Shown here: piece by piece, positions 1-64,000 of the stretch
How positions within the stretch are numbered: position 1 is the stretch's first letter
Layout of the letters: each line of letters opens with the position of its first letter
NCBI GenBank assembly: GCA_026125895.1
Contig: JAHCKG010000001.1
Location: 62,001-126,000, forward strand
Direction: 5' to 3'
DNA: 64,000 bases
Source of the DNA: Pseudolabrys sp.
Lineage (GTDB): Bacteria; Pseudomonadota; Alphaproteobacteria; Rhizobiales; Xanthobacteraceae
Translations under genes and position numbers: made by a program
The notes under the pieces: model-generated
Database searches by the model: none
Seen by the model: only the letters and a program-made list of their open reading frames with translations
Told to the model about the DNA's origin: nothing

Positions 1-43
1 GCAAGCGGGAATCCAGACTTGCTTACTCTTTCTCAGCTTAAGT

Positions 44-75
44 CTGGGTCCCCGCTTCCGCGGGGACGAGCGGAG
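44..75. repeat. Dispersed palindromic repeat, copy 1
   Basis: A 32-bp unit centred on an 8-bp stem (GTCCCCGC / GCGGGGAC, 4-base loop). It recurs in inverted orientation at 2894-2925 with one mismatch. It lies just downstream of engB. Confidence 0.8.
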
Positions 76-95
76 TTTGAACTCCAGCCCCCAAT

Positions 96-740
96 TTACC
101 CCTTCCGCTCATTCAGCAACCTCGCCACCGCGGCGCGCATCGACTCCAGCCCGAAGCCGGTTTCGCTCGACGTCGCCAGCACGGTGGGGAAGGCGGAAGG
201 GTACTTCGCCATACCGGCCTCGACTTGCTTCACGCGCGTCTCGATCTCGGAGGCCTTGATCTCGTCGGCCTTGGTCAGCACCACTTGGTAGCTCACCGCC
301 GCCGAGCCGAGCACCTTGAAGGTCGGCACGTCGGTCTCCTTGAGGCCGTGGCGCGCGTCGATCAGCACATAGACGCGGGCGAGGTTGGCGCGGCCGAGCA
401 GATACTTCTCGATCAAGTCGGTCCACGCCGCGATCTTGGATTTGGCCGCGGCGGCGTAGCCGTAGCCCGGCATGTCGACGAGCGTGAGTTCGCCGCCGCC
501 GTTGAAGAAGATCAGCTCCTGCGTGCGGCCCGGCGTGCGCGAGGTGCGCGCCAGCGCCTTGCGGCCGGTGAGCGCGTTGATCAGGCTCGACTTGCCGACA
601 TTGGAGCGGCCGGCAAAGGCGATCTCGGTGCCGCGCATCTTCGGCAGCGACTCAAGCGACGACGACGCAGCGAAGAACTGCCAGTCGGCGTTGAACAGCT
701 TGCGGCCGGTCTCGATCTCGCCGCGGGTGAAGTCGGTCAT
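96..740 (-). CDS. engB: Ribosome biogenesis GTP-binding protein EngB (YihA/YsxC)
   Basis: 214-aa TrmE-Era-EngA-EngB-Septin-like GTPase, needed in related bacteria for assembly of the large ribosomal subunit in the cytoplasm. Visible motifs are the P-loop GRSNVGKSS (residues 44-52), the switch I threonine in RTPGRTQ, G3 DMPGYG (89-94), and G4 TKADE near 147. The length is normal for the family. The frame stays open upstream to 1010, but that part is a translated palindromic repeat. The start chosen is the ATG followed by TDFTRGEIE, where family similarity begins. In relatives engB commonly lies close to yidC; here about 2.3 kb of accessory DNA separates them. Confidence 0.95.
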   Translation of the reverse strand: MTDFTRGEIETGRKLFNADWQFFAASSSLESLPKMRGTEIAFAGRSNVGKSSLINALTGRKALARTSRTPGRTQELIFFNGGGELTLVDMPGYGYAAAAKSKIAAWTDLIEKYLLGRANLARVYVLIDARHGLKETDVPTFKVLGSAAVSYQVVLTKADEIKASEIETRVKQVEAGMAKYPSAFPTVLATSSETGFGLESMRAAVARLLNERKG

Positions 741-767
741 GGGAACGTAGCGCCTCGGCATACTCGG

Positions 768-857
768 CGTCATGCCCGGCCTTGTGCCGGGCATCCACGT
801 CTTGCTTGTCGCCATAGCGTAAAGACGTGGATGGCCGGGACAAGCCCGGCCATGACG
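768..857. repeat. Long dispersed palindrome (CGTCATG...CATGACG)
   Basis: A 90-bp imperfect inverted repeat. Its left arm holds CATGCCCGGCCTTGTGCC and its right arm GACAAGCCCGGCCATG, with a second inner pair around CCACGTCTT / AAGACGTGG. It lies between engB and the HTH gene. This kind of element is common between genes in Bradyrhizobium relatives. In frame it would add a false N-terminus to engB. Confidence 0.8.
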
Positions 858-883
858 GGGTTCGGATCGTGCGCCCGCCTCTA

Positions 884-1645
884 TCACGTTTCCTCCGCCT
901 TGGCTTCCCCGGCCTCTGCCTGGCGCGACGCCACGAAGGCATTGATTCGCCGCGCCAGGTCGTAGCGAAAGGCGTCCATATCCTCGGGCATGTCGGCACA
1001 GTGGACGCATCGGCTCGCAGTCCCGGCCTGCGCATTGTGCTGCGCCAGCAGGGCGTTCAATTCGCGCAAGGTGCGGGTCAGCGACGATAGCGCGCGTCCG
1101 GCCTGCTCCATCTCGCGCGGGCCGGCGCCTGCAGCGAGCCGCGCGATGATCGCCTCGATCGCCGGCAGCACGCGCGCCACTGCGCCTTGCAGCCGCTCGC
1201 CGATGTCGGCGGGTGCAGCTTGCTCATCTTTACCCTCCCCTGGAGGGGGAGGGTCGACCGTTTGAGCGGCAGCGATATTCTCCATCCCTCCCCCCGCGGA
1301 GCGGTGGGGAGGGTCGCCCGCACGAGCGTCAGCGAGGGCGGGCGGGGTGGGGGGCGGAAGTGCAACGTGCTCGATCGCGCAATGTCCCCCCACCCCCGAC
1401 CCCTCCCCGCCATTCGCTTCGCGAACGGGGGGAGGGGAGAACGACGGCGTCATTGCCCTCACCGCCGCCGGCCCCTCGCGCGGCACCGGCGGCGGCCGCC
1501 GCCGCGTCCAACCCCAGCGCCGCATGCGGTTGCGCAAAGTGGTGGAGGAAATGCCGTACGCAACGCAGATGTCTTCGACCGGCGTGTCGCGGGCTTCATA
1601 GGCGGCGCGAACCTGCGCCCAGGCTTCCGGGGTGAGGGTGGTCAT
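884..1645 (-). CDS. HTH-domain protein with repeat-derived central insert
   Basis: 253 aa, function unknown. The first ~50 residues (TPEAWAQVRAAYEARDTPVE, then ICVAYGISSTTLRNRMRRWGW) look like a transposase/terminase-type helix-turn-helix. The last ~80 residues contain two helices and a CVHCAD motif that may bind metal. The middle (about residues 60-140) is Pro/Gly-rich and is the in-frame translation of C-rich intergenic palindromes. The start was taken at the ATG before TTLTPEAW; the open frame continues to 1771 through another palindrome. It could be a DNA-binding regulator or a phage-derived protein. Confidence 0.65.
   Translation of the reverse strand: MTTLTPEAWAQVRAAYEARDTPVEDICVAYGISSTTLRNRMRRWGWTRRRPPPVPREGPAAVRAMTPSFSPPPVREANGGEGSGVGGHCAIEHVALPPPTPPALADARAGDPPHRSAGGGMENIAAAQTVDPPPPGEGKDEQAAPADIGERLQGAVARVLPAIEAIIARLAAGAGPREMEQAGRALSSLTRTLRELNALLAQHNAQAGTASRCVHCADMPEDMDAFRYDLARRINAFVASRQAEAGEAKAEET
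1230..1446. repeat. Cluster of C/G-rich palindromes inside a coding region
   Basis: At least three hairpin units occur: CCCTCCCC / GGGGAGGG at 1233-1253, a longer one at about 1283-1330, and a CCCCTCCCC / GGGGAGGGG one at about 1385-1440. They keep the reading frame of the HTH gene open. The same family occurs outside a core coding region at 1703-1726. Confidence 0.7.
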
Positions 1646-1702
1646 GGCGATGTCCTTTGAAGAATGCGTGGGCGTGCAGCGGCGGGCGCTGCGCTTGCTT
1701 TT

Positions 1703-1726
1703 CCCTCCCCCGCTTGCGGGGGAGGG
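1703..1726. repeat. C-rich palindromic repeat
   Basis: A perfect 11-bp inverted repeat, CCCTCCCCCGC / GCGGGGGAGGG, with a 2-base loop. It sits just upstream of the HTH gene start and is of the same family as the units inside that gene. Confidence 0.7.
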
Positions 1727-1968
1727 TTGGGGAGAGGGAATGCCGCGAGCGCAGCCAAAAACTCCGCTCATTCCCGCGCATAGCCGTTCGCAGAACGGCG
1801 TTCTTCAACGCGAAAGCGGGAATCCAGGAGCGGTGCGCGCGGCATCAGATGCAATTGTGAGGAATGCGCCTTTTATGCCCAACCAGCGTCACGCTGTCAA
1901 GGAATTTAATCTGAGTTGCGGATTGCCCTTTTGAGGGTTATGTTGCAACGTAGAACATGGAGCCGCTC

Positions 1969-2229
1969 ATGCGCGAAATGACCGTTCGCCAGGCTAATCA
2001 GAACTTCTCGCAGGTGATCTCCGCCGCCGAGGGCGGCGAGACGATCGTCATCACCAAGAACGGCAAGCCGGTGGCGAAGATCACGCCGCAGACGGCGGAC
2101 CGGACGGCCGATCCCGACTGGCGCGCGGCATATGCGGCCTTGCGCAAAAGCCTGCGCGGCAAGACGGCGACTGGCTATCGGGTCGGCACGATCACCGAAG
2201 AAGATAAATACGGCGACGATCCCGCATGA
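1969..2229 (+). CDS. Type II antitoxin, Phd/YefM family
   Basis: 86 aa. The N-terminus (MREMTVRQANQNFSQVISAA, then EGGETIVITKNGKPVAKI) is the classic prevent-host-death fold that binds operator DNA and neutralises a toxin. The C-terminus is the toxin-binding tail. GGAG six bases before the ATG at 1969 favours it over the ATG at 1957. The gene overlaps the downstream PIN toxin by 4 nt (ATGA), as expected for an autoregulated toxin-antitoxin operon. It lies in accessory DNA between yidC and engB. Confidence 0.88.
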   Translation: MREMTVRQANQNFSQVISAAEGGETIVITKNGKPVAKITPQTADRTADPDWRAAYAALRKSLRGKTATGYRVGTITEEDKYGDDPA

Positions 2230-2672
2230 CGCGGGTCGCGCTCGACAGCAATATACTGATCTACGCCGAACTCGAACCGGAGTCGGCGAAGGGCAAGCGC
2301 GCTGCCGATCTGATTCTGCGAGCCGCACGGGATGGCGTCATCCCCGCGCAGGTGCTCGGCGAATATCTGCGCTTCGTGCAGCGCCGCATTCCGGCGCGCT
2401 TCGAGGAAGCGGCGCGGCAGGTCTCTCTGTATCAGGCTGCCTTTCTGACGCCACCGACAACTGACGCCGTGATTGTCGCAGCGTCCGCAATGGCGCGCGC
2501 ACATCGCCTGCAAATGTGGGACTGCGTAGTTTGCGTTGCGGCGCTCGATGCCGGCGCCAAGGTGCTGCTGACCGAAGACATGCAGGACGGCCGGACGCTG
2601 GACGGCCTGCGACTCATCAATCCGTTTGCGCCCGAGAACGATGCGGCTGTTGACGCGGTGTTGAGCGATTGA
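2226..2672 (+). CDS. PIN-domain toxin ribonuclease (VapC-like)
   Basis: 148 aa. A PIN-fold RNase that would cleave cytoplasmic RNA when freed from its antitoxin. It begins with the first acidic residue of the fold (VALDSNILIYAE), and a distal acidic pair is seen in the MWDCVV and LLTEDMQDG segments. The length is usual for VapC-type toxins. Translation is probably coupled to the antitoxin through the ATGA overlap. The target RNA cannot be told from sequence. Confidence 0.87.
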   Translation: MTRVALDSNILIYAELEPESAKGKRAADLILRAARDGVIPAQVLGEYLRFVQRRIPARFEEAARQVSLYQAAFLTPPTTDAVIVAASAMARAHRLQMWDCVVCVAALDAGAKVLLTEDMQDGRTLDGLRLINPFAPENDAAVDAVLSD

Positions 2673-2743
2673 TCTGAAGGGCGTAGCCCGGATGGAGCGC
2701 AGCGAAATCCGGGGCAGCGCCGCGACCCGTGCCAACCTAGACC

Positions 2744-2863
2744 CGTCATCCTGAGGTGCGAGCGCGCCATCAGCGCGCGAGCCTCGAAGGATGAGCGGCC
2801 CTCGGTCGCACGGGCCGTCGCCCTTCGAGGGCCGCGCTGACGCGCGGCCACCTCAGGGTGACG
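2744..2863. repeat. Long dispersed palindrome (CGTCATCCTGAGGTG...CACCTCAGGGTGACG)
   Basis: A 120-bp inverted repeat with arms CGTCATCCTGAGGTG and CACCTCAGGGTGACG, and inner arms around CCTCGAAGG / CCTTCGAGG. It lies between the PIN toxin and yidC and is a different family from 768-857. Confidence 0.8.
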
Positions 2864-2893
2864 GAGCGAGGAGAGTGCGCGCAGTCCCGCTCT

Positions 2894-2925
2894 CTCCGTT
2901 CGTCCCCGCGGAAGCGGGGACCCAG
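2894..2925. repeat. Dispersed palindromic repeat, copy 2
   Basis: An inverted copy of the unit at 44-75, with 31 of 32 bases identical. The central stem is GTCCCCGC / GCGGGGAC. Confidence 0.8.
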
Positions 2926-3014
2926 CAAGTTATGTAGGGGCACAATCTTGGGTCCCGGCTTCCGCTCCGCTGCAGCCGGGCTACGGCGCTGCGGTTGACC
3001 ACCGCCCCAAAACA

Positions 3015-3044
3015 AAATCGCCGGATCTTTCGACCCGGCGATTT
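3015..3044 (-). terminator. Rho-independent terminator of the rpmH-rnpA-yidC operon
   Basis: A 13-bp near-perfect stem AAATCGCCGGGTC / GATCCGGCGATTT read on the minus strand, followed by TTTTGTTTT. It lies 33 bp after the yidC stop. The plus-strand reading is also T-rich, so it may stop transcription from both sides. Confidence 0.8.
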
Positions 3045-3077
3045 CTTATTTTCGTCTCTTCCGTCCAGCGCCGCCCT

Positions 3078-4949
3078 CTACGTCTCGGCCTTCTTCTTAC
3101 TGAACGTACTCTTGATATTGTCGAACAGCTCTATCTTCGCGCCGTTCTTGCGCATGATCACCGCCTGCTGCGCCACCGACAGCGTGTTGTTCCACGCCCA
3201 GTAGATGACGAGGCCGGCCGGGAACGAGCCGAGCATGAAGGTGAAGATGATCGGCATCCAGTTGAAGATCATCGCCTGCGTCGGATCCGGCGGCGCCGGG
3301 TTGAGCTTCATCTGCACCCACATCGTCACGCCCATGATCAGCGGCCAGATGCCGAGATGCAGGAAGTGGCCGATCACCGGCACGATGGTCGGGTCGATCG
3401 GCAGCAGGCCGAACAAGGTGAAGATGTTGGTCGGGTCCGGCGCCGACAGGTCGCGGATCCAGCCGAAGAACGGCGCGTGCCGCATTTCGATGGTGACGAA
3501 CAGCACCTTGTACAGTGAGAAGAACACCGGGATCTGGATCAGGATCGGCAGACAGCCGGCCAGCGGGTTGATCTTCTCCTTCTTGTACAGCTCCATCAGC
3601 ATCTGCTGCTGCTTGGCCTTGTCGTCCGGATAACGCTCGCGCAGCGCCACCATCTGCGGCTGCACCGCCTTCATCTTGGCCATCGAGGCGTAGGACTTGT
3701 TGGCGAGCGGGAAGAAGATCAGCTTGACGATCACCGTCACCATGAGAATGGCGAGGCCGAAATTGCCGAGCAGATGGAAGAAGAAGTCCATCGCCAGGAA
3801 CATCGGCTTGGTGATGAAGTAGAACCAGCCCCAGTCGATCAGCAGGTCGAAGTGGTTGAGGCCGAGCGCCTTGGTGTAGCCGCCGATGCCGACCAGCGGG
3901 AAGTTGATGCCGACGGCGGAGACTTCCTTGGCGCCGGCGAACAGGCGGCCGGTGGCGTTGCCGGTCGCGCCGGGCGCGACGGTGACGCCGTTCATCAGGT
4001 AGTCGGTCTGGTAGGTCGGCGTCGTGCCGATCGTGCCGGTGGTGAAATGCGCGGTCAGCGCCGCGTCGGTCGGCGGCAGCAGCGCCGCGGCCCAGTATTT
4101 GTCGGTGATGCCGAGCCAGCCGTCGGTCACCTTGAACTCGACCGACTTGGCGCCGTTGGCGTTCGGCTTGAGGTCGAGCATGCTCTTGTAGGTGTATTCC
4201 TGCAGGCCGTCCTTGCCGAGATAGCCGACCAGGCCCTCATGCAGCACGTAATAGCCGGCGGTCACCGGCGTGCCGTGGCGCGAGATCAGCGCGTAAGGAT
4301 AGAGCGTCACCGGCTTGTCGGAGGCGTTCGCCACCTCGTCCTGCACGGTGAACAGGTATTTGTCGTCGACCGCGATGGTGCGCTTGAAGGTGAGGCCGGC
4401 GCCGTTGTCCCAGGTGAGGGTGACCGGATGGCCGACGTCGAGCTTGTTGTTGCCGGTCTGCGTCCAGACGGTGTCGCCGGTCGGCGTCTTGACGTCGGCG
4501 GAGGCCGGGGTCCAGCCGAACTCGGCGTAGAACGGCTCCGGGCTGCCGGACGGCGACAAGAGCGTGATCGGCGGCGATTTCGGATCGACGGTCTCGCGGA
4601 ACTTGAGCAGCGACAGGTCGTCGATGCGGCCGCCCTTGAGCGCGATCGAGCCCTTGAGCACGCCGGTGTCGATCGGGATGCGCGGCGCGGCGGCGATGGC
4701 GGCGGCGCGGGTCTGCGTGGTGGGCTGGCCGGTCGCGGTGTTCGGGGCGCCGGGGACGGTGCCGGGGGCGGCGGGCGCGAGGCCGGACTGGGCGTTGCCG
4801 GTCGGCGGCGCCACGGGCTGGGACTGCTGCTGCTGCTGCGCCAGCTGCTTCTGCTTCTCCGCCTGCGGCACGGCGTAAAAATATTGCCACGCAATCAGCA
4901 CAACCGCCGACAGCACAATGGCGAGAATGGTGTTCTTATTGTCGGTCAT
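3078..4949 (-). CDS. yidC: Membrane protein insertase YidC
   Basis: 623 aa. Inserts and folds inner-membrane proteins alone or with Sec. An N-terminal membrane anchor ([19 protein letters not shown]) is followed by a Gln/Pro/Ala-rich linker, a large periplasmic P1 domain (about residues 100-350), then the conserved Oxa1 core with its transmembrane helices ([58 protein letters not shown]) and a basic tail. The start at ATG-TDNKNT matches family N-termini; the upstream in-frame extension overlaps rnpA. It is the third gene of a leftward rpmH-rnpA-yidC operon, 13 bp after rnpA. Confidence 0.97.
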
Positions 4950-4962
4950 CGGGATCCCGTTT

Positions 4963-5310
4963 TCAGGCTTCCTGCCGCGGTCGCGCCCCACTGTGAGCAC
5001 GCCCCAGTGCCCGGTCGAAATCGTGCGCGATGCGCTCGAATGGCAGGCTCAGCGCCGCCTGGCGCCCCACTAGCACATAATCATGCCCGCTGTGCATGCG
5101 CGATTTGCCGTGGAGACGGACCACTTCGCGCAGACGCCGGCGGACGCGGTTACGCTCGACGGCGTTCCCGACTTTGCGCGAGACGGTGAAGCCGACCCGG
5201 ATCGGGCCGTTTTCGTCGCGTTTGCGCATTTGGAGTACAAAAGCGGCGGCCGGAACCTTGGTCCCGGTCGCCGCTTTGAGAAAGTCCGCCCGTTGCTTCA
5301 ACCGTTCCAT
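4963..5310 (-). CDS. rnpA: Ribonuclease P protein component
   Basis: 115 aa. Protein cofactor of RNase P, which matures tRNA 5' ends. The signature RNR segment [16 protein letters not shown] is present, preceded by the FTVSRKVG strand. Length and basic charge are normal. It lies between rpmH (34 bp upstream) and yidC (13 bp downstream), the usual bacterial order. No separate yidD gene is present between rnpA and yidC. Confidence 0.96.
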
Positions 5311-5344
5311 TGAAAGCAGACGTCGCGGCGGGGAGGCCCGCCGG

Positions 5345-5479
5345 TCAGGCGCTGAGCCGCTTGCGTCCGCGGGCGCGGCGAGCCTGGACGACCTTACGGC
5401 CGCCCGTGGTCTTCATGCGCGCGCGGAACCCGTGACGGCGCTTGCGCACAAGCTTGCTCGGTTGGTAGGTCCGCTTCAC
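5345..5479 (-). CDS. rpmH: 50S ribosomal protein L34
   Basis: 44 aa, the usual size. It begins (V/M)[17 protein letters not shown] and ends [12 protein letters not shown], the L34 signature. The start codon is GTG at 5477-5479, with GGAGA about 8 bases upstream on the minus strand. It is the first gene of the operon with rnpA and yidC, and too short for most ORF listings. Confidence 0.96.
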
Positions 5480-5815
5480 GATCAAATCTCCGCTGATGGC
5501 GCCGTGGGGCCGGGGCAAAAGCCCCGAAATCCGCCAAAAACCCCGACTTTTCCGGGTCAGGCACCGATATGGGGCGGCTTATAAGGGACGCTTTCGGGTC
5601 CGTCAATGCGAGGGGGCGGGCCTTCTCTGTGGACCTCAGTTGCGAGCCATCCGAACCCGTTTTTCGGTGCCGGCGCTGCTGGAACTCTTGTCCCGGCTGT
5701 CTGAAAGGCAAACATCGGCCTAGAATCCCGGCTAACCGCGTCCGGCGGACGAGGTTTGACCGGGTTCGGCAGCGGGGCGCATCATGCCGTTGCGACGATC
5801 AAGGATGAGACTGGA
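5480..5815. other. Divergent intergenic region, rpmH / sensor kinase
   Basis: No gene seen. It should hold the promoter of the leftward rpmH operon and that of the rightward kinase. TTGACC at 5756-5761 with GCATCAT 17 bp further is a possible -35/-10 pair for the kinase, which is one reason not to use the TTG at 5756 as its start. Confidence 0.4.
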
Positions 5816-7309
5816 GTGAACACGCTCCCCGAAGCGATGAACGAGGTAACCGGCGCGGCAACCCCCGGCCGGCCGGCGGTCCGCATCGGCCTGTCCGGCA
5901 AACTGTTGGTGCTGACAGTGGCCTTCGTGCTCGTGGCCGAAGTGCTGATCTACGTGCCGCTCATCGCCAACTTCCGCCTCAACTGGCTCAACGACCGCCT
6001 GGCCGCTGCCCACACCGCCGCGATGGTTCTCGATGCCGCGCCAAGCGGCATGGTGCCGGAGAGCCTTGCCAAGCAGATTCTAGACTCCATCGGCGCCCGC
6101 GCCGTCGCGATGAAGATGGGCGATCAGCGCCGCTTGCTCGCCGCAGCCGACCTGCCGTCCTCGATCGAGGAGGATGTCGACATGCGCCACGTCATGTGGT
6201 GGCAATCGATCAAGGAAGCTTTCGACGTCCTCCTATTCTGCAAGCCCAATGACGTGATGCGCGTGATCGGCCCCGCGCCGATGGCCGAGGGCCAGTTCAT
6301 CGAAATCATTCTCGACGAAGCGCCGCTGCGTTCTGCGATGCTGAGTTTCTCGGTCACGATCATGCTGGTGTCGCTCGGCATCTCGGCATTCACGGCGATG
6401 CTGGTATTCTTCGCCCTGCATTATCTGCTGGTGCGGCCGATGGGCCGCCTCACCGCCAACATGGTGGCGTTCCGCGCCGATCCTGAGAACGCCGCGCGTA
6501 TCATCGAACGTTCGGGCCGCCGCGATGAAATCGGTACCGCCGAAGAAGAACTGGCGGCGATGCAACGAGAGCTCGCCTCGATGCTGCATCAGAAGAACCG
6601 GCTTGCGTCACTGGGCCTCGCGGTCGCCAAGATCAATCACGACCTGCGCAATCTGCTGGCGTCGGCGCAGTTGTTTTCCGATCAGCTCTCGAGCCTGCCC
6701 GATCCGAAAGTGCAGCGCTTCGCCCCTAAGCTGATGCATGCCCTGGAACGCGCTGTCGCACTTTGCCAGACGACATTGTCCTACGGCCGCGCCCAGGAAG
6801 CGCCCCCCGATCGCAAGACCGTCCCGGTGGAGTCGCTGATCGAAGAGGTGCGCGAGTCGCTAGGCCTCACGATGGAGGTGCCGATCCGCTGGATCGTTTC
6901 GGTCGAGCGCGGCCTCACCATGGAGGCCGACCCCGATCAGATGTTCCGGGTGATAGTCAATCTCGGACGCAATGCCATTCAGGCGCTCGAAACCCACGGC
7001 ACGCGCGACCCGGCGCGCGATCAGATCCGCATCACCGGCCGCCGCGAAGGCGATCTCGTGGCCATCGAAGTGTCGGATACCGGGCCGGGCCTCTCGGAGC
7101 GGGCGCGCAGTCATCTTTATCAGGCCTTTCAGGGCTCGACGCGTCCCGGCGGCTCCGGTCTGGGCCTCGCCATCGCCGCCGAACTGGTCCGCGCCCATGG
7201 CGGCGAGATCAACCTCGTTCCGGGCACCATGGGAGCGACCTTCCGCATCACCGTTCCCGATGGCGCGGTCGAACTGGCGGCGCGGCGGACGGCGCGCGCG
7301 CGCGCCTGA
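5816..7309 (+). CDS. Membrane sensor histidine kinase
   Basis: 497 aa from the GTG at 5816 (alternatives: TTG 5756, ATG 5837). Two membrane helices (LLVLTVAFVLVAEVLIYVPL and a later one around VSLGISAFTAMLVFFALHYL) enclose a periplasmic sensing loop of about 150 residues. A HAMP-like linker follows, then the H-box (KINHDLRNLL), N-box (NLGRNAIQA), and G-boxes DTGPGL and GGSGLGLA. It autophosphorylates and should donate phosphate to a response regulator, but none is adjacent. The signal sensed is unknown. The kinase core is intact with no sign of decay. Confidence 0.85.
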   Translation: MNTLPEAMNEVTGAATPGRPAVRIGLSGKLLVLTVAFVLVAEVLIYVPLIANFRLNWLNDRLAAAHTAAMVLDAAPSGMVPESLAKQILDSIGARAVAMKMGDQRRLLAAADLPSSIEEDVDMRHVMWWQSIKEAFDVLLFCKPNDVMRVIGPAPMAEGQFIEIILDEAPLRSAMLSFSVTIMLVSLGISAFTAMLVFFALHYLLVRPMGRLTANMVAFRADPENAARIIERSGRRDEIGTAEEELAAMQRELASMLHQKNRLASLGLAVAKINHDLRNLLASAQLFSDQLSSLPDPKVQRFAPKLMHALERAVALCQTTLSYGRAQEAPPDRKTVPVESLIEEVRESLGLTMEVPIRWIVSVERGLTMEADPDQMFRVIVNLGRNAIQALETHGTRDPARDQIRITGRREGDLVAIEVSDTGPGLSERARSHLYQAFQGSTRPGGSGLGLAIAAELVRAHGGEINLVPGTMGATFRITVPDGAVELAARRTARARA

Positions 7310-7425
7310 GCAGCCGCCTCTTTTTAAACTTCACGCAATTGCGAATGACGAAAGACGCCTGGCCGGTGTTGGCTTCGGTGGGGCGACACTATGTGCGCTA
7401 TCTGCGATAGCCAAAAGGTCCTGTC

Positions 7426-8478
7426 ATGCCTTCACCTCAATCTGCGCTTCTCGGATTGGCGACCGCCGTTCCACCTCACACGCTGGAACAAACCGCCGTC
7501 GCTGCGCTGGCGCGCCGTGTCTATGAGCAGAGCTTCGCGCGCTTCCCCAAACTTGCCGACATCTACGTCAACGCCGGTATCGAACAGCGCTATTCGGCCA
7601 AGCCGATCGACTGGTTCGAAGAGCCGCACGATTGGCCGGAGCGCACGCAGGCTTATCTGGCGAGCGCGAGCGCCTTGTTTGTCAATTCGGCGCGTGATGC
7701 GCTCAAGCGTGCTGGCTTGAAGCCGCGCGATGTCGATGTCGTCGTCACGGTGTCATCGACAGGCATCGCCACGCCCAGCCTCGAAGCTCTGGTCGGCGAC
7801 GAGATCGGTTTCCGGCCGGATGTTCTGCGCGTGCCGGTGTTCGGTCGCGGCTGCGCCGGCGGTGTGGTTGGCCTGTCGCTTGGCGCACGATTGGCGCAGG
7901 CGAAGCCCGGCGACGTCGTTCTCGTCGTCGTCGTCGAGTTGTGTACGCTCGCCTTCCGATCGGATCGTTCGACCAAGACCGACGTGATCTCGTCGGCGCT
8001 GTTCGGCGACGGCGCGGCGGCGTTGGTGTTGCGCGCGGGGGACGACGGCGCCGGCATCAAAATCGGCGCCACGGCCGAGCACACCTGGCCGAAGACGCTG
8101 GACATCATGGGCTGGACCATGGATCCGACCGGCTTTGGTGTCGTATTATCGCGTTCGCTGCCGCGCTTCATCGAGCAGAAACTGGCCGCGCCGGCGCGAC
8201 GTTTCATCAAGCATGCGCGGTTAACCGCGCCGCAACTGGTCTTCCATCCTGGCGGCACCAAGGTGCTCGAAGCCGTCGAGTCGACGCTCGAGTTGCAAAC
8301 CGGAACGCTGCGCGACGAACGCGAGGTGCTTCGCACGCACGGCAACATGTCGGCGCCGACGGTCTTGTTCGTGCTGGAACGTGCGTTGCGGCGCGGCCTG
8401 CGCGGGCCGGCGCTGCTCGCGGCGATGGGGCCGGGCTTCACGGTTTCGCTGGCCGCGCTCGAGGTCGCCCATGGTTGA
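7426..8478 (+). CDS. Type III polyketide synthase (chalcone/stilbene synthase family)
   Basis: 350 aa, typical length. Condenses an acyl-CoA starter with malonyl-CoA to give alkylpyrones or alkylresorcinols. The Cys-His-Asn triad is visible: C143 in FGRGCAGGVVGL, H274 in VFHPGGTK, and N307 in HGNMSAP. The C-terminal GPGF segment is also present. It overlaps the next gene by 8 nt, so the two are co-translated. The pair resembles the bpsA-bpsB and srsA-srsB arrangements, in which the methyltransferase modifies the polyketide. The starter unit cannot be predicted. Confidence 0.9.
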   Translation: MPSPQSALLGLATAVPPHTLEQTAVAALARRVYEQSFARFPKLADIYVNAGIEQRYSAKPIDWFEEPHDWPERTQAYLASASALFVNSARDALKRAGLKPRDVDVVVTVSSTGIATPSLEALVGDEIGFRPDVLRVPVFGRGCAGGVVGLSLGARLAQAKPGDVVLVVVVELCTLAFRSDRSTKTDVISSALFGDGAAALVLRAGDDGAGIKIGATAEHTWPKTLDIMGWTMDPTGFGVVLSRSLPRFIEQKLAAPARRFIKHARLTAPQLVFHPGGTKVLEAVESTLELQTGTLRDEREVLRTHGNMSAPTVLFVLERALRRGLRGPALLAAMGPGFTVSLAALEVAHG

Positions 8479-9049
8479 AGGATTGGGTGAAAGCATGGGT
8501 GTCGGCGCATGGCTCATCGGCTTTCTCCTGGTGCAGCGCCTCGCCGAGCTTATGCTCGCCCGACGCAACACGGCAGCGCTCCGCGACGCCGGCGCCGTGG
8601 AGTTCGGCGCCGGACATTATCCGGTCATGGTGGCGCTGCATGCGGCGTGGTGGTTGACGCTGGCCTGGTTCGGTTACGACAGGACGGTAAATGTCGGCTG
8701 GCTGGCGCTGTTCGTGCTGCTGCAAGCCGGCCGGGTCTGGGTCATCGCCAGTCTCGGACGGCGCTGGACGACCCGGATACTGGTATTGCCGGGGGCGCCG
8801 CCGGTCATCGGCGGGCCGTATCGCTGGCTGCGGCATCCGAACTACCTGATCGTGGTGCTGGAAATCGCCGTGGTTCCCCTCGCGCTCGGCCTGCCGGGGG
8901 TGGCGCTCATCTTCTCCGCGGCCAATGCAGCTCTGCTGGCCTGGAGAATCCGTCTGGAAAACAGGGCTTTGGCCTGGTCGGCCGGCTCCGGCAGGCAACC
9001 AGAGGCATTTCCCTCCGCGACACTTGCCAACGGATACCCAAGACGATAG
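8471..9049 (+). CDS. Isoprenylcysteine carboxyl methyltransferase-family membrane protein
   Basis: 192 aa with about four hydrophobic helices and the ICMT-family cofactor motif GPYRWLRHPNYLIVVLE. The start ATG at 8471 lies inside the end of the PKS gene, and translational coupling is likely. In characterised type III PKS operons such enzymes O-methylate alkylpyrone or resorcinol products at the membrane. That role is inferred here from context. Confidence 0.85.
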   Translation: MVEGLGESMGVGAWLIGFLLVQRLAELMLARRNTAALRDAGAVEFGAGHYPVMVALHAAWWLTLAWFGYDRTVNVGWLALFVLLQAGRVWVIASLGRRWTTRILVLPGAPPVIGGPYRWLRHPNYLIVVLEIAVVPLALGLPGVALIFSAANAALLAWRIRLENRALAWSAGSGRQPEAFPSATLANGYPRR

Positions 9050-9088
9050 CTAGTGCCCGTCCCGCCCGGCTACCTGGCGGCGACGTCA

Positions 9089-9165
9089 GCGCCCGTAGCT
9101 CAGCTGGATAGAGCACCAGACTACGAATCTGGGGGTCAGAGGTTCGAATCCTTTCGGGCGCGCCA
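9089..9165 (+). tRNA. tRNA-Arg (anticodon ACG)
   Basis: Full cloverleaf. The acceptor stem is GCGCCCG / CGGGCGC with encoded CCA at 9163-9165. The D-arm is GCTCAGCTGGATAGAGC, the anticodon stem CCAGA / TCTGG with loop CTACGAA (anticodon 9123-9125), and the T-arm AGAGGTTCGAATCCTTT. Accessory and recombinase genes begin directly downstream, so its 3' end is a likely integration site. Confidence 0.96.
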
Positions 9166-9201
9166 TCTTTTCAATGACTTAGCTCTGGTCGGAGCGTCCG
9201 C

Positions 9202-9230
9202 GTTACCGGATGTTACCGAGTGCGTTACCG
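9202..9230. repeat. GTTACCG direct repeats beside tRNA-Arg
   Basis: GTTACCG occurs at 9202, 9212 and 9224, and a reversed-sense GGTTACGG follows near 9237. Spacing of about 10-12 bp, close to one helical turn, suits protein binding on one face. Possible recombinase arm-type sites. Confidence 0.5.
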
Positions 9231-9245
9231 AAAGCCGGTTACGGC

Positions 9246-9902
9246 CTAGAGCGCTTTCGCAATAGTTATCAGTGCGCGTCTGCTGACTACTCGGACCTGG
9301 ATGAAATCCGCTTTTTCATAGCGCCAGACAACATCGTCAGCGCGGTGGATCTGCGCCATGCTCTCGGCGTGGTGTTCCGGACCAAAGCTCTGCACCATGC
9401 TGTTGCCAGCTACGTCAAGCCAACGCACGATCGCGAAGCGCGGCAGATGATCCAACATCACGCCCTTGGGGGCGATGAGCTGGAGCGCATTTTGCGCAAG
9501 AGGTCGAGAGCCGAAAAGGCGTTTCCCTGGTTCTGGGTGTCTCCCTGCGACTGACCAAAAGTGTGGATCGGACTCAGGCGGAAATAAACCCTGCCGGATA
9601 TTGTCAATTCGCCTTGCCAAGAAGTCTTCCAAGCTGACGCGGGGCTTTTTGGCTCCCAAGGATTGCAGCTTGGCGTAGTTGTGCAGCACGCGCAGCGAAT
9701 CCTTGGCAAAATCGCTGCCGGTTGCAGCAATCAAAAGTCTGGCCGCGTCCAAGCTTGTCATGGCCGCCGCTGAGCTGCCGTACCCCTTAAACGAGATCTC
9801 GCCGCCGGCCCGGATGGTGCGCAAGTGAAGCTGCGCGCTTTCGGGAGAAATCCCGAGCGCCTCGCTGACCACCGCCGCCAAACCCCGCGAGCTAACCACC
9901 AC
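9246..9902 (-). CDS. Hypothetical protein with N-terminal HTH-like region
   Basis: 218 aa from GTG. The first ~55 residues (SRGLAAVVSEALGISPESAQ and onward) resemble a helix-turn-helix found in phage and island proteins of Rhizobiales. The rest is not recognised. It points toward the tRNA and is divergent from the recombinase operon, so it may repress or control that operon; this is inference. No catalytic motif seen. Confidence 0.55.
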   Translation of the reverse strand: MVVSSRGLAAVVSEALGISPESAQLHLRTIRAGGEISFKGYGSSAAAMTSLDAARLLIAATGSDFAKDSLRVLHNYAKLQSLGAKKPRVSLEDFLARRIDNIRQGLFPPESDPHFWSVAGRHPEPGKRLFGSRPLAQNALQLIAPKGVMLDHLPRFAIVRWLDVAGNSMVQSFGPEHHAESMAQIHRADDVVWRYEKADFIQVRVVSRRALITIAKAL

Positions 9903-10005
9903 ACCCCCGAATCATTGAGGGCATTAACTATAGGGCAAAACTGAATTTTCAGTAGACCTTTTCTGCCATTGGCCCAAGTGGTATAAAAGGTCCACTGGAG
10001 GTCAG

Positions 10006-10296
10006 ATGGCTAAATCCTTGGAGTTTCGAGTTCTGGCCGGGACGGGGACCTTGGTCCCGACCCCGCTTTATGTCGACGAGACGACGCTCGCGGCCATCGT
10101 GGTGGGCGACCAAGCCAAACAGTGGCCGGCGATCCGCGCGATGCTCGATCGCGAGGGCATGCCGACCGCCCGCCGCGCCTTTGGCGGCCTCTACTATCTG
10201 CCGGCGCAACTCAAGTTTTTCGACAAGCGTGAGGGTATTACGCGCGGCGACGCCTACGATTTCGTCGCGGACGGACCCGCGCGGTTCGACCGGTGA
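10006..10296 (+). CDS. Small winged-helix-like recombinase accessory protein
   Basis: 96 aa. It contains LYVDETTLAAIVVGDQAKQW followed by REGMPTARRAFGGLYYLP, a layout of small proteins that precede island integrases in Bradyrhizobium relatives. A DNA-binding, excisionase-like role is likely but not shown. It overlaps recombinase 1 by 4 nt (GTGA). A decayed paralogue with an in-frame stop lies at 43091-43351. Upstream, AGTGG / CCACT arms flank TATAAAAGGT and could be a self-binding site. Confidence 0.7.
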   Translation: MAKSLEFRVLAGTGTLVPTPLYVDETTLAAIVVGDQAKQWPAIRAMLDREGMPTARRAFGGLYYLPAQLKFFDKREGITRGDAYDFVADGPARFDR

Positions 10297-11636
10297 CGGG
10301 AATGCGACGCTCGCGGAAGTCGTCCGTCACGATCGGTGGTCAGGTCTATGACTTGGAAGCGCCCGGTCTGAAGTGCGTCCGACGCCGGCGGACGACGGAC
10401 TTGTACTGGGCGTGTGATGAAGGCGAGGAGTTCAGTGCGTATAAGCCGCGCTCCGTTCGCATTCACGTCAATACGTCGGCGACCGAGGCGCATGACGTCG
10501 ACAGGGCTCTTCAAGCCATTGAAGACATATGCCGGCGCGAGCAGGGGGCGATGTTGTCCTGGGCGGACGGCCACCGTGCGGACCGAGAGCGGTTGGCCCC
10601 CCGCTTCGATGGCACCATGGGCAGCCTGATCGCCCTGTGCCGATCAGACCCGGAGAGTGGATACCAAGATTTAAAATCAAATACGAAGGCTAGCTATGAC
10701 GAGGCGTTCAAGGTCGTCACCGAGACGATCGGCTCGCGTCGATTGGATTGCATTCATAGCAAGTGGTTTCGAACCTGTTACCGAAATTGGCGAGCGCCAG
10801 CGAGCGTTGGTGGGCCAGAACGATTGAGGCGCGCGTACTACGCCATTCAAGTTGTTCGGGTGGCGCTGGACTACGGCGTGCAATCCGGCTTGCCGAATTG
10901 CCAAAGACTCAGGGACGGAATGTCCAAGATTCGGTTCGCGAAAAACGCGCCCCGAGAAGAGGCGATGACCTATTCGCAGGCCGTAGCGATCGTTGATCGC
11001 TGTCTTCGTAGCAACGACATCTCGATGGCGCTCTGCCAGGCCGTGCAGTGGGACACCATGATGCGGCAAAAAGATACGATCGGGGAATGGCGGCCGGAGC
11101 CGGCCTGCTATCAACTGAAACCCGGTGAGATTCGCCGAGGTCAGCGGGTGTGGTCGGGGCTAACGATCGACAAGCTCGAACCTGGCGCGACGCTCGTCGT
11201 CCGTACGACAAAGACCGCTCAGCCGGTCGTGCACCTTATTTCAGAATGCCATCTTATTTTGCGCTGTCTTCCGTACGTGGACAGGAGCGCCCCTCATGCG
11301 CCTGTTGCCGTCAACTCGCATGGGACACCGTGGGCCGATCATCGATCGTTCGGCAAGGCGTGGCGATCATATGCCGATCGATGCGGCGTCCCGCAAACCG
11401 TGAGGAACATGGACTCGCGTGCGGGCGGCATCACCGAGGCCTCCGCCGGCGGTGCGTCAGACGATGATCTCGCGACGCAGGCGGGCCAGGCCGACAAGTC
11501 TACCACGCGCCGAATTTATAAACGTCAGGCGGTTGAAGTGTCTCGGCGGGTCCAAAGCAGCCGCCGAGCGGCGAGGAAAATCGACAATCAGCCGTCACCG
11601 AACCCTTCACATGACACGCAAGGAGATGAGCCATGA
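10293..11636 (+). CDS. Tyrosine recombinase-like integrase 1
   Basis: 447 aa from GTG (ATG at 10302 possible). The N-terminal ~240 residues look like the arm/core-binding part. The C-terminal catalytic part shows a candidate Arg I in MMRQKDTIGEW, a candidate HxxR-equivalent in MDSRAGGITEAS, and a candidate nucleophile Tyr in TTRRIYKR. The His of HxxR is not obvious, so the family is divergent. It lies in an operon with the 96-aa protein upstream and the DUF3987-like protein downstream (both 4-nt overlaps). It probably catalyses island integration, perhaps at the tRNA-Arg gene 1.1 kb away. Confidence 0.72.
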   Translation: MTGMRRSRKSSVTIGGQVYDLEAPGLKCVRRRRTTDLYWACDEGEEFSAYKPRSVRIHVNTSATEAHDVDRALQAIEDICRREQGAMLSWADGHRADRERLAPRFDGTMGSLIALCRSDPESGYQDLKSNTKASYDEAFKVVTETIGSRRLDCIHSKWFRTCYRNWRAPASVGGPERLRRAYYAIQVVRVALDYGVQSGLPNCQRLRDGMSKIRFAKNAPREEAMTYSQAVAIVDRCLRSNDISMALCQAVQWDTMMRQKDTIGEWRPEPACYQLKPGEIRRGQRVWSGLTIDKLEPGATLVVRTTKTAQPVVHLISECHLILRCLPYVDRSAPHAPVAVNSHGTPWADHRSFGKAWRSYADRCGVPQTVRNMDSRAGGITEASAGGASDDDLATQAGQADKSTTRRIYKRQAVEVSRRVQSSRRAARKIDNQPSPNPSHDTQGDEP

Positions 11637-13396
11637 CGGACGCGAGAACCGACGATGATGATCAGGGGGAACCAAAGATGATGGCGACCTCCACCGGGGA
11701 GAAGAACATAGGCATTGGTGAAGGAGACGCCACCGGGCAGCTCGACCTTGGAGTGGCGCCGCACGGGCCGGCCTCGGACGAGGCCGTCCTTCCGCCCCTC
11801 GGGCCGCTGGTCGAACCACCTCAAAGTCGGGCCGACGAGAACACAAGCCGAAGGAAAATACGGCGCAAATCCAAGTCGACAAAATCCAAGTCTCCAGGCC
11901 CGGCAGAAAAGCCTGCAGGCGATGCTGCTGCTTCTAAACCGGATGTGAACTCTATGGACGCGGTCATGGACACATACCTTCGTGGCACGCGTCTCGCGGC
12001 ATCGCCGCCTTTGCCGACAGACTTCCTGCCCCCCACGTTGCAGGCCCTGCTTCCGGACCCGCTCTTGGCTTGCGCGGCGTTGGCGGCGCTCGGCGCGGTG
12101 GTGGGTCAGAAGGTTCAGCTGATAAAGCCCGATGGCTCCGACAGCTCTTTGGCCCTGCGCCTCGGAATCGTCGGCAACCATCGGCGGTTGCCGGATGCGC
12201 TTATCCCGATCCTCGGCGCCGCATACGAGCTGCAAACCGAGGAAATTCAGACCTGGGCCAAAGGCCGCGCGAACGATCAGCTGGCGAATGCTGCGGAGGA
12301 AGTTCGGCGGAGGCTGCGGCGCCAAATGATCGCCAACGCCGGACTGTTGGGCTGTGCTTCAGCGCTCCCCGAGATTGTGGATGAACAGAGGACTGCCGTC
12401 GAGGACTGCCCGCAGCTTGTGGCGCGGGACGCCGGACCGAAGGATATCGGCACTACCCTAAAGGCCGGTCGGTCGGGAATTCTGGTCGTCGATGGACGCC
12501 GGATGCCTCATATGGCCCCCTATGCGATGAACTATGACGCCGCGTTGGCGGACTTGCTCAATCTGGCCGCAGCCGGCAGGCCCCTTGAAATCCCCGCGGA
12601 ACAAAAGATTGGGATTCGGATGCGGGCGGTCTCGATTGCTGCGATCGGCGTGCTTTCGATCATCGACACCTTCAGTCTCAGCAAGGTTGACGAGGGCGCT
12701 TATGTGGGCGCCATGTTCGCGGTCAATGGTGGCAGCACTGCCGCTCATCAGGATCAGGCAGTCGCCGAAGGCCTTCTCGACGTGTTCAGGAATGCGATCA
12801 AATTGTCCGAAAGCGCTCAGACTGTGCGACTGACGTTTTCCAAGCCAGCGCAGGCCGCCGCTGATCATAGTGCTGGGACCTTCTTTGACCTCGCCAAGGC
12901 CGCACGTCGACCGCTAGCGGACTACTATCGACAACTCGGCGACATCACGGCGCGGGTGGCGGCCATTCTCCATGTCCTAGACCATTCCGAGGCACGTAAA
13001 GACGCTTTAAGCCCGGTGATCGACAAGGCGACGGTGCTGCGAGCCGTACGCTTCGCCGAAACGTGTCTAGCGAAGGCGGCAGAGAGCGTTCTTGGCCCAT
13101 CGAGCGAACCGCCGGACCTGCGAAACGCCCGGCGGCTCCTGAGTTACGCTCAGACCTTCTGCAGCGAAGACTATCCGATCGTCGCGCGTCGCGACCTCGT
13201 GAGGCATTTTCAACGGTCAATCTCGGTGCCGGCCGCGGATCAAGCGGTCAGGCGGCTGGTCTCCGACGGGTTGTTCATCAGCCCGAACCCTTCGGTCGAA
13301 GGGCCGAATCTCAGTTACCGTGTCAACGAGGTGGTCTTCGACCCAGCTAATGAATTGCCGGATCTGGTCAGTGATCCCCGCCGATCGCGACCGTGA
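11633..13396 (+). CDS. DUF3987-like protein with degenerate ATPase motifs
   Basis: 587 aa. A Lys/Ser/Pro-rich N-terminal ~120 residues is followed by a region that follows the order of DUF3987 primase-helicase proteins of mobile elements. The place of the P-loop reads RLGIVGNHRRLPDALIPIL with no GKS/T. The segment PQLVARDAGPKDIG matches the family's conserved DATPE strand, but the following DEL Walker-B-like site reads VVDGRR. The C-terminal RVAAILHVLDHSE and AVRFAETCLAKA helices fit the family. It probably lost ATPase activity and kept a DNA or partner-binding role. It is translationally coupled to integrase 1. Confidence 0.55.
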   Translation: MTDARTDDDDQGEPKMMATSTGEKNIGIGEGDATGQLDLGVAPHGPASDEAVLPPLGPLVEPPQSRADENTSRRKIRRKSKSTKSKSPGPAEKPAGDAAASKPDVNSMDAVMDTYLRGTRLAASPPLPTDFLPPTLQALLPDPLLACAALAALGAVVGQKVQLIKPDGSDSSLALRLGIVGNHRRLPDALIPILGAAYELQTEEIQTWAKGRANDQLANAAEEVRRRLRRQMIANAGLLGCASALPEIVDEQRTAVEDCPQLVARDAGPKDIGTTLKAGRSGILVVDGRRMPHMAPYAMNYDAALADLLNLAAAGRPLEIPAEQKIGIRMRAVSIAAIGVLSIIDTFSLSKVDEGAYVGAMFAVNGGSTAAHQDQAVAEGLLDVFRNAIKLSESAQTVRLTFSKPAQAAADHSAGTFFDLAKAARRPLADYYRQLGDITARVAAILHVLDHSEARKDALSPVIDKATVLRAVRFAETCLAKAAESVLGPSSEPPDLRNARRLLSYAQTFCSEDYPIVARRDLVRHFQRSISVPAADQAVRRLVSDGLFISPNPSVEGPNLSYRVNEVVFDPANELPDLVSDPRRSRP

Positions 13397-13968
13397 TTCC
13401 GGGGCAGGCCGCCTTATACCACCAACACGTGGACGCAGATGTAGGTTTGAGCTGCTCCGCCTTGGTGGCCAAGCCGGCGGCTGTCGATGACGGTCTCAAG
13501 GGCCTTAGCGTTCTACGGCGGCGGCTTCTTGCAGCCGTGTGCCCGGGGGCGAAAAGAAGCCCGTTAGGCTAATGCCTGCTGCTATACCTGGCGGAGTTGC
13601 CGGAGCTTATCCCGAGGCTGACGTGTCAACAGGGCTGCGGTTCGCCCCAGTGGCGAAGGATCGCCCCCCTGTTGACAGCTTGAATCGCTCCCAGCCCAGC
13701 TCCCGCTACACAGAAAAAGCGCCCGCCAATCACTTTGCTGTTTTGCAGTCTCGGGGGCATCCCAGCTCCGAGAATCTTCGGACGAAAACGCTCTCCAAAA
13801 AATTTCGATTATTTCTTTTGCCGCTTGCAGGGTCATCACTGAAACTCTCGTCCAATAGTCCGCCTGCCTCTCTACTGCGCCGGAGCAAAGCGCTTTTTAA
13901 GGACGGGGTCTAGGCGATCGACGGCTACAGGCCGAAATGGTCGGCGATAGACACTATGGGAGTGCACC
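13397..13968. other. Intergenic region between recombination genes
   Basis: No convincing gene. An open frame of 124 codons at 13539-13913 has no recognisable features and spans a strong inverted repeat (13624-13677). The region probably carries the promoter and control sites of the second recombinase. Confidence 0.4.
13624..13677. promoter_or_regulatory. Perfect 11-bp inverted repeat with nested palindrome
   Basis: TGTCAACAGGG (13624-13634) and CCCTGTTGACA (13667-13677) are perfect inverse complements. Between them TTCGCC / GGCGAA forms a second short palindrome. It lies about 290 bp upstream of recombinase 2. It could be a recombinase site, an operator, or an RNA hairpin. Confidence 0.45.
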
Positions 13969-15246
13969 ATGTCATCTGAGACTATCTGGATCGTCAACGG
14001 AATGCGCGTGCGGCGCACCCCTTCCGGCGCATTCGCGCCTGTGCTTTCGGCGCCTTCGGGTGGGGGCCCGGCCGAAGCGAACGGCCGTGGCCAGGATGGG
14101 CCGACAATAACGGGGGGCACCCCCGAAAAGGCCCCCAAGATGAAATTGCTGGATGTTATTAATCGAGGGCTGAGCTGTTGCGCCGAACTACCTGATAGGC
14201 AGGTGAGCTCCAGGACCGCCAAGGCCTACGCCAAGACGTTCAGGCGCCTGCGGTCCGAGCCGATGCTCGACCCGCTCAACGACACCATTTCGCGCAACAC
14301 CTACAACCACCGCCGGGCAAGCCTTCATTTCGGAAGTCGCAGGCTTCTTCTGTTTATCATGAGACGGTGTGCGAAGGCCGGAGCGCAGGCACAGGAAGCG
14401 CGGCTAAGATTCTGGGTGCGCATTCTTAACCGGGCGTTGAATCTCATTGAGCCGGCGCTCGCCTTGGAGCCGCCGCTCCAGCCTGGCGCGTCGACATGGA
14501 GCATGCCGGCGTCGCGCTGGACAAAAGTTGATAAGCCGCGCCCCCGACGCGGTAAACAAAGCAAAAAGCATTTCCTCAAGCGGCTGCCGGCTGACTGGAT
14601 GGATCAACTGTGGGACGCGGCCGAAGTGGGTTGGCCTTACCTGTCGCAACTCGCCGTCCACGCGTTGGCGCCTTCGCGCCCGGAGGACCTGACGCCGGGA
14701 TCGCGTCCTGGCGGCTGGACAGATGGCGCCCAAGTCCGTTTGCGGTCGCCCACTCTCATCGAAATCACGATCGCACCGGCGAAACATCATGGCGGAAAAT
14801 ACGGCTCGCCCAGCGTCACTACGTCGTGGGACCCAACTGTAGAAGGTCGATGGGCTTCATATCTTGCCGAGTTGTGCTCGAACGCCAACGGGCACATCGT
14901 CATCACCGTCGATAACAAAAATGCGATGAGAAAGGCGCTTGAACGACTCGGGCGGAAGGCTTTTCCCGGCCTCAAGGGCAATATCACGGCGTATGTAATT
15001 CGCAACCAGATATTGGCCGACTTGAAGGCAACAGTTGGGGCTGGTGGAGTCGTCGCAGCCTCCGCCGGCCATTGCACCGACAAAACGCAATCCCTTTATG
15101 GCAATGTAGCGCACGGTCGCAAACGAAAGGGGTTTCTGGGTGCAAAGAGTGAGCGGCGGCCCCGGGCGGTAAGCATCAAGAACGCCCAGCTAATGCAGGC
15201 GAGATCTAATGAGCAAAAACCTAGATCTGCTGCATTGCGGGTTTAG
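13969..15246 (+). CDS. Tyrosine recombinase-like integrase 2
   Basis: 425 aa. Disordered N-terminus rich in Pro/Gly, a helical middle, then a C-terminal domain with a candidate Arg I (APSRPEDLTPG), a candidate HxxR-equivalent (AYVIRNQILADLK) and GHCTDKTQSLYGN carrying the second His and the presumed Tyr nucleophile. It is not closely similar to integrase 1. Its stop is about 500 bp from the left hairpin of the defence island. It may move that island, or be the second recombinase of a two-recombinase element. Confidence 0.68.
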   Translation: MSSETIWIVNGMRVRRTPSGAFAPVLSAPSGGGPAEANGRGQDGPTITGGTPEKAPKMKLLDVINRGLSCCAELPDRQVSSRTAKAYAKTFRRLRSEPMLDPLNDTISRNTYNHRRASLHFGSRRLLLFIMRRCAKAGAQAQEARLRFWVRILNRALNLIEPALALEPPLQPGASTWSMPASRWTKVDKPRPRRGKQSKKHFLKRLPADWMDQLWDAAEVGWPYLSQLAVHALAPSRPEDLTPGSRPGGWTDGAQVRLRSPTLIEITIAPAKHHGGKYGSPSVTTSWDPTVEGRWASYLAELCSNANGHIVITVDNKNAMRKALERLGRKAFPGLKGNITAYVIRNQILADLKATVGAGGVVAASAGHCTDKTQSLYGNVAHGRKRKGFLGAKSERRPRAVSIKNAQLMQARSNEQKPRSAALRV

Positions 15247-15747
15247 CGCCCCGATGCAGCTCAGACGGGCAGGGAGAGTGCCGGGTCAATTCGCCTGCCT
15301 TCGCATCCGCACCTGTGCGCGATCTCGCTCCGATTTTCGGAAAAAAGAGAGCGCTTTTTCCTCCTTGTGCGGCCGATTGGAGGTCGCGGAATGGAGCTGT
15401 GACGAGGAGGCCTGGGCGCGAAACTGTGTGAGGGCTCAAGCGAATTTCGATTTGTGTGCCAGATAATCGCTGGGCCTTGATCGGCCTAAAAGCCCGTGAC
15501 GTAGGCCGATTGGCGACTGACGACGCGACCGTCTCCCGGTTCGATCCCTATCCCCCTAGCCACGCAGTCCGGCGCACGGAGCGCCGCTTTGCCCAAGCCC
15601 GGCTCAGGTCTCCGGGCGCCGTTATTAAGTCGGGATGCAACGCTCATATTTTCGCAGGGCGCCGGCCGCAGTACTCATCTCACGAGAGATAGCGACAGAC
15701 AGAGACGGTTGCGACATCATACAAGCCTAGTCTTCACTCAGGCAGCA
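15247..15747. other. Intergenic region, recombinase 2 to left hairpin
   Basis: No supported gene. Several short open frames overlap each other in different frames without recognisable content. Confidence 0.35.
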
Positions 15748-15810
15748 GGCCCGCCCCACTTATGAAGAAAGGGCAGTTTCTTCATAAGTGCGGCCGGTGG
15801 GTGGCGGGCC
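15748..15810. repeat. Left hairpin bracketing the defence island
   Basis: Perfect 14-bp arms CACTTATGAAGAAA (15757-15770) and TTTCTTCATAAGTG (15777-15790) surround a 6-base spacer GGGCAG. Outer arms GGCCCGCC / GGCGGGCC extend it. The arm-spacer geometry resembles tyrosine-recombinase core sites. A related hairpin is at 21254-21285. Confidence 0.75.
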
Positions 15811-16120
15811 TCAGGTAGGGCGCCAAACCAATCAGCGGAAAATTGAGCGAATACTATCTAAGTACTTCAAGTCAGATGCAGAAATGTTACTTTGTTCATC
15901 GGTGCCGAGTATCAATTTGCGCTTAATTTGGCCGATTTGCTGAGCTTTCCGCTTTGCGCCGGGCCGTTATCAAAGAAGGCAAGGGGTGCGAACTTTTTCC
16001 GGCACCGCGACCGTTCAAAATTTTCGGTGCCTCGATTCCCGAAATGGGCTATTGAGATTCATCGCCCGGCGATGGCCTTGTGGAGCGCACGACGCGCACG
16101 GTTGTCCGTACCTGTGGCGG
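15811..16120. other. Leader of the TrlF-like gene
   Basis: About 310 bp between the left hairpin and the chosen start of the ATPase gene. The frame is open from 15986 but the encoded part shows no family similarity. It probably holds the promoter. Confidence 0.35.
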
Positions 16121-19100
16121 ATGATGGAGATGATCCCGAATACCCCCCTTCACCCGCGTGGCGCCGAATGGCGTAAATGGGACCTGCACGTGCACAGTCC
16201 CGCTTCGCACAATTTTAAGGGCGACTGGCCCGGCTTTGTCATCCAGCTTGGCAATTCCGACTGCGCCGTCATCGGCATCAACGACTATTTCTCGGTCGCC
16301 GGCTACAAGGAGCTGCGCGCCAAGCTTGCCGACCCGCACGAAGGGGCCGACGGGAACGAGGCCTACCGCGCGGCCTTGACCAAGCTGAAGCAGAAGAAGC
16401 TGCTCCCGGTCGTCGAGTGCCGCATGACCAACGTTGTGCTCGGCAAGAACAATTCCAGCGGAACCCGGATCAATTTCCATCTGATCTTTAGCGACGATGT
16501 CAATCCTGACGACATCGAGACCTTCATCAAGGGACTGAAGGTCAAGGGTCAGTCGATTGGCAGCCGCTATGACGACGCCAAGTTCCTGCTCGACGAGGTG
16601 TCAGTCGACTTCAACGCGGTGCTGGAGCAGCTGCGCGGCGACGCCACGTTCAAGGACAAGTTCATCGTCTGGATTCCCTACGATGAATACGGCGGCATCG
16701 ATCCGATCGACCCGAAGACCAACAAGCTGTTCAAGGAGGGGCTCGTGTTCAACTGCGACGTCCTCGGCTCCGGGGACCGGAAGCAGGCGGACTTCTTCCT
16801 CTGGAAGGAGGCGAAAATCTCGGAAGACGATTACAAGCAATGGTTCGGCAAACGGAAGCCCTGCATCAAGGGCAGCGACTCGCATAGTGCCAACGATGAG
16901 ATCGGACGGTTGAAGGATCACCATTCCAAGCCGACCGACCGGTACTGCTGGATCAAGGCCGACCCCACCTACATGGGCCTTCGCCAGATCATCCATGAGC
17001 CGGAGGATCGCGTCTTCATCGGCGCCTTGCCGCCGAAGCTGGAGCGCGTCCGGGACAACAAGACTTGCTTTATCTCGCGCATCAAAGTTGCAAAGGTCGC
17101 CGGCGCGCACATCACGGATACGTGGTTCGATTGCGATATCGAGCTCAACTACGACATGGTCGCGATCATCGGAAACAAGGGCAGTGGCAAGAGCGCTCTT
17201 GCGGACATCATCGCGCTTGCCGGCGACACCACTCGGTATGAGGACTTTTCGTTCCTCGACAAGCGAAAGTTCCGCGAGAAAAAGCTGGCCGCGAATTTCG
17301 AGGCCACGGCCAAATGGAAGGACGGCACGCAGACTGTCCGGAACTTGCAGGAGGACCCCGATCCGAACCGGCCGGAAGCGATCAAGTATATCCCGCAGAC
17401 GTATCTCGAGACAGTCTGCACGGAGACGTCGGTTGATGAAAGCAGCGCGTTCCAGCATGAGCTGCGCAAGGTCATTTTCTCACACATCACCGACGAGCAG
17501 CGGCTTGGCAAGGATACGCTGGAGGAACTGATCGGTTATAAGACCGAGGAGATCGACGCGGAGCTTGGGCGTCACAAGCAGGAGCTCATGCAGATCAACG
17601 CCGAGATCGCCACCCTTCAGCAGAGGGCCACGCCCGACTATCACAAGCAGGTCGAGGAAGCGCTGAACGGGAAGAAGAAGGAGCTTCAGGCGCATGGGAC
17701 GAATAAGCCTCAGGAGGTTCCGAAGCCGGACAATCTGACGGCCGAGCAGAAGGAAGCCTACGGCAAGATCGAGGCCGAGATGACCGCGCAGCACACGCAG
17801 TTGCAGGCCGTCGAAGCCCAGATCGCCACGGCGCGCCAGGAGCAGCGGCAACTCGTCGAAAAGACGGCGATCGTCACTAAGCTCGAAGCCAAGCTCACCA
17901 ACGTCGAGAGCGACGTGAAGGCCCATGTTCAGCAAAGCGCCGCGCAGTTCGCTGCATTGGGTCTCGACGTCTCGAAGATCATCACGCTTACCGTTGATCG
18001 GGCGCCACTGACGGCCAAAAAGGCGGAAATTCTGGCCACCAAGACCAAGGTTGAGGCGTCGCTGTCGCCCGAAGACCCGAAGGGCTTGCCAGCCCAGCAG
18101 AAGGCGATCACGGACAAGATCACGGCGCTGAAGAACCAGCTCGATGCGCCAGGTAAACGCTACCAGACCTACTTGCAGCAGCTACGTGCGTGGGAAGCGC
18201 GCAAGAAGGAAATCGAAGGTGCCGCCGACCAGGCCGGTACGCTCCGGTATTTCGAGGCGCAGCTCAAGCACCTGAAGGAGCAACTGCCCGGCGAGATCGC
18301 CGACGCCAAGTTGGAACGTCGGGTGATCGCCAAGAGCATCCACAAATGCATCTCCGCGATCCGCGACGTCTATGCCGAGCTGTTCGCACCTGTGCAGAAG
18401 CTGATTCAGGACAGCATTGTCGTGAAGGATGGCTTCAAGCTGAGCTTCGTCAGTTCCATCGTGCAACGCGGATTCGGCAGTGATTTCTTCGAGCAGCACA
18501 TCAGCCAAGGCGTGAACGGGTCATTCTGCGGCAAGGAGGCCGGCGAGCTGCGGCTCGCGGAACTGCTGGAGGATTGCGACTTCAACGATCCAGATCAGGC
18601 AATCAACTTCGTGCAGACGATCGAGGATCACCTGACGTCGGATTGCCGGTCGCCCAAGAAGCCCGCGATGCTCGTCAGCGATCAACTGCGCAAGCGGGCG
18701 ACCGTGTCTGGCCTCTACGATTTCCTGTGGTCATTTGGGTACTTGATCCCCGAATACTCGCTCAAGCTGGATGGCAAGGACCTAACGCAGCTCTCGCCCG
18801 GGGAGCGCGGCGCGCTACTGCTTGTTTTTTATTTGCTCGTCGACAAGAGCGATCGCCCAATCATCGTTGACCAGCCGGAAGAGAACCTCGACAATCAGAC
18901 GGTCTATCATCTGCTCATCCCCGTGATCCGCACGGTTAAGAAGCGCCGCCAGATCATCATGGTGACGCACAATCCGAATATAGCGGTGGTGTGCGACGCC
19001 GAGCAGATCATCCACTCCTCCATCGATCGCGCGCATGGTAACCGCATCACCTATACGAGCGGGGCCATCGAAGATCCCGTGATCAACAAGCACGTCCTCG

Positions 19101-19159
19101 ACGTTCTGGAGGGGACGCGCCCGGCGTTCGACAATCGCGACGCGAAGTATCAGGCGTAG
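16121..19159 (+). CDS. TrlF-type PHP-SMC ATPase (defence)
   Basis: 1012 aa from the ATG at 16121 (ATG 16130 also possible). An N-terminal PHP-type metal-dependent phosphoesterase domain begins with WDLHVHSP (H23, H25) and includes KGSDSH near residue 250. An SMC/RecN-like ATPase follows: Walker A IIGNKGSGKSAL near 350, a long Glu/Gln/Lys-rich coiled coil (about 480-740), the signature-like LSPGERGALLL near 890, and Walker B IIVDQPEENLDN near 915. Such ATP-sensing nucleases act in anti-phage defence. It is followed by convergent AbiV and Mrr-like genes. The exact target is unknown. Confidence 0.85.
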   Translation: MMEMIPNTPLHPRGAEWRKWDLHVHSPASHNFKGDWPGFVIQLGNSDCAVIGINDYFSVAGYKELRAKLADPHEGADGNEAYRAALTKLKQKKLLPVVECRMTNVVLGKNNSSGTRINFHLIFSDDVNPDDIETFIKGLKVKGQSIGSRYDDAKFLLDEVSVDFNAVLEQLRGDATFKDKFIVWIPYDEYGGIDPIDPKTNKLFKEGLVFNCDVLGSGDRKQADFFLWKEAKISEDDYKQWFGKRKPCIKGSDSHSANDEIGRLKDHHSKPTDRYCWIKADPTYMGLRQIIHEPEDRVFIGALPPKLERVRDNKTCFISRIKVAKVAGAHITDTWFDCDIELNYDMVAIIGNKGSGKSALADIIALAGDTTRYEDFSFLDKRKFREKKLAANFEATAKWKDGTQTVRNLQEDPDPNRPEAIKYIPQTYLETVCTETSVDESSAFQHELRKVIFSHITDEQRLGKDTLEELIGYKTEEIDAELGRHKQELMQINAEIATLQQRATPDYHKQVEEALNGKKKELQAHGTNKPQEVPKPDNLTAEQKEAYGKIEAEMTAQHTQLQAVEAQIATARQEQRQLVEKTAIVTKLEAKLTNVESDVKAHVQQSAAQFAALGLDVSKIITLTVDRAPLTAKKAEILATKTKVEASLSPEDPKGLPAQQKAITDKITALKNQLDAPGKRYQTYLQQLRAWEARKKEIEGAADQAGTLRYFEAQLKHLKEQLPGEIADAKLERRVIAKSIHKCISAIRDVYAELFAPVQKLIQDSIVVKDGFKLSFVSSIVQRGFGSDFFEQHISQGVNGSFCGKEAGELRLAELLEDCDFNDPDQAINFVQTIEDHLTSDCRSPKKPAMLVSDQLRKRATVSGLYDFLWSFGYLIPEYSLKLDGKDLTQLSPGERGALLLVFYLLVDKSDRPIIVDQPEENLDNQTVYHLLIPVIRTVKKRRQIIMVTHNPNIAVVCDAEQIIHSSIDRAHGNRITYTSGAIEDPVINKHVLDVLEGTRPAFDNRDAKYQA

Positions 19160-19187
19160 CTGGCTCGATCCGGTGCTGTGCCGGGGA

Positions 19188-19801
19188 CTATCCCGGCCGC
19201 GCGCTCATCATCCGCTCAAACAAAGCATCTAGACGCCGATCAACGAGCGAGTGATTGGTATACCCCGCCAACCCGTCATCGGCGGCTTCGATGGCGAGAC
19301 TAGGAGCTCCCAAGCGCGTTGCTGAGATACGGCGTCCTGCGGCACGACGAAGCCGTGCTCTGTAGGGCGGAAATAAATGGCAGCCTCGCGGGTCGCCGTG
19401 AAACCTTCGCTTTGCGCCTCCGCATGAAGGCGCTCGCAGGCTTCGACACCAAGCGCCTCAACGATACGGCTGCTCATGAACACCGTGGGCAGAACAGCGA
19501 TGTGATGCTTGGACCGGTGGTCGCGAAGCGGATCACGACCGCGTCGTGAAGGTTGCCCGGGCGCCTGACGCGTGACCCCCACGTGAGCCTTGCTGGTCTC
19601 CTCAAGAGCGGTGATTGCAAGGAACGCGGCGGTCGCGTGCGAGCCGTCGCAAAAGAGAGAGGCGGCATCGTGCAGGAGCGATACGACGTGATCGAACGCA
19701 GCATCAAATTCGGCGGCGCTGCCAAGAACATGGCCGCCAAAAGCGGTGGCCTCCAACATCGCGGTCACTCCATTCCCATCTCGCTTTGTTGGATCAGTCA
19801 T
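19188..19801 (-). pseudogene. AbiV-family abortive infection protein, C-terminally frameshifted
   Basis: The intact frame (19229-19801, 190 aa) carries AbiV-like features: SHATAAFLAITALEETSKAH, then DPLRDHRSKHHIA, then YFRPTEHGF. After AWELLV near 19300 the frame changes to unrelated residues. The frame shifted by two bases reads LAIEAADDGLAGYTNHSL and then VDRRLDALFERMMSARPG, ending at a TAG at 19188-19190, a natural-looking AbiV tail. One base lost or two gained near 19296-19303 explains this. AbiV proteins block late phage protein synthesis. This copy is broken, programmed to shift, or mis-sequenced. Confidence 0.75.
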
Positions 19802-19809
19802 CGTGAGAG

Positions 19810-20982
19810 CTAGCGGCGGTTCGAAAAGCCAAAGGGATCCTTGCCATAGGGGAGTATCCGGCCCCGAAGCTTCGGCTGGCTGGGCTGCCCTGGTTGGGCG
19901 CTGAGTCGATCATAATCTTCGAGGCGCGATTGAAGCCGGTTGAGTAGCTTTTTGTCGGTCACGGGCAGGTAGTGGCACGAATATTTGACGTGTTGCTTGG
20001 TTTGCGCACGCACGAGCTCCCCGCTCTGGAAACTCTCGACGACCTTCCAGGTGACTGTGTCGTTCTGGATGCCAACGCAATAGTAATACGCGAGGGGATG
20101 ATAGCCGCAATAGAACTCGCCCGGCGATACGCGCTTCTCGCCGATCGGAAGAGATTCTAGTGGAAACTCGAAGCTCTCGCCCGACAGCATGTTAGTGTAC
20201 ACGACCGGGAGCGTGAACAGGTTCGGATCAACCCGCACATTGCCGCGGATCGGCTTTCCCATTCGTCCGACCGCCTTGAATTCGATGGCGACAAGGCTGC
20301 CGCGTGGAAAGAAATACTCGTCCGGCGGAGTGATTGCGATCGGGGGATTCAACGAAAGTGTTTCGGGTCGCGTTTCGTCAAGCGCAGGTGCAGCAAAGGC
20401 GGCACTGCTCAGCAGCTCATGTAGTGACCGGCCATCGTCCGCCTTTGTCTTTCCCATGTAGTATTGGGCTTGCGACTGCTCGTCCGGTAGGTTGTATGTT
20501 TTTCCGTCGGTGTAGCGCAATTTCAGGTCGACGATGTTCGTGATCAGCGTGTCTTCGCCGATCGATAGTTCGGCCTCCTCGCCGTTCCGCCTTTCCCGAA
20601 GCTGCACGCTGAGGAACGCGGCCGTCTCCGGCAGACGGGGCTTTGTCTCGTCGAAACTCACTGTGAAAAGGCTGATATCGTGTTTGCGGGCGACATCCAT
20701 TGCGCCGCTTTGATACCCGCCCGTCGTCACGAAAACGATTTTGTTGGCGTTGCGGTCGCGCGCCTTGGTGATGAATGCCTCGATCATCTCGGCGCTGGCC
20801 GGGCGCTTCCGATTTTTAACCTCCACTACCACCAAATAGCGAAGCGTTCCCACCTTGAATCGCACCACCACATCGAACTGCCGGCCGTCGATGGTCTCGT
20901 TCCAGTTGACCTCGGCTTCGGTGGTCGTGACGGCCTGAATGCCTGCGACCACGCGTTCCAGATATTCATCGTCGCTGATCAT
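19810..20982 (-). CDS. Mrr-like restriction endonuclease-fold protein
   Basis: 390 aa. The N-terminal ~120 residues form a PD-(D/E)xK nuclease fold of the Mrr type: an Asp in RQFDVVVRFK, then VVVEVKNRK, and KIVFVTTGGYQSGAMDVA, the strand-helix seen in Mrr_cat proteins. The C-terminal ~250 residues are beta-rich and unassigned and may recognise DNA or a partner. It precedes the AbiV gene by 8 bp on the same strand, so they are co-transcribed and convergent to the TrlF-like gene. A role in cleaving foreign or modified DNA is inferred. Confidence 0.78.
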   Translation of the reverse strand: MISDDEYLERVVAGIQAVTTTEAEVNWNETIDGRQFDVVVRFKVGTLRYLVVVEVKNRKRPASAEMIEAFITKARDRNANKIVFVTTGGYQSGAMDVARKHDISLFTVSFDETKPRLPETAAFLSVQLRERRNGEEAELSIGEDTLITNIVDLKLRYTDGKTYNLPDEQSQAQYYMGKTKADDGRSLHELLSSAAFAAPALDETRPETLSLNPPIAITPPDEYFFPRGSLVAIEFKAVGRMGKPIRGNVRVDPNLFTLPVVYTNMLSGESFEFPLESLPIGEKRVSPGEFYCGYHPLAYYYCVGIQNDTVTWKVVESFQSGELVRAQTKQHVKYSCHYLPVTDKKLLNRLQSRLEDYDRLSAQPGQPSQPKLRGRILPYGKDPFGFSNRR

Positions 20983-21253
20983 GCAGTGTGTCTGTCGTGA
21001 GTGCGTCCCGAGCCCAACGGAACCGGAAGCATCATAATGAGCTAACAGAACACTATCTTAGCCGACCACAGGATGACCACAGAAACCCCGTGAACGGATG
21101 TGAACAAACGTAGTCGAACGTGACGATAACTACCGGATTTCATGGAGTTTTCCGGGTGGCCCGCACCGCTCATAACGGCCCGCTTACAGGTCACTGTGCG
21201 CCTGCTCTCCAAGCTTTCCACCGAGGCGGCTAGAGAGTTCAGAGTCGCTCCTA
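20983..21253. other. Promoter side of the Mrr-AbiV pair
   Basis: No gene supported. It should contain the minus-strand promoter of the Mrr-AbiV pair. A 115-codon open frame on the minus strand (from 21389) crosses the right hairpin and has no recognisable content. Confidence 0.35.
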
Positions 21254-21285
21254 ACTCATGAAGAAATGGCGATTTCTTCGTGAGT
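21254..21285. repeat. Right hairpin bracketing the defence island
   Basis: Arms ACTCATGAAGAAA (21254-21266) and TTTCTTCGTGAGT (21273-21285) pair except for one T-G, with spacer TGGCGA. It matches the left hairpin in most arm positions and in the GGC of the spacer. Both are followed by GCG and then a GGTGG-type stretch. Confidence 0.7.
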
Positions 21286-21852
21286 GCGAATGTGGTGGCC
21301 AAATGTTCCATAATGGACGTTACGCGCAATGGCGCGGTCATCAGCGCAGCATCGCAGTCTTCGCAGCTCTTAATTGTCGGCACGTCCAACGTCGATCCTG
21401 CCAGAAGCTTTTTGAGCTTTCGTTCACGTTGTTCAGTCAGCCAGCTTCCCGACGTCAGAGATCTCCGCCCTGTCGAAGCAGTTAGACACTGCTAGAACGT
21501 CGCGTCGCTGATAACTTGCTTCCGGTAGACGCCGCTGGGCGACAGCACGTGCGCCTTCAAAAGTCTCATGATCTGCTTTTTCGCAGACTCCGCTCTTTGT
21601 GCATGCCCGTCTCCCAGAAGATGGGGCCTCGCCCTCGGTATGCAGGGGAAGAGTAGGGGATGAGGCAAGCGGAACCGGGGGGCGGCGAATCGGTTTGACG
21701 AATGAGTTCGGGAGTAGCTCGGAGGTGTTGTTTGAAAAAATCTGATCCTCTTGGCGGCTTCGAGCACTGGCGCCGGCTGCTGGCTGAAGTCGAAGAGGAA
21801 GAACAACGGCGGAAGCCGGCTCCGGATCGGGAAGATCGAAGACACGCGCCCG
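21286..21852. other. Non-coding or eroded region right of the defence island
   Basis: No firm gene. A plus-strand frame at 21702-21905 contains KSDPLGGFEHWRRLLAEVEE, which looks protein-like but has no known family and overlaps the kinase remnant. Probably eroded DNA. Confidence 0.3.
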
Positions 21853-22071
21853 CTACAGACACGAAGTGGCTACGGTCCGCGCCACTGAGAGGGCTTGCAG
21901 CGTAGCGTCTATCCTCGTTGTCAGGTCGATGGCGGTTGTCGATTGGCGCGATGCCATATGCATCAATCCCTGTACGACCGCGAGAAGATTCTTCAGACGA
22001 TGAGACATCTCCCGGGTGAGCAATTGCTGCACGTCGAAAGCGTCTTTGAGTCTCTGCTGATCGACAGACAT
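21853..22071 (-). pseudogene. Fragment of an HWE/HisKA_2-type histidine kinase
   Basis: 72 codons with QQLLTREMSHRLKNLLAVVQ, the phosphoacceptor H-box of HWE-type kinases, followed by GLMHMASRQS and a second helix. The frame then stops, with no N-box or ATP-binding region. Upstream the frame is open a little further but has no start codon. It is a remnant of a larger sensor kinase. Confidence 0.65.
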
Positions 22072-22756
22072 TCGGACCGCAAGGCCTACAACGGCCCTTG
22101 CAACGCGGCTCGCTGTTGTCGTTGCGGGGGTGGCGCTTGCGGCGTTAGCAGGAGCCGTCCTGGGCCGTTCGGCCCAAGATCGATGAGTGGACTGTTGTAT
22201 TGACCTTAGATCGAAGGCACACTCTCACTATAGATTTGGCGGCCGATGCGCATGCGCGGTCGATCAAGTTCCTTGCGTCTCGCACTAGCTACAAGCCGCA
22301 ATGAAGTCACTCAATTGGTTCGCGGCCAACTTTGTAGGATGTACGGCTTTTAAGGCGGATTCGCCCGGGCTCCGGTTGAGATTACGAAAGTGTTGACACC
22401 GAGCGACCTAGGAACTGTCTCGGAAACCTCGCTCCAGCTTATCGGAAGACTGCGCCAGTTGAAGCGTCTGGACGCCGACAACCCGCGGCTAGCTTGCGAA
22501 ACAGGATGCGCGATAGACCTTCGTCCTGAGGCAGATTAGTGGGCAATAAGCGAGATTCGGCCGACGAGTGGAGCCACCAACCAATTCGCCAATGAGCTCG
22601 ACATAGCTGGATGATATCTCGATATGGCGCAAAACCTCATTGAAATTGTACATTTTCAGCGCTCACGGCGACTGCTTCGGGACAATTTCGGGACTTCGAG
22701 GCGCTGTTTAAGGCTTCCGTCACGGCCGGCATGGGATGCTCGGGTCCGGAGGGAGC
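22072..22756. other. Intergenic region with no supported gene
   Basis: About 685 bp. A plus frame near 22390-22540 (GTG TTG ACA ...) is open for about 50 codons but resembles nothing known. No RNA gene or repeat was seen. Confidence 0.35.
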
Positions 22757-23335
22757 ATGAACCGCAGGGCAAAAGTATTCGCCGCCGCGAACCGGAGCGC
22801 GCTCGCTCTCGGTAGCACCGAGGCTGTGACCGTAGACGGAATCGCGGAAGCCAGCGGACTGCCGCGGGCCGAGATCGAAGCCGCACTGCCGGCTTGGCGC
22901 GCCCGTTGCCGACAGATCGCGGCGCGCACCCCGGCGGCGTTTCTCGCCCGCGCGAAGAGGCAAGCAGAACAGCTCTGGATCACCGCGAATCTGGCCTCGG
23001 AGACGGATGTCGACGAATCCTTGACCGATTCCGGGTCTGAAGGCTCGCCGATAGACCGCACTGACCACGAATCGGCGTTGAAAAAAGCGTTAACCATGTT
23101 GGCAGATCTCTCGGCGGCGGTCGCTGAAATGCGTGCTTCGAGGCCCCGGAAGCCCAGCGGACGCGCGCGCACCCCTATTCGGCCGGCATCGCCGGCGCCA
23201 AAAGCGGCGAAGGGGCGTCTGAAACTGGCGGAACTCATCGAGATGAGAAAGCCCGATGAGGCAGAGCGGCTAAAACGGCGCTTCAACCGACAGCGCAATC
23301 CTCACGGCAGCCCAAGGGCCCGTCGCCCGACCTAG
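22757..23335 (+). CDS. Hypothetical protein, possible DNA-binding N-terminus
   Basis: 192 aa from the ATG at 22757, preceded by GGAGGGAG. The first ~70 residues (RAKVFAAANRSALALGSTEA, then VTVDGIAEASGLPRAEIEAAL) suggest a helix-turn-helix. The C-terminal third is rich in Arg, Lys and Pro (KAAKGRLKLAELIEMRKPD) and could bind nucleic acid. It is convergent with the DUF3800 gene, 18 bp apart. Function unknown. Confidence 0.5.
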   Translation: MNRRAKVFAAANRSALALGSTEAVTVDGIAEASGLPRAEIEAALPAWRARCRQIAARTPAAFLARAKRQAEQLWITANLASETDVDESLTDSGSEGSPIDRTDHESALKKALTMLADLSAAVAEMRASRPRKPSGRARTPIRPASPAPKAAKGRLKLAELIEMRKPDEAERLKRRFNRQRNPHGSPRARRPT

Positions 23336-23353
23336 GCAACCGCAACCTGGGGC

Positions 23354-24367
23354 TTAGGCGCGGAACAAGCCAAGCCGCGCAAAGTCGCCATAGGAAACGA
23401 CGAAGTTGGCGCCTGTGCCCCGCTCAGGCTCCGCCGTTTCGAGGAGGGTCTGGAAGGCTCGAATCTCCTCGCGCTCAGGCAGCTCGGCCAGCACGTTCAC
23501 CTGGTGCACGTACCGCATCGTAAATCCTGCGGCCACGTCGGCAATTTGAATGCCAAGGGACTCATGAGATCGCGCGAACAACAGATCGGCAGCCTCCGCG
23601 AACGCGTAATCGGCGTGCTGAAACGGCCAAGTGCGTCCCTCCGCTGCGAGCCGCTCGGCGGCGAGCTTGCCCTGATTGAGGATGTGGTCGAACTGCAATT
23701 GCTCGTCGTGAATGAGCCGGACCCCATCCATCTTCCGCCGACGATATAGATTGTTGATGCGCGCGTATACGTTCGTCATCGAAGACAAATTGGGAAGCAT
23801 CCAGTAGACCTTCCGCGCCTTGCCTTGGTCCGGCTCCGGCAGGAAGGCGCGGGTCTCCGGCTTGGCTTTCACGGCATTTTCGAAATCGGTCAGACCTTTC
23901 TCGGCAAACTGTAAAATGAAGCGGGCATTCTGATCCGTAGCCGAAGTCGGCCGCAGCCATGCCAAGAGCGCATCGAATGCGCGTCGAGTGGCGGTCCCCG
24001 ACGGGACGCCGCAGGCCGCTAAGTACGCCCGCATCACCTCTCTAGGCATCGTCATATGCAAGTGCTCCGCCACGTCGTTCTTCATGCGGAGCACATCGAC
24101 GCGTGATTCGAATTCGTGGAACACCGGAGGAATGACGAAGTGATTGACCATCGTGGTGCAGATGAAAAAGTTCTTGTCGACGATTTCCACGAAAACAGGA
24201 TTATCGCGCCCAATGAGGCAGGCGAGCAGGTCGCCGACCAGGGCAGGCCCGTTCTTCATGGCGGAGAACTTCAATTCGCTACTCTGAAAGCGGTGACGCG
24301 CCCGCCCGGACTGCCGCCACGCTGGCGCTGGCCTGGCTGCAGACCTCGCCCTGCGGCCGCCGCGCAC
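23354..24367 (-). CDS. DUF3800 protein lacking its N-terminal catalytic motif
   Basis: 337 aa in the longest frame; ATG at 24259 would give 301 aa. The body fits DUF3800, an RNase H-like family found in phages and defence islands: ELKFSAMK near the front, DHILNQGK, and GIQIADVAAGFTMRYV near the end. The family's opening Y-x-D-E-S-G strand is missing; the sequence before ELKF is Arg/Pro-rich and unrelated. This copy is probably 5'-truncated by rearrangement and inactive as a nuclease. Confidence 0.65.
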   Translation of the reverse strand: MRGGRRARSAARPAPAWRQSGRARHRFQSSELKFSAMKNGPALVGDLLACLIGRDNPVFVEIVDKNFFICTTMVNHFVIPPVFHEFESRVDVLRMKNDVAEHLHMTMPREVMRAYLAACGVPSGTATRRAFDALLAWLRPTSATDQNARFILQFAEKGLTDFENAVKAKPETRAFLPEPDQGKARKVYWMLPNLSSMTNVYARINNLYRRRKMDGVRLIHDEQLQFDHILNQGKLAAERLAAEGRTWPFQHADYAFAEAADLLFARSHESLGIQIADVAAGFTMRYVHQVNVLAELPEREEIRAFQTLLETAEPERGTGANFVVSYGDFARLGLFRA

Positions 24368-24806
24368 AGTGTGGTCCGGCGACTTGCTCCCTCCGAGACC
24401 CTTCGGCTGGCGGCGTCCGGAGCCCGGCGGCCCGTCGCCGCGGCCCGCCCGCGATGGACAATGACTACGAGGAAAATGCGGAGTTTGCCTCCGAAGCCTT
24501 CGGGCGCCAGCGGCGAAGTCGATGTCTCGAAGAAGCCGTCACCGTGGGCGAAGAACCGCCGCCGCCGTCGGCCGCTGAGATCAATTGCGCCGATCGGGCT
24601 TCCGCCGCCGGACCGGGCCCCGAAAAGACTGCCGGACGTACACTCCGAGCTCGGTCTCGACGATGCGGTCAAGAGGTAAATCTGGACATGACGTCGACTT
24701 TTCCGATGCGACGCTTGTGGGCATGTCAGTAAGCGCGAATTTACAAATGGCATCGCTCCGCGTCAGCCGGCCTGATTAAGTGGCGTAACCGAAGCGTGGA
24801 ATTGCC
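24368..24806. other. Chimeric-looking region upstream of the DUF3800 gene
   Basis: Overlapping Arg/Pro-rich frames occur on both strands and none is convincing. No DESG-type DUF3800 start was found in any minus frame here. Probably a rearrangement scar. Confidence 0.3.
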
Positions 24807-24989
24807 ATGACACAAATCCAGAAGTCGCCAATTCAGGTCCCCGAGATTGACCGGTCCTTCTGCAGCCAGTGCGGCTCGCAGATGTGGCTTTCACAGATTT
24901 CGTCGGACGGCTCCGGCAAGGAATATCGGATTCTCGATTGTCCGGTGTGCGACATCTCAAAAAAGAATCTCCATGTCGCCGCCGAGTGA
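24807..24989 (+). CDS. Small zinc-ribbon-like protein (paralogue of 46628-46831)
   Basis: 60 aa with two CxxC pairs, FCSQCGSQMWLSQI and DCPVCDIS, spaced as in a zinc ribbon. The gene at 46628 shares CGSxMWLxxI, GSxKE and CPVCxIS. Such small proteins are numerous in Bradyrhizobium relatives and their function is unknown. It is a free-standing gene. Confidence 0.7.
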   Translation: MTQIQKSPIQVPEIDRSFCSQCGSQMWLSQISSDGSGKEYRILDCPVCDISKKNLHVAAE

Positions 24990-25117
24990 GAGCCTGTCTC
25001 CGGCGGCCATCTAATAGATCGAACGGCGCCTGCATCGCGAACGCCGAGACAGGCGGGTGCCACGTGATGCTCGTGTGCTACGACGCCGACGGTTGAGAAC
25101 TGCGTGAAAGTTCCTAT

Positions 25118-25339
25118 ATGACAAGCATGGCAGACAGAGCAAAAACCCAAGCCCGTCGCGCCCTTCAACAGATCGAAGGCGCGAAAGCAATGGCCGAATA
25201 TCGCGCCGCCGAAGAATTCACTAGGAAGCGAACTGCCCAGCTCCGAGCCGCGCGTCTTGCACGCGAAGCCTCGGCTTCGCCGACGCCGGCCGCCAACCCT
25301 CGAAAGCAAAAAGTCGCCCACATCAAGGTCAGATCGTGA
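25118..25339 (+). CDS. Small basic helical protein
   Basis: 73 aa (65+ aa if starting at the ATG at 25127). It is Ala/Arg/Lys-rich and helical (RAKTQARRALQQIEGAKAM, then TAQLRAARLAREA), of a kind common in Bradyrhizobium relatives. No known function. The N-terminal half may form a coiled coil. Confidence 0.5.
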   Translation: MTSMADRAKTQARRALQQIEGAKAMAEYRAAEEFTRKRTAQLRAARLAREASASPTPAANPRKQKVAHIKVRS

Positions 25340-25515
25340 ACAGGCAACGCTTCTCAGACGTATGAAGTATCGAATCAACTTATGGCCGCGACATTTCCAG
25401 AACCCGGTAAGGTAACCTCAACGACTGGTCTCGCGTTTCGTGTCGTAAAGCGCCCCAAGGAACCCCATGTCTAGAGTGATTGGAGGCCTGCCAGGCGGAA
25501 ACTAGGAGAGGTGAG

Positions 25516-25680
25516 ATGACGAGAGCGCGGTATCCATCCGGACCGTTCTACACGTCTAGGCTACGCGGCTGGCCGATGATTGCGCTTTATATTTATTGCC
25601 TCTTCCTCACGACAGTTGCAGCTGCGCTTGCCGCTACTATCGCGACCGCACCATATTGGATTCCGACGCTAGTAAATTAG
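25516..25680 (+). CDS. Small single-pass membrane protein
   Basis: 54 aa from the ATG at 25516, preceded by AGGAGAGGTGAG. One hydrophobic helix (MIALYIYCLFLTTVAAALAA) is followed by a short tail. No family recognised. The good ribosome site supports it being real. Confidence 0.45.
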   Translation: MTRARYPSGPFYTSRLRGWPMIALYIYCLFLTTVAAALAATIATAPYWIPTLVN

Positions 25681-26131
25681 ATCTCGACGGACTAAGCCCC
25701 GATCTGTCTTTATTTATTGAGCGTTTCCACGACCATCATTGCAATTGGGGTCGTGGGTAGCGGATAAGTGGGTCCGCAATGACTTGCTTTCGCTCCAGAT
25801 CGTCATTGAGCGCTGAAACCGTGTCCAACTTCGGGCTGTGACGATCCCGCGGCCAGCGAGAGCCTACCGTGGTCCTGAGAGGTGGGTGCTATCGGCGCCC
25901 GATATCCGCTGTCACGATTCATTCCGCTCGTGCTTTGCGGCGGCTTGCTGTCGGTTATTCCCATGTATGGGCCTCGAAGCACGTCTTCGTCATGGCCGAT
26001 AGTGGGATCCTCGATTATCGCGTCTTCTTGCAAAATCGAACCGGCGTGGTACGCGACATTTCGTCTGCATCGATCGCTGAGAGGTTGTGCAATCTTGAAA
26101 AATGGCCGCTGTTACATACATTTAGCTCGTC
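25681..26131. other. Intergenic region before the CBS gene leader
   Basis: About 450 bp. Overlapping open frames at 25869-26234 and 25882-26151 have no recognisable content and conflict with each other. No gene supported. Confidence 0.3.
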
Positions 26132-26229
26132 ATGCTCATATTACGATATAATTTTATCCTGCTTGGGGCGTACGCTCAGCCCAGCAACTAGGCCCCGCCC
26201 AGCGCAGCAGTGCTGTGCGGGCTGGGGCG
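26132..26229 (+). promoter_or_regulatory. Micro-ORF plus GC-rich hairpin, leader unit A
   Basis: ATG at 26132 opens a 19-codon frame (MLILRYNFILLGAYAQPSN) ending in TAG at 26189-26191. A GC-rich hairpin (26192-26229, arms around CCCCGCCCAGCGCA and TGTGCGGGCTGGGG, with bulges) follows directly. It lies 100 bp before the CBS/BON gene. The layout matches units B (29262-29343) and C (31153-31234). Confidence 0.45.
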
Positions 26230-26331
26230 CCTGATGTTCAAGATATCAGAAAGTAGCCGGTCCCACTGTGAAGTGGGCGTGTTCGCGTGCGCGCCGGAGC
26301 GCGAGCGCGAGCGCGATAGAAGGAGATTCGA

Positions 26332-27147
26332 ATGACGATTTCGCACGCATACCCAGCCGAGTCATTGGCGCCGAGGATGAACGCAGACGAAGTGCTGGAG
26401 CGAACCGGCGCGTCGTGCAGTCTTTCCAGACGCGAGGCGTCCGTCGTGGAAGCTGGGGGGCGCCTGTCGAGAGTAGGCGATGTAATGTCGACGGATATCA
26501 TCTGCGCTGCCCCCCACTCCTCCATCCGCGAGGTCGCAGTGAAACTGGTGGGTCACGGGATCAGCTCGGTGCCCGTCGTAGATGGAACCGGTCGCCTCGT
26601 AGGCATCGTGAGCGAAAGTGACCTGATCAGGCGCGTTGAAATTGGAACAGAGCCGCGTCATTCTTGGTGGCGTTCTTTGTTATCCGACACAACGACTTCC
26701 GCCCGCGCGTACGTGCGTTCGCATGGCAGGCAGGCACGGGACGTCATGTCGATATCGCCAGTTACGGCCAGCCCTGACGAGCCTCTCTATGAGGTCGCGG
26801 CCCGAATGGCCCGCAAGCGATTGAAGTGTCTTCCCGTGTTGCGAGATGGGCTCATCGTCGGCGTGATCGCCCGGCGTGACTTGGTCCGAAAACTCGCGGA
26901 GCACTCGGTTTCAACGTCGGGCGCGAGCAACGACGCCGCTTACAAGGCGCTGGCTGAGGGAATGCGCGCGCTCCCATGGGGCCTGCAGGCTCGCGTCTTT
27001 AACACCGACGTTCAGGAAGGCATCGCCAGCCTGTATGGATGGGCTGCATCTCCCATTGAACGGAGAGCGGTTGAGATCGTCGCCGAAAACACGCCGGGCG
27101 TGGTCCAGGTGAGAAACAACATTCTGTTCAAGCTGGCATACATCTGA
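26332..27147 (+). CDS. Two-CBS plus BON domain protein
   Basis: 271 aa, soluble. CBS 1 is at about residues 45-105 (VGDVMSTDIICAAPHSSI; VPVVDGTGRLVGIVSESDLI), CBS 2 at about 130-190 (ARDVMSISPVTASPDEP; LPVLRDGLIVGVIARRDLV), and a BON domain at about 200-268. CBS pairs bind adenosyl ligands and sense energy state; the BON domain may tether to membranes or partners. GAAGGAG lies just before the ATG. It is followed 27 bp later by an NDUFS4-like gene, probably in one operon. Such proteins are common among hypoxia or stress genes. Confidence 0.88.
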   Translation: MTISHAYPAESLAPRMNADEVLERTGASCSLSRREASVVEAGGRLSRVGDVMSTDIICAAPHSSIREVAVKLVGHGISSVPVVDGTGRLVGIVSESDLIRRVEIGTEPRHSWWRSLLSDTTTSARAYVRSHGRQARDVMSISPVTASPDEPLYEVAARMARKRLKCLPVLRDGLIVGVIARRDLVRKLAEHSVSTSGASNDAAYKALAEGMRALPWGLQARVFNTDVQEGIASLYGWAASPIERRAVEIVAENTPGVVQVRNNILFKLAYI

Positions 27148-27174
27148 TTCTGGAAGAAGGAGGATGTTCTGAAT

Positions 27175-27531
27175 ATGTCGTTCACGGTCGAGCGCCATGC
27201 AGGAATCGGGCACAATCGCGGCCCAGTGTGGTTGCCTAGGTCTTGTATTCCCTCGGATGCAGTTGCAGTGATTCGCGGACCTTCACGTTCGGCGATGACC
27301 TCGGGCAAGCGACGCACTCGCGGGTGGACGCTCAGTCTTGAGCGTAGGACTCCACCCGTGATTGAACCGCTGATGGGATGGACGGGAGGCGACGACACGC
27401 TGGTGCAGGTCAGCCTGTCTTTCGCAACTCAGGCCGCCGCTGTCGCCTTTGCAGAGCGGCAGGGGATGGCGTACCGCGTAGAAGGGTTGTCAGCCGAACT
27501 CGCCGGTTCGGACGACGATCCGCGGCCGTAA
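27175..27531 (+). CDS. NDUFS4-like (complex I 18-kDa subunit family) protein
   Basis: 118 aa. The C-terminal half matches the ETC complex I subunit fold: WTLSLERRTPPVIEPLMGWT, then DTLVQVSLSFATQAAAVAFA and GMAYRVEG. The housekeeping subunit of alphaproteobacteria is usually about 100 aa and stands alone elsewhere. This divergent copy has its own ~45-residue N-terminus and sits behind a CBS/BON gene. It may be a stress variant of complex I or have a new role; that is inference. Confidence 0.7.
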   Translation: MSFTVERHAGIGHNRGPVWLPRSCIPSDAVAVIRGPSRSAMTSGKRRTRGWTLSLERRTPPVIEPLMGWTGGDDTLVQVSLSFATQAAAVAFAERQGMAYRVEGLSAELAGSDDDPRP

Positions 27532-27994
27532 GAGGCATGCAAGAGTAGACCTCGTTGAGTGCCTAAATTCCCGCGATCGAACGATTTGAAACGGCTCTGA
27601 AAACCTGTGACGACACCAAGAAGCGATGCTTCGGATTGAGTTCTGGATCGCAATTGCAGACGGGTCCATGCACAATCGCTTGAAAAGATTGACTCGGGCT
27701 AACTTACTGTGCGCGTCAGGTTCGCGGCGAATCCAGTTTTCCGATCACTCCGAATTCTCTGAGGCGATTTGTGTCCCGGACCGCCCACTACACCCGAAAC
27801 CTCTTGCGTTGTGTTGACTTCGATGACGTGCCTTCGGCCCTGAAGAAGCCTGCTCATCGTGCACGGGAGTCCGATAGTCGTTCCCGGCACAATCACCACA
27901 CCGATCTAAGCGTTTGGTTAGCACTGCAGCAATCTGCGGCGCGCCCGAGAGCGAGCCTAGCCAACTCGAAGCGCAGACGAACCGGCTGATAAGA
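27532..27994. other. Convergent intergenic region
   Basis: About 460 bp between the NDUFS4-like gene and the universal stress gene, which point toward each other. Short conflicting frames only. No hairpin with a clear T-run seen. Confidence 0.3.
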
Positions 27995-28852
27995 TCACCG
28001 GCGGCTAGGCGGGACTACCAAAATGTCAACATTCAAGGACCGCAGCGCCTCTTCGGTGACGCTACCTATCAGCGCTTTGACGAACGTCGAACGAGCATTT
28101 GTACCCATCACAACTAAGTCGGGCTGCATCTCAGAGACGGATTCTGAAATAATTTCCATCGGCGCCCCTTCCTTCACGTGTTTTGACCAGACCGCTTCCT
28201 TGAGGCCGCACGTGATCAAAAATGCCGCTAATTCATCCAAGGCTCGTTGACGTTCGCTAGCAACATAACTTTCGACACTTTTCTGATCCGCGGCAGCGAC
28301 GAACATTCTGCCCTTGGCCGGCGCCAAGAGCGCATGAATAAGAGTAGCTCCCTTGTCGGTAATCAGCCCCGTCGACATTGCGACTCGTATCGCATTCGCC
28401 GACGCTTTCGACATATCGGTGGGGACAATAATCCGTTCATAGTTCCGCTGCGCCTCGAAGTTCACCATCAGTACCGGGAAAGGGCTCTTGCTAACTACCC
28501 GTTCAATTGTAGTGCCAACAACAATGTCGCGTAGGAACTGCTTACGATGTGAACCCATGACAATGAGATCAGGCTGGATTTCGTCGGCGGTCCGCAAAAT
28601 CCCGTCAAAGGGATCGCCTTCAATGACCAATGAACGGGCGTGTGTGCCCCGAAGTTCGGGCATCGATCCGATCTGCTCGCTTAATAGTCGTTCAGCCTCG
28701 CGCTTCTCTAAGCGAACCAAATCGTCTGGCTGATCATCATCCACAACGTGGACAACATGGAGATGGCCGCTTGTTGGCTGTGATAACAAGCCAGCTTGCC
28801 GGAGAGCACGGTTAGAGCGCGTGGAGAAGTCAGTAGCCGCAAGGATGTGCAT
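27995..28852 (-). CDS. Tandem universal stress protein (UspA family)
   Basis: 285 aa from the ATG followed by HILAATDFS (a TTG at 28864 would add 4 residues). Two Usp domains are fused: domain 1 about residues 1-140 with MHILAATDFS and VMGSHRKQFLRDIVVG; domain 2 from about 150 with ERIIVPTDMSKAS and VMGTNARSTFVKALIGS. The G-x2-G-x9-G(S/T) ATP-binding motif is recognisable in domain 1, less so in domain 2. It probably supports survival under starvation or low oxygen. Leader unit B lies about 410 bp upstream. Confidence 0.9.
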   Translation of the reverse strand: MHILAATDFSTRSNRALRQAGLLSQPTSGHLHVVHVVDDDQPDDLVRLEKREAERLLSEQIGSMPELRGTHARSLVIEGDPFDGILRTADEIQPDLIVMGSHRKQFLRDIVVGTTIERVVSKSPFPVLMVNFEAQRNYERIIVPTDMSKASANAIRVAMSTGLITDKGATLIHALLAPAKGRMFVAAADQKSVESYVASERQRALDELAAFLITCGLKEAVWSKHVKEGAPMEIISESVSEMQPDLVVMGTNARSTFVKALIGSVTEEALRSLNVDILVVPPSRR

Positions 28853-29261
28853 TTCGTGCACCAAGTTCGAAATGGCGTGTGGGAGGGTGAAGCTCGCTAG
28901 CTAAGTTTCTCGATCTGAAGCGCTTGCAAAAAGTTATGCGAGGCCGTGCTCCCGCTTTTTGCGTCCGTTCGGCCGAAGAGAGAAGCTGAAGCAGGCCCCT
29001 TATATCCGAGTTTTCCGCGTTCTCCCGGTAGTGAGACGACATTTCCAGAAACGAAAGACTCCCCGCCCACCATACGCCCGCTGGAACGTTTCCCGTACTC
29101 CGTCCAGATCGAAAATCCAGACACACGCCAACCAGATGGCAAGAACAAGGATGGTTGCTATCCACATGGCGCGCTCCACAATACATAGTTCTACGGCCGG
29201 CTGGGTGGCGCCGGCCAGGGTGCTCAATGGTGAGAATGTTGAGAATGTTGAGAATACTACG
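28853..29261. other. Leader region of the universal stress gene
   Basis: About 410 bp with no supported gene. It contains three tandem GAGAATGTT-type 9-bp units at about 29232-29256, directly beside leader unit B. Confidence 0.4.
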
Positions 29262-29343
29262 CCCGGACGAGACCCGCTCGTCCGGGTTACTTGCCGAATT
29301 CGAGGCAAGCCGCAAGGAAATGTGGAGCGTTCACGTAGTTCAT
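29262..29343 (-). promoter_or_regulatory. Micro-ORF plus GC-rich hairpin, leader unit B
   Basis: On the minus strand, ATG at 29341-29343 opens an 18-codon frame (MNYVNAPHFLAACLEFGK) ending in TAA at 29287. A perfect 10-bp hairpin CCCGGACGAG / CTCGTCCGGG (29262-29286) follows without gap. It lies upstream of the universal stress gene. Nucleotide similarity to unit C covers the frame end and the hairpin. Confidence 0.5.
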
Positions 29344-29571
29344 AGCCATATAGTAATGAGAACGTCGGCTAAAAACAATTGGGCAGTCTGTCGCACTGTT
29401 TTTGCTATTGTCGCGGAGAACGAGTCGATCAGTTTCATCGAAAGCGACTCTCTTGAGAAAGGTTCGCGGCAGAGCGGACAGTGTCCTTCGGTCTATTCAA
29501 AATGTTCCCGCTCTACCCGCGCTGTCCCCACGCCCGCGGCGCGCGAAAAATTAGTTCGAGGAGGTTAGGTC

Positions 29572-30232
29572 ATCGCACAGTCGATTAAGCTGGGGGTCGG
29601 CATCTCGCTGACTGCGGTCGCAGGATTTGTCGACTCCGTCTGCTACATCGAGCTTGGCGGGTTTTTTGCGTCGTTCATGAGCGGCGCCAGCATTTCGCTT
29701 GGGGTGAGCCTGAGCGAAACACGTTGGGATGCGGTCTACCAAGCTGGCCTTCTGATTGTCGTATTCGTCGCGGCGGCGGCCGCGTCGACCGTTGTTTCGA
29801 CCATGTTGCGCCGGTGGAGCCTCCTGGTGGTCCTATTGCTGGAAGCGATCTGCCTCTCTGGCTCGGCAATCATGGGTGGAGTGGGCTGGCGTGTGTCTGT
29901 TGCGATCTTTCCGATTATTGCCGCCATGGGGATTCAGAACACTGCTTTATCCCCGGTTGGCGGCGTTCGGCTCGGCGTGACCTTCATGACGGGTACGCTG
30001 GTGAGCTTCGGCCGAGAATTCGGTCGCTGGTTGGCGAGTGCCGTGGTGGCACTGTTTACCCCATGGGCTTGTCTGGTGCGCGTTCGTGGCGGGTGCGGGC
30101 GCTGGTGCTGCGCTTCACATTCGCTATGGATTTGTTGCGATTGTGGTCCCGGCAGCTACCGTTTGGGTGCTCGCGGCGCTCGCCGCCCTCGCGGTCAAGC
30201 GCACTGAGAATCCCGACATTCGTCGCTTGTGA
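29572..30232 (+). pseudogene. DUF1275 (YoaK-like) membrane protein, frameshifted and without a normal start
   Basis: The frame begins after a strong GAGGAGG site, but the codon at the expected start (29572) is ATC and a TAG lies just upstream. It encodes YoaK-like helices (VAGFVDSVCYIELGGFFASF, then MSGASISLGVSLSE; GIQNTALSPVGG). Near 30040-30065 the frame shifts by one base; the family-like end (WCAFVAGAGAGAALHIRYGF, then VAIVVPAATVWVLAALAALA) is in another frame. Two lesions suggest an inactive gene. Its 3' end overlaps the convergent PTS IIA-like gene by 38 bp. Confidence 0.7.
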
Positions 30233-30692
30233 GCGCGAGATACATGACATCCGGACATCTCGTAGACCGCATAGCAGCGAGTACGTCGGCACGTCGCAAT
30301 CGCCGTGCGAGGCAAGCGAGCGCCCGTAGGTGTTCCCCGGCCATTGTACATGGGCTTGCAAGCAGCGCGATCAGATCGGTCGCACACTGGTCTGTGCCGC
30401 TGAGTCTGAGCGGTCTTCGAAGACGCGCAACAAAGGCGACCGGATGATCAAGTTCGTCGATAAGAATATGGATCAAAGATAGGCCGCCACGCAGCATGAG
30501 GTGGGGAGGGGCCGTCCTCAAAGCAGCGAGGACGGTCTCCTCGTCGGGGCCGCCTTCCAATGATAGGCGCGCTGCAAGCGCCGTGAATACATCGTGCTTT
30601 CGACCGGCGCGGAGCTCACATATCACCCGTCGTGGGGTCAATAACTTCTCAATGTGGATCACTGTGTCATTCCTCATAACTGGCGACGGCAC
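30195..30692 (-). CDS. PTS IIA (PtsN-like) domain protein
   Basis: 165 aa (160 from the ATG at 30677). Fits EIIA of the fructose/nitrogen type: an N-terminal IHIEKLLTPRRVICEL, the active-site histidine H75 in LSLIHILID, FVARLRRPLRL, and EHLRALACLARRL. The usual GIGxGxAxPH stretch around the His is divergent. PtsN proteins regulate potassium and nitrogen processes by phosphorylation state. No PTS transporter is nearby, so a regulatory role is likely. It overlaps the preceding 81-aa gene by 26 nt, so they form an operon. Confidence 0.72.
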   Translation of the reverse strand: MPSPVMRNDTVIHIEKLLTPRRVICELRAGRKHDVFTALAARLSLEGGPDEETVLAALRTAPPHLMLRGGLSLIHILIDELDHPVAFVARLRRPLRLSGTDQCATDLIALLASPCTMAGEHLRALACLARRLRRADVLAAMRSTRCPDVMYLALTSDECRDSQCA

Positions 30693-30912
30693 TATCGCCC
30701 AGCGCCAACGCGCTCAGACAGGCGGCAATTTCGCCACGATCTAGCGCCTTTCCGCCTCCCTCGACCCGATGTGTGACGGTGCCCAATTTGGCCGCTTCAT
30801 ACGCCCAAAGAAGCGCATCCGGCAGGTCGGCAAAATCAATGCTGGACCTGTTGCTCATATTGATACTTCGCGAATGTCTCGCGACCGGAGGACCGAAATA
30901 AACTTTAAACAT
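30667..30912 (-). CDS. Small hypothetical protein upstream of the PTS IIA-like gene
   Basis: 81 aa. MFKVYFGPPVARHSRSI, then FADLPDALLWAYEAAKLG and HRVEGGGKALDRGEIAACL. The pattern (short strands, a helix, then a hydrophobic helix) resembles small proteins of Bradyrhizobium relatives with no assigned function. It shares a 26-nt overlap with the next gene. Leader unit C lies 240 bp upstream. Confidence 0.5.
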   Translation of the reverse strand: MFKVYFGPPVARHSRSINMSNRSSIDFADLPDALLWAYEAAKLGTVTHRVEGGGKALDRGEIAACLSALALGDSAVASYEE

Positions 30913-31152
30913 TTCCTGCGACCTCGATGAAGATGACCGCCTTTAGCGGCCGCGAGGAGCCATGGCTGCGGGGATGCATGCTTTGCCCGCCATCCCGCAG
31001 GCGATCGAACCCTGGCCAGTGGGCAAGAATGTATGTTGCCGTCGTCGACATCATCGTACTCGTACTCCAGCAAGATGGGTCGCGCACCGCAGGCTTACAA
31101 ACGCCTGTCGGTCGCGTGACCCAGAGTCATAATTGTCTGAAGAAGAACGACG

Positions 31153-31234
31153 CCCGGGCGGTGATTGCCCGCCCGGGTTACCCGCCGAAGTTAAGGCGAC
31201 CCGCGATGCTACGGGATGTGCGTGCGTCGTTCAT
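31153..31234 (-). promoter_or_regulatory. Micro-ORF plus GC-rich hairpin, leader unit C
   Basis: On the minus strand, ATG at 31232-31234 opens an 18-codon frame (MNDARTSRSIAGRLNFGG) ending in TAA at 31178. The hairpin CCCGGGCGG / CCGCCCGGG (31153-31177) follows directly, then GCGTCGTTCTTCTTC. Frame length (57 nt) and the stop-hairpin junction are identical to unit B. It lies upstream of the 81-aa / PTS IIA-like operon. Confidence 0.5.
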
Positions 31235-31516
31235 AAGCAGAAGCTAGTGTCTATACCGGAAAAGTCAATGGAATGGAGAGGCGCATCGTGTCAGCCATTG
31301 CACCAGGAGGGCATGCGGCTTAGGGCGGGTGACGAGAGATCCGATGGCCCCTCGTGGTGTCGTGCATTCTGCGAAGAAACGGAGCCTTTGGAAGACGCCA
31401 TTAATTGCAGACATGCAACCTGCCTGGACGCCGACCGGGATGAGGTGGGGTTTATGAGGAGCCCTGCTAAGGGATGTCAATTGACACTTTAATGCTAGTT
31501 TGTTGCTATCCGATGC

Positions 31517-32386
31517 ATGGACATCGAGCTTGCTAGGACCTTCCTCGAAATAGTTTCCACCGGCAGCTTCATGCGCGCCGCAGAGCGGCTGAATGTGGGG
31601 CAGACAACGGTGAGCGCACGCATTAGAGCGTTAGAAGCGCAGCTCGGTCGCCCACTGTTCGTCCGCAACAAAAGCGGAGCGTCACTCACCGCGGCGGGCG
31701 AGCAATTCCTTCGCTATGCGCCGACTGTTGTGCAACTGTGGCAACGCGCCCGCTACCAGGTTGCGGTCCCTCCGGGACGTCAGGCGGTGCTCACGATTGG
31801 AAGCGAAATCAGTCTTTGGCAGACGGTACTGCTCGACTGGGTGAAATGGATGCGAAAGCACGCCGGCGATATCGCGCTTCGCGTCCAGGTCGACGTTCCT
31901 TCCGACCTCATCGATCATGTCGCGTCGGGCGTGGTCGATTGCGCAATCATGTACGCCCCGCAGTTTCGTCCTGGGTTAGCTATCGACTTGATTGCCGAAG
32001 AAGAATTGGTCTTCGTTACAACCGATAGAAAGGGGCGGTTGCTCAATAACTTGGATTACGTTCATGTGGATTGGGGACCCGATTTTGCCTTCGGTCACGG
32101 CGTGACCTATCCTGACGTGAATCCAAACATGGTCGTCAATCTGGGGCCGCTCGGTCTCGAATATATTCTATCAGTCGGTGGGGCGGGCTATTTTAGAAAG
32201 CGCGTGGTGGAACCACATGTCGCAGCCGGACGACTGACGATTGTCAGGAAAGCACCGAAGTTTTCTTACCCCGTTTATGTTACCCACGCGGCCGATACTG
32301 AGAGCGCGGTATTAAAACGAGCGCTCGAAGGACTCCGAAAAATCCAAAGGGATCGCAAACGTTACCCAACCTCACGCTCGATTTGA
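31517..32386 (+). CDS. LysR-family transcriptional regulator
   Basis: 289 aa. The N-terminal winged helix is clear (DIELARTFLEIVSTGSFMRA, ERLNVGQTTVSARIRALE, GRPLFVRN), then a periplasmic-binding-like effector domain (residues ~90-285). LysR proteins act with a small co-inducer, often on a divergent neighbour; the divergent neighbour here is the 81-aa / PTS IIA-like operon about 600 bp away. Effector unknown. Intact. Confidence 0.92.
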   Translation: MDIELARTFLEIVSTGSFMRAAERLNVGQTTVSARIRALEAQLGRPLFVRNKSGASLTAAGEQFLRYAPTVVQLWQRARYQVAVPPGRQAVLTIGSEISLWQTVLLDWVKWMRKHAGDIALRVQVDVPSDLIDHVASGVVDCAIMYAPQFRPGLAIDLIAEEELVFVTTDRKGRLLNNLDYVHVDWGPDFAFGHGVTYPDVNPNMVVNLGPLGLEYILSVGGAGYFRKRVVEPHVAAGRLTIVRKAPKFSYPVYVTHAADTESAVLKRALEGLRKIQRDRKRYPTSRSI

Positions 32387-32425
32387 CCTTCGACAACTGT
32401 CGCCTCGCAACGTCCGTGCAAACGG

Positions 32426-32465
32426 TGCAATAAAATTGCATACAAACGATAATTAAAATCGTTTG
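32426..32465. promoter_or_regulatory. Two adjacent AT-rich palindromes
   Basis: TGCAAT-aaa-ATTGCA (32426-32440) is followed by CAAACGAT-aattaaa-ATCGTTTG (32443-32465). Both are perfect. They lie 40-80 bp after the LysR stop and about 160 bp before the next gene. They could be operators or a bidirectional terminator remnant. Confidence 0.45.
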
Positions 32466-32625
32466 ATGGATAGAAGATGTCGGCGTTCTAATCATCTCGA
32501 AGAGTCGTCGGGTTTGCCTCAACGAGCGAAGCAGAAGCCATTCGTGAGGACGACGGCCGATACCTTTGCTGTCGTGGGAGCAAGCCGCGTCGACAACTCC
32601 ACGACTCCTGCAGCCGAGAGCAACT

Positions 32626-33144
32626 ATGCTTGACTACTACCCCGATCCAGAATCAGAAGAAATATACGATGCTTTCTTGTATGGATCGGTTGCCAATCAG
32701 GAAGATGGAACTCCGATAAGCGTATTAACAGCCTTGACGAGGGGTAATTGCGATCCATGGGAGGAGGCGGCAAGACTTGCAAGGCTGGATCCGGATCATG
32801 CCGCAAGTGAGCTCGTACGATTGCTAGATAAGGGTGTAGGACGAAATGTAAGTTTGGCAGGGTTGGAGGCTGCGGCCGAGCGTTTGGTGCCATCGTTGCC
32901 GTTTAGGCCTAAGCACAGCCAACTCGCGAGGAAAACGTCAATCCGAACAGAGGCTAACAGCCAGCTTGTTTATTGGATCGTTTGGGCTTGTGTAATTACA
33001 ATACTGATTGCTGCCCAGGAGCACGATCGGTCGCTAGTTGCAGGGTCAGAGGCCGCAAAGGTGAGGGATGGCGGACTGATCCCGCCATTGACCGCAAAGC
33101 ACGAGACGAAATCTTCGCAACCAGGAGGGCGGCGAGCCGAGTAG
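32626..33144 (+). CDS. Hypothetical protein with a central membrane helix
   Basis: 172 aa from the ATG at 32626 (the frame is open from 32566). The N-terminal ~100 residues are acidic and soluble (DYYPDPESEEIYDAFLYGS; PWEEAARLARLDPDHAASEL). One hydrophobic helix follows (LVYWIVWACVITILIAAQE), then a polar tail of about 40 residues. No family recognised. Lower GC than core genes, as in its neighbours. Confidence 0.45.
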   Translation: MLDYYPDPESEEIYDAFLYGSVANQEDGTPISVLTALTRGNCDPWEEAARLARLDPDHAASELVRLLDKGVGRNVSLAGLEAAAERLVPSLPFRPKHSQLARKTSIRTEANSQLVYWIVWACVITILIAAQEHDRSLVAGSEAAKVRDGGLIPPLTAKHETKSSQPGGRRAE

Positions 33145-33257
33145 AAGCAGCCGGCTTCAATAACTGGCGTATGTCCCGCCCTTGATCTATCTTATGATGG
33201 AGATCGACAAGGTGATGCGGTGTTTGGCCGCCACTATTACGGAGGCCAGCGGGCAAT

Positions 33258-33905
33258 ATGGAGACGATTTCGTTTGATTTGTTGACGTTAGCGTGTCGCG
33301 ACCGATACAAACTGTTGGCCGGTCTCGTGATCCCGCGACCAATCGCCTTCGTCACGTCCGTGTCTCGCACAGGCGTCGTCAATGCGGCTCCTTTCTCGTT
33401 TTTCAACATGGTGAGCACGACCCCGCCGATCTGTATGATCGGTATCGATCCTCGATCAGAGGGCGGTTTGAAAGACACCGCTCTGAATATCTTCGAGCGC
33501 GCCGCCTTTGTCGTCAATTTAGTCGACGAGGCCCTGGGGCCGCAGATGAGTTTGTGTTCAACCGATTACCCCGCAGAAACAAGCGAGGTTGAGCTAGCGG
33601 AGCTTGCGCTTGCGTCCTCTGAGAAAGTCGATGTGCCACGCCTTTCAGCAGCACCCGCTTCATTAGAGTGTAAATTCCGTCAGAAAGTGGAAATAGCGAA
33701 GGACCACTTCATGATCATTGGCGATGTCGTTCAGCTGCACGTGCGCAAGGGTGTGATCGAGGAAACTAACTTGCGAACCAACCTGTGCCAATACCGCCCA
33801 TTGTCACGTCTGGCAGGCAATCACTATGCGACGCTGGGAGAACGTATTGTCCTAGAGCGCCTTTCATTCGCGCAACGGAAGGCCGCCGAATCGCAGAAGT
33901 GCTGA
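33258..33905 (+). CDS. Flavin reductase-like (FMN-binding split-barrel) protein
   Basis: 215 aa. DIM6/NTAB-type flavoprotein: the conserved RPIAFVTSVSRTGVVNAAPF, FFNMVSTTPPICMIGI, and KDTALNIFERAAFVVNLV segments are present. Members bind FMN and reduce flavin or serve as small flavoprotein oxidoreductases in the cytoplasm. No monooxygenase partner is adjacent. It is convergent with gdhA. Confidence 0.85.
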   Translation: METISFDLLTLACRDRYKLLAGLVIPRPIAFVTSVSRTGVVNAAPFSFFNMVSTTPPICMIGIDPRSEGGLKDTALNIFERAAFVVNLVDEALGPQMSLCSTDYPAETSEVELAELALASSEKVDVPRLSAAPASLECKFRQKVEIAKDHFMIIGDVVQLHVRKGVIEETNLRTNLCQYRPLSRLAGNHYATLGERIVLERLSFAQRKAAESQKC

Positions 33906-34007
33906 CCGCGGATAGGGTGTTACAGATAGCGGCATAAACGCCACAAACCATATCGCGGCCGGCTTCGAGCGGCAGCGGTCATCATAATGGCGCCAGGCAT
34001 CGCTCTG

Positions 34008-35420
<1,413 letters not shown>

Positions 35421-35459
35421 TCAGTGAAGCGCCTTAATGCCAACAGCGGGGCCCACCCC

Positions 35460-36209
35460 TCAGATTAGCCCGCCGTTCACATGCAGGCTTTGTCCGGTGA
35501 TGTAACTCGCCTCTCCAGAGATGAGAAAGCGGACGACATCAGCCACTTCTTCTGGCCGCCCAAGTCGGCCCAGGGGGATTCGGACACGCGCCGCGCTCAG
35601 CTCTGCGCTTGATGAACTGTCTTCGGTGCCGTGATCTTTCTCAATGAAACCCGGAACGACACAATTCACCGTGACTCCAAGCGGAGCGAAGTCTAACGCC
35701 AAGCTTTTGACCGCTATTTCGAGGCCGCCCTTAGAGGCTGCTGATGCCGGAAATTGCGGTAGATCGGTTCGGAAAACCGAAGCGGTATAACTACCGACGG
35801 CGACGATCCGTCCGCTCTTCGCGGCGCGAAGATGAGTTTTAGACGCCTTACAGAGCATGAAGAAGCTCATCAAATTGCCGTTCAAGCCATACGAAATGTC
35901 GTCGCGCGTGCTCTCGTCGAATGACTTCAAGATTGGAAAACCGGCGTTGGCGACTACCACATCAAGTGAACCGAAACGATGAATTGCCTTGGCGATGATT
36001 TCTTCGGAAACGCCAGCTTCGGAAAGATCTCCGATCACGAGAGCTGTATCGCTACCGGCAGAATGAGCTTGTTTGGCTACCGCTTCGAGCTTTTCACGGG
36101 ATCTTCGCGCGTGAAGCACAAGCGAGATATCTGGACCGGCCAGTCGGGCGGCCAGGCGCGAGCCAATGCCAGAGGACGCTCCCGTGATAACAATGACTTG
36201 CCTGGGCAT
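35460..36209 (-). CDS. SDR-family protein lacking the catalytic tyrosine
   Basis: 249 aa from the ATG before PRQVIVITGASSGIG. The cofactor site (TGASSGIG, residues 9-16) and NAG (88-90) are intact. The active site should read YxxxK, but here the residue four before K160 is Ser (SAASK, S156, codon TCA). The rest fits 3-oxoacyl-ACP reductase-like enzymes, including GRLGRPEEVADVVRFL and SYITGQSLHVNGG. It may be inactive as a dehydrogenase or act as a binding protein. Confidence 0.8.
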   Translation of the reverse strand: MPRQVIVITGASSGIGSRLAARLAGPDISLVLHARRSREKLEAVAKQAHSAGSDTALVIGDLSEAGVSEEIIAKAIHRFGSLDVVVANAGFPILKSFDESTRDDISYGLNGNLMSFFMLCKASKTHLRAAKSGRIVAVGSYTASVFRTDLPQFPASAASKGGLEIAVKSLALDFAPLGVTVNCVVPGFIEKDHGTEDSSSSAELSAARVRIPLGRLGRPEEVADVVRFLISGEASYITGQSLHVNGGLI

Positions 36210-36858
36210 CGCGGGTCCTTTGTCCAGTGAGTACGATTCGATAGTTAGCCGCAAGTCTATATCAATACATCACCACCGCAGTAAACCAGCGCGCACGGAT
36301 GTTCTTTTCCGAGGAGTTCAGGCACTAAATGGCACGCATGTATTGGCCCGCTTCCGTCCTTCGTTGCCGTACGATCTTGTGCATCGGCATTCACGATCTT
36401 GAAGTTAGTCATTCATATCTCGCATAGATCGTCCGCGTCATGTTGTCTCACTCCGGGCGCCGGATCGGTGATTAGCAGAGATAAAGTGAGGTTCATTCGG
36501 ACTTAATGCCCTAGATGCCCTCGAAACGCGGACAGCATTGACCAGTTCACGATGGTAGGCGCGAAGTCGGTGTCAAAGCGCAAAATCGTCGCCCCGACCT
36601 TGCGTTTCACCGAGGGCTGAGGTGCAAGCTTGATAAGCCGCCAATCGCTCTTACATAGGGTTTATTATGCCTGTCGTACTTCTCCCAAATCCGCACTAAC
36701 GGCGGAGACCAGTGAATACTGGTTATCTGCAGCGCCGGCCGCAGCATGTTTAGGAAAAGAGCGTCCCGGCGAAAGCAGGTGCGCGGTTCACACGCGTGCG
36801 GATATGCAGACGCGCCAATGCACTTGTGCCTCTTGTAATCAAAATCTCGGAGTTAAGT
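36210..36858. other. Divergent intergenic region
   Basis: About 650 bp between the leftward SDR gene and a rightward small gene. No supported gene. Short conflicting frames only. Confidence 0.3.
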
Positions 36859-37074
36859 ATGGACAGTAACAGGCTCATATCGCCAGGTGGCACATCGTCA
36901 ATCGGTGGTCCGTCAAGCAGTGATCGTCTCGGGGAAAAGCACCGGCGTGGTCCGTCCAATTCGCCGAGCAGACTAGATGCCCGATTGGATGCAGCGCTAG
37001 AAGAGACCTTCCCGGCAAGTGATCCCATCGCGATCACGATTTGCACTCTGGCACCACTCAGATTGGACGACTGA
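36859..37074 (+). CDS. Small protein with C-terminal EETFPASDPIAI motif
   Basis: 71 aa from the ATG at 36859 with GGAG 8 bases before. A polar N-terminus (Ser/Gly/Pro-rich) leads to RLDAALEETFPASDPIAI, a motif shared by small proteins of Bradyrhizobium relatives. Function unknown. The conserved tail is the reason for accepting it. Confidence 0.6.
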   Translation: MDSNRLISPGGTSSIGGPSSSDRLGEKHRRGPSNSPSRLDARLDAALEETFPASDPIAITICTLAPLRLDD

Positions 37075-37223
37075 GTGGTTGGCCCGCGTCCTTGAATAGC
37101 AGGAACCGCGAGCTGTCAGGCGGCAGTCGTGCTTCGGTTCGTTTGGAGATTGCGATAGGCCGTGTCTCGGCGAAAGCCCGGAGCTCTTTCGAGCGACCGC
37201 CCGGTCCAAAGGTGCGCCTGAGG

Positions 37224-37241
37224 GGCCTGCACGTGCAGGCC
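37224..37241. promoter_or_regulatory. Perfect 18-bp palindrome
   Basis: GGCCTGCAC / GTGCAGGCC with no spacer, in a non-coding stretch. Candidate operator. Confidence 0.35.
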
Positions 37242-37591
37242 ACGCGAAAAGAGGGAGTGGCCGTCCTCCGGCAATCTTGCGGGATTTGACTTTCTACGGC
37301 GAATGTCTAAGGCTAATCAAATCATGTTGTGCCTTGCGACATTCCGCCGAGGCCTGTGTCATGCAGGCAACCTGATCGCGGGCTATTAGCCCCGAGTTCA
37401 GCGCGCGCCGTCGCATATCGAACTCGGGGACGTCCTAGCAAATCACTGCTGTGGACGCACTCTGTTTGTTCTGCCGACCAGCAGCCCTGCGGCGCACTCT
37501 CCAGCCTTCAATCCGACCGCTCAGCCCGACCGCGGCTGAGCCATATCGAAACTTGGAAACCTGGCGGATCAATCCGCTGAGGAGGTGCGCC
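37242..37591. other. Intergenic region before the rnk-speDE group
   Basis: 350 bp with no supported gene. A short hairpin GGGCTATTAGCCC lies at about 37380-37392. Confidence 0.3.
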
Positions 37592-37795
37592 ATGAGTTGC
37601 AAGTCGAATAACGCGCGGACGGGAAAGCCAGATACTGCGAAGCAGCCTGATCACTCCAGTCTTCGGTTGGTTACGCGCGAGGTGGAGGCAACAAAACCGC
37701 CACAGCCGCCACCAAGAAGACAAACATGCGAGCAGGCCGATCTGAAGTCTAGCCATGACTGGGACGGAGACGGCCCGGGCCCCTTTGCCGCCTGA
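37592..37795 (+). CDS. Small polar hypothetical protein
   Basis: 67 aa from the ATG at 37592, preceded by a strong AGGAGG. Polar and Pro-rich (EATKPPQPPPRRQTC), likely disordered, ending SSHDWDGDGPGPFAA. No family recognised. 30 bp before the rnk gene, possibly co-transcribed. Confidence 0.45.
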   Translation: MSCKSNNARTGKPDTAKQPDHSSLRLVTREVEATKPPQPPPRRQTCEQADLKSSHDWDGDGPGPFAA

Positions 37796-37825
37796 AAGGC
37801 GAATTGCCAACCATTGGAGACGAAT

Positions 37826-38251
37826 ATGACAAATCAACGAGAAAAGATGCGCTTAAGCAGCGATATGAAGCCGCGTATCGCATTGTCAGCAAAGGACTAC
37901 GAAAGCCTCCTGCTCCTCGCGCGAGCGGCCGCGAGCAGGATGCCCGACCTGACCTCGATCCTTGCTGACGAACTCGAACGCGCTGACGTGCTCGCAGACA
38001 GCGAGCCAGGACATTTTGTGTGCATGGGCGGCGTGGTCGAATTCCGCGACGATATGACAGGCAAGGTTCAAACGGTGACTCTGGTTTACCCGGGCGACGC
38101 AGACATCTCGCAGGGGCGGATCTCGGTGCTCACTCCCATCGGAACCGCGTTGATTGGCTTGGGTGTCGGAGATTCCATCACCTGGGAAACACGGATCGGC
38201 GAGCTCCGACAATTGACCGTGCTCAAGATTCGCGAACCAGAGTTGGTATGA
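37826..38251 (+). CDS. rnk: Regulator of nucleoside diphosphate kinase (GreA/Rnk family)
   Basis: 141 aa, family length. N-terminal helix region (PRIALSAKDYESLLLLARAA, MPDLTSILADELERADVL) and a C-terminal GreA/GreB-like domain (MGGVVEFRDDMTGKVQTVTL, GRISVLTPIGTALIGLGVGD, WETRIGELRQLTVL). Rnk binds RNA polymerase and affects nucleotide and polysaccharide metabolism. It precedes speD-speE by 59 bp on the same strand. Confidence 0.87.
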   Translation: MTNQREKMRLSSDMKPRIALSAKDYESLLLLARAAASRMPDLTSILADELERADVLADSEPGHFVCMGGVVEFRDDMTGKVQTVTLVYPGDADISQGRISVLTPIGTALIGLGVGDSITWETRIGELRQLTVLKIREPELV

Positions 38252-38310
38252 GGCTCGCATTACCGGCAGCTATCGGCGCGAATGAGACGTTGCTACATGT
38301 GGAGGATTGA

Positions 38311-38814
38311 ATGGAGAAACGGTGCCGGTTCAGCTTGGCGGCGCTACCGGAAGACGACCACACTTCTCGACGTGCCTGTCATGCTGGGCCAGCCAGCCTG
38401 CGCGCTACGGTTTATGCTGTGGCTAACGATCAGACTGAGGCCGCCGACCATTTTGTCGAACGAGATGGACTCCGCTTCGCCGGGACTCATCTAATCATTG
38501 ATCTCTGGAATGCGTCGCATCTCGACAATGTTGATATTGTCGAAGGAGCGCTACGCGCCGCAGTAATTGCCGCTGGCGCAACGCTGCTCAAGCTTGACCT
38601 GCATCGCTTTAGCCCAAGTGGTGGAATCACGAGTGTTGCGGTGCTCGCGGAAAGTCATGTCACGATTCATACTTGGCCTGAACGCGCATACGCCGCAGTC
38701 GACGTGTTCATGTGTGGAAATGCGAACCCGCATAAAACCATTAACGTATTGAAGAGCACCTTTCGACCAAAAATGCTGACTGTTTCGGAACACAGGCGGG
38801 GAGTGGTGCCATGA
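38311..38814 (+). CDS. speD: S-adenosylmethionine decarboxylase proenzyme
   Basis: 167 aa. Pyruvoyl enzyme that decarboxylates SAM to give the aminopropyl donor for spermidine. The self-cleavage Ser lies in LAESHVTIHTWPER, and the VFMCGNANP motif follows. The core starts at GTHLIIDLWN (about residue 57); family members of the short bacterial class are about 120-130 aa, so the first ~55 residues are an extension or the start is misplaced. It overlaps speE by 4 nt. Confidence 0.9.
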   Translation: MEKRCRFSLAALPEDDHTSRRACHAGPASLRATVYAVANDQTEAADHFVERDGLRFAGTHLIIDLWNASHLDNVDIVEGALRAAVIAAGATLLKLDLHRFSPSGGITSVAVLAESHVTIHTWPERAYAAVDVFMCGNANPHKTINVLKSTFRPKMLTVSEHRRGVVP

Positions 38815-39701
38815 ACACTTTTACTGAGAAGCTATATGGGCATCATTCGCAGCTATTTACGGTTGATGTCGAGCTACATCGAGGTCGAACTCCGTTTCAG
38901 GAAGTTTTCATATTTGAGAACAGATTGTTCGGACGCGTGCTAGTTCTGGACGACATCGTGCAAATGACCGATCGTGACAATCATATCTACCACGAGATGA
39001 TAGCGCACGTGCCGCTGATGGCGCACGGCTCAGTGACGCGAGTACTCATTATCGGGGGAGGTGACGGCGGTACTCTTCGGGAGGTGCTCAAGCATCCAGT
39101 CCAACGGGTCGTGATGGTTGAGCTCGATGAAGATGTCATTGAGCTTTCCAAACGTTACTTTCCGGAGGTATCGGATGGAGCTTTTGACGATCCCCGTGTC
39201 AGCCTGATCATTGGCAACGGCGCGGAATATGTGAGGCATAACAAAGAGAAGTTCGACATCGTGATTATTGACTCGACGGACCCGATTGGAGTCGGCGAAC
39301 AGCTTTTCACATCGGAGTTCTACGAAGGTTGTCGAAGGATACTTCAACTTGGCGGCATAATTGGACTTCAAAGCGGTGCCCCGTTTTACAATCCTGGGCA
39401 ACTAACGGCGATTTGCAGTCGACTTAACCGTTCGTTTGCCTCTGTGCGACCTTTTCTCGCTCCTGTTCCAACATACGCAGGGGGGATGTTGGCGCTGGTG
39501 GTCGCTGGAGACACTCATAAATCACTACGGCCGCCGATCAAGATTTTAAGAGAGCGCTTCAGCCGAGTCCAACGGCGCACGACGTACTACACGCCGGAAG
39601 TGCATAGAGCTGCCTTCACATTGGCACCCGCTTTCAGCGCCGAGACCGCACCAAGTGCGGAAAACTTCGGGCAATGTCTGAGTACGAATGATTTGCGGTA
39701 G
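38811..39701 (+). CDS. speE: Spermidine synthase
   Basis: 296 aa. Transfers the aminopropyl group from decarboxylated SAM to putrescine. The nucleotide-binding IIGGGDGGTLREVLKH, acidic VELDEDVIELSKRYF, and catalytic-loop DSTDPIGVGEQLF motifs are intact. Translationally coupled to speD (ATGA). The last ~30 residues after the core are polar and not conserved. Confidence 0.94.
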   Translation: MNTFTEKLYGHHSQLFTVDVELHRGRTPFQEVFIFENRLFGRVLVLDDIVQMTDRDNHIYHEMIAHVPLMAHGSVTRVLIIGGGDGGTLREVLKHPVQRVVMVELDEDVIELSKRYFPEVSDGAFDDPRVSLIIGNGAEYVRHNKEKFDIVIIDSTDPIGVGEQLFTSEFYEGCRRILQLGGIIGLQSGAPFYNPGQLTAICSRLNRSFASVRPFLAPVPTYAGGMLALVVAGDTHKSLRPPIKILRERFSRVQRRTTYYTPEVHRAAFTLAPAFSAETAPSAENFGQCLSTNDLR

Positions 39702-39815
39702 CGTGAATGCGTTGCGCGGTTGTTCCAAGATCCCGACTTGATGCTCGCACATGCAGGCAGCCCGCCGTCTGGTCTGGCGAGCTAGGTTTTCATAGCGCAA
39801 AAAGATAGCGGTCAG

Positions 39816-39959
39816 CTATCGAGCCCGACCGATAGGCGGAACGCTGACGATCAACTGCTGCTTCGGCATAGCGCTGCCCCTTAAAAAGGCCTCGGCGGCA
39901 CCGTCCAACTGAATTGTCGTCCCGAGCGCTTTGCCTCCGTCATTGATTGCTGTGGGCAC
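39816..39959 (-). CDS. Possible 47-aa protein downstream of the PQQ dehydrogenase
   Basis: GTG at 39957-39959, with AAGGAG close upstream, opens a frame (PTAINDGGKALGTTIQLDG ... KQQLIVSVPPIGRAR) 17 bp after the dehydrogenase stop. Composition looks protein-like, but no family is recognised and the ribosome site is too close to the start. Confidence 0.3.
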   Translation of the reverse strand: MPTAINDGGKALGTTIQLDGAAEAFLRGSAMPKQQLIVSVPPIGRAR

Positions 39960-39976
39960 GCGCTCCTTAGCGATTT

Positions 39977-42334
39977 TTATCTCGGCAACGCGTAGGCGAC
40001 TACCTGATCGCCGGCTTGCGGCTTGAGGATGGCGTTGCCGCCGGCGACAAACACGACGTATTGCTTGCCGTTGTAGGTGTAGGTTGCCGGATTGGCGACC
40101 GCCGGCGCATCGACCAGCGCGCGCCACAGCACTTCGCCGGTCTTCAGATCGATGGCGCGAACCCGGGCATCCATCGAGCCGCCGATAAAGATGAGCCCCG
40201 ACTTGGTGACGAGGGGGCCGCCGATCGTCACGGAGCCCCACGACTGCGGCATGTAGAAGCCCCACTTCTGCGACACGCCGAACGGCTTGCGCCACAGCAG
40301 CTTGCCGGTGTTGAGGTCGTAAGCCGACATGGTGCCGTAGGGCGGCTTCCAGCACGGCATGCCGAGGAAGTTGACGAAGTTGGTGAGGTAGAAGCCGTAG
40401 GGCGAGCCGGCCTGCGGATAATAGCCGTTGTCGCCGGGATCGGCGCCCTTGTCGGCGGCGTCGTAATCCTGACGCGTCATCAGCTTGTAGATCTGCGCCA
40501 CCGCCGACGAATTGACGACATAGACGCCTGAGGTCGGATCGACCGCGCCGCCGCCCCATTCGATGCCGCCGGCGGTCGATGGATAGGCGAGGGTGCCTTT
40601 GAGGCTCGGCGGCGTATAGCGGCCGTCATGGCGCAACTGGTCGAATGTGCGCGAGCACTGCCCGAAGCTGACGATATCGGCGATGGTCGAGATGCCGGGG
40701 AATCTGTCCGGCACCGTGGGCTCCAGTCCGGTCGGATAGGGTTGGGTCGACGCGGCCTGTTCGCCCGCGACATCGGAGGGCGGCACCTTGCGCTCCTCGA
40801 TCGGATAGATCGGCTCGCCGGTCAGCCGGTTGAGGACGAAGATGAAGCCCATCTTGCTGGTCTGCACCAGCGCCGGGATGGTCTTGCCATCCTTCTTGAT
40901 ATCGACCAGCGTCGGCGCCGCGTTGGTGTCATAGTCCCAGATGTCGTGATGGACAATCTGCCGGCTCCAGATCACGTCGCCGGTGTCGGCATTGAGCGCC
41001 GTCACCGAGGTCGCCGCCGGGATGTTCTCCTTGCGATTGCCGCCGTAGAAGTTCGGACTCGGAGAGCTGATCGGCAGATAGAGAATGCCGTGTTCCGGAT
41101 CGATCGACATGCTGGTCCAGACATTGGCGGTGCCGGTCTTCTTGCGGATGTCTTCGGGCAGCGCGTTGAACGTCCACTTCAGCGCGCCGGTGCGCGCATC
41201 GACGGCGAAGACAGTGCCTGGAGGCGCTTCGGCATCGGCCCAGTCCTTGCCCGCCCAGCCGATGAACAGCGTATCTTTATAAACGGTCGGCGGCTGCAGG
41301 ATCGACAGCGGCCATTTGTTGTTCAATGTATTCCACTGGTTGAGGTCGAGCATGCCCTTGTTGGCAAAGCCGTCGCAGGGTTTGCCGCTGTCGGCATCGA
41401 CGGCATAGAGCTTGGCGTCCATCGTGCCGATGTAGACCATCTTGTCGCAGGCCTTGCCGGTTTCGGGCTTGGCAGCCTGCCAGTAGGCGACGCCGCGGGT
41501 TTTCAGGTCCGGCTGCGTGACGGCTTTGAGCACTGCGTGGGTGTCGTAGGTCCACTTCACTTTGCCGCTATCCGGCGCGATGGCGAAGATGCGATAGAAC
41601 GGCGTCGATACGTACACCGTATTGTTGACGAACAACGGCGTCGCCGACCAGTCGCTCTTCGAGGCCTTACCGCTGCCGTCGGACATATCGCCAGTGTGCA
41701 CCTCCCAGGCCTTGGTCAGCTTGGCGACATTCTGCGGCGTGATCTGTTCGGCGGTCGAGTATTTGCGGTTTTCGAGATCCCCATTGAACGTGTACCAGCC
41801 GTCGTAATGCGTGGTCCCGGTCACTGCCGGCTGCGCGGCAGGTTGCTGCGGCTGTGGCGCGGCGTCCTGCGCGTGCGACATCGGGTTGTGCACGAGCAGA
41901 GCGGTGAGCCCGAGCGCGGCGATGCCGACCGCCGCCGCGGTCCGGGACTGCTGCGGCTGGATCAGGCTGGCGACAAAGCCGAAGGCGGCGACCAGCATCG
42001 CCGCCGCGACCAGATAGGCTTCGAGCATATAGGCGGCAAAGGCGGTGCCGACGATGTCGAGGGCAATGAGCACTATGAGCAGCCCGCGCAACCCGCGCGG
42101 CATCGGTGCGGCGGCAATGGCGACAAAGGCGCCGAGCATCAGCGCCGTCGAGACGACGACGAGCAGGGCGCCGGCCGTGCCGTGGATCCCGTTGCCGTGC
42201 CAGACGTAATTGAAGATCGCCAGCGCCAACGACACGGCGATGCTGGCGGCCAGCAGCCAGGTGTCGAAACTCGCGCGGCGGGCGCTATCCGAAAAGCGGT
42301 TGCGGGTTGCGGATTGGGGTGTAACGCCGGCCAT
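39977..42334 (-). CDS. Membrane-bound PQQ-dependent dehydrogenase (glucose/quinate type)
   Basis: 785 aa from the ATG before AGVTPQSATRNRF. About four to five N-terminal membrane helices (residues 20-160) anchor an eight-bladed quinoprotein domain in the periplasm. Propeller tryptophan motifs are visible (DAKLYAVDADSGKPCDGF; TVFAVDARTGALKWTF; VTALNADTGDVIWSRQIVHH). Size and architecture match glucose (Gcd) and quinate dehydrogenases, which pass electrons to ubiquinone. Substrate cannot be fixed. No PQQ synthesis genes are in the window. Confidence 0.9.
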   Translation of the reverse strand: MAGVTPQSATRNRFSDSARRASFDTWLLAASIAVSLALAIFNYVWHGNGIHGTAGALLVVVSTALMLGAFVAIAAAPMPRGLRGLLIVLIALDIVGTAFAAYMLEAYLVAAAMLVAAFGFVASLIQPQQSRTAAAVGIAALGLTALLVHNPMSHAQDAAPQPQQPAAQPAVTGTTHYDGWYTFNGDLENRKYSTAEQITPQNVAKLTKAWEVHTGDMSDGSGKASKSDWSATPLFVNNTVYVSTPFYRIFAIAPDSGKVKWTYDTHAVLKAVTQPDLKTRGVAYWQAAKPETGKACDKMVYIGTMDAKLYAVDADSGKPCDGFANKGMLDLNQWNTLNNKWPLSILQPPTVYKDTLFIGWAGKDWADAEAPPGTVFAVDARTGALKWTFNALPEDIRKKTGTANVWTSMSIDPEHGILYLPISSPSPNFYGGNRKENIPAATSVTALNADTGDVIWSRQIVHHDIWDYDTNAAPTLVDIKKDGKTIPALVQTSKMGFIFVLNRLTGEPIYPIEERKVPPSDVAGEQAASTQPYPTGLEPTVPDRFPGISTIADIVSFGQCSRTFDQLRHDGRYTPPSLKGTLAYPSTAGGIEWGGGAVDPTSGVYVVNSSAVAQIYKLMTRQDYDAADKGADPGDNGYYPQAGSPYGFYLTNFVNFLGMPCWKPPYGTMSAYDLNTGKLLWRKPFGVSQKWGFYMPQSWGSVTIGGPLVTKSGLIFIGGSMDARVRAIDLKTGEVLWRALVDAPAVANPATYTYNGKQYVVFVAGGNAILKPQAGDQVVAYALPR

Positions 42335-43053
42335 GAGACCCTCGCTCGCAAGAACGTCGCACCCATGAGAGGAACCGGCAGCACAGCTTAAGGTTCCACG
42401 GTCGGCGGACGCGCTGGAAGGTTCATGCTTACGAATAGGCACGATAGCGCCGACGATGGGGCCGACCTCGGCATGGGCGGCGTTGATGCAGTCTTCGCCC
42501 TCGCTGAAGCCGGTGATTTAGACCGCCGTTAGCATCGGCGGTTTGCTCGGCGGGCGTCTACTGCCGATGTTAGGTTGGCGATCGGAGGACACGTCGTCGC
42601 ACGTCGACGTCAAACTTTAAAGCACTGACTCGATGTCGGATGACTCGTTGATCTGCCATTGCGTATTTTTCTGAAGGTCTCCGTGATTTCCCTTCAAGAA
42701 GAACTCCATGCGCGACGACAAATCTAATATCAAGATTCTGTGCCTCCACATCAGCGCAGAACATGGGCTGGCGATGAGATCGCGAGCGCTCGATGAGGCT
42801 ACGGTCTTTGGTAGGCGGCCAACAGTTGATGTCCGAGGTCGGCTTCGTGTCTCCTACGCCACGTCTGATTTACGCTTTGGCCTCAACGATTGAAGTCATG
42901 CCTTTGCGCGGCCCCGGTAGCTGCAGTTGCTTCTTTCCCGTGAGACTGTGCCGAGACTGGGCATGAGCGCCGTCGGCTGCTCTAACTGCGAGGCGGGGCT
43001 AATAGTTAACACGCCTTAACCACCACGGTCGAAAGTTACCCCGGACTGGGTGT
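42335..43053. other. Intergenic region upstream of the PQQ dehydrogenase
   Basis: About 720 bp. Contains a small hairpin ACCGCC / GGCGGT near 42522-42542. Open frames at 42570-42764 and 42708-42893 are opposed and unrecognised. No gene supported. Confidence 0.3.
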
Positions 43054-43074
43054 TCGTGTTACATCGTAACACGA
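43054..43074. promoter_or_regulatory. Palindrome before the decayed recombinase-accessory gene
   Basis: TCGTGTTAC-atc-GTAACACGA, perfect 9-bp arms, ending 16 bp before the start of the pseudogene at 43091. Candidate operator or recombination accessory site. Confidence 0.4.
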
Positions 43075-43090
43075 AATTCGGTTGTATTTG

Positions 43091-43351
43091 ATGGATAAGC
43101 CCACGACGCTTTTGGTCGGCCGTCGGCTGGTGATCTCGCCCCTTTATGTCGACGACGCTTTGCTAGCGCAGATCATGTTCGGTGATCTCGCCAAGCAATG
43201 GTCAGCGATCCAGCCGATGCTGGAGCGGGAAGGATTCCCGTAGAAGAAGCGGGCTATGGGCGGCTTGAGATATCTGCCAGCTGGCCTGGAATTTCTTGAG
43301 CGGCGCGAAGGCTTACGACCGCTGGTGGTCGCGTTTACGAAGTCGCGTTAG
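43091..43351 (+). pseudogene. Decayed paralogue of the 96-aa recombinase accessory protein
   Basis: ATG at 43091 encodes LYVDDALLAQIMFGDLAKQW then SAIQPMLEREGFP, followed by an in-frame TAG, then KKRAMGGLRYLPAGLEFLERRE to a second stop at 43349. It aligns along its length with the intact gene at 10006. No recombinase follows here, so this is the trace of a lost integration module. Confidence 0.8.
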
Positions 43352-43446
43352 AGGTTCTTCGCGATCTGGGATACCAGGTCCTTACGTGCCGGGAGGTCGC
43401 GCAATCAGAATGAAGCTGACGGCGCAGTCTTGAACCGCGACACTCG

Positions 43447-44799
43447 TTAATCAGCAAGATGAAGCTTGCTCAAGGCGCTGCCGATTGATTCGAATACCGC
43501 GACCATTTGGTCGGCGGATTTGATCTCTGTGAATTTGTCTCGACCGCTTGCGCAATTCTGCAGAAGTTTTGACGTCGGGTCATGGCCTGTGTTGACCTGG
43601 ATTGTGTAGATGATGATGCCCGCGTCTTTTGCATTTTCGCAAGTGCCAGAGCCATTCTTGCTCCGATCGTACATACGTTTGTCGACCTGGACGCTCTGGC
43701 TTGATCCATTTCCGTACCAACGATTTTGCGTGTTCAGCCCGTCCGACATAAGGATTATGGCTTCGCTGTAGACGTATTTGTTGTCTTTTGGCGGGGCCAC
43801 CATTGCGCCGCCGCCCACGAGCGTCTGCCAAGCCCACACCAATCCGATAGGTTGGTTGGTGCTTCCCTCCGGACGCAGGTCACCGACCATATCGTTCAAG
43901 CCGTCCCAGTCATAGGTCAGTTGTCTAATCGCGGCCGGGCAACCGTCGGGTTGCTCTGCAGGATACTCCGAAGAAGCGTCGCTATTAGGCGGCAAAACCT
44001 TCTGATCATAGTTCTGCGAACTAGGCCCGTAATCGGTGCCTCGATCAGAGACGCATCCTTCCCACTTGGAATGGTCGTCCGGTTTCCACTTGCAGTTATT
44101 TGCGTGGGAGTTGTTGTAGGAGCTGTTCCCCGCGCATTCCCAGGTGCCGTGTTGCTTATCCCAGTCTGTCCAGTCGATGAACGGCTTATTGTAGTTCGAG
44201 TTGCCGATATTCACGTAGCGGGCGAACGGTACGATGGAGACATAGATATCGCCGGGCCCCCTCGCGGCGGCCTTCAATTGTTTGAGGAGAGCCTTAGCCG
44301 CGTCTTTAAGCGCCGGCATCTTGCCATCTTCTGCCATTGATCCGGTCACATCGAGAGCCAGGGCGACGCGAAGTTTGTTGATGCCCCATGCGGCAGTCGA
44401 ACTGACACTGATGGGCAGGTGCTCGAAACCCAGTGCCCCCATGAAAGTCGTATCGACCGCGGCACTTCCATCGATCACAATCCTGGAGCCACTCGTCTTC
44501 GAGTAGGCGCCCTTGATAACGATACCTTTTACGTCTGGTCGGGAAAATATGCTTTTGAAGTACTCGCTGGCCCTCGCGTTGATCTGCTCGGCGCTCATCG
44601 AGTCCGCGTTTTTCGACAAGGCGAGAGCAGTGGAGTCCACTGCGGCCTGCATTGCAGCCTTCGCTGCGTTGGCTCTGCTGAAGTCGATAGCGCTACCGAC
44701 AAAGCCCACTAGAGGAAGGGACGCCAACGCGAACGTCAACGCCACGTTTCCAGAAGTTCCAATTATGAACGATTTTAAATATGCGCGCAGCGTTCTCAT
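43447..44799 (-). CDS. TadG-like pilus assembly protein with vWA domain
   Basis: 450 aa. An N-terminal signal-anchor (NVALTFALASLPLVGFVGSA) of the TadE/TadG type is followed by a vWA domain with the MIDAS motif DVTGSMAEDG (near residue 150) and a C-terminal IIIYTIQVNTGHD strand. The middle has many Asn, Ser and Trp and several Cys that could form disulfides. TadG-like proteins act at the cell envelope with Tad/Flp pili. No other tad genes are nearby, so this is an orphan copy. Confidence 0.85.
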   Translation of the reverse strand: MRTLRAYLKSFIIGTSGNVALTFALASLPLVGFVGSAIDFSRANAAKAAMQAAVDSTALALSKNADSMSAEQINARASEYFKSIFSRPDVKGIVIKGAYSKTSGSRIVIDGSAAVDTTFMGALGFEHLPISVSSTAAWGINKLRVALALDVTGSMAEDGKMPALKDAAKALLKQLKAAARGPGDIYVSIVPFARYVNIGNSNYNKPFIDWTDWDKQHGTWECAGNSSYNNSHANNCKWKPDDHSKWEGCVSDRGTDYGPSSQNYDQKVLPPNSDASSEYPAEQPDGCPAAIRQLTYDWDGLNDMVGDLRPEGSTNQPIGLVWAWQTLVGGGAMVAPPKDNKYVYSEAIILMSDGLNTQNRWYGNGSSQSVQVDKRMYDRSKNGSGTCENAKDAGIIIYTIQVNTGHDPTSKLLQNCASGRDKFTEIKSADQMVAVFESIGSALSKLHLAD

Positions 44800-45227
44800 G
44801 AGCGGCTCCCAACCAGTCGCGCGAGGCTAGGGCAGAGTTATAAACTCACCGTAAAAGTATGTGCTCAAAAGGGATGTCTCACAGCTAACGATCGACTCCT
44901 GTATCAAATGATAGAGGTCTGTATTGTTTATCATTCCTTCCGCGCGGTAGCGCGGTGCCGCATGGGGAGCGGTTCCATCATGGTGGAGGACGACGTGCTA
45001 GGTGCTTGTGAACATCAAGCCGCGTTGGAAGCCGGGCATGTCGAGCAACACACCCAATGTTGACCTCGGCCCAGCGTGATAGCGTGCGTTCGATCCGCTG
45101 CATTTGCACAAGGTCGCTCGCCCGTTGATCGGTGACGCCGAAAAGAGCCTTCGACAGTGAGCAGGGCCTTTCTTGATGTACACCGCTATATGGGCAGGTA
45201 GTCGACCACTAGACGCTGCGCAGCCGG
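44800..45227. other. Intergenic region between TadG-like and RHH genes
   Basis: About 430 bp. A minus frame at 44998-45231 overlaps the RHH gene stop by 4 nt but encodes nothing recognisable. No gene supported. Confidence 0.3.
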
Positions 45228-45476
45228 TCACCGGCGCTCTGTGCCCTCTCTGTTGATCTTAATCTGATCCTCTAGTACGAAAACTCGGATGGCTGACGAG
45301 AGATTGTGTGCGTTGCGGCTCGCATCGATCATCTCTATGAGGGCGCCAACTGATATGCCCTTGCGCACTGCGATATCTCTCGCGGCGTCCCAGAATGCGT
45401 CCTCTAAACTAATGCTCGTCTTGTGGCCGCGCAACACGATTGAACGCTTTCTGACTTGTGATCTAGCTGAGGCCAT
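45228..45476 (-). CDS. Ribbon-helix-helix domain protein
   Basis: 82 aa. Contains KRSIVLRGHKTSISLEDAFW, DAARDIAVRKGISVGALIEM and NLSSAIRVFVLE, the alphaproteobacterial RHH_4 pattern. Members are small DNA-binding proteins of unclear targets. Free-standing gene, ATG start. Confidence 0.85.
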   Translation of the reverse strand: MASARSQVRKRSIVLRGHKTSISLEDAFWDAARDIAVRKGISVGALIEMIDASRNAHNLSSAIRVFVLEDQIKINREGTERR

Positions 45477-45792
45477 AGCTGTCGATCTATCTTGGAGCGC
45501 GGTCCGTATTGCTACTCAGTCGCATGAATTGTGTTCGGTAAAATGAGGCGGCGTCAAGCTCGGGCAACATGAGCTAAGCTGAGGTCGATTTTCTAGTCCA
45601 GACCTGCCATCACTCGGTGCCGGGCACCGTCGGGCACTATGCACGCTTGTCTTCGAGAATAGTGCGTGTCGTTCCGTTGCTGCCATGGAAGGAACTTTCT
45701 TCCCGGGCAATGGAGTCTCCCCAAGCGCGCATTCGGGGAGGGAATTGTTTTTGATCAATGTCCGGCCTCAGTCACTCTGGCAATTTGCTTGG
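45477..45792. other. Intergenic region, divergent promoters
   Basis: About 315 bp between leftward RHH and rightward small genes. Nothing recognised. Confidence 0.3.
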
Positions 45793-45996
45793 ATGGCGAC
45801 GCTGCTTTTTACTTGTCCGATAACGGCGATGGCGACGAACGGGTGGATTGCGGACGATCCTGTGCCGCTCCCAGCGACGTTCGTTGCGATCAACTGCGCG
45901 GCTTGCGGCCGAATGCATTTCGTGATGCCGGGAACCGGCGAGGTGCTGGGAAGCGCTAATCGGCATCTGGGCCGGCACGACACGGCTGGACGTTAA
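45793..45996 (+). CDS. Small CxxC protein
   Basis: 67 aa from the ATG at 45793. TLLFTCPITAMATNGWIADD and AINCAACGRMHFVMPGTGEV match a small family in Bradyrhizobium relatives (CP..T...V.GW.AD ... C.AC...H.VNP.TGKVLG). The Cys residues could bind zinc. The normal NP of the family is MP here. Function unknown. Confidence 0.65.
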   Translation: MATLLFTCPITAMATNGWIADDPVPLPATFVAINCAACGRMHFVMPGTGEVLGSANRHLGRHDTAGR

Positions 45997-46244
45997 GGTG
46001 CCGCGGCAATCCCCGTTTAACGGCTCCGGCGGGAACTTCTGGCCCGGGGCATGGCTGCATCCAGCTCGCGCTCCGGCTGCCGTCATTCCTGACCAGGGTG
46101 TCGGTCTTTAAGTACTGGCGGCTCTGTAGGCTTTTTGATTCGCTTGTTTGACAGGCGAGAAAATGAAGCCTGGCAAGGCTAGAAGCGCTTGCAGTTGAAC
46201 CGTCACATCGAGGGGAGCGCCATAATTCAAGGTCGCCGGCGGCG

Positions 46245-46346
46245 TCACTCGCGCTTGGGAGGGTGTTTAGCTTGTTCCTCCGCTAGTAGCTTTTCGATCT
46301 GTCGGCGCTGCGCGTCGTCTTTCGTTTCAGCAAGCACTCGCTTCAA
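46245..46346 (-). pseudogene. Fragment of a small LLAEE-motif protein
   Basis: The minus frame ends VHLKRVLAETKDDAQRRQIE then KLLAEEQAKHPPKRE and a TGA at 46245. This pattern (helix, R..I..LLAEE.AK tail) recurs in small Bradyrhizobium proteins. Upstream the frame meets a stop with no ATG. A TTG at 46346 would give 33 aa. Probably a remnant. Confidence 0.35.
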
Positions 46347-46627
46347 GTGGACGAGGGTTGCCGATGCACAAAGTTGTCCATGGGAAATGCCATGCTTGCC
46401 TCGACGACGAAGATATTATTCGGATACCGGGAAGCGCGCGAGTATTATGATCGCCTTTTCGATCTGAGAGGCCGCGGCCGATGATCGCGCCAGTGCTCCA
46501 CCGAGCGCGAGGGGGCACCGACCTGACTTGCAATCAACATATTGCATATGCAGAATTTACCCAACAGCGGAACTAAGAACCATGTCAGTGTTCAGAACGG
46601 CCGCCTGTGATCAAAAAGGGGAGTGTT

Positions 46628-46831
46628 GTGCCGCACACTCAGACGACCCCTATCACTGCGCAATCGGAAGTCGACCGCCCGATTTGCCCCCGGTGTGGTT
46701 CGGAAATGTGGCTCGTTCGTATACGCGGCGAGGGCTCCGATAAAGAGCAACGCACGTTCAATTGTCCCGTCTGCGAAATCTCGACCTGCGAAAACGAACT
46801 TTCAACACACCCCGCCCCGATGGCTGGGTGA
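46628..46831 (+). CDS. Small zinc-ribbon-like protein (paralogue of 24807-24989)
   Basis: 67 aa from the GTG at 46628, preceded by GGGGAG; GTG at 46607 is an alternative. ICPRCGSEMWLVRIRGEGSD then KEQRTFNCPVCEIS gives the four Cys of a zinc ribbon. It shares CGSxMWL, GSxKE and CPVCxIS with the gene at 24807. Function unknown. Confidence 0.68.
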   Translation: MPHTQTTPITAQSEVDRPICPRCGSEMWLVRIRGEGSDKEQRTFNCPVCEISTCENELSTHPAPMAG

Positions 46832-47455
46832 TGTTGTGCCTTCTCGTTCGCATCAAAGTGTGGTCCACGTTATTGTAAGAGCAGCTTGCAGTGGCGTTCG
46901 CGGCCGACGTTATCTGCTGCGCTCCTCTGCACGGTGTTTCAGTCACGCCGCTGATATGGACTTATAGGAGGTTGCTCCTCGTTCAACGCGAGTGACACTG
47001 TCGTCTTGCGGCCGGAACCGACATTTCCGTTTTCGATTCGCTCGATCGAACTGGCCTTCAATGCAGCATGCGCGGGTCCCCAGGTGAGCCGGGATGGCTG
47101 CTGACCGAATGTGCCTAAAATAGGCTTTCGCTGCGCATCTCGCCTTACAAACGCATCATACCGCGAAGGGGCCCGCCAAGCCCCTTTAGCGCGCCGTGCT
47201 CGTGCTCAGCATCGACCATGCGCGCCATTTTGTAGTGCCGACGAGGCGAGGAATAAAATGGCCGCAGCGCAACTTTCTTTTCCAAGCTCAGCGTCACCTG
47301 CGTTCCACTCTGAATTATAGATCAACTGCTGGGACGGGAGAGGCTACGACCTCCACTACGCTGGAACTTCGAAGTTGCTTCGTTTTTGATGGCGGTTCCT
47401 GCCATCTTACCTATAATATCTCACGAACCGATTCAACGACGACGGGATCGATGAA
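46832..47455. other. Upstream region of the NirK fusion gene
   Basis: About 620 bp, presumably holding the promoter. TTGATGGCGGTTCC at about 47385 resembles half of an FNR box but lacks the ATCAA half. No gene supported. Confidence 0.35.
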
Positions 47456-49525
47456 ATGGGCGAAGGGATTGTCGCGCGGCTTCGTGACTGGTGGGTGCTG
47501 ATTGTCGGCTTGATCCTCATCATCGGTGCGCTAGCGGCGACATCCTTTGTCAGGCCGCAAGAGTCCTCGACTTCGGTTGCGACAAGCGCCGGACCTGCTT
47601 CGGCGACCGCCGAGACGGGGAAGGCTGCTCAGGTGGCCAAGAGCCAGCCAGCGATAGCAGGTGCCGCGAGCTTGGCCTCCGGTGCCGCTCCGGATCACGC
47701 TCATCCCCCATCTCAACCGTCCTCCGCTGGCCGGACCGCTGTCGCTGAGCAGGGGGCTCCGTCGGCAGCGGCGCCTGCTGCGCCCGCTGCACCTGCTCGG
47801 CCCGTCTTATCAGCAGACGCGGCAGCAGGCAGTCAGGTGTTTCGGAAATGCCAGGCCTGCCATTCGCTCCAGCCGGGTAAGAATGGCGTGGGTCCTTCAT
47901 TGGCCGGTATCCTCGGCAAGAAGGCTGCAAGCATCGAAGGCTATAATTATTCCCAGGCGATGAAGGCCAGCGGGCTTACCTGGGACGAGAAGACACTCGA
48001 CGCCTATCTCACTGACCCTCAGAAGGTCGTACCCGGCAACAAAATGCCATTTCCGGGTTTGAAAACGGAGAATGAGCGCAATCGCCTGCTTACATATCTG
48101 AGAGAGGTTGCGTCTCCGGCAACTGCTGCACCGGCCGCAGCGGCCGCTCAACCTCAATCCGGGTCCGCGCAACCGACGCCTCCGCAGGCGGCGGCCCGGG
48201 CCGCCCCTAGTCCTGCGGCAGATGCCGCCACGAGCTACATCCCCGCCGTTCGGTACACGCTGCGCACGGGAATCGCTGAAGGACGCATGGTCTTTATCGG
48301 CGTCGGCGGCACCATTGACGAGCAGGTAAACCCCGTCTTGTCGGCTGCGGAAGGCCAGTTGGTTCAGGTTACGCTTATCAACGGCGAGGGCGCCGAGCAC
48401 GACATCGTCTTCGACCGTCAGGGGCCGGCCGGAAGCTCACCGCACGTCTACGGGAAGGGAGCGAGCACGAATATCGCCTTTGTCGCCTCGAAGGCCGGGG
48501 ACTACGTCTACTTCTGCAGCGTGCCGGGCCATCGGCTTGCGGGCATGGAAGGTCAATTCCTGATCACGCCACAGCCGCCCCCGCAGACCGTGTCCGAAGC
48601 AGACATATCGCATCTGGCATCGGACGTGCCGCAGCCAATCGGCAAGCGAGAGCCGCAAACCGTTCGGGTTGATCTGGTGACCGTCGAGTTGGAAGGACGC
48701 CTCGCGGAAGGCACCACGTTCGGTTACTGGACTTTCAATGGCAAGGTGCCGGGCCCCATGCTCCGCGTCCGCGTCGGCGACACGGTCGAGGTCCACCTCA
48801 AGAACGCTGACAACAGCGCTATGGTCCATTCGGTTGATTTTCACGCCGCCACTGGCCCGGGGGGAGGGGCTGTCTCGACGCAGACCAATCCAGGTGAAGA
48901 GAAGTCCTTTAAGTTTAAGGCTCTGATCCCTGGCCTCTACGTCTACCACTGCGCCACGCCTATGGTCGCGCATCACATTGCCAACGGCATGTACGGCCTC
49001 ATTCTCGTCGAGCCGGAAGAAGGACTTCCCCCTGTCGATCATGAGTTCTACGTCATGCAAGGGGAGATCTACACGGAAGGCGCTTTCGGTCAGCACGGCA
49101 GCCAGGAGTTCAATGTAGAGAAACTGCTGAGCGAGCGTCCGGAATACTTTGTATTCAACGGCTCGGTCGGCGCGCTTTCACGCCTTCATCCCCTGCAAGC
49201 CAAGGTGGGCGACACCGTTCGGATATTCTTCGGCGTCGGCGGACCGAACTACACGTCTTCATTCCATGTGATCGGCGAGATCTTCGATAAAGTATATAAT
49301 CTCGGCGGCATCCTCAGCGAGCCTTTGCGCGGCGTACAGACAGTCATGGTCCCTGCCGGTGGCGCGGTCATCACCGAGTTTAAGGTCGATGTGCCGGGCA
49401 ACTACACGCTGGTCGATCACGCCCTGTCCCGTGCTGAGCGTGGTCTTATCGGCGTTTTGCACGTGGAGGGCGCGCCAAATCCGGAAATCTACGACGGCAA
49501 AGTGGAGGCTGGATCGGGGCATTAA
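47456..49525 (+). CDS. nirK: Membrane-anchored cytochrome c-cupredoxin-NirK fusion (copper nitrite reductase)
   Basis: 689 aa. Reduces nitrite to NO in the periplasm. Order: one N-terminal membrane helix (12-30), Ala/Pro-rich linker (31-116), class I cytochrome c (CQACH 132-136, likely axial Met197), second linker (223-262), cupredoxin (H315, C354, H359, M364), then a two-domain NirK. NirK type 1 copper ligands are H458, C499, H507, M512; type 2 ligands H463, H498, H655; catalytic Asp461 and His604 are present. The short HCATPMVAHHIANGM linker is of the class II kind. Common NirK is about 360 aa. The extra heme and copper domains could wire the enzyme internally to the bc1/quinol chain. Confidence 0.93.
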   Translation: MGEGIVARLRDWWVLIVGLILIIGALAATSFVRPQESSTSVATSAGPASATAETGKAAQVAKSQPAIAGAASLASGAAPDHAHPPSQPSSAGRTAVAEQGAPSAAAPAAPAAPARPVLSADAAAGSQVFRKCQACHSLQPGKNGVGPSLAGILGKKAASIEGYNYSQAMKASGLTWDEKTLDAYLTDPQKVVPGNKMPFPGLKTENERNRLLTYLREVASPATAAPAAAAAQPQSGSAQPTPPQAAARAAPSPAADAATSYIPAVRYTLRTGIAEGRMVFIGVGGTIDEQVNPVLSAAEGQLVQVTLINGEGAEHDIVFDRQGPAGSSPHVYGKGASTNIAFVASKAGDYVYFCSVPGHRLAGMEGQFLITPQPPPQTVSEADISHLASDVPQPIGKREPQTVRVDLVTVELEGRLAEGTTFGYWTFNGKVPGPMLRVRVGDTVEVHLKNADNSAMVHSVDFHAATGPGGGAVSTQTNPGEEKSFKFKALIPGLYVYHCATPMVAHHIANGMYGLILVEPEEGLPPVDHEFYVMQGEIYTEGAFGQHGSQEFNVEKLLSERPEYFVFNGSVGALSRLHPLQAKVGDTVRIFFGVGGPNYTSSFHVIGEIFDKVYNLGGILSEPLRGVQTVMVPAGGAVITEFKVDVPGNYTLVDHALSRAERGLIGVLHVEGAPNPEIYDGKVEAGSGH

Positions 49526-49954
49526 GGCCAATGCGCGCTCTGCCAGCGGACATTAACCCCTGTTAAAACCGAAGTTCGCGCCAACCGCTTTGTCTCCGAA
49601 CTATTTGAGTTCGCCGACCCTTCTCAATTCGGCAATCGCTGTTTCTGGTTTATTCTCGCCTAGATGTTCGAAAAGCGAATGCGCGATCTGCAGATGCCGG
49701 GTTCCGGATTTGTGCATTTGACGACTCTATTGGGCAAGCCGTCCTCTACTCAAAGGCGCGCTGAGAAGCGCTTCCCGGATGTAAGAGGCTGGCAGCATGT
49801 GTCCACTCGTTTGGTGGACCTCCCGGCGCAAATTTCGTCTGTGAGGCGCGTGCGGTGGGTACGACAAACTGCCATGTGAAATCGCGACATTTTTCTACCT
49901 TCGCGGTGCCCCGTTTGGTATGCAGAGAGAGAACGTCAAAGCGAGTTACGGGCA
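49526..49954. other. Intergenic region, NirK to Crp/Fnr regulator
   Basis: About 430 bp. A 71-codon open frame at 49664-49879 is unrecognised. No FNR-type box seen. Confidence 0.3.
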
Positions 49955-50650
49955 ATGGCCCAACTGGATCAGTCGCTAGTTTCCGAGTTGCCTTTGTTCG
50001 CCGGCCTTCAGAAGGTCGATCTGAACGACATCTTGCGGGAAGCGCATCCGCTGCATCGTCCTAAGAACACAGTGGTGTTCGAACAGGGAGAAGATGCGCA
50101 CTCATTCTTCGTCTTGCTTCACGGCCATGTGCGTGCGGCGAAGATGACGCCCGGCGGCCACCAGATTGTGGTGCGCTACGTCACCCCCGGCGAAACGTTC
50201 GGCGTTGCCGCAGCGCTGGGGCTAAGTGCCTATCCGGCGACCGCGACGGCGGTCGACGACAGTTTGGTCTTGGCCTGGCCGTCGGCGGCGTGGCCGCGTC
50301 TGTCGTCGAGATATCCGGTATTGGCGGCGAAGACATTGCAAACCGTCGGCGAGCGTCTGCAGGATTCGCATACCCGGATTATTGAGATATCGACCGAGCA
50401 GGTCGAACGGCGTGTGGCGCGAGCGCTGCTGCGTCTCATCCGACAGGCCGGGCGCAAGACGGATAACGGCATCGAGATCGACTTTCCCATCAGCCGCCAG
50501 GACATCGCCGAAATGACCGGGACGACGCTTTATAGCGTCAGCCGCGTCCTGAGCGGTTGGGAAGGGCAGGGCATCGTCGAGGGCGGACGCCAGAAAATCC
50601 TAGTGTGCAATCCGCACAAGCTGGCTCAGATCGGAGACGAGGTCAATTAG
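49955..50650 (+). CDS. Crp/Fnr-family regulator (NnrR/Dnr-like)
   Basis: 231 aa. A cyclic-nucleotide-binding-like fold (residues ~12-125) is followed by a Crp-type HTH with ISRQDIAEMTGTTLYSVSRV as recognition region. The N-terminus lacks the Cys cluster of Fnr, so it should not carry that 4Fe-4S cluster; NnrR/Dnr proteins of this type sense NO, often through heme. Its place between nirK and the nos genes makes it the likely local regulator of the boxes at 53789 and 54509. That assignment is inference. Confidence 0.87.
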   Translation: MAQLDQSLVSELPLFAGLQKVDLNDILREAHPLHRPKNTVVFEQGEDAHSFFVLLHGHVRAAKMTPGGHQIVVRYVTPGETFGVAAALGLSAYPATATAVDDSLVLAWPSAAWPRLSSRYPVLAAKTLQTVGERLQDSHTRIIEISTEQVERRVARALLRLIRQAGRKTDNGIEIDFPISRQDIAEMTGTTLYSVSRVLSGWEGQGIVEGGRQKILVCNPHKLAQIGDEVN

Positions 50651-50858
50651 GCTCTTGGGCTTTCAGCAGGGCCGTGATTAATGTCGCCGTTTCGATCCCG
50701 TATGCCTGACATGCTTCGCTGACCGTATGGAACGGCGCGATCGGGCAACCCACGCAGTCCATTCGAAAGTCGAGAAAGACGCGGATCGTCGCGGGCCATG
50801 CCCGCATCACGTCATCGACGATGCTTTCCGCCTGAATATGATATGCGTTGCAATTCAT
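50643..50858 (-). CDS. DUF1858 domain protein
   Basis: 71 aa. VDDVMRAWPATIRVFLDFRM then DCVGCPIAPFHTVSEACQAY matches DUF1858, whose CxGC pair is redox-active or metal-binding; the domain is often found beside hybrid-cluster and nitrogen-oxide genes. Convergent with the Crp/Fnr gene (8-bp overlap). Last gene of the leftward accessory set, about 80 bp after its neighbour. Confidence 0.85.
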   Translation of the reverse strand: MNCNAYHIQAESIVDDVMRAWPATIRVFLDFRMDCVGCPIAPFHTVSEACQAYGIETATLITALLKAQEPN

Positions 50859-50937
50859 GATCTAAAGCTAGTTTGGCGATGCTGCTATTTCTCGTGTCGG
50901 AGCAAGCAGGGCCTCATCTTCTGGCGGACAGTTACCT

Positions 50938-51162
50938 TCAAGGATCGGGAGCGTAACGGGCGTAGCGGTGCAGGAACGCATTGAAGGCCTTCCACGACAC
51001 CGGTGAGTTCTGGCGCACTGCCGCACAGGCTTGGCCAGCCAGCCTGCAAGCGGTGTCGGTATGCCCGGTCGTCGCCAATGCCTTTAGACTTTCGAGAAGA
51101 ACATCCTCGATCTGCGGCGGAATACGTCTTGGTCGTTCGATCAGGGTTCGGCGTGTGGTCAT
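50938..51162 (-). CDS. 74-aa hypothetical protein of the denitrification accessory set
   Basis: 74 aa. Two helices: IEDVLLESLKALATTGHTDT, ACRLAGQACAAVR, then AFNAFLHRYARYAPDP. It overlaps the DUF59 gene stop/start by 4 nt (ATGA), so it is a real operon member. No family name recognised. The single Cys pair is not arranged as a metal site. Confidence 0.6.
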   Translation of the reverse strand: MTTRRTLIERPRRIPPQIEDVLLESLKALATTGHTDTACRLAGQACAAVRQNSPVSWKAFNAFLHRYARYAPDP

Positions 51163-51494
51163 GTATCGTTGTCCGGACCGAAGCCGAGTTGCACACGGGC
51201 CGAGGATGTCATCATCTCAGGCTTCCAGGCAGGATCATATGTAAGTGACACCTCGGCGGAGGTTACGCCAGGAACCGCGATGGCGGCCTGCTGTGCGCCG
51301 TCCTTCAAGAACGAGGTCGCAGGGCAGCCGCGAGTGGTCGTCGTCATGAGAATGCGCGCGCCGCCGCTGTCGTTCACACCGATCACGTAGACCAACCCCA
51401 GATCGACGATGTTGAGGCCGAGCTCCGGGTCGATGACAAGCCGCAGTGCCTCCTCGATGCGCTGGCCGACTTCTTCTTGGGGCGACAACATCAT
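51159..51494 (-). CDS. DUF59 (MIP18/PaaD-like) metal-sulfur cluster assembly factor
   Basis: 111 aa. IEEALRLVIDPELGLNIVDL then GLVYVIGV, and the TTTTRGCPATSFL Cys segment, fit the SufT/PaaD-like DUF59 family that helps load Fe-S or other metal clusters. Coupled by 4-nt overlaps to genes on both sides. It may serve maturation of a metalloprotein in this denitrification set; the client is unknown. Confidence 0.88.
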   Translation of the reverse strand: MMLSPQEEVGQRIEEALRLVIDPELGLNIVDLGLVYVIGVNDSGGARILMTTTTRGCPATSFLKDGAQQAAIAVPGVTSAEVSLTYDPAWKPEMMTSSARVQLGFGPDNDT

Positions 51495-52015
51495 GGACCC
51501 TCCTGCCGTCCGGCGCGCACGAGAACTTTGTACGTGATCCCGTCGGGCTCAAAAGCTCCACGCCAAACGTGCCCTCGTTTAGCGAGCATTGGGAACAGGA
51601 ATACCGGCTCACGGCAGAGCAGGGCGCTCAGCACTTCGCCAGGTTGCATAGTCTCGACCGCGGCAAGAATGCGCACCATCGGCTCTGGCGGGTCGAGGTC
51701 GCGGTTGTCGAGGCTACGAACCGGGCTCGGCCACTGCTCGTCGTCGGTCGCGCCCGTTGGCGCGGTCGTCGTTTCTCTCAGGTCGGCCGGCGTGAATACT
51801 ACCTCCCAGTCGCCGCCGTCCAGTTCCTTGGCATCATGTGCGAAACCTTTTGAGCCAAGGACATGCAGCAACGGTGTGGGCTTGAATGTCGCGTAGAGTC
51901 GCAAGCACTGGCCGGGCGTGAGGGCATTCACGGCGGCCATGATCTCTCCGAACGGTTCGCCGCCGGCCCTGAGTGTCGGTCGTACGTCAACTTCCACGAA
52001 GTCTGTCATGATCAT
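51491..52015 (-). CDS. Double DUF2249 protein
   Basis: 174 aa made of two DUF2249 units: residues ~6-80 (VDVRPTLRAGGEPFGEIMAA, TPGQCLRLYATFKPTPLLHV) and ~100-170 (LDNRDLDPPEPMVRILAAVE, PGEVLSALLCREPVFLFPML). DUF2249 is a small SirA/TusA-like fold often found near denitrification and NO-response genes. ATGA overlap with the DUF59 gene. Role unknown. Confidence 0.85.
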   Translation of the reverse strand: MIMTDFVEVDVRPTLRAGGEPFGEIMAAVNALTPGQCLRLYATFKPTPLLHVLGSKGFAHDAKELDGGDWEVVFTPADLRETTTAPTGATDDEQWPSPVRSLDNRDLDPPEPMVRILAAVETMQPGEVLSALLCREPVFLFPMLAKRGHVWRGAFEPDGITYKVLVRAGRQEGP

Positions 52016-52028
52016 CTCCTTAGTGAGC

Positions 52029-53378
52029 CTACTGCGAGGCGAGCAAAGCTGGCCGGCGCGCCAAATGTAAAATCCGCAATTCCGGTCTTACGTCGAGCAA
52101 GAGGCGCGTGCGTGCGATCTCCACGGCGATGCCGGTCGCTCCGCCTAGCATCAGCACTGCTGAAGCGCGAAATACCTCGGGCGCATCGAGCAGCAAGCAG
52201 GCGGTCGCGCTCCAGACGCCGGCGAAATAGATCCAGAACCACTTGGCCGCACGCGGCTCGACGACAAGGTCCTGAACGCGTGGTGTCGCGGTCGTGCCGA
52301 GCACCGGGCCAAAACATTCGAGCCAGGTCAGGAAGGCAACGATCTTGTAGAGCTTGGCGAGGCCCAAGCCGGTGAGCCAGCCGAAGGCCGCCAGAAACAC
52401 GATGGCCCCGATTTGATCCTCGAATTGGCTGGCCGCCACGAGAACTACCGACAGAACAGCGACGCCCGCGAGATTGGCGAGCGCGATGGCGGCCATGCGG
52501 GCGTTGAGCTCAATTTTGCGACGCTTCCGAGCGCGGTAAAGATGGAGGATGTCCGCGCCATAAAGAGAAAGGGCACAGGTGCCGAGAAGGCCGGCCACAA
52601 GGAGAAAGGCTGTAGGATGCCCGCCCATCCCGATGGCGACCGTGCCGCCTACAATTGCGACGGCTAGCGCGGCGGTGCCGTAATAAAGAACCGCGCGCGA
52701 TCGTGGGGTTTCGCTTTCCGGAGCCAGCATGAACATGGCCAATAAGCGATAGCTGACGCCAATGGCCGTGAAGGTTAGCCAGCCGGAGAGTCCCGCAATG
52801 GCATGTACGGGAATTCCGTAAGTCGCGATATCGGCAAGCGGCGGGCCGCTGGCGCTGCCATCGAGAACCAATGCAAAGACGAAACCGAGCGTTGCTGTGG
52901 CCGCAGCGCAGAGCAGGCCAACGGTGACGAACCGGGCCGCAAGCGGCAGAGGTCGTGCTTGCCACAGCGTACGGCCGAGGTTCCAGAGTGCGAGCGCGAA
53001 TCCACAGCCAAGCAGAACGGCCGCCGGGGAAAAACAAGAGTGGAGCGCGGGGATGCGGCCTCCAAGCTGCAGAAAGCCGCCGACCAATATGGTGAGACCG
53101 ACTACGAGGAGCGCAAGCGTGGGCAGTGGCAACGTATTGCTATAGATCGGCTTGGCTACCAGTACCGGTACGAACTGAAACAGTGCACCGAACATCAAAA
53201 GGCTGAGCCAGCCGATAGCGATCAGATGGACGAGGACAAGCGAATCGGGAGCGCGGAGTTCGGCGCTGGGGAAGCCAAATCCGACCACCATCAGCGCCTC
53301 GCCGGCCAGCAGGCAGGCGAGCGCGACGGCGAAGTAGGACATCGACCAGCGGGAGAGCGTTGCGCCGACCATGGGCAA
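52029..53378 (-). CDS. NnrS-like / heme-copper-oxidase-like membrane protein
   Basis: 449 aa with about 12 hydrophobic helices. Conserved membrane His are visible in LVLVHLIAIGWLSLLMFGAL and in PVHAIAGLSGWLTFTAIG. Such proteins resemble NnrS and the COX1-like proteins of denitrifiers, which protect against or respond to NO, possibly with heme. The context (DUF2249 genes on both sides, Crp/Fnr regulator and nirK nearby) supports an NO-related role; biochemistry cannot be read from sequence. Confidence 0.75.
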   Translation of the reverse strand: MPMVGATLSRWSMSYFAVALACLLAGEALMVVGFGFPSAELRAPDSLVLVHLIAIGWLSLLMFGALFQFVPVLVAKPIYSNTLPLPTLALLVVGLTILVGGFLQLGGRIPALHSCFSPAAVLLGCGFALALWNLGRTLWQARPLPLAARFVTVGLLCAAATATLGFVFALVLDGSASGPPLADIATYGIPVHAIAGLSGWLTFTAIGVSYRLLAMFMLAPESETPRSRAVLYYGTAALAVAIVGGTVAIGMGGHPTAFLLVAGLLGTCALSLYGADILHLYRARKRRKIELNARMAAIALANLAGVAVLSVVLVAASQFEDQIGAIVFLAAFGWLTGLGLAKLYKIVAFLTWLECFGPVLGTTATPRVQDLVVEPRAAKWFWIYFAGVWSATACLLLDAPEVFRASAVLMLGGATGIAVEIARTRLLLDVRPELRILHLARRPALLASQ

Positions 53379-53434
53379 GGCCTTTCAGATGGGGAGCCGG
53401 CGGCAGACCGCCGATCCCGTCGTGCAAGGAGGTG

Positions 53435-53683
53435 TCAGGCAGCCTTCTGCTGCCGGCCAATTTCGACGCGCCAAACCTCGGGTCCGCGTTCGAGATAGGT
53501 CCACGAGAACTGACGTGGATATTCGGCTTCAAGTTGGTAATAGAGCGGCTTCGGATCGTGATCGTTGACCAGGACAAAGGCGCCGCCGACAGCGAGCTGA
53601 TCGACCAGTTCGAAGATCTTCCGGTGCCGCTGGGCAGGCACGAGGCTTCGGACATCGACTTCATTATGCGAGGACTGGGTCAT
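53435..53683 (-). CDS. DUF2249 domain protein
   Basis: 82 aa. VDVRSLVPAQRHRKIFELVD, FVLVNDHDPKPLYYQLEAEY and FSWTYLERGPEVWRVEIG are the full DUF2249 pattern, with the conserved NDHDPKPL loop. First gene of the leftward accessory set and divergent from pseudoazurin, so it may share the FNR-type box at 53789. Confidence 0.88.
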   Translation of the reverse strand: MTQSSHNEVDVRSLVPAQRHRKIFELVDQLAVGGAFVLVNDHDPKPLYYQLEAEYPRQFSWTYLERGPEVWRVEIGRQQKAA

Positions 53684-53788
53684 TCAGTTACTCCTTCCGT
53701 CGGTTCTAATGTGCATGTTTTGCAGCCGGAGCCCGATTGAGGCTGCGGCCTGCTGCGGTCGCATCATGAGCGCTGCGCAGATGCATCA

Positions 53789-53802
53789 TTGATCGCAGTC
53801 AG
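53789..53802. promoter_or_regulatory. FNR/NnrR-type box upstream of pseudoazurin
   Basis: TTGATCGCAGTCAG: the left half TTGAT is perfect and the right half GTCAG fits 3 of 5 of the ATCAA half. It lies 124 bp before the pseudoazurin ATG and 105 bp from the divergent DUF2249 start. Confidence 0.55.
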
Positions 53803-53926
53803 CCTCGGCGAGTTTGCGCCAGCGCAAAGAAACTGCGCGACGTTGGCCGCACATACGATGCCGTCGATCCGAGGAGACCGCGCATTCTGCGCGGACGCCG
53901 TCTCGGACAGACGAAAAGGAGCGAAT

Positions 53927-54388
53927 ATGAAATTTGCGAGAGTTCTGGTCGCTGCGGGCATGATCGTGTTCGCTGGCGGCTTGGCGGCGCACGCCGCCGA
54001 ATATCAGGTCCAGACCCTGAACAAATCGACCAATGGCATGTTCCAGTTCGAGCCGCAGCAGCTGAAAATTCAGCCGGGCGACACCGTGCACTTCGTTGCC
54101 AAGGACAAGGGCCATAATGTCGAAACCATCGAGGGGATGATTCCTGATGGAGCATCGCCCTTCAAAAGCGGATTCGGCCAGGACTTCACGGTTACCTTCA
54201 CCAACGCGGGTGTGTACGGCATCAAATGCGCACCGCACTATGGTATGGGTATGGTCGGCCTTATCGTGGTCGGCGATGCTTCGGGGAACTTGAAGAAGGC
54301 GGAAGCCGTCAGTCACCCTGGCAAGGCCAAGTCGACTTTTGCTGCCCTGTTCAAGACGGTCAGCACCCAAACAGCAGCGCAGCGCTGA
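53927..54388 (+). CDS. paz: Pseudoazurin (type 1 blue copper protein)
   Basis: 153 aa from the ATG at 53927, preceded by AAAAGGAG. A signal peptide (MKFARVLVAAGMIVFAGGLA, cut after AHA) precedes a cupredoxin fold. Copper ligands H63 (KGHNVET), C101, H104 and M109 (CAPHYGMGM) are all present, spaced as in pseudoazurin. It carries electrons in the periplasm from the cytochrome chain to NirK and NosZ. It sits between the NirK set and nosR, with an FNR-type box upstream. Confidence 0.94.
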   Translation: MKFARVLVAAGMIVFAGGLAAHAAEYQVQTLNKSTNGMFQFEPQQLKIQPGDTVHFVAKDKGHNVETIEGMIPDGASPFKSGFGQDFTVTFTNAGVYGIKCAPHYGMGMVGLIVVGDASGNLKKAEAVSHPGKAKSTFAALFKTVSTQTAAQR

Positions 54389-54419
54389 CCTATCGATCCA
54401 TCACCGAAATCGGAACTGG

Positions 54420-54446
54420 CCGGAGGACGAATGAAACGCCCTCCGG
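54420..54446 (+). terminator. Hairpin after pseudoazurin
   Basis: CCGGAGG / CCTCCGG with a 13-base loop, 31 bp after the pseudoazurin stop, no T-run. It encloses the ribosome site and ATG (54431) of a 39-codon frame ending at 54550 (KRPPVIHAPWLVLAAAKHP ...), so it could also control that small frame. Confidence 0.4.
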
Positions 54447-54508
54447 TGATCCACGCGCCTTGGCTCGTTTTGGCCGCAGCAAAGCATCCAAATGCGGAAT
54501 GTGTCGTA

Positions 54509-54522
54509 TTGCGATGGATCAA
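54509..54522. promoter_or_regulatory. FNR/NnrR-type box upstream of nosR
   Basis: TTGCGATGGATCAA: TTG-N8-CAA with a perfect right half ATCAA. It lies 74 bp before the nosR ATG, a fitting activator position. Confidence 0.6.
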
Positions 54523-54596
54523 GGACGTGGGTCCGGCCGGGGCGCCATAGTGCGCGCGGTCGGGTCTGACGACCGGAACTGCCGGAATAGCACTCG

Positions 54597-56894
54597 ATGA
54601 TCCAAGGAACCCATCGTCGCAAGCACAGCCTGCTGGGCGCGCTTTCGGTTGGCCTGCTGCTTTTTGCGACGGGGATGCCCGCGCAAGCACAGAGCAGGCT
54701 TTCCGAGTTCCTCCAACAGCTTCAGCCGCACGATATCGAGCCGGCGGCGGACCAATTCGGCGCGGTGTCCGGTGCGGTTCCGGCCGCGCCGCTGCTCAAA
54801 CAGGGCAAGGTCGTCGGATACGCGTTTCTGAACGCCGACGTCGTCGATTCGACCGGCTATTCCGGCAAGCCGATCAATATCGTGATCGGTCTCGATAACG
54901 AGGCCCGCATTACCGGTGCCAAACTGGTCGAGCACCACGAGCCGATTTTTCTGGTCGGCATCCCGCAGACCAAAGTGGAAAAGTTCATCCACGATAATGT
55001 CGGCCGCAGAGTGCTCGCCGCCGACAACGCCTCGGGCTCCGCAGCCGACATCGTCAGCGGCGCCACCGTCAGCTCGATGGTGATCGCCGACAGCATCACG
55101 CGCGCGGCGATCAAGGTGGCGCAGGCCTACAAGCTGGGCGGCGGTGCAGCGGCCGTCGCTGTGGCAGAGCCGGTGTCACGCAAGATCGACCCGGGCAAAA
55201 TCCTGTCGAAAGGCTGGGTCGAACTCACCGGCGATGGATCGGTGCGCCGCTTGCTGCTCACCAGTGACGATGTCAATAAGGCCTTCGCCAAGTCCGGTAA
55301 CGCCGCGGCCATCGCGCGTCCGGCGCAGGGTGAGCCCGATGCGCCCTTTGTCGATCTTTACGCTGCTCTCGTGAGCGTGCCAAGCATCGGCGAGAGCCTG
55401 CTCGGATCGGCCGCATACAGAAATCTGAAGAATCGTCTTGGCGATGGCGGCCAGGCAATCCTCATTGCGGGCGCCGGTTCGTATTCGTTCCGCGGGTCTG
55501 GCTATGTGCGTGGCGGCATCTTCGACCGCATCGAGGTCATTCAAGGCCAGACTAGCATTCGCTTCCGCGACCGCGATTACGAACGCGTAGGATCGCTGGC
55601 AGCGTCAGGCGCGCCGGAATTTCCCGAGATTGGCCTGTTCGTCCTGCCCAAGGGACAACAGTTCGATCCCGGCAAGCCGTGGCGCTTGCAGTTGCTGGTG
55701 CAGCGGGTGACCGGCGCCCTGGACAAGGCGTTCATTAATGTCGGCGTCGGTTACTCGGTTCCAGAGCAGTACTTGCTTCCGATCGAAGCCGCGGCGCCCG
55801 CAGCGCCCGCGCCAGCCAACGCAGGCGCGGCGGCCCAGCCGGTATCGACCCGCTCTGCCGCGCGTGAAGCCGCGCCTTCGGCGGGCGAACCGCTATGGCT
55901 GAAGATCTGGCGAGGGAAGGCGGTCGACATCGCCATCCTGGTTGTCGCCATCCTGGTCCTTACCGGCATTTTCTTCTTCCAGGACGTTTTGGTGAAGCGG
56001 CCGAAACTGTTCGAGCGCATTCGGATGTCCTATCTGGCGTTCACGCTGCTGTGGCTCGGCTGGTACCAGCACGCGCAGCTTTCCGTGGTCAATGTCTTCA
56101 CATTCTTCCAGGAACTGCGCGGGCACTTCCAGTGGGAGCACTTTCTCAACGATCCACTGATCTTCATCCTTTGGGGCTCGGTCGCAGCTGCGCTTCTGTT
56201 CTGGGGGCGCGGCGCCTACTGCGGCTGGCTGTGCCCATTCGGCGCGCTCCAGGAGTGGATGAACAAGATTGCCCGGTGGCTGCACGTGCCGCAGCTCAAG
56301 GTGCCGTTCGGATTGCATCAGCGGCTATGGCCGATCAAATACATCATCTTCTTGGCGCTATTTGGGGTGTCGCTCGGATCGCTGGCCCTCGCGGAAAGCC
56401 TCGCTGAAGTCGAACCGTTCAAGACGGCGATCATCCTGCATTTCATGCGCGATTGGTGGTTCGTACTCATTGCGGTCGCCTTCCTGCTCCCGGGACTTTT
56501 CGTCGAGCGCTTCTACTGCCGCTACATGTGCCCGCTCGGCGGCGCGCTGGCGATACCGGCCCGCGTTCGCATGTTCGATTGGCTGCGGCGCTATCGCGAG
56601 TGCGGCTCGCCCTGTCAGCGCTGCGCGCAGGAGTGCCCCGTACAGGCGATCCATCCGGAAGGGCAAATCAACCCCAACGAGTGCATCCAGTGCATGAATT
56701 GTCAGGTGCTCTACCACCATGACCAGAAGTGCCCGGTGATGATTCAGTTGCGGCTCAAGCGTGAGAAGTTTCACGCGCTGTCGTCGCCGTCAATGAGACC
56801 CGGCGCGACGACCGCGAAACCGGCCTTTCCCCCAGCCACCGCCGGCGAGAAATCGCTGGACAAGACCGAGGTGCGCCTGCCGGCCACCGATTAG
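54597..56894 (+). CDS. nosR: Nitrous oxide reductase regulator / electron donor NosR
   Basis: 765 aa. Polytopic flavo-iron-sulfur protein required to supply electrons to NosZ and for nos expression. Signal peptide (~1-32), a periplasmic FMN-binding domain (~60-380; covalent flavin Thr in the SGATVSS motif), about five to six membrane helices, the two CxxxCP motifs (CGWLCPFG, CRYMCPLG), and a C-terminal cytoplasmic 2x[4Fe-4S] ferredoxin region (CGSPCQRCAQECP; CIQCMNCQ). First gene of the nos operon, with an FNR-type box upstream. Confidence 0.96.
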   Translation: MIQGTHRRKHSLLGALSVGLLLFATGMPAQAQSRLSEFLQQLQPHDIEPAADQFGAVSGAVPAAPLLKQGKVVGYAFLNADVVDSTGYSGKPINIVIGLDNEARITGAKLVEHHEPIFLVGIPQTKVEKFIHDNVGRRVLAADNASGSAADIVSGATVSSMVIADSITRAAIKVAQAYKLGGGAAAVAVAEPVSRKIDPGKILSKGWVELTGDGSVRRLLLTSDDVNKAFAKSGNAAAIARPAQGEPDAPFVDLYAALVSVPSIGESLLGSAAYRNLKNRLGDGGQAILIAGAGSYSFRGSGYVRGGIFDRIEVIQGQTSIRFRDRDYERVGSLAASGAPEFPEIGLFVLPKGQQFDPGKPWRLQLLVQRVTGALDKAFINVGVGYSVPEQYLLPIEAAAPAAPAPANAGAAAQPVSTRSAAREAAPSAGEPLWLKIWRGKAVDIAILVVAILVLTGIFFFQDVLVKRPKLFERIRMSYLAFTLLWLGWYQHAQLSVVNVFTFFQELRGHFQWEHFLNDPLIFILWGSVAAALLFWGRGAYCGWLCPFGALQEWMNKIARWLHVPQLKVPFGLHQRLWPIKYIIFLALFGVSLGSLALAESLAEVEPFKTAIILHFMRDWWFVLIAVAFLLPGLFVERFYCRYMCPLGGALAIPARVRMFDWLRRYRECGSPCQRCAQECPVQAIHPEGQINPNECIQCMNCQVLYHHDQKCPVMIQLRLKREKFHALSSPSMRPGATTAKPAFPPATAGEKSLDKTEVRLPATD

Positions 56895-56906
56895 AGGAGC
56901 AAATCA

Positions 56907-58838
56907 ATGACGGATCACGGGAAGAGCGACGAAGGGCTGAGCAGGCGCAGGCTGCTCGCGCGCGGTACGAGCGCGGTTGCATTGACCGGGCTAGCGGCCG
57001 GCGGTGGCGCGGCCGGCATGCTGGAGTTCTCGCAGGCCGCGCTCGCGCAGCAGGCGTCGCGGCGGACTGGTAGTTCGGTCGAGGTTCGGCCCGGCGATCT
57101 CGATGAATATTATGGCTTCAGCAGCAGCGGCCAGTGCGGCGAAGTTCGCGTGATGGGCATCCCGTCGATGCGGGAGATCATGCGCATTCCGGTGTTTAAC
57201 CGCGACAGCGCTACCGGCTGGGGCCAGACCAATGAAAGCCGCAAGGTTCTTACCGAGGGTTTGCTGCCGGCGACGCGCAAGTTCCTCGAAACGCGGGGTG
57301 GCACCTTCGTCAATGGCGACGCGCACCATCCGCACATGTCGTTCACCGACGGCACTTACGATGGGCGCTACATCTTCATCAATGACAAGGCAAATTGTCG
57401 CGTGGCGCGCATCCGCTGCGACGTGATGAAGTGCGACAAGATCATCGAGATACCGAACGCGTCAGATATCCATGGCTTGCGGCCGCAGAAGTATCCTCGC
57501 ACGGGCTACGTCTTTGCCAACAGTGAGCACGTCGTTCCTATCCCCAACGACGGCAGTGTGCTGGACGACCCGGAGCAATATTGGTCGGTGTTCACCGCCA
57601 TCGACGGCGACAGCATGACTGTCGCCTGGCAGGTGCTCGTTGATGGCAACCTCGACAACTGCGATGCCGATTACGAGGGCAAATACGCATTCTCTAGCTG
57701 CTACAACTCAGAGCGTGGCGTCACTCTGGCGGACATGACCTCCGCCGAGCGGGACTGGGTCGTCGTGTTCGACATCAAGCGCATCGAGCAGGCGATCTCC
57801 AAAGGAGATTTCAAGACCATGGGCGGCGTCAAGGTGGTCGACGGCCGCAAGGGCTCGCCGTACACGCGGTATATCCCGGTCGCCAACAATCCGCACGGCT
57901 GCAACATGGCACCGGACGGCATCCATCTGGTGCTCGCCGGCAAGCTGTCGCCGACGGTCACGGTGGTTGACGTGCGGCGGCTGGCCGACGTGTTCACCGA
58001 CAAGATCAAGCCGCGCGATGCCGTGGTGGCCGAGCCGGAACTGGGCCTCGGGCCGCTTCATACGGCTTATGACGGCAAGGGCAACGCTTTTACCACGCTG
58101 TTCATCGACAGCCAGGTGGTGAAATGGAACATCGACAAGGCCAAGCGCGCTTACAATGGCGAGAAGGTCGATCCGATCATCGAAAAGATCGATGTGCACT
58201 ACCAGCCGGGCCACAATCACACGTCGATGGGCGAGACCAAGGAGGCGGACGGCCGCTGGTTGATGTCACTGAACAAGTTCTCGAAGGATCGCTTCCTGCC
58301 GGCGGGTCCGCTGCACCCGGAGAACGATCAGCTGATCGACATCTCCGGAGCCAAGATGGAGCTGGTTCACGACGGCCCGAGCTATGCCGAGCCGCACGAC
58401 ATCTGCATCGTGCACCGCTCCAAGGTGAATCCGCTGCGCGTGTGGAAGCGCGACGATCCGAGTTGGGAGGAGGCGCGGCAGTGGGCGGTCAAAGACGGCG
58501 TCAAGCTGGAGGAGGGCGCCAATGTTATTCGCGACGGCAACAAGGTGCGTGTTTACATGTACTCCGTCGCGCCCGCCTACAGCCTCGAGAAGTTCACGGT
58601 CAAGCAGGGCGATGAAGTCACCATCTTCGTCACCAATATGGATGACGTGGAGGATCTGACGCACGGCTTCACGATCGTGCGCTACGGCGTGATGATGGAG
58701 ATCTCGCCGCAACAGACCTCATCGGTGACGTTCGTTGCCGACCGCCCCGGTGTGCATTGGTACTACTGCCAGTGGTTCTGCCACGCTATGCATATGGAGA
58801 TGGCCGGGCGGATGATCGTCGAGCCGCATCAAACATGA
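56907..58838 (+). CDS. nosZ: Nitrous oxide reductase NosZ
   Basis: 643 aa. Reduces N2O to N2 in the periplasm. A Tat signal ([10 protein letters not shown], then a hydrophobic stretch ending near ALAQ) makes it clade I. The propeller carries CuZ His ligands, e.g. DAHHPHMS and PGHNHTSMG. The C-terminal CuA site is intact ([16 protein letters not shown]). AGAGGAG precedes the ATG, 12 bp after nosR. Its last 4 nt overlap nosD. Confidence 0.98.
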
Positions 58839-60157
58839 GGCGGGCGGCCACCATAGTGTCCGGGCGATCGGCCGCGGCGTTCATTGCCGCGGCCATCGCT
58901 GCCTGGCTTGGCGCGGGCTGCGCCCTTGCCGCAACGGTCCCGGTTCCAGCCGGAGGCGAGCGCTTGCGCGCCGCGATTGCTGCCGCTGCGGCCGGCGATG
59001 TGCTGCAACTCGAGGCGGGTGTCCACGACGGCCCGGTGCTCATCGATAAACCGCTGATTCTCGAAGGGCGGCCGGGCGCGGTGGTCGATGGCGGCAGCCG
59101 GGGTCGCACCATCGAGGTGGTTGCCCCTGGTGTCACTATCCGTGGCCTTGGCGTGCGCGGCTCCGGTATCGGCCACGAAATGGACGCCGGTATTTACCTG
59201 GAGCAGAGCGCTACCGGCGCGAAGGTTTTGGACAACACCATCAGCGGCAATTTGGTTGGCGTGTATGTCCACGGCGCGGCCGGTGCGATCGTGCGCGGCA
59301 ATACGATCGTCGGCCGTAGTGATCTACGGCTCAACGACCGAGGCAATGGCGTCTATGTCTGGAACGCGCCGGGTGCGCAGGTGATCGATAATGATATCTC
59401 GGGGGGGCGCGATGGAATTTTCACAAATACGAGCCGGCGCAACGTGTTTCGCGGCAACCGGATGCACGATGTCCGTTTCGCGGTCCATTACATGTACACG
59501 AACGACAGTGAAGTCAGCGACAATGTCTCGGTTGGTAACCACGCCGGCTATGTCATCATGTTTTCGGACCGTCTGAAGATTCACGGCAACATCTCGCGCG
59601 ACGACCGCGATCATGGTCTGCTGTTGAACTACGCCAACGACTCGCACATCGACAATAATGTGGTCAGTGGCAGCCAAAAGTGCGTGTTCATCTACAACGC
59701 GAACAAGAACGACCTGACCGCGAACCGCTTCGAGAACTGCGCGATCGGCATCCATTTCACCGCCGGATCGGAGCGCAACGCGGTCAGCGGTAACGCTTTC
59801 ATCAACAATCAGACGCAGGTCAAATACGTCGGTACCCGTTCGATCGACTGGTCAGTAAAGGGTCGCGGCAACTACTGGAGCGACAATCCGGCCTTTGATC
59901 TCAATGGCGACGGCATTGCCGATGCCGCCTACCGGCCCAACGATCTCGTGGACCGCGTGGTTTGGGCTTACGGCGCTGCGAAGCTGCTACTGAACAGCCC
60001 GGTGGTCGAAGTGCTGCGCTGGGCGCAGTCACAGTTTCCCGCCCTGCATCCCGGCGGCGTCGTCGACAGCGCGCCATTGATGACGCCGCCGCATGTCGGG
60101 CCGGCGATCGAAACCGCACGCTTGAAGCAAGGGGAGGCCGGGTATGGCCGTCGTTGA
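58835..60157 (+). CDS. nosD: Copper-maturation protein NosD
   Basis: 440 aa from the ATG at 58835, which overlaps the nosZ stop (ATGA). N-terminal signal sequence ([20 protein letters not shown]), then a right-handed beta-helix of CASH repeats with many N-x-I/V-x-G turns ([26 protein letters not shown]). Periplasmic partner of the NosFY transporter in building the CuZ centre. Confidence 0.94.
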
Positions 60158-61043
60158 AGCCCATCACGTCAGCCGTCGCTACGGCGAACATCTGGCGGTC
60201 GACGACGTCACTGTCTCGTTCCAGCCGGGCCAATGTACGGCCATCGTCGGCCACAACGGCGCCGGCAAGAGCACGCTGATCAAGATGCTGCTCGGCCTGG
60301 TGCGGCCGACAGCGGGCCGGATCACCATATTCGGTGAGGATCCCTCCGCCGGAAACCGCCGTTGGCGCAACCAGGTCGGGTTTCTCCCGGAGAATGTCAG
60401 TTTTCCGCCCAGTCTGTCCGGGCGCGAGACCCTCGACTTCTATTCCCGCCTCAAGGGCCAATCGGCCGCAGCGAACGGTGACCTGCTTGATCGCGTCGGT
60501 CTGGGCGCCGCCGCGGCCAATCGGCGGGTGTCGACCTATTCGAAGGGCATGCGGCAGCGGCTGGGCCTGGCGCAGGCGCTGCTCGGCAACCCGCGGCTCC
60601 TCGTTCTGGACGAGCCGACAAGTGGTCTCGATCCGAGCTCACGGCAAAACTTCTACGCGATCCTGCGCGACCTCGTCGCCGACGGCGCCGCCGTACTGCT
60701 GTCCTCTCATGCGCTGGAGGAAATCGAAGGGCAAGCCAGCCGCATCGCCGTGATGAGTCAAGGCCGTCTGATGGCGTTCGGGAGCCTCGACGATTTGCGT
60801 GGTCTTTCTCAACTCCCCGTCCGGATTCAACTGCGCGTCGCCAACGGTCACGCCGCGGCGCTGGTCCACTCACTCGGTGTGCCGGCGACCGTGCAGGGGC
60901 ACGACATTGCGCTGTCCTGTATGGCGGCGGCCAAGATGGACGTGCTGCGTCGCGTCGCATCCTGCGACGAGGTGGTCGACTTCAATGTCCAGCCGCCGAG
61001 CCTCGATTCCCTTTACGCATGGTTTATGGAGGCCGGGAGATGA
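60144..61043 (+). CDS. nosF: ABC transporter ATP-binding protein NosF
   Basis: 299 aa. ABC ATPase with Walker A GHNGAGKST (36-44), signature YSKGMRQRLGLAQAL, and Walker B LLVLDEPTSGLDP. Powers NosFY, which with NosD delivers a sulfur species or assists copper-site assembly of NosZ. Overlaps nosD by 14 nt and nosY by 4 nt. Confidence 0.95.
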   Translation: MAVVEAHHVSRRYGEHLAVDDVTVSFQPGQCTAIVGHNGAGKSTLIKMLLGLVRPTAGRITIFGEDPSAGNRRWRNQVGFLPENVSFPPSLSGRETLDFYSRLKGQSAAANGDLLDRVGLGAAAANRRVSTYSKGMRQRLGLAQALLGNPRLLVLDEPTSGLDPSSRQNFYAILRDLVADGAAVLLSSHALEEIEGQASRIAVMSQGRLMAFGSLDDLRGLSQLPVRIQLRVANGHAAALVHSLGVPATVQGHDIALSCMAAAKMDVLRRVASCDEVVDFNVQPPSLDSLYAWFMEAGR

Positions 61044-61870
61044 CAGCGGTGCTCACCGTCGCCGCCGGCGAAATGCGCTCTGCGCTGCGCAATCGTTGGG
61101 TGTTATCGGCAACGCTGGTTCTGGCCGCCCTGGCGCTCAGCTTGGCGCTGCTTGGCAGCGCGCCGACCGGAACGGTCGGCGTCGCGCCACTGGATGTGAC
61201 CGTTGTCAGCCTGACCAGTCTGACGATCTTTCTGGTGCCGCTGATCGCGCTGCTGCTCTCGCATGATGCGATCGTCGGTGAAAGGGAGCGCGGCACATTG
61301 CTTCTATTATTATCTTATCCGCTGGCGCGATGGCAGGTGATCGCCGGCAAGTTCATCGGGCATACGGCGGTCGTTTCTATCGCCGTGACGCTCGGCTACG
61401 GCAGCGCCGGCCTGGTGATCGCATGGCTTTTTGGCGGTATCGACTCCGAGAGCATGACCGCCTTTGCGGCACTGATCGGTTCGTCGATCGTGCTTGGCGC
61501 AGCGTTCCTGGCGTTGGGCTATCTGGTCAGTGTTTGTGCTCCTCAACGTGCCACTGCGATTGGCGTCGCCGTGGCGATCTGGTTGGTGCTGGTGCTCGTC
61601 TACGATGCGGCGCTGCTCGGCATCCTAGTTGCTGACACGAGCCGCTCAATGCCCGCCGAACTGGTGCAGGCGTTGCTCGTCCTCAATCCGGCGGATGCGT
61701 TTCGATTGTTTAATCTGGCGGGACTCGGCAGGGTCGGCACCTTCTCCGGAATGGCGGCCGTGTCGCAACAAGCTCATGCCGGCGGCGCCATCTTGATCTC
61801 GATGCTGATCCTGTGGACGGCGTTGCCGCTACTGGGCGCGGCCGTGATCTTCGGCCGGAGGGAAGTGTGA
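61040..61870 (+). CDS. nosY: ABC transporter permease NosY
   Basis: 276 aa from the ATG at 61040 (ATGA overlap with nosF). About six membrane helices, e.g. VLAALALSLALLGSAP, VSLTSLTIFLVPLIALLL, VAIWLVLVLVYDAALLGILV, and the HDAIVGERERGTLLLLLSYP loop typical of NosY-type permeases. Inner-membrane partner of NosF. Confidence 0.94.
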   Translation: MTAVLTVAAGEMRSALRNRWVLSATLVLAALALSLALLGSAPTGTVGVAPLDVTVVSLTSLTIFLVPLIALLLSHDAIVGERERGTLLLLLSYPLARWQVIAGKFIGHTAVVSIAVTLGYGSAGLVIAWLFGGIDSESMTAFAALIGSSIVLGAAFLALGYLVSVCAPQRATAIGVAVAIWLVLVLVYDAALLGILVADTSRSMPAELVQALLVLNPADAFRLFNLAGLGRVGTFSGMAAVSQQAHAGGAILISMLILWTALPLLGAAVIFGRREV

Positions 61871-62439
61871 TGCGTGGCGCTGTAAGCAGGTTACTCGTGG
61901 TCCTGCTGACCGGCGTGCTTGCCGGCTGCGATGGCACGTCGGCGGACTTGCCGCAGCCGATGGAGCCGACGGCGGAATCGGTCTCGCATTTCTGCGGCAT
62001 GCTGTTGGCCGAACACACCGGCCCGAAAGGCCAGATTTTTATCAAGGGCCGCGCGCAGCCGATCTGGTTCAGTTCAGTCAGCGAGACCATCGCCTTTACT
62101 TTGCTGCCCGAGGAGCCTGCGGGCGTTGCCGCCATCTACGTCAACGATATGGGCAGCACAGACGACCAGGCTCGGCCGAGGCCGGGCGCTTGGGTCGAGG
62201 CGAGACGCGCCTGGTATGTCCTCGGCAGCGACGAACGGGGCCGGGCCGGCATGGGCGATATGCAACGAGAGCCGATCCCGTTTGCGGACCGGGATGGCGC
62301 ACGACGCTATCAGGCTGCGCATGGTGGGCGCCTCCTGCGGTTCTCGGAGATTCCCGAAGACGCGATCTTGGGAAGCGGTAACGATGCCGGTGGCGGCAAT
62401 AATCGCGAGGCTGCCGGATCCGCAGCGCGAACCGATTGA
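61870..62439 (+). CDS. nosL: Copper chaperone lipoprotein NosL
   Basis: 189 aa. A lipoprotein signal with lipobox LAGC (Cys20), then HFCGMLLAEHTGPKGQIF with the Cys-Gly-Met copper-binding element. Delivers Cu(I) to NosZ outside the cytoplasm. Start ATG overlaps the nosY stop by 1 nt (TGATG). The C-terminal ~30 residues are Gly/Asn-rich and probably disordered. Confidence 0.94.
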   Translation: MRGAVSRLLVVLLTGVLAGCDGTSADLPQPMEPTAESVSHFCGMLLAEHTGPKGQIFIKGRAQPIWFSSVSETIAFTLLPEEPAGVAAIYVNDMGSTDDQARPRPGAWVEARRAWYVLGSDERGRAGMGDMQREPIPFADRDGARRYQAAHGGRLLRFSEIPEDAILGSGNDAGGGNNREAAGSAARTD

Positions 62440-62448
62440 GAGGACGAT

Positions 62449-63453
62449 ATGAACGTTAACGTCACGCGCCGCCGCTTCATCCGTATCGCCGCGAGTGCGG
62501 GAGTCGCCTCGCTTCTGCCGGGCATCGCAGGAACGAAGGCTTCGTCAGGCGGGCTGCGGCATTGGCGCGGCATAGCATTGGGAGCCGATGCGTCGCTGCA
62601 GGTCCTTCACCCCGATGGAGCAACGGCCGACCGTCTCATTGCCGCTTCGCTGGACGAAGTGCGGCGGCTGGAGAGCATTTTCAGTCTTTACCGTGATGAT
62701 TCTGAAGTCGTGCGGCTCAACCGAGACGGTCGCCTTGACGCGCCGGCATCGGAATTGGTCGAGCTCTTGTCGGTCGCCGGCCGCTTTTCCCGTCTCACGG
62801 CAGGCGCTTTCGATGCCACTGTGCAGCCGCTGTGGGATCTGTACGCCAGGCATTTCTCGACTCCGGGCGCCGACTCGGTAGGGCCGAGCGATGAGGCAAT
62901 TGCAGCTGCACGCTCGCTCGTGGGGTATGAAGCCGTGCAGATCGATCCGGCAATGATCCGCCTGACAAAACCTGGCGCCAGAGTGACGCTCAATGGCATT
63001 GCGCAAGGCTACGCCACCGACCGCGTCGCCGATTTGCTCCGTGCGGCCGGCTGCGAACACACTTTGGTTGATATGGGTGAAATCCGGGCCATTGGCGATC
63101 ATCCGGAACATCGGCCCTGGGATGTAGCAATTCGAGATCCGCGAGAGGGGGCGCGTGCGCTCGGTGAGCTTCAGCTCAGTAACATGTCGATTGCCACATC
63201 GAGCGGCATCGGCACTCCACTTGATGCAACCGGCCGCTTCAATCACATCTTCGATCCCTCGGACGGTACCTGCGCGTCGCGGTATCTGAGCGTGTCCGTG
63301 AAAACCAGCCGGGCGACGACAGCTGACGCTCTCTCCACCGCCTTTTCATTGATGCCGATGGAGAGCGCCGCGCAAGTTCTCAAGGCAAGCGGCGGCGGCG
63401 AGGCGCTATTCTTCGACAGAGATCGGCGGGCGACATCTGTCCGGAGCACCTAG
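62449..63453 (+). CDS. nosX: NosX, ApbE-type FAD:protein FMN transferase
   Basis: 334 aa. A Tat-like signal (TRRRFIRIAASAGVASLLPG) precedes an ApbE domain, with family segments LYRDDSEVVRLNRDG, GAFDATVQPLWDLY, VTLNGIAQGYATDRVADLL and TGRFNHIFDPSDG. ApbE proteins attach FMN to a Thr of NosR-type flavoproteins; NosX is the dedicated one in nos clusters. Last gene of the nos operon, 9 bp after nosL. Confidence 0.94.
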   Translation: MNVNVTRRRFIRIAASAGVASLLPGIAGTKASSGGLRHWRGIALGADASLQVLHPDGATADRLIAASLDEVRRLESIFSLYRDDSEVVRLNRDGRLDAPASELVELLSVAGRFSRLTAGAFDATVQPLWDLYARHFSTPGADSVGPSDEAIAAARSLVGYEAVQIDPAMIRLTKPGARVTLNGIAQGYATDRVADLLRAAGCEHTLVDMGEIRAIGDHPEHRPWDVAIRDPREGARALGELQLSNMSIATSSGIGTPLDATGRFNHIFDPSDGTCASRYLSVSVKTSRATTADALSTAFSLMPMESAAQVLKASGGGEALFFDRDRRATSVRST

Positions 63454-63738
63454 GTCCGCGACGTGAGTGCCTCAGGTGTGCGGTAACGGCGTCCATGGCA
63501 TGTTCGCCGAGCGGATCGGTCGGCGCCGTTTGATTGCCGGGCGAGGGTCGAAGACGAGCGGCTGAAAGCATTAATTGCTAGTCGAGGTTGGCAGAACTGC
63601 TGCAGGTGTTGGCGGCGTTTGCCGAACGACAGCCTGGAATTTCATTTGCATAATTCCAGTTATTGCCACGGCCGCACAGCGATGAAATCCTCTATAATCG
63701 CGTCCGAGTCCCTTCGATGATGCGGCGGCACTTTGTGA

Positions 63739-64000
63739 ATGGACCGAACAGTAGCCAAACTTAACATAGAGCATTTTAACCGGCTATTAGAGGCCGAGAG
63801 GGTACCACCCGAACGCCGAGAGACCCTCTTGAGACTTCTACGAGAAGAGTGGCTTCGGCCAACAAGGGCCGGGCTGGGCCGCATGCTAATGGTGATCTCT
63901 AGAAGGGGCGGCCGTCCTCTCTCCACGGACGCCAGTGGGTTGGACGAACCTCAAGTCGCCGATGACCGCCGCCCTCCTCGCCGTAAACTGAGATTCAGTT
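63739..64000 (+). CDS. Partial gene of a small LLxEE-motif protein
   Basis: ATG at 63739 opens a frame that stays open to the edge (87 codons seen). It begins MDRTVAKLNIEHFNRLLEAE then RRETLLRLLREEWL, a helical pattern of small Bradyrhizobium proteins. The remainder is Arg/Pro-rich. No stop inside the window. The 285 bp before it (after nosX) hold no supported gene. Confidence 0.5.
   Translation, partial: MDRTVAKLNIEHFNRLLEAERVPPERRETLLRLLREEWLRPTRAGLGRMLMVISRRGGRPLSTDASGLDEPQVADDRRPPRRKLRFS

Follow-up and report, generated by a model that had tools for sequence, protein, structure and literature searches.

A predicted four-domain heme–cupredoxin–copper nitrite reductase of the BrNiR type encoded in a Pseudolabrys genome

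The window, i.e., the whole stretch of 64,000 nucleotides of the Pseudolabrys sp. contig that was analysed, carries a nirK gene (47456..49525, + strand) whose 689-amino-acid product, judged by its sequence, is a member of the known family of four-domain heme–cupredoxin–copper nitrite reductases, with BrNiR as the type enzyme. The novelty of the architecture implied by the preliminary description is not borne out, since the four-domain type has already been described (PMC7775769, PMC8301774, PDB 6the), the outcome that the preliminary description itself had named as its refutation; the window gene adds one more member, from a genus that is not named in the accessible portions of the literature on this type. 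The protein is probably exported, and electrons would pass from the heme to the cupredoxin copper and then via the type 1 copper of the core to its type 2 copper.

The gene is a single open frame with an ATG start, encoding on the + strand a hydrophobic N-terminal segment, a membrane anchor or a signal peptide to judge from its hydropathy and a model helix (residues 14–32; 47495..47551), an Ala/Pro/Ser-rich linker 1 (residues 33–114; 47552..47797), a heme c domain related to cytochrome c550 CycA (residues 118–220; 47807..48115), an Ala/Pro-rich linker 2 (residues 222–261; 48119..48238), an N-terminal cupredoxin (residues 262–372; 48239..48571), and the two-domain NirK core (residues 376–689; 48581..49522). 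The domains are recognised by Pfam, all above the gathering score (Cytochrom_C at 122–218, Copper-bind at 308–368, Cu-oxidase_3 at 422–522, and Cu-oxidase_2 at 568–671), and by the NCBIfam copper nitrite reductase model TIGR02376 (367 bits, cut-off 296). The summed content of Ala, Pro, Ser, Gln, and Thr reaches 74% in linker 1 and 90% in linker 2. The C-terminus of the protein is that of the NirK core (residue 689), without a C-terminal cytochrome c. The preliminary description gave the frame, its position, and its length exactly, and the order that it proposed (heme c, type 1 copper cupredoxin, two-copper NirK) is upheld by Pfam, TIGR02376, and the ligands, as are its Ala/Pro linkers by composition.

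The heme attachment motif CQACH (residues 132–136; 47849..47863, + strand) and the proposed axial Met197 provide the heme residues C132, C135, H136, and M197, which are invariant in all 39 aligned rows (the window protein and 38 relatives), as are the type 1 ligands of the cupredoxin, H315, C354, H359, and M364. In the core, the type 1 ligands H458, C499, H507, and M512, the type 2 ligands H463 and H498, and the residues D461, H604, and I606 are invariant in all rows reaching these sites, one row (L086) being cut off before the later ones. The type 2 residue H655 is replaced by Trp in L054 only, whose frame departs near its end. The roles of single residues in the core are assigned following the general NirK literature. 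The assignment to NirK is based on the TIGR02376 match together with the presence of the catalytic Asp, D461, and His, H604. A single frame thus holds conserved predicted ligands for one c-type heme, for an extra type 1 copper, and for both copper sites of the core, type 1 and type 2.

A scan of genome contigs yielded 234 relatives, the best 80 of which were read. Among these 80, the heme, cupredoxin, and NirK domains are joined in one frame in 39, while 26 comprise cupredoxin and NirK and 10 NirK alone; in three, from Anaerolineae, cupredoxin and NirK are accompanied by a heme domain, and one has two cupredoxins and NirK. The last, from Acidicaldus, is interrupted by a run of N. Two cupredoxin matches ahead of NirK are seen in the Anaerolineae locus L071:512-2461. 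To judge by record titles, the 39 four-domain loci come from Bradyrhizobium (8), Xanthobacteraceae (7), Hyphomicrobiales (7), Pseudolabrys (3), Afipia (2), Rhizobiales (2), and Rhodoplanes (1), and the other nine include Methyloceanibacter, Microvirga, Hyphomicrobiaceae, Rhodospirillales, and unplaced Proteobacteria. Of 60 genomes examined as relatives, with that of the window among them, six encode the full-length protein, and the protein of the closest named relative, Pseudolabrys sp. Root1462, is 79–81% identical over its full length. None of the 48 matching plasmid records covers 80% of the protein.

The NirK core of the window protein is 77% identical over 314 amino acids to PDB 6the, the core of BrNiR from Bradyrhizobium sp. 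ORS 375. In a quick core tree, built without bootstrap after ten rows had been dropped (eight near copies and two truncated), the window core, 34 other four-domain cores, and 6the form one clade with an SH-aLRT value of 99. Two four-domain loci, L057 and L059, lie outside this supported clade, and a tree keeping all four-domain rows together is 17.9 log units better. The likeness to BrNiR in sequence covers the core only; in the front half, the domain order agrees with that published for the BrNiR type, whose tethered cytochrome c and cupredoxin are N-terminal (PMC8301774, in its accessible part). Among the PDB matches listed there is no full-length four-domain structure, 6the being the core alone. 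HdNIR (PDB 2dv6 and 6tfd, aligning with residues 258–678 and 243–678 of the window protein) shares the cupredoxin and NirK, its 2dv6 core being 69% identical to that of the window protein, but lacks the heme domain, so the window protein falls outside the three-domain class. RpNiR and PhNiR (PDB 3ziy and 2zoo) likewise have a heme c fused to the NirK core, but at the opposite, C-terminal, end, and the best alignment with them covers the core alone. The contrast drawn in the preliminary description with HdNIR, with its N-terminal cupredoxin, and with the Ralstonia enzyme, with its C-terminal cytochrome, is correct.

Two candidates for a forerunner of the fusion were considered and rejected. A separate c550 gene beside a three-domain nirK was sought in Stutzerimonas, where the neighbour looks like NorC instead: the gene directly after the three-domain nirK (L075:7472-8314) is NorC-like, with a second cytochrome c domain. 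In the Acidicaldus locus (L072) the run of N separates the cytochrome from the remainder, which means that this locus could be a further four-domain gene.

The preferred reading of how the enzyme works is the following. The protein would be exported, its N-terminal helix may hold it at the membrane, and the NirK trimer would be formed in the periplasm. Electrons of the respiratory chain, delivered by bc1 or by a soluble carrier, would enter at the heme and pass to the cupredoxin copper, the type 1 copper of the core, and the type 2 copper, at which nitrite would be reduced to NO. The long Ala/Pro linkers could let the heme and the cupredoxin swing between donor and acceptor, and the tether may also restrain activity and not only speed it. 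Such an electron path is plausible for the window protein, and a relay from heme to copper to copper is its simplest reading because the ligands of both added centres are conserved throughout. In HdNIR, according to the accessible parts of the reports on it, the extra cupredoxin copper was found by pulse radiolysis to be reduced first, the electron then moving via the type 1 to the type 2 copper of the core, and in the crystals this copper lies ca. 24 Å from the core copper, a distance at which a relay inside a single chain is not self-evident. An AlphaFold2 model of the window protein, made as a single chain, is too weak to give distances between the metal sites (mean pLDDT 64.9, with values below 50 in both linkers; pTM 0.43).

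The nearest NCBIfam model of the fused heme domain is that of c550 CycA (NF043008, 106 bits, below the cut-off of 240), and the fusion therefore resembles an HdNIR-type enzyme that has incorporated a donor of the c550 type. The c550 partner of NirK in B. japonicum is presumably CycA. Going by the title of a cited paper, NirK of B. japonicum has cytochrome c550 as its physiological partner. The window genome also has, at another place, a gene for a free CycA-like protein (NF043008, 208 bits, also below 240), and the window itself has one for a pseudoazurin, a possible soluble electron donor (53921..54388, + strand; TIGR02375, 149 bits with a cut-off of 109.85). Of the self-wired reductase proposed in the preliminary description, the electron path through heme and copper is retained as plausible in view of the strict ligand conservation, but the self-wiring is unsupported, and independence of soluble donors does not follow when a c550-like protein and a pseudoazurin are both encoded; nor does the review cited below, on the activity of BrNiR, lend it support.

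The presence of these two potential donors also fits another reading, in which the tether serves chiefly for regulation: the added domains would slow or gate the core, and its electrons would arrive from free c550 or pseudoazurin, as they do in enzymes with two domains. The abstract of the primary BrNiR paper, by Sasaki et al. in FEBS J, is said to speak of tethering as down-regulating. According to the accessible part of a review (PMC12117333), the domains added in BrNiR brought no gain in activity and might lower it, and the abstract of the 2020 IUCrJ paper on HdNIR speaks of a more complex role of tethering; however, a table in the same review gives 1.67 nmol/s for BrNiR without the cytochrome versus 9.38 nmol/s. 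The preservation of every heme and cupredoxin ligand goes beyond what a purely structural clamp would need, and a mainly regulatory tether is regarded as somewhat unlikely.

A further alternative accepts the family but takes the enzyme as soluble, its N-terminal signal peptide being cleaved to leave it free in the periplasm like HdNIR. The hydrophobic stretch (hydropathy 2.72 across 19 residues, taken from L024, whose sequence is identical in this segment) ends in Ala-Leu-Ala, a possible signal peptidase site, and in two four-domain proteins, those of L057 and L059, the N-terminal segment resembles a signal peptide and precedes the heme motif by 15 and 19 residues. AxA motifs occur in 14 of 36 four-domain and 16 of 26 three-domain rows, or 7 of 17 once nine near copies are dropped; with no contrast left between the two kinds, they were rejected as evidence of an anchor, and their similar frequency agrees with a soluble enzyme. 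Against cleavage speak, though not decisively, the linker of at least 72 residues separating the hydrophobic segment from the heme motif in 34 of 36 four-domain loci, the helix of 27 residues (3–29) in the AlphaFold2 model, and a median hydropathy higher in four-domain than in three-domain rows (2.27 vs 1.89, the latter in 26 rows), although three three-domain rows of Chloroflexota reach 2.63–2.74. The hydrophobic stretch itself is present in 36 of the 39 four-domain loci; L034 and L038 are without it in frame and L055 is cut by its contig. Membrane anchoring by the predicted N-terminal helix is thus plausible, and a soluble form is held to be possible but the less probable state. As for an artefact joining separate genes, for which only the draft state of the window genome speaks (50 contigs, 82% complete), it can be dismissed with near certainty, as the frame is open and identical (100%, rounded) in a separately assembled genome (G029, locus L024) and recurs in Pseudolabrys sp. 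Root1462, Afipia sp. 1NLS2, Bradyrhizobium, and many other separate records among the loci read, isolates included.

Downstream of nirK lie genes for a Crp/Fnr-family regulator, adjoining nirK (49955..50650, + strand; PF00027, PF13545), two DUF2249 proteins, an FeS-assembly protein, the pseudoazurin, NosR, NosZ, and NosD, with nosR and nosZ, for N2O reduction, at 54597..58838 (+ strand; NF046105, 817 bits, below the cut-off of 1000, and TIGR04244, 1137 bits with a cut-off of 625). Between the DUF2249 genes a protein of 449 amino acids, hydrophobic by eye, is encoded on the opposite strand (52029-53378, −); neither Pfam nor NCBIfam gives a match to it at E 0.001. No Fnr-type operator (TTGAT-N4-ATCAA with at most two mismatches) was found in the 500 bases before nirK. 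Across the window this motif, at the same tolerance, occurs 39 times versus 16 expected, and none of 100 shuffles reached 39.

Elsewhere in the window genome there is a full NarG match above the cut-off, no match to NapA above the cut-off, and none to the NirS family. In a NirS search of six genomes weak matches appeared in G014 alone, one of them marked as over the cut-off, with neighbours. A Stutzerimonas NorB query gave no match in the window genome (G000), G026, or G029, despite their NarG and NirK; this query matched three of eight genomes (its own source and those of L029 and L053), and those of L033 and L027 gave no match. PF22085 was found in none of six genomes, its control matching only in Haloferax.

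The window gene is the only nirK found in its genome, whereas in several Rhizobiales the four-domain heme-CuNiR of the BrNiR type is described as encoded beside a two-domain enzyme (PMC7775769, in its accessible part). The number of NirK copies was counted in 40 genomes, 39 of them with a four-domain locus and the fortieth that of the window, itself almost identical to one of the 39. The NirK family model has two matches above the cut-off in 17 genomes and a single one in 21, one of which (G489) also has a partial second match; in the remaining two, those of L054 and L086, the only match is below the cut-off. The 21 include the window genome, G015 (with L027; 100% complete), and G029 (with L024; 99% complete), and the latter two have no match to the NirS family. 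For genomes reached via named loci completeness is not given, so that an apparently sole NirK can there be a gap.

The same order of helix, heme, cupredoxin, and NirK is found in Anaerolineae, in a separate clade; a tree that puts these together with the four-domain rows of Alphaproteobacteria is rejected (107.9 log units, p 0.0005). In L091, the only one of the group scanned for this, the heme domain is matched by cytochrome models other than CycA, and throughout the group the cupredoxin Cys is replaced by Gly or Ala. A search of 396 genomes of this class, with at most three candidates scored per genome, gave matches at E ≤ 1e-80 in 54, and the 30 best loci were read. CxxCH is present in seven of the 30, four with a cupredoxin whose Cys is replaced by Gly, Ala, Asp, and Asp, and three without a cupredoxin; the 23 loci that lack CxxCH all keep His-Cys-His-Met. 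All six distinct Chloroflexota genes that were read and combine a heme motif with a cupredoxin thus lack the copper Cys (L090, L091, L092, L108, L129, and L131; L090 and L092 are included in the count, and L104, the L091 gene again, was counted once). They fall into two lineages kept apart by starred branches; in one of these, comprising L129 and L131, whose sequences differ from each other, CxxCH lies between the cupredoxin and NirK. In L127, L130, and L132 an N-terminal CxxCH domain is joined to NirK, no cupredoxin was found, and the N-terminus is lipoprotein-like by eye. L127, L129, and L131 have no match to a Pfam cytochrome model at E 0.001, so their heme is assigned from CxxCH and likeness to L130 and L132.

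Frames of cupredoxin, cytochrome C1, and NirK, which like the window gene join heme c, cupredoxin, and NirK, were reported by Schwartz et al. in 2022 from a few Chloroflexi MAGs as mutually identical, an assembly artefact being considered (PMC8756737, in its accessible part); in the text of that paper the words ‘ligand’, ‘type 1 copper’, and ‘cys’ do not occur. Loss of the cupredoxin copper Cys beside a heme in Chloroflexota may be new as far as the open-licence literature shows. The Chloroflexota genes differ from the alphaproteobacterial kind, which keeps both sites in all aligned rows, by their separate place in the tree and the missing Cys. It is tentatively proposed, at a probability just short of evenly balanced, that heme c was recruited about three times to cupredoxin–NirK enzymes, with the heme taking over and the cupredoxin copper being lost in two Chloroflexota lineages and both centres kept in series in the alphaproteobacterial line; heme and cupredoxin copper would then be interchangeable entry points, and the window's kind alone would be selected for a relay from heme to copper to copper. 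The trees are quick ones without bootstrap, the change counts do not tell gain from loss, and two lineages are too few for a test of this heme-for-copper pattern.

Denitrification becomes committed once nitrite is reduced to NO, a step that feeds the release of N2O, and enzymes of this type test whether fusing an enzyme to its electron donors speeds or throttles catalysis. Genomes in which no nitrite reductase was found besides a four-domain NirK could be better test beds than those in which a second NirK masks its role, and the Chloroflexota variants, whose cupredoxin has lost its copper site next to a heme, would offer a natural control for the role of the extra cupredoxin.
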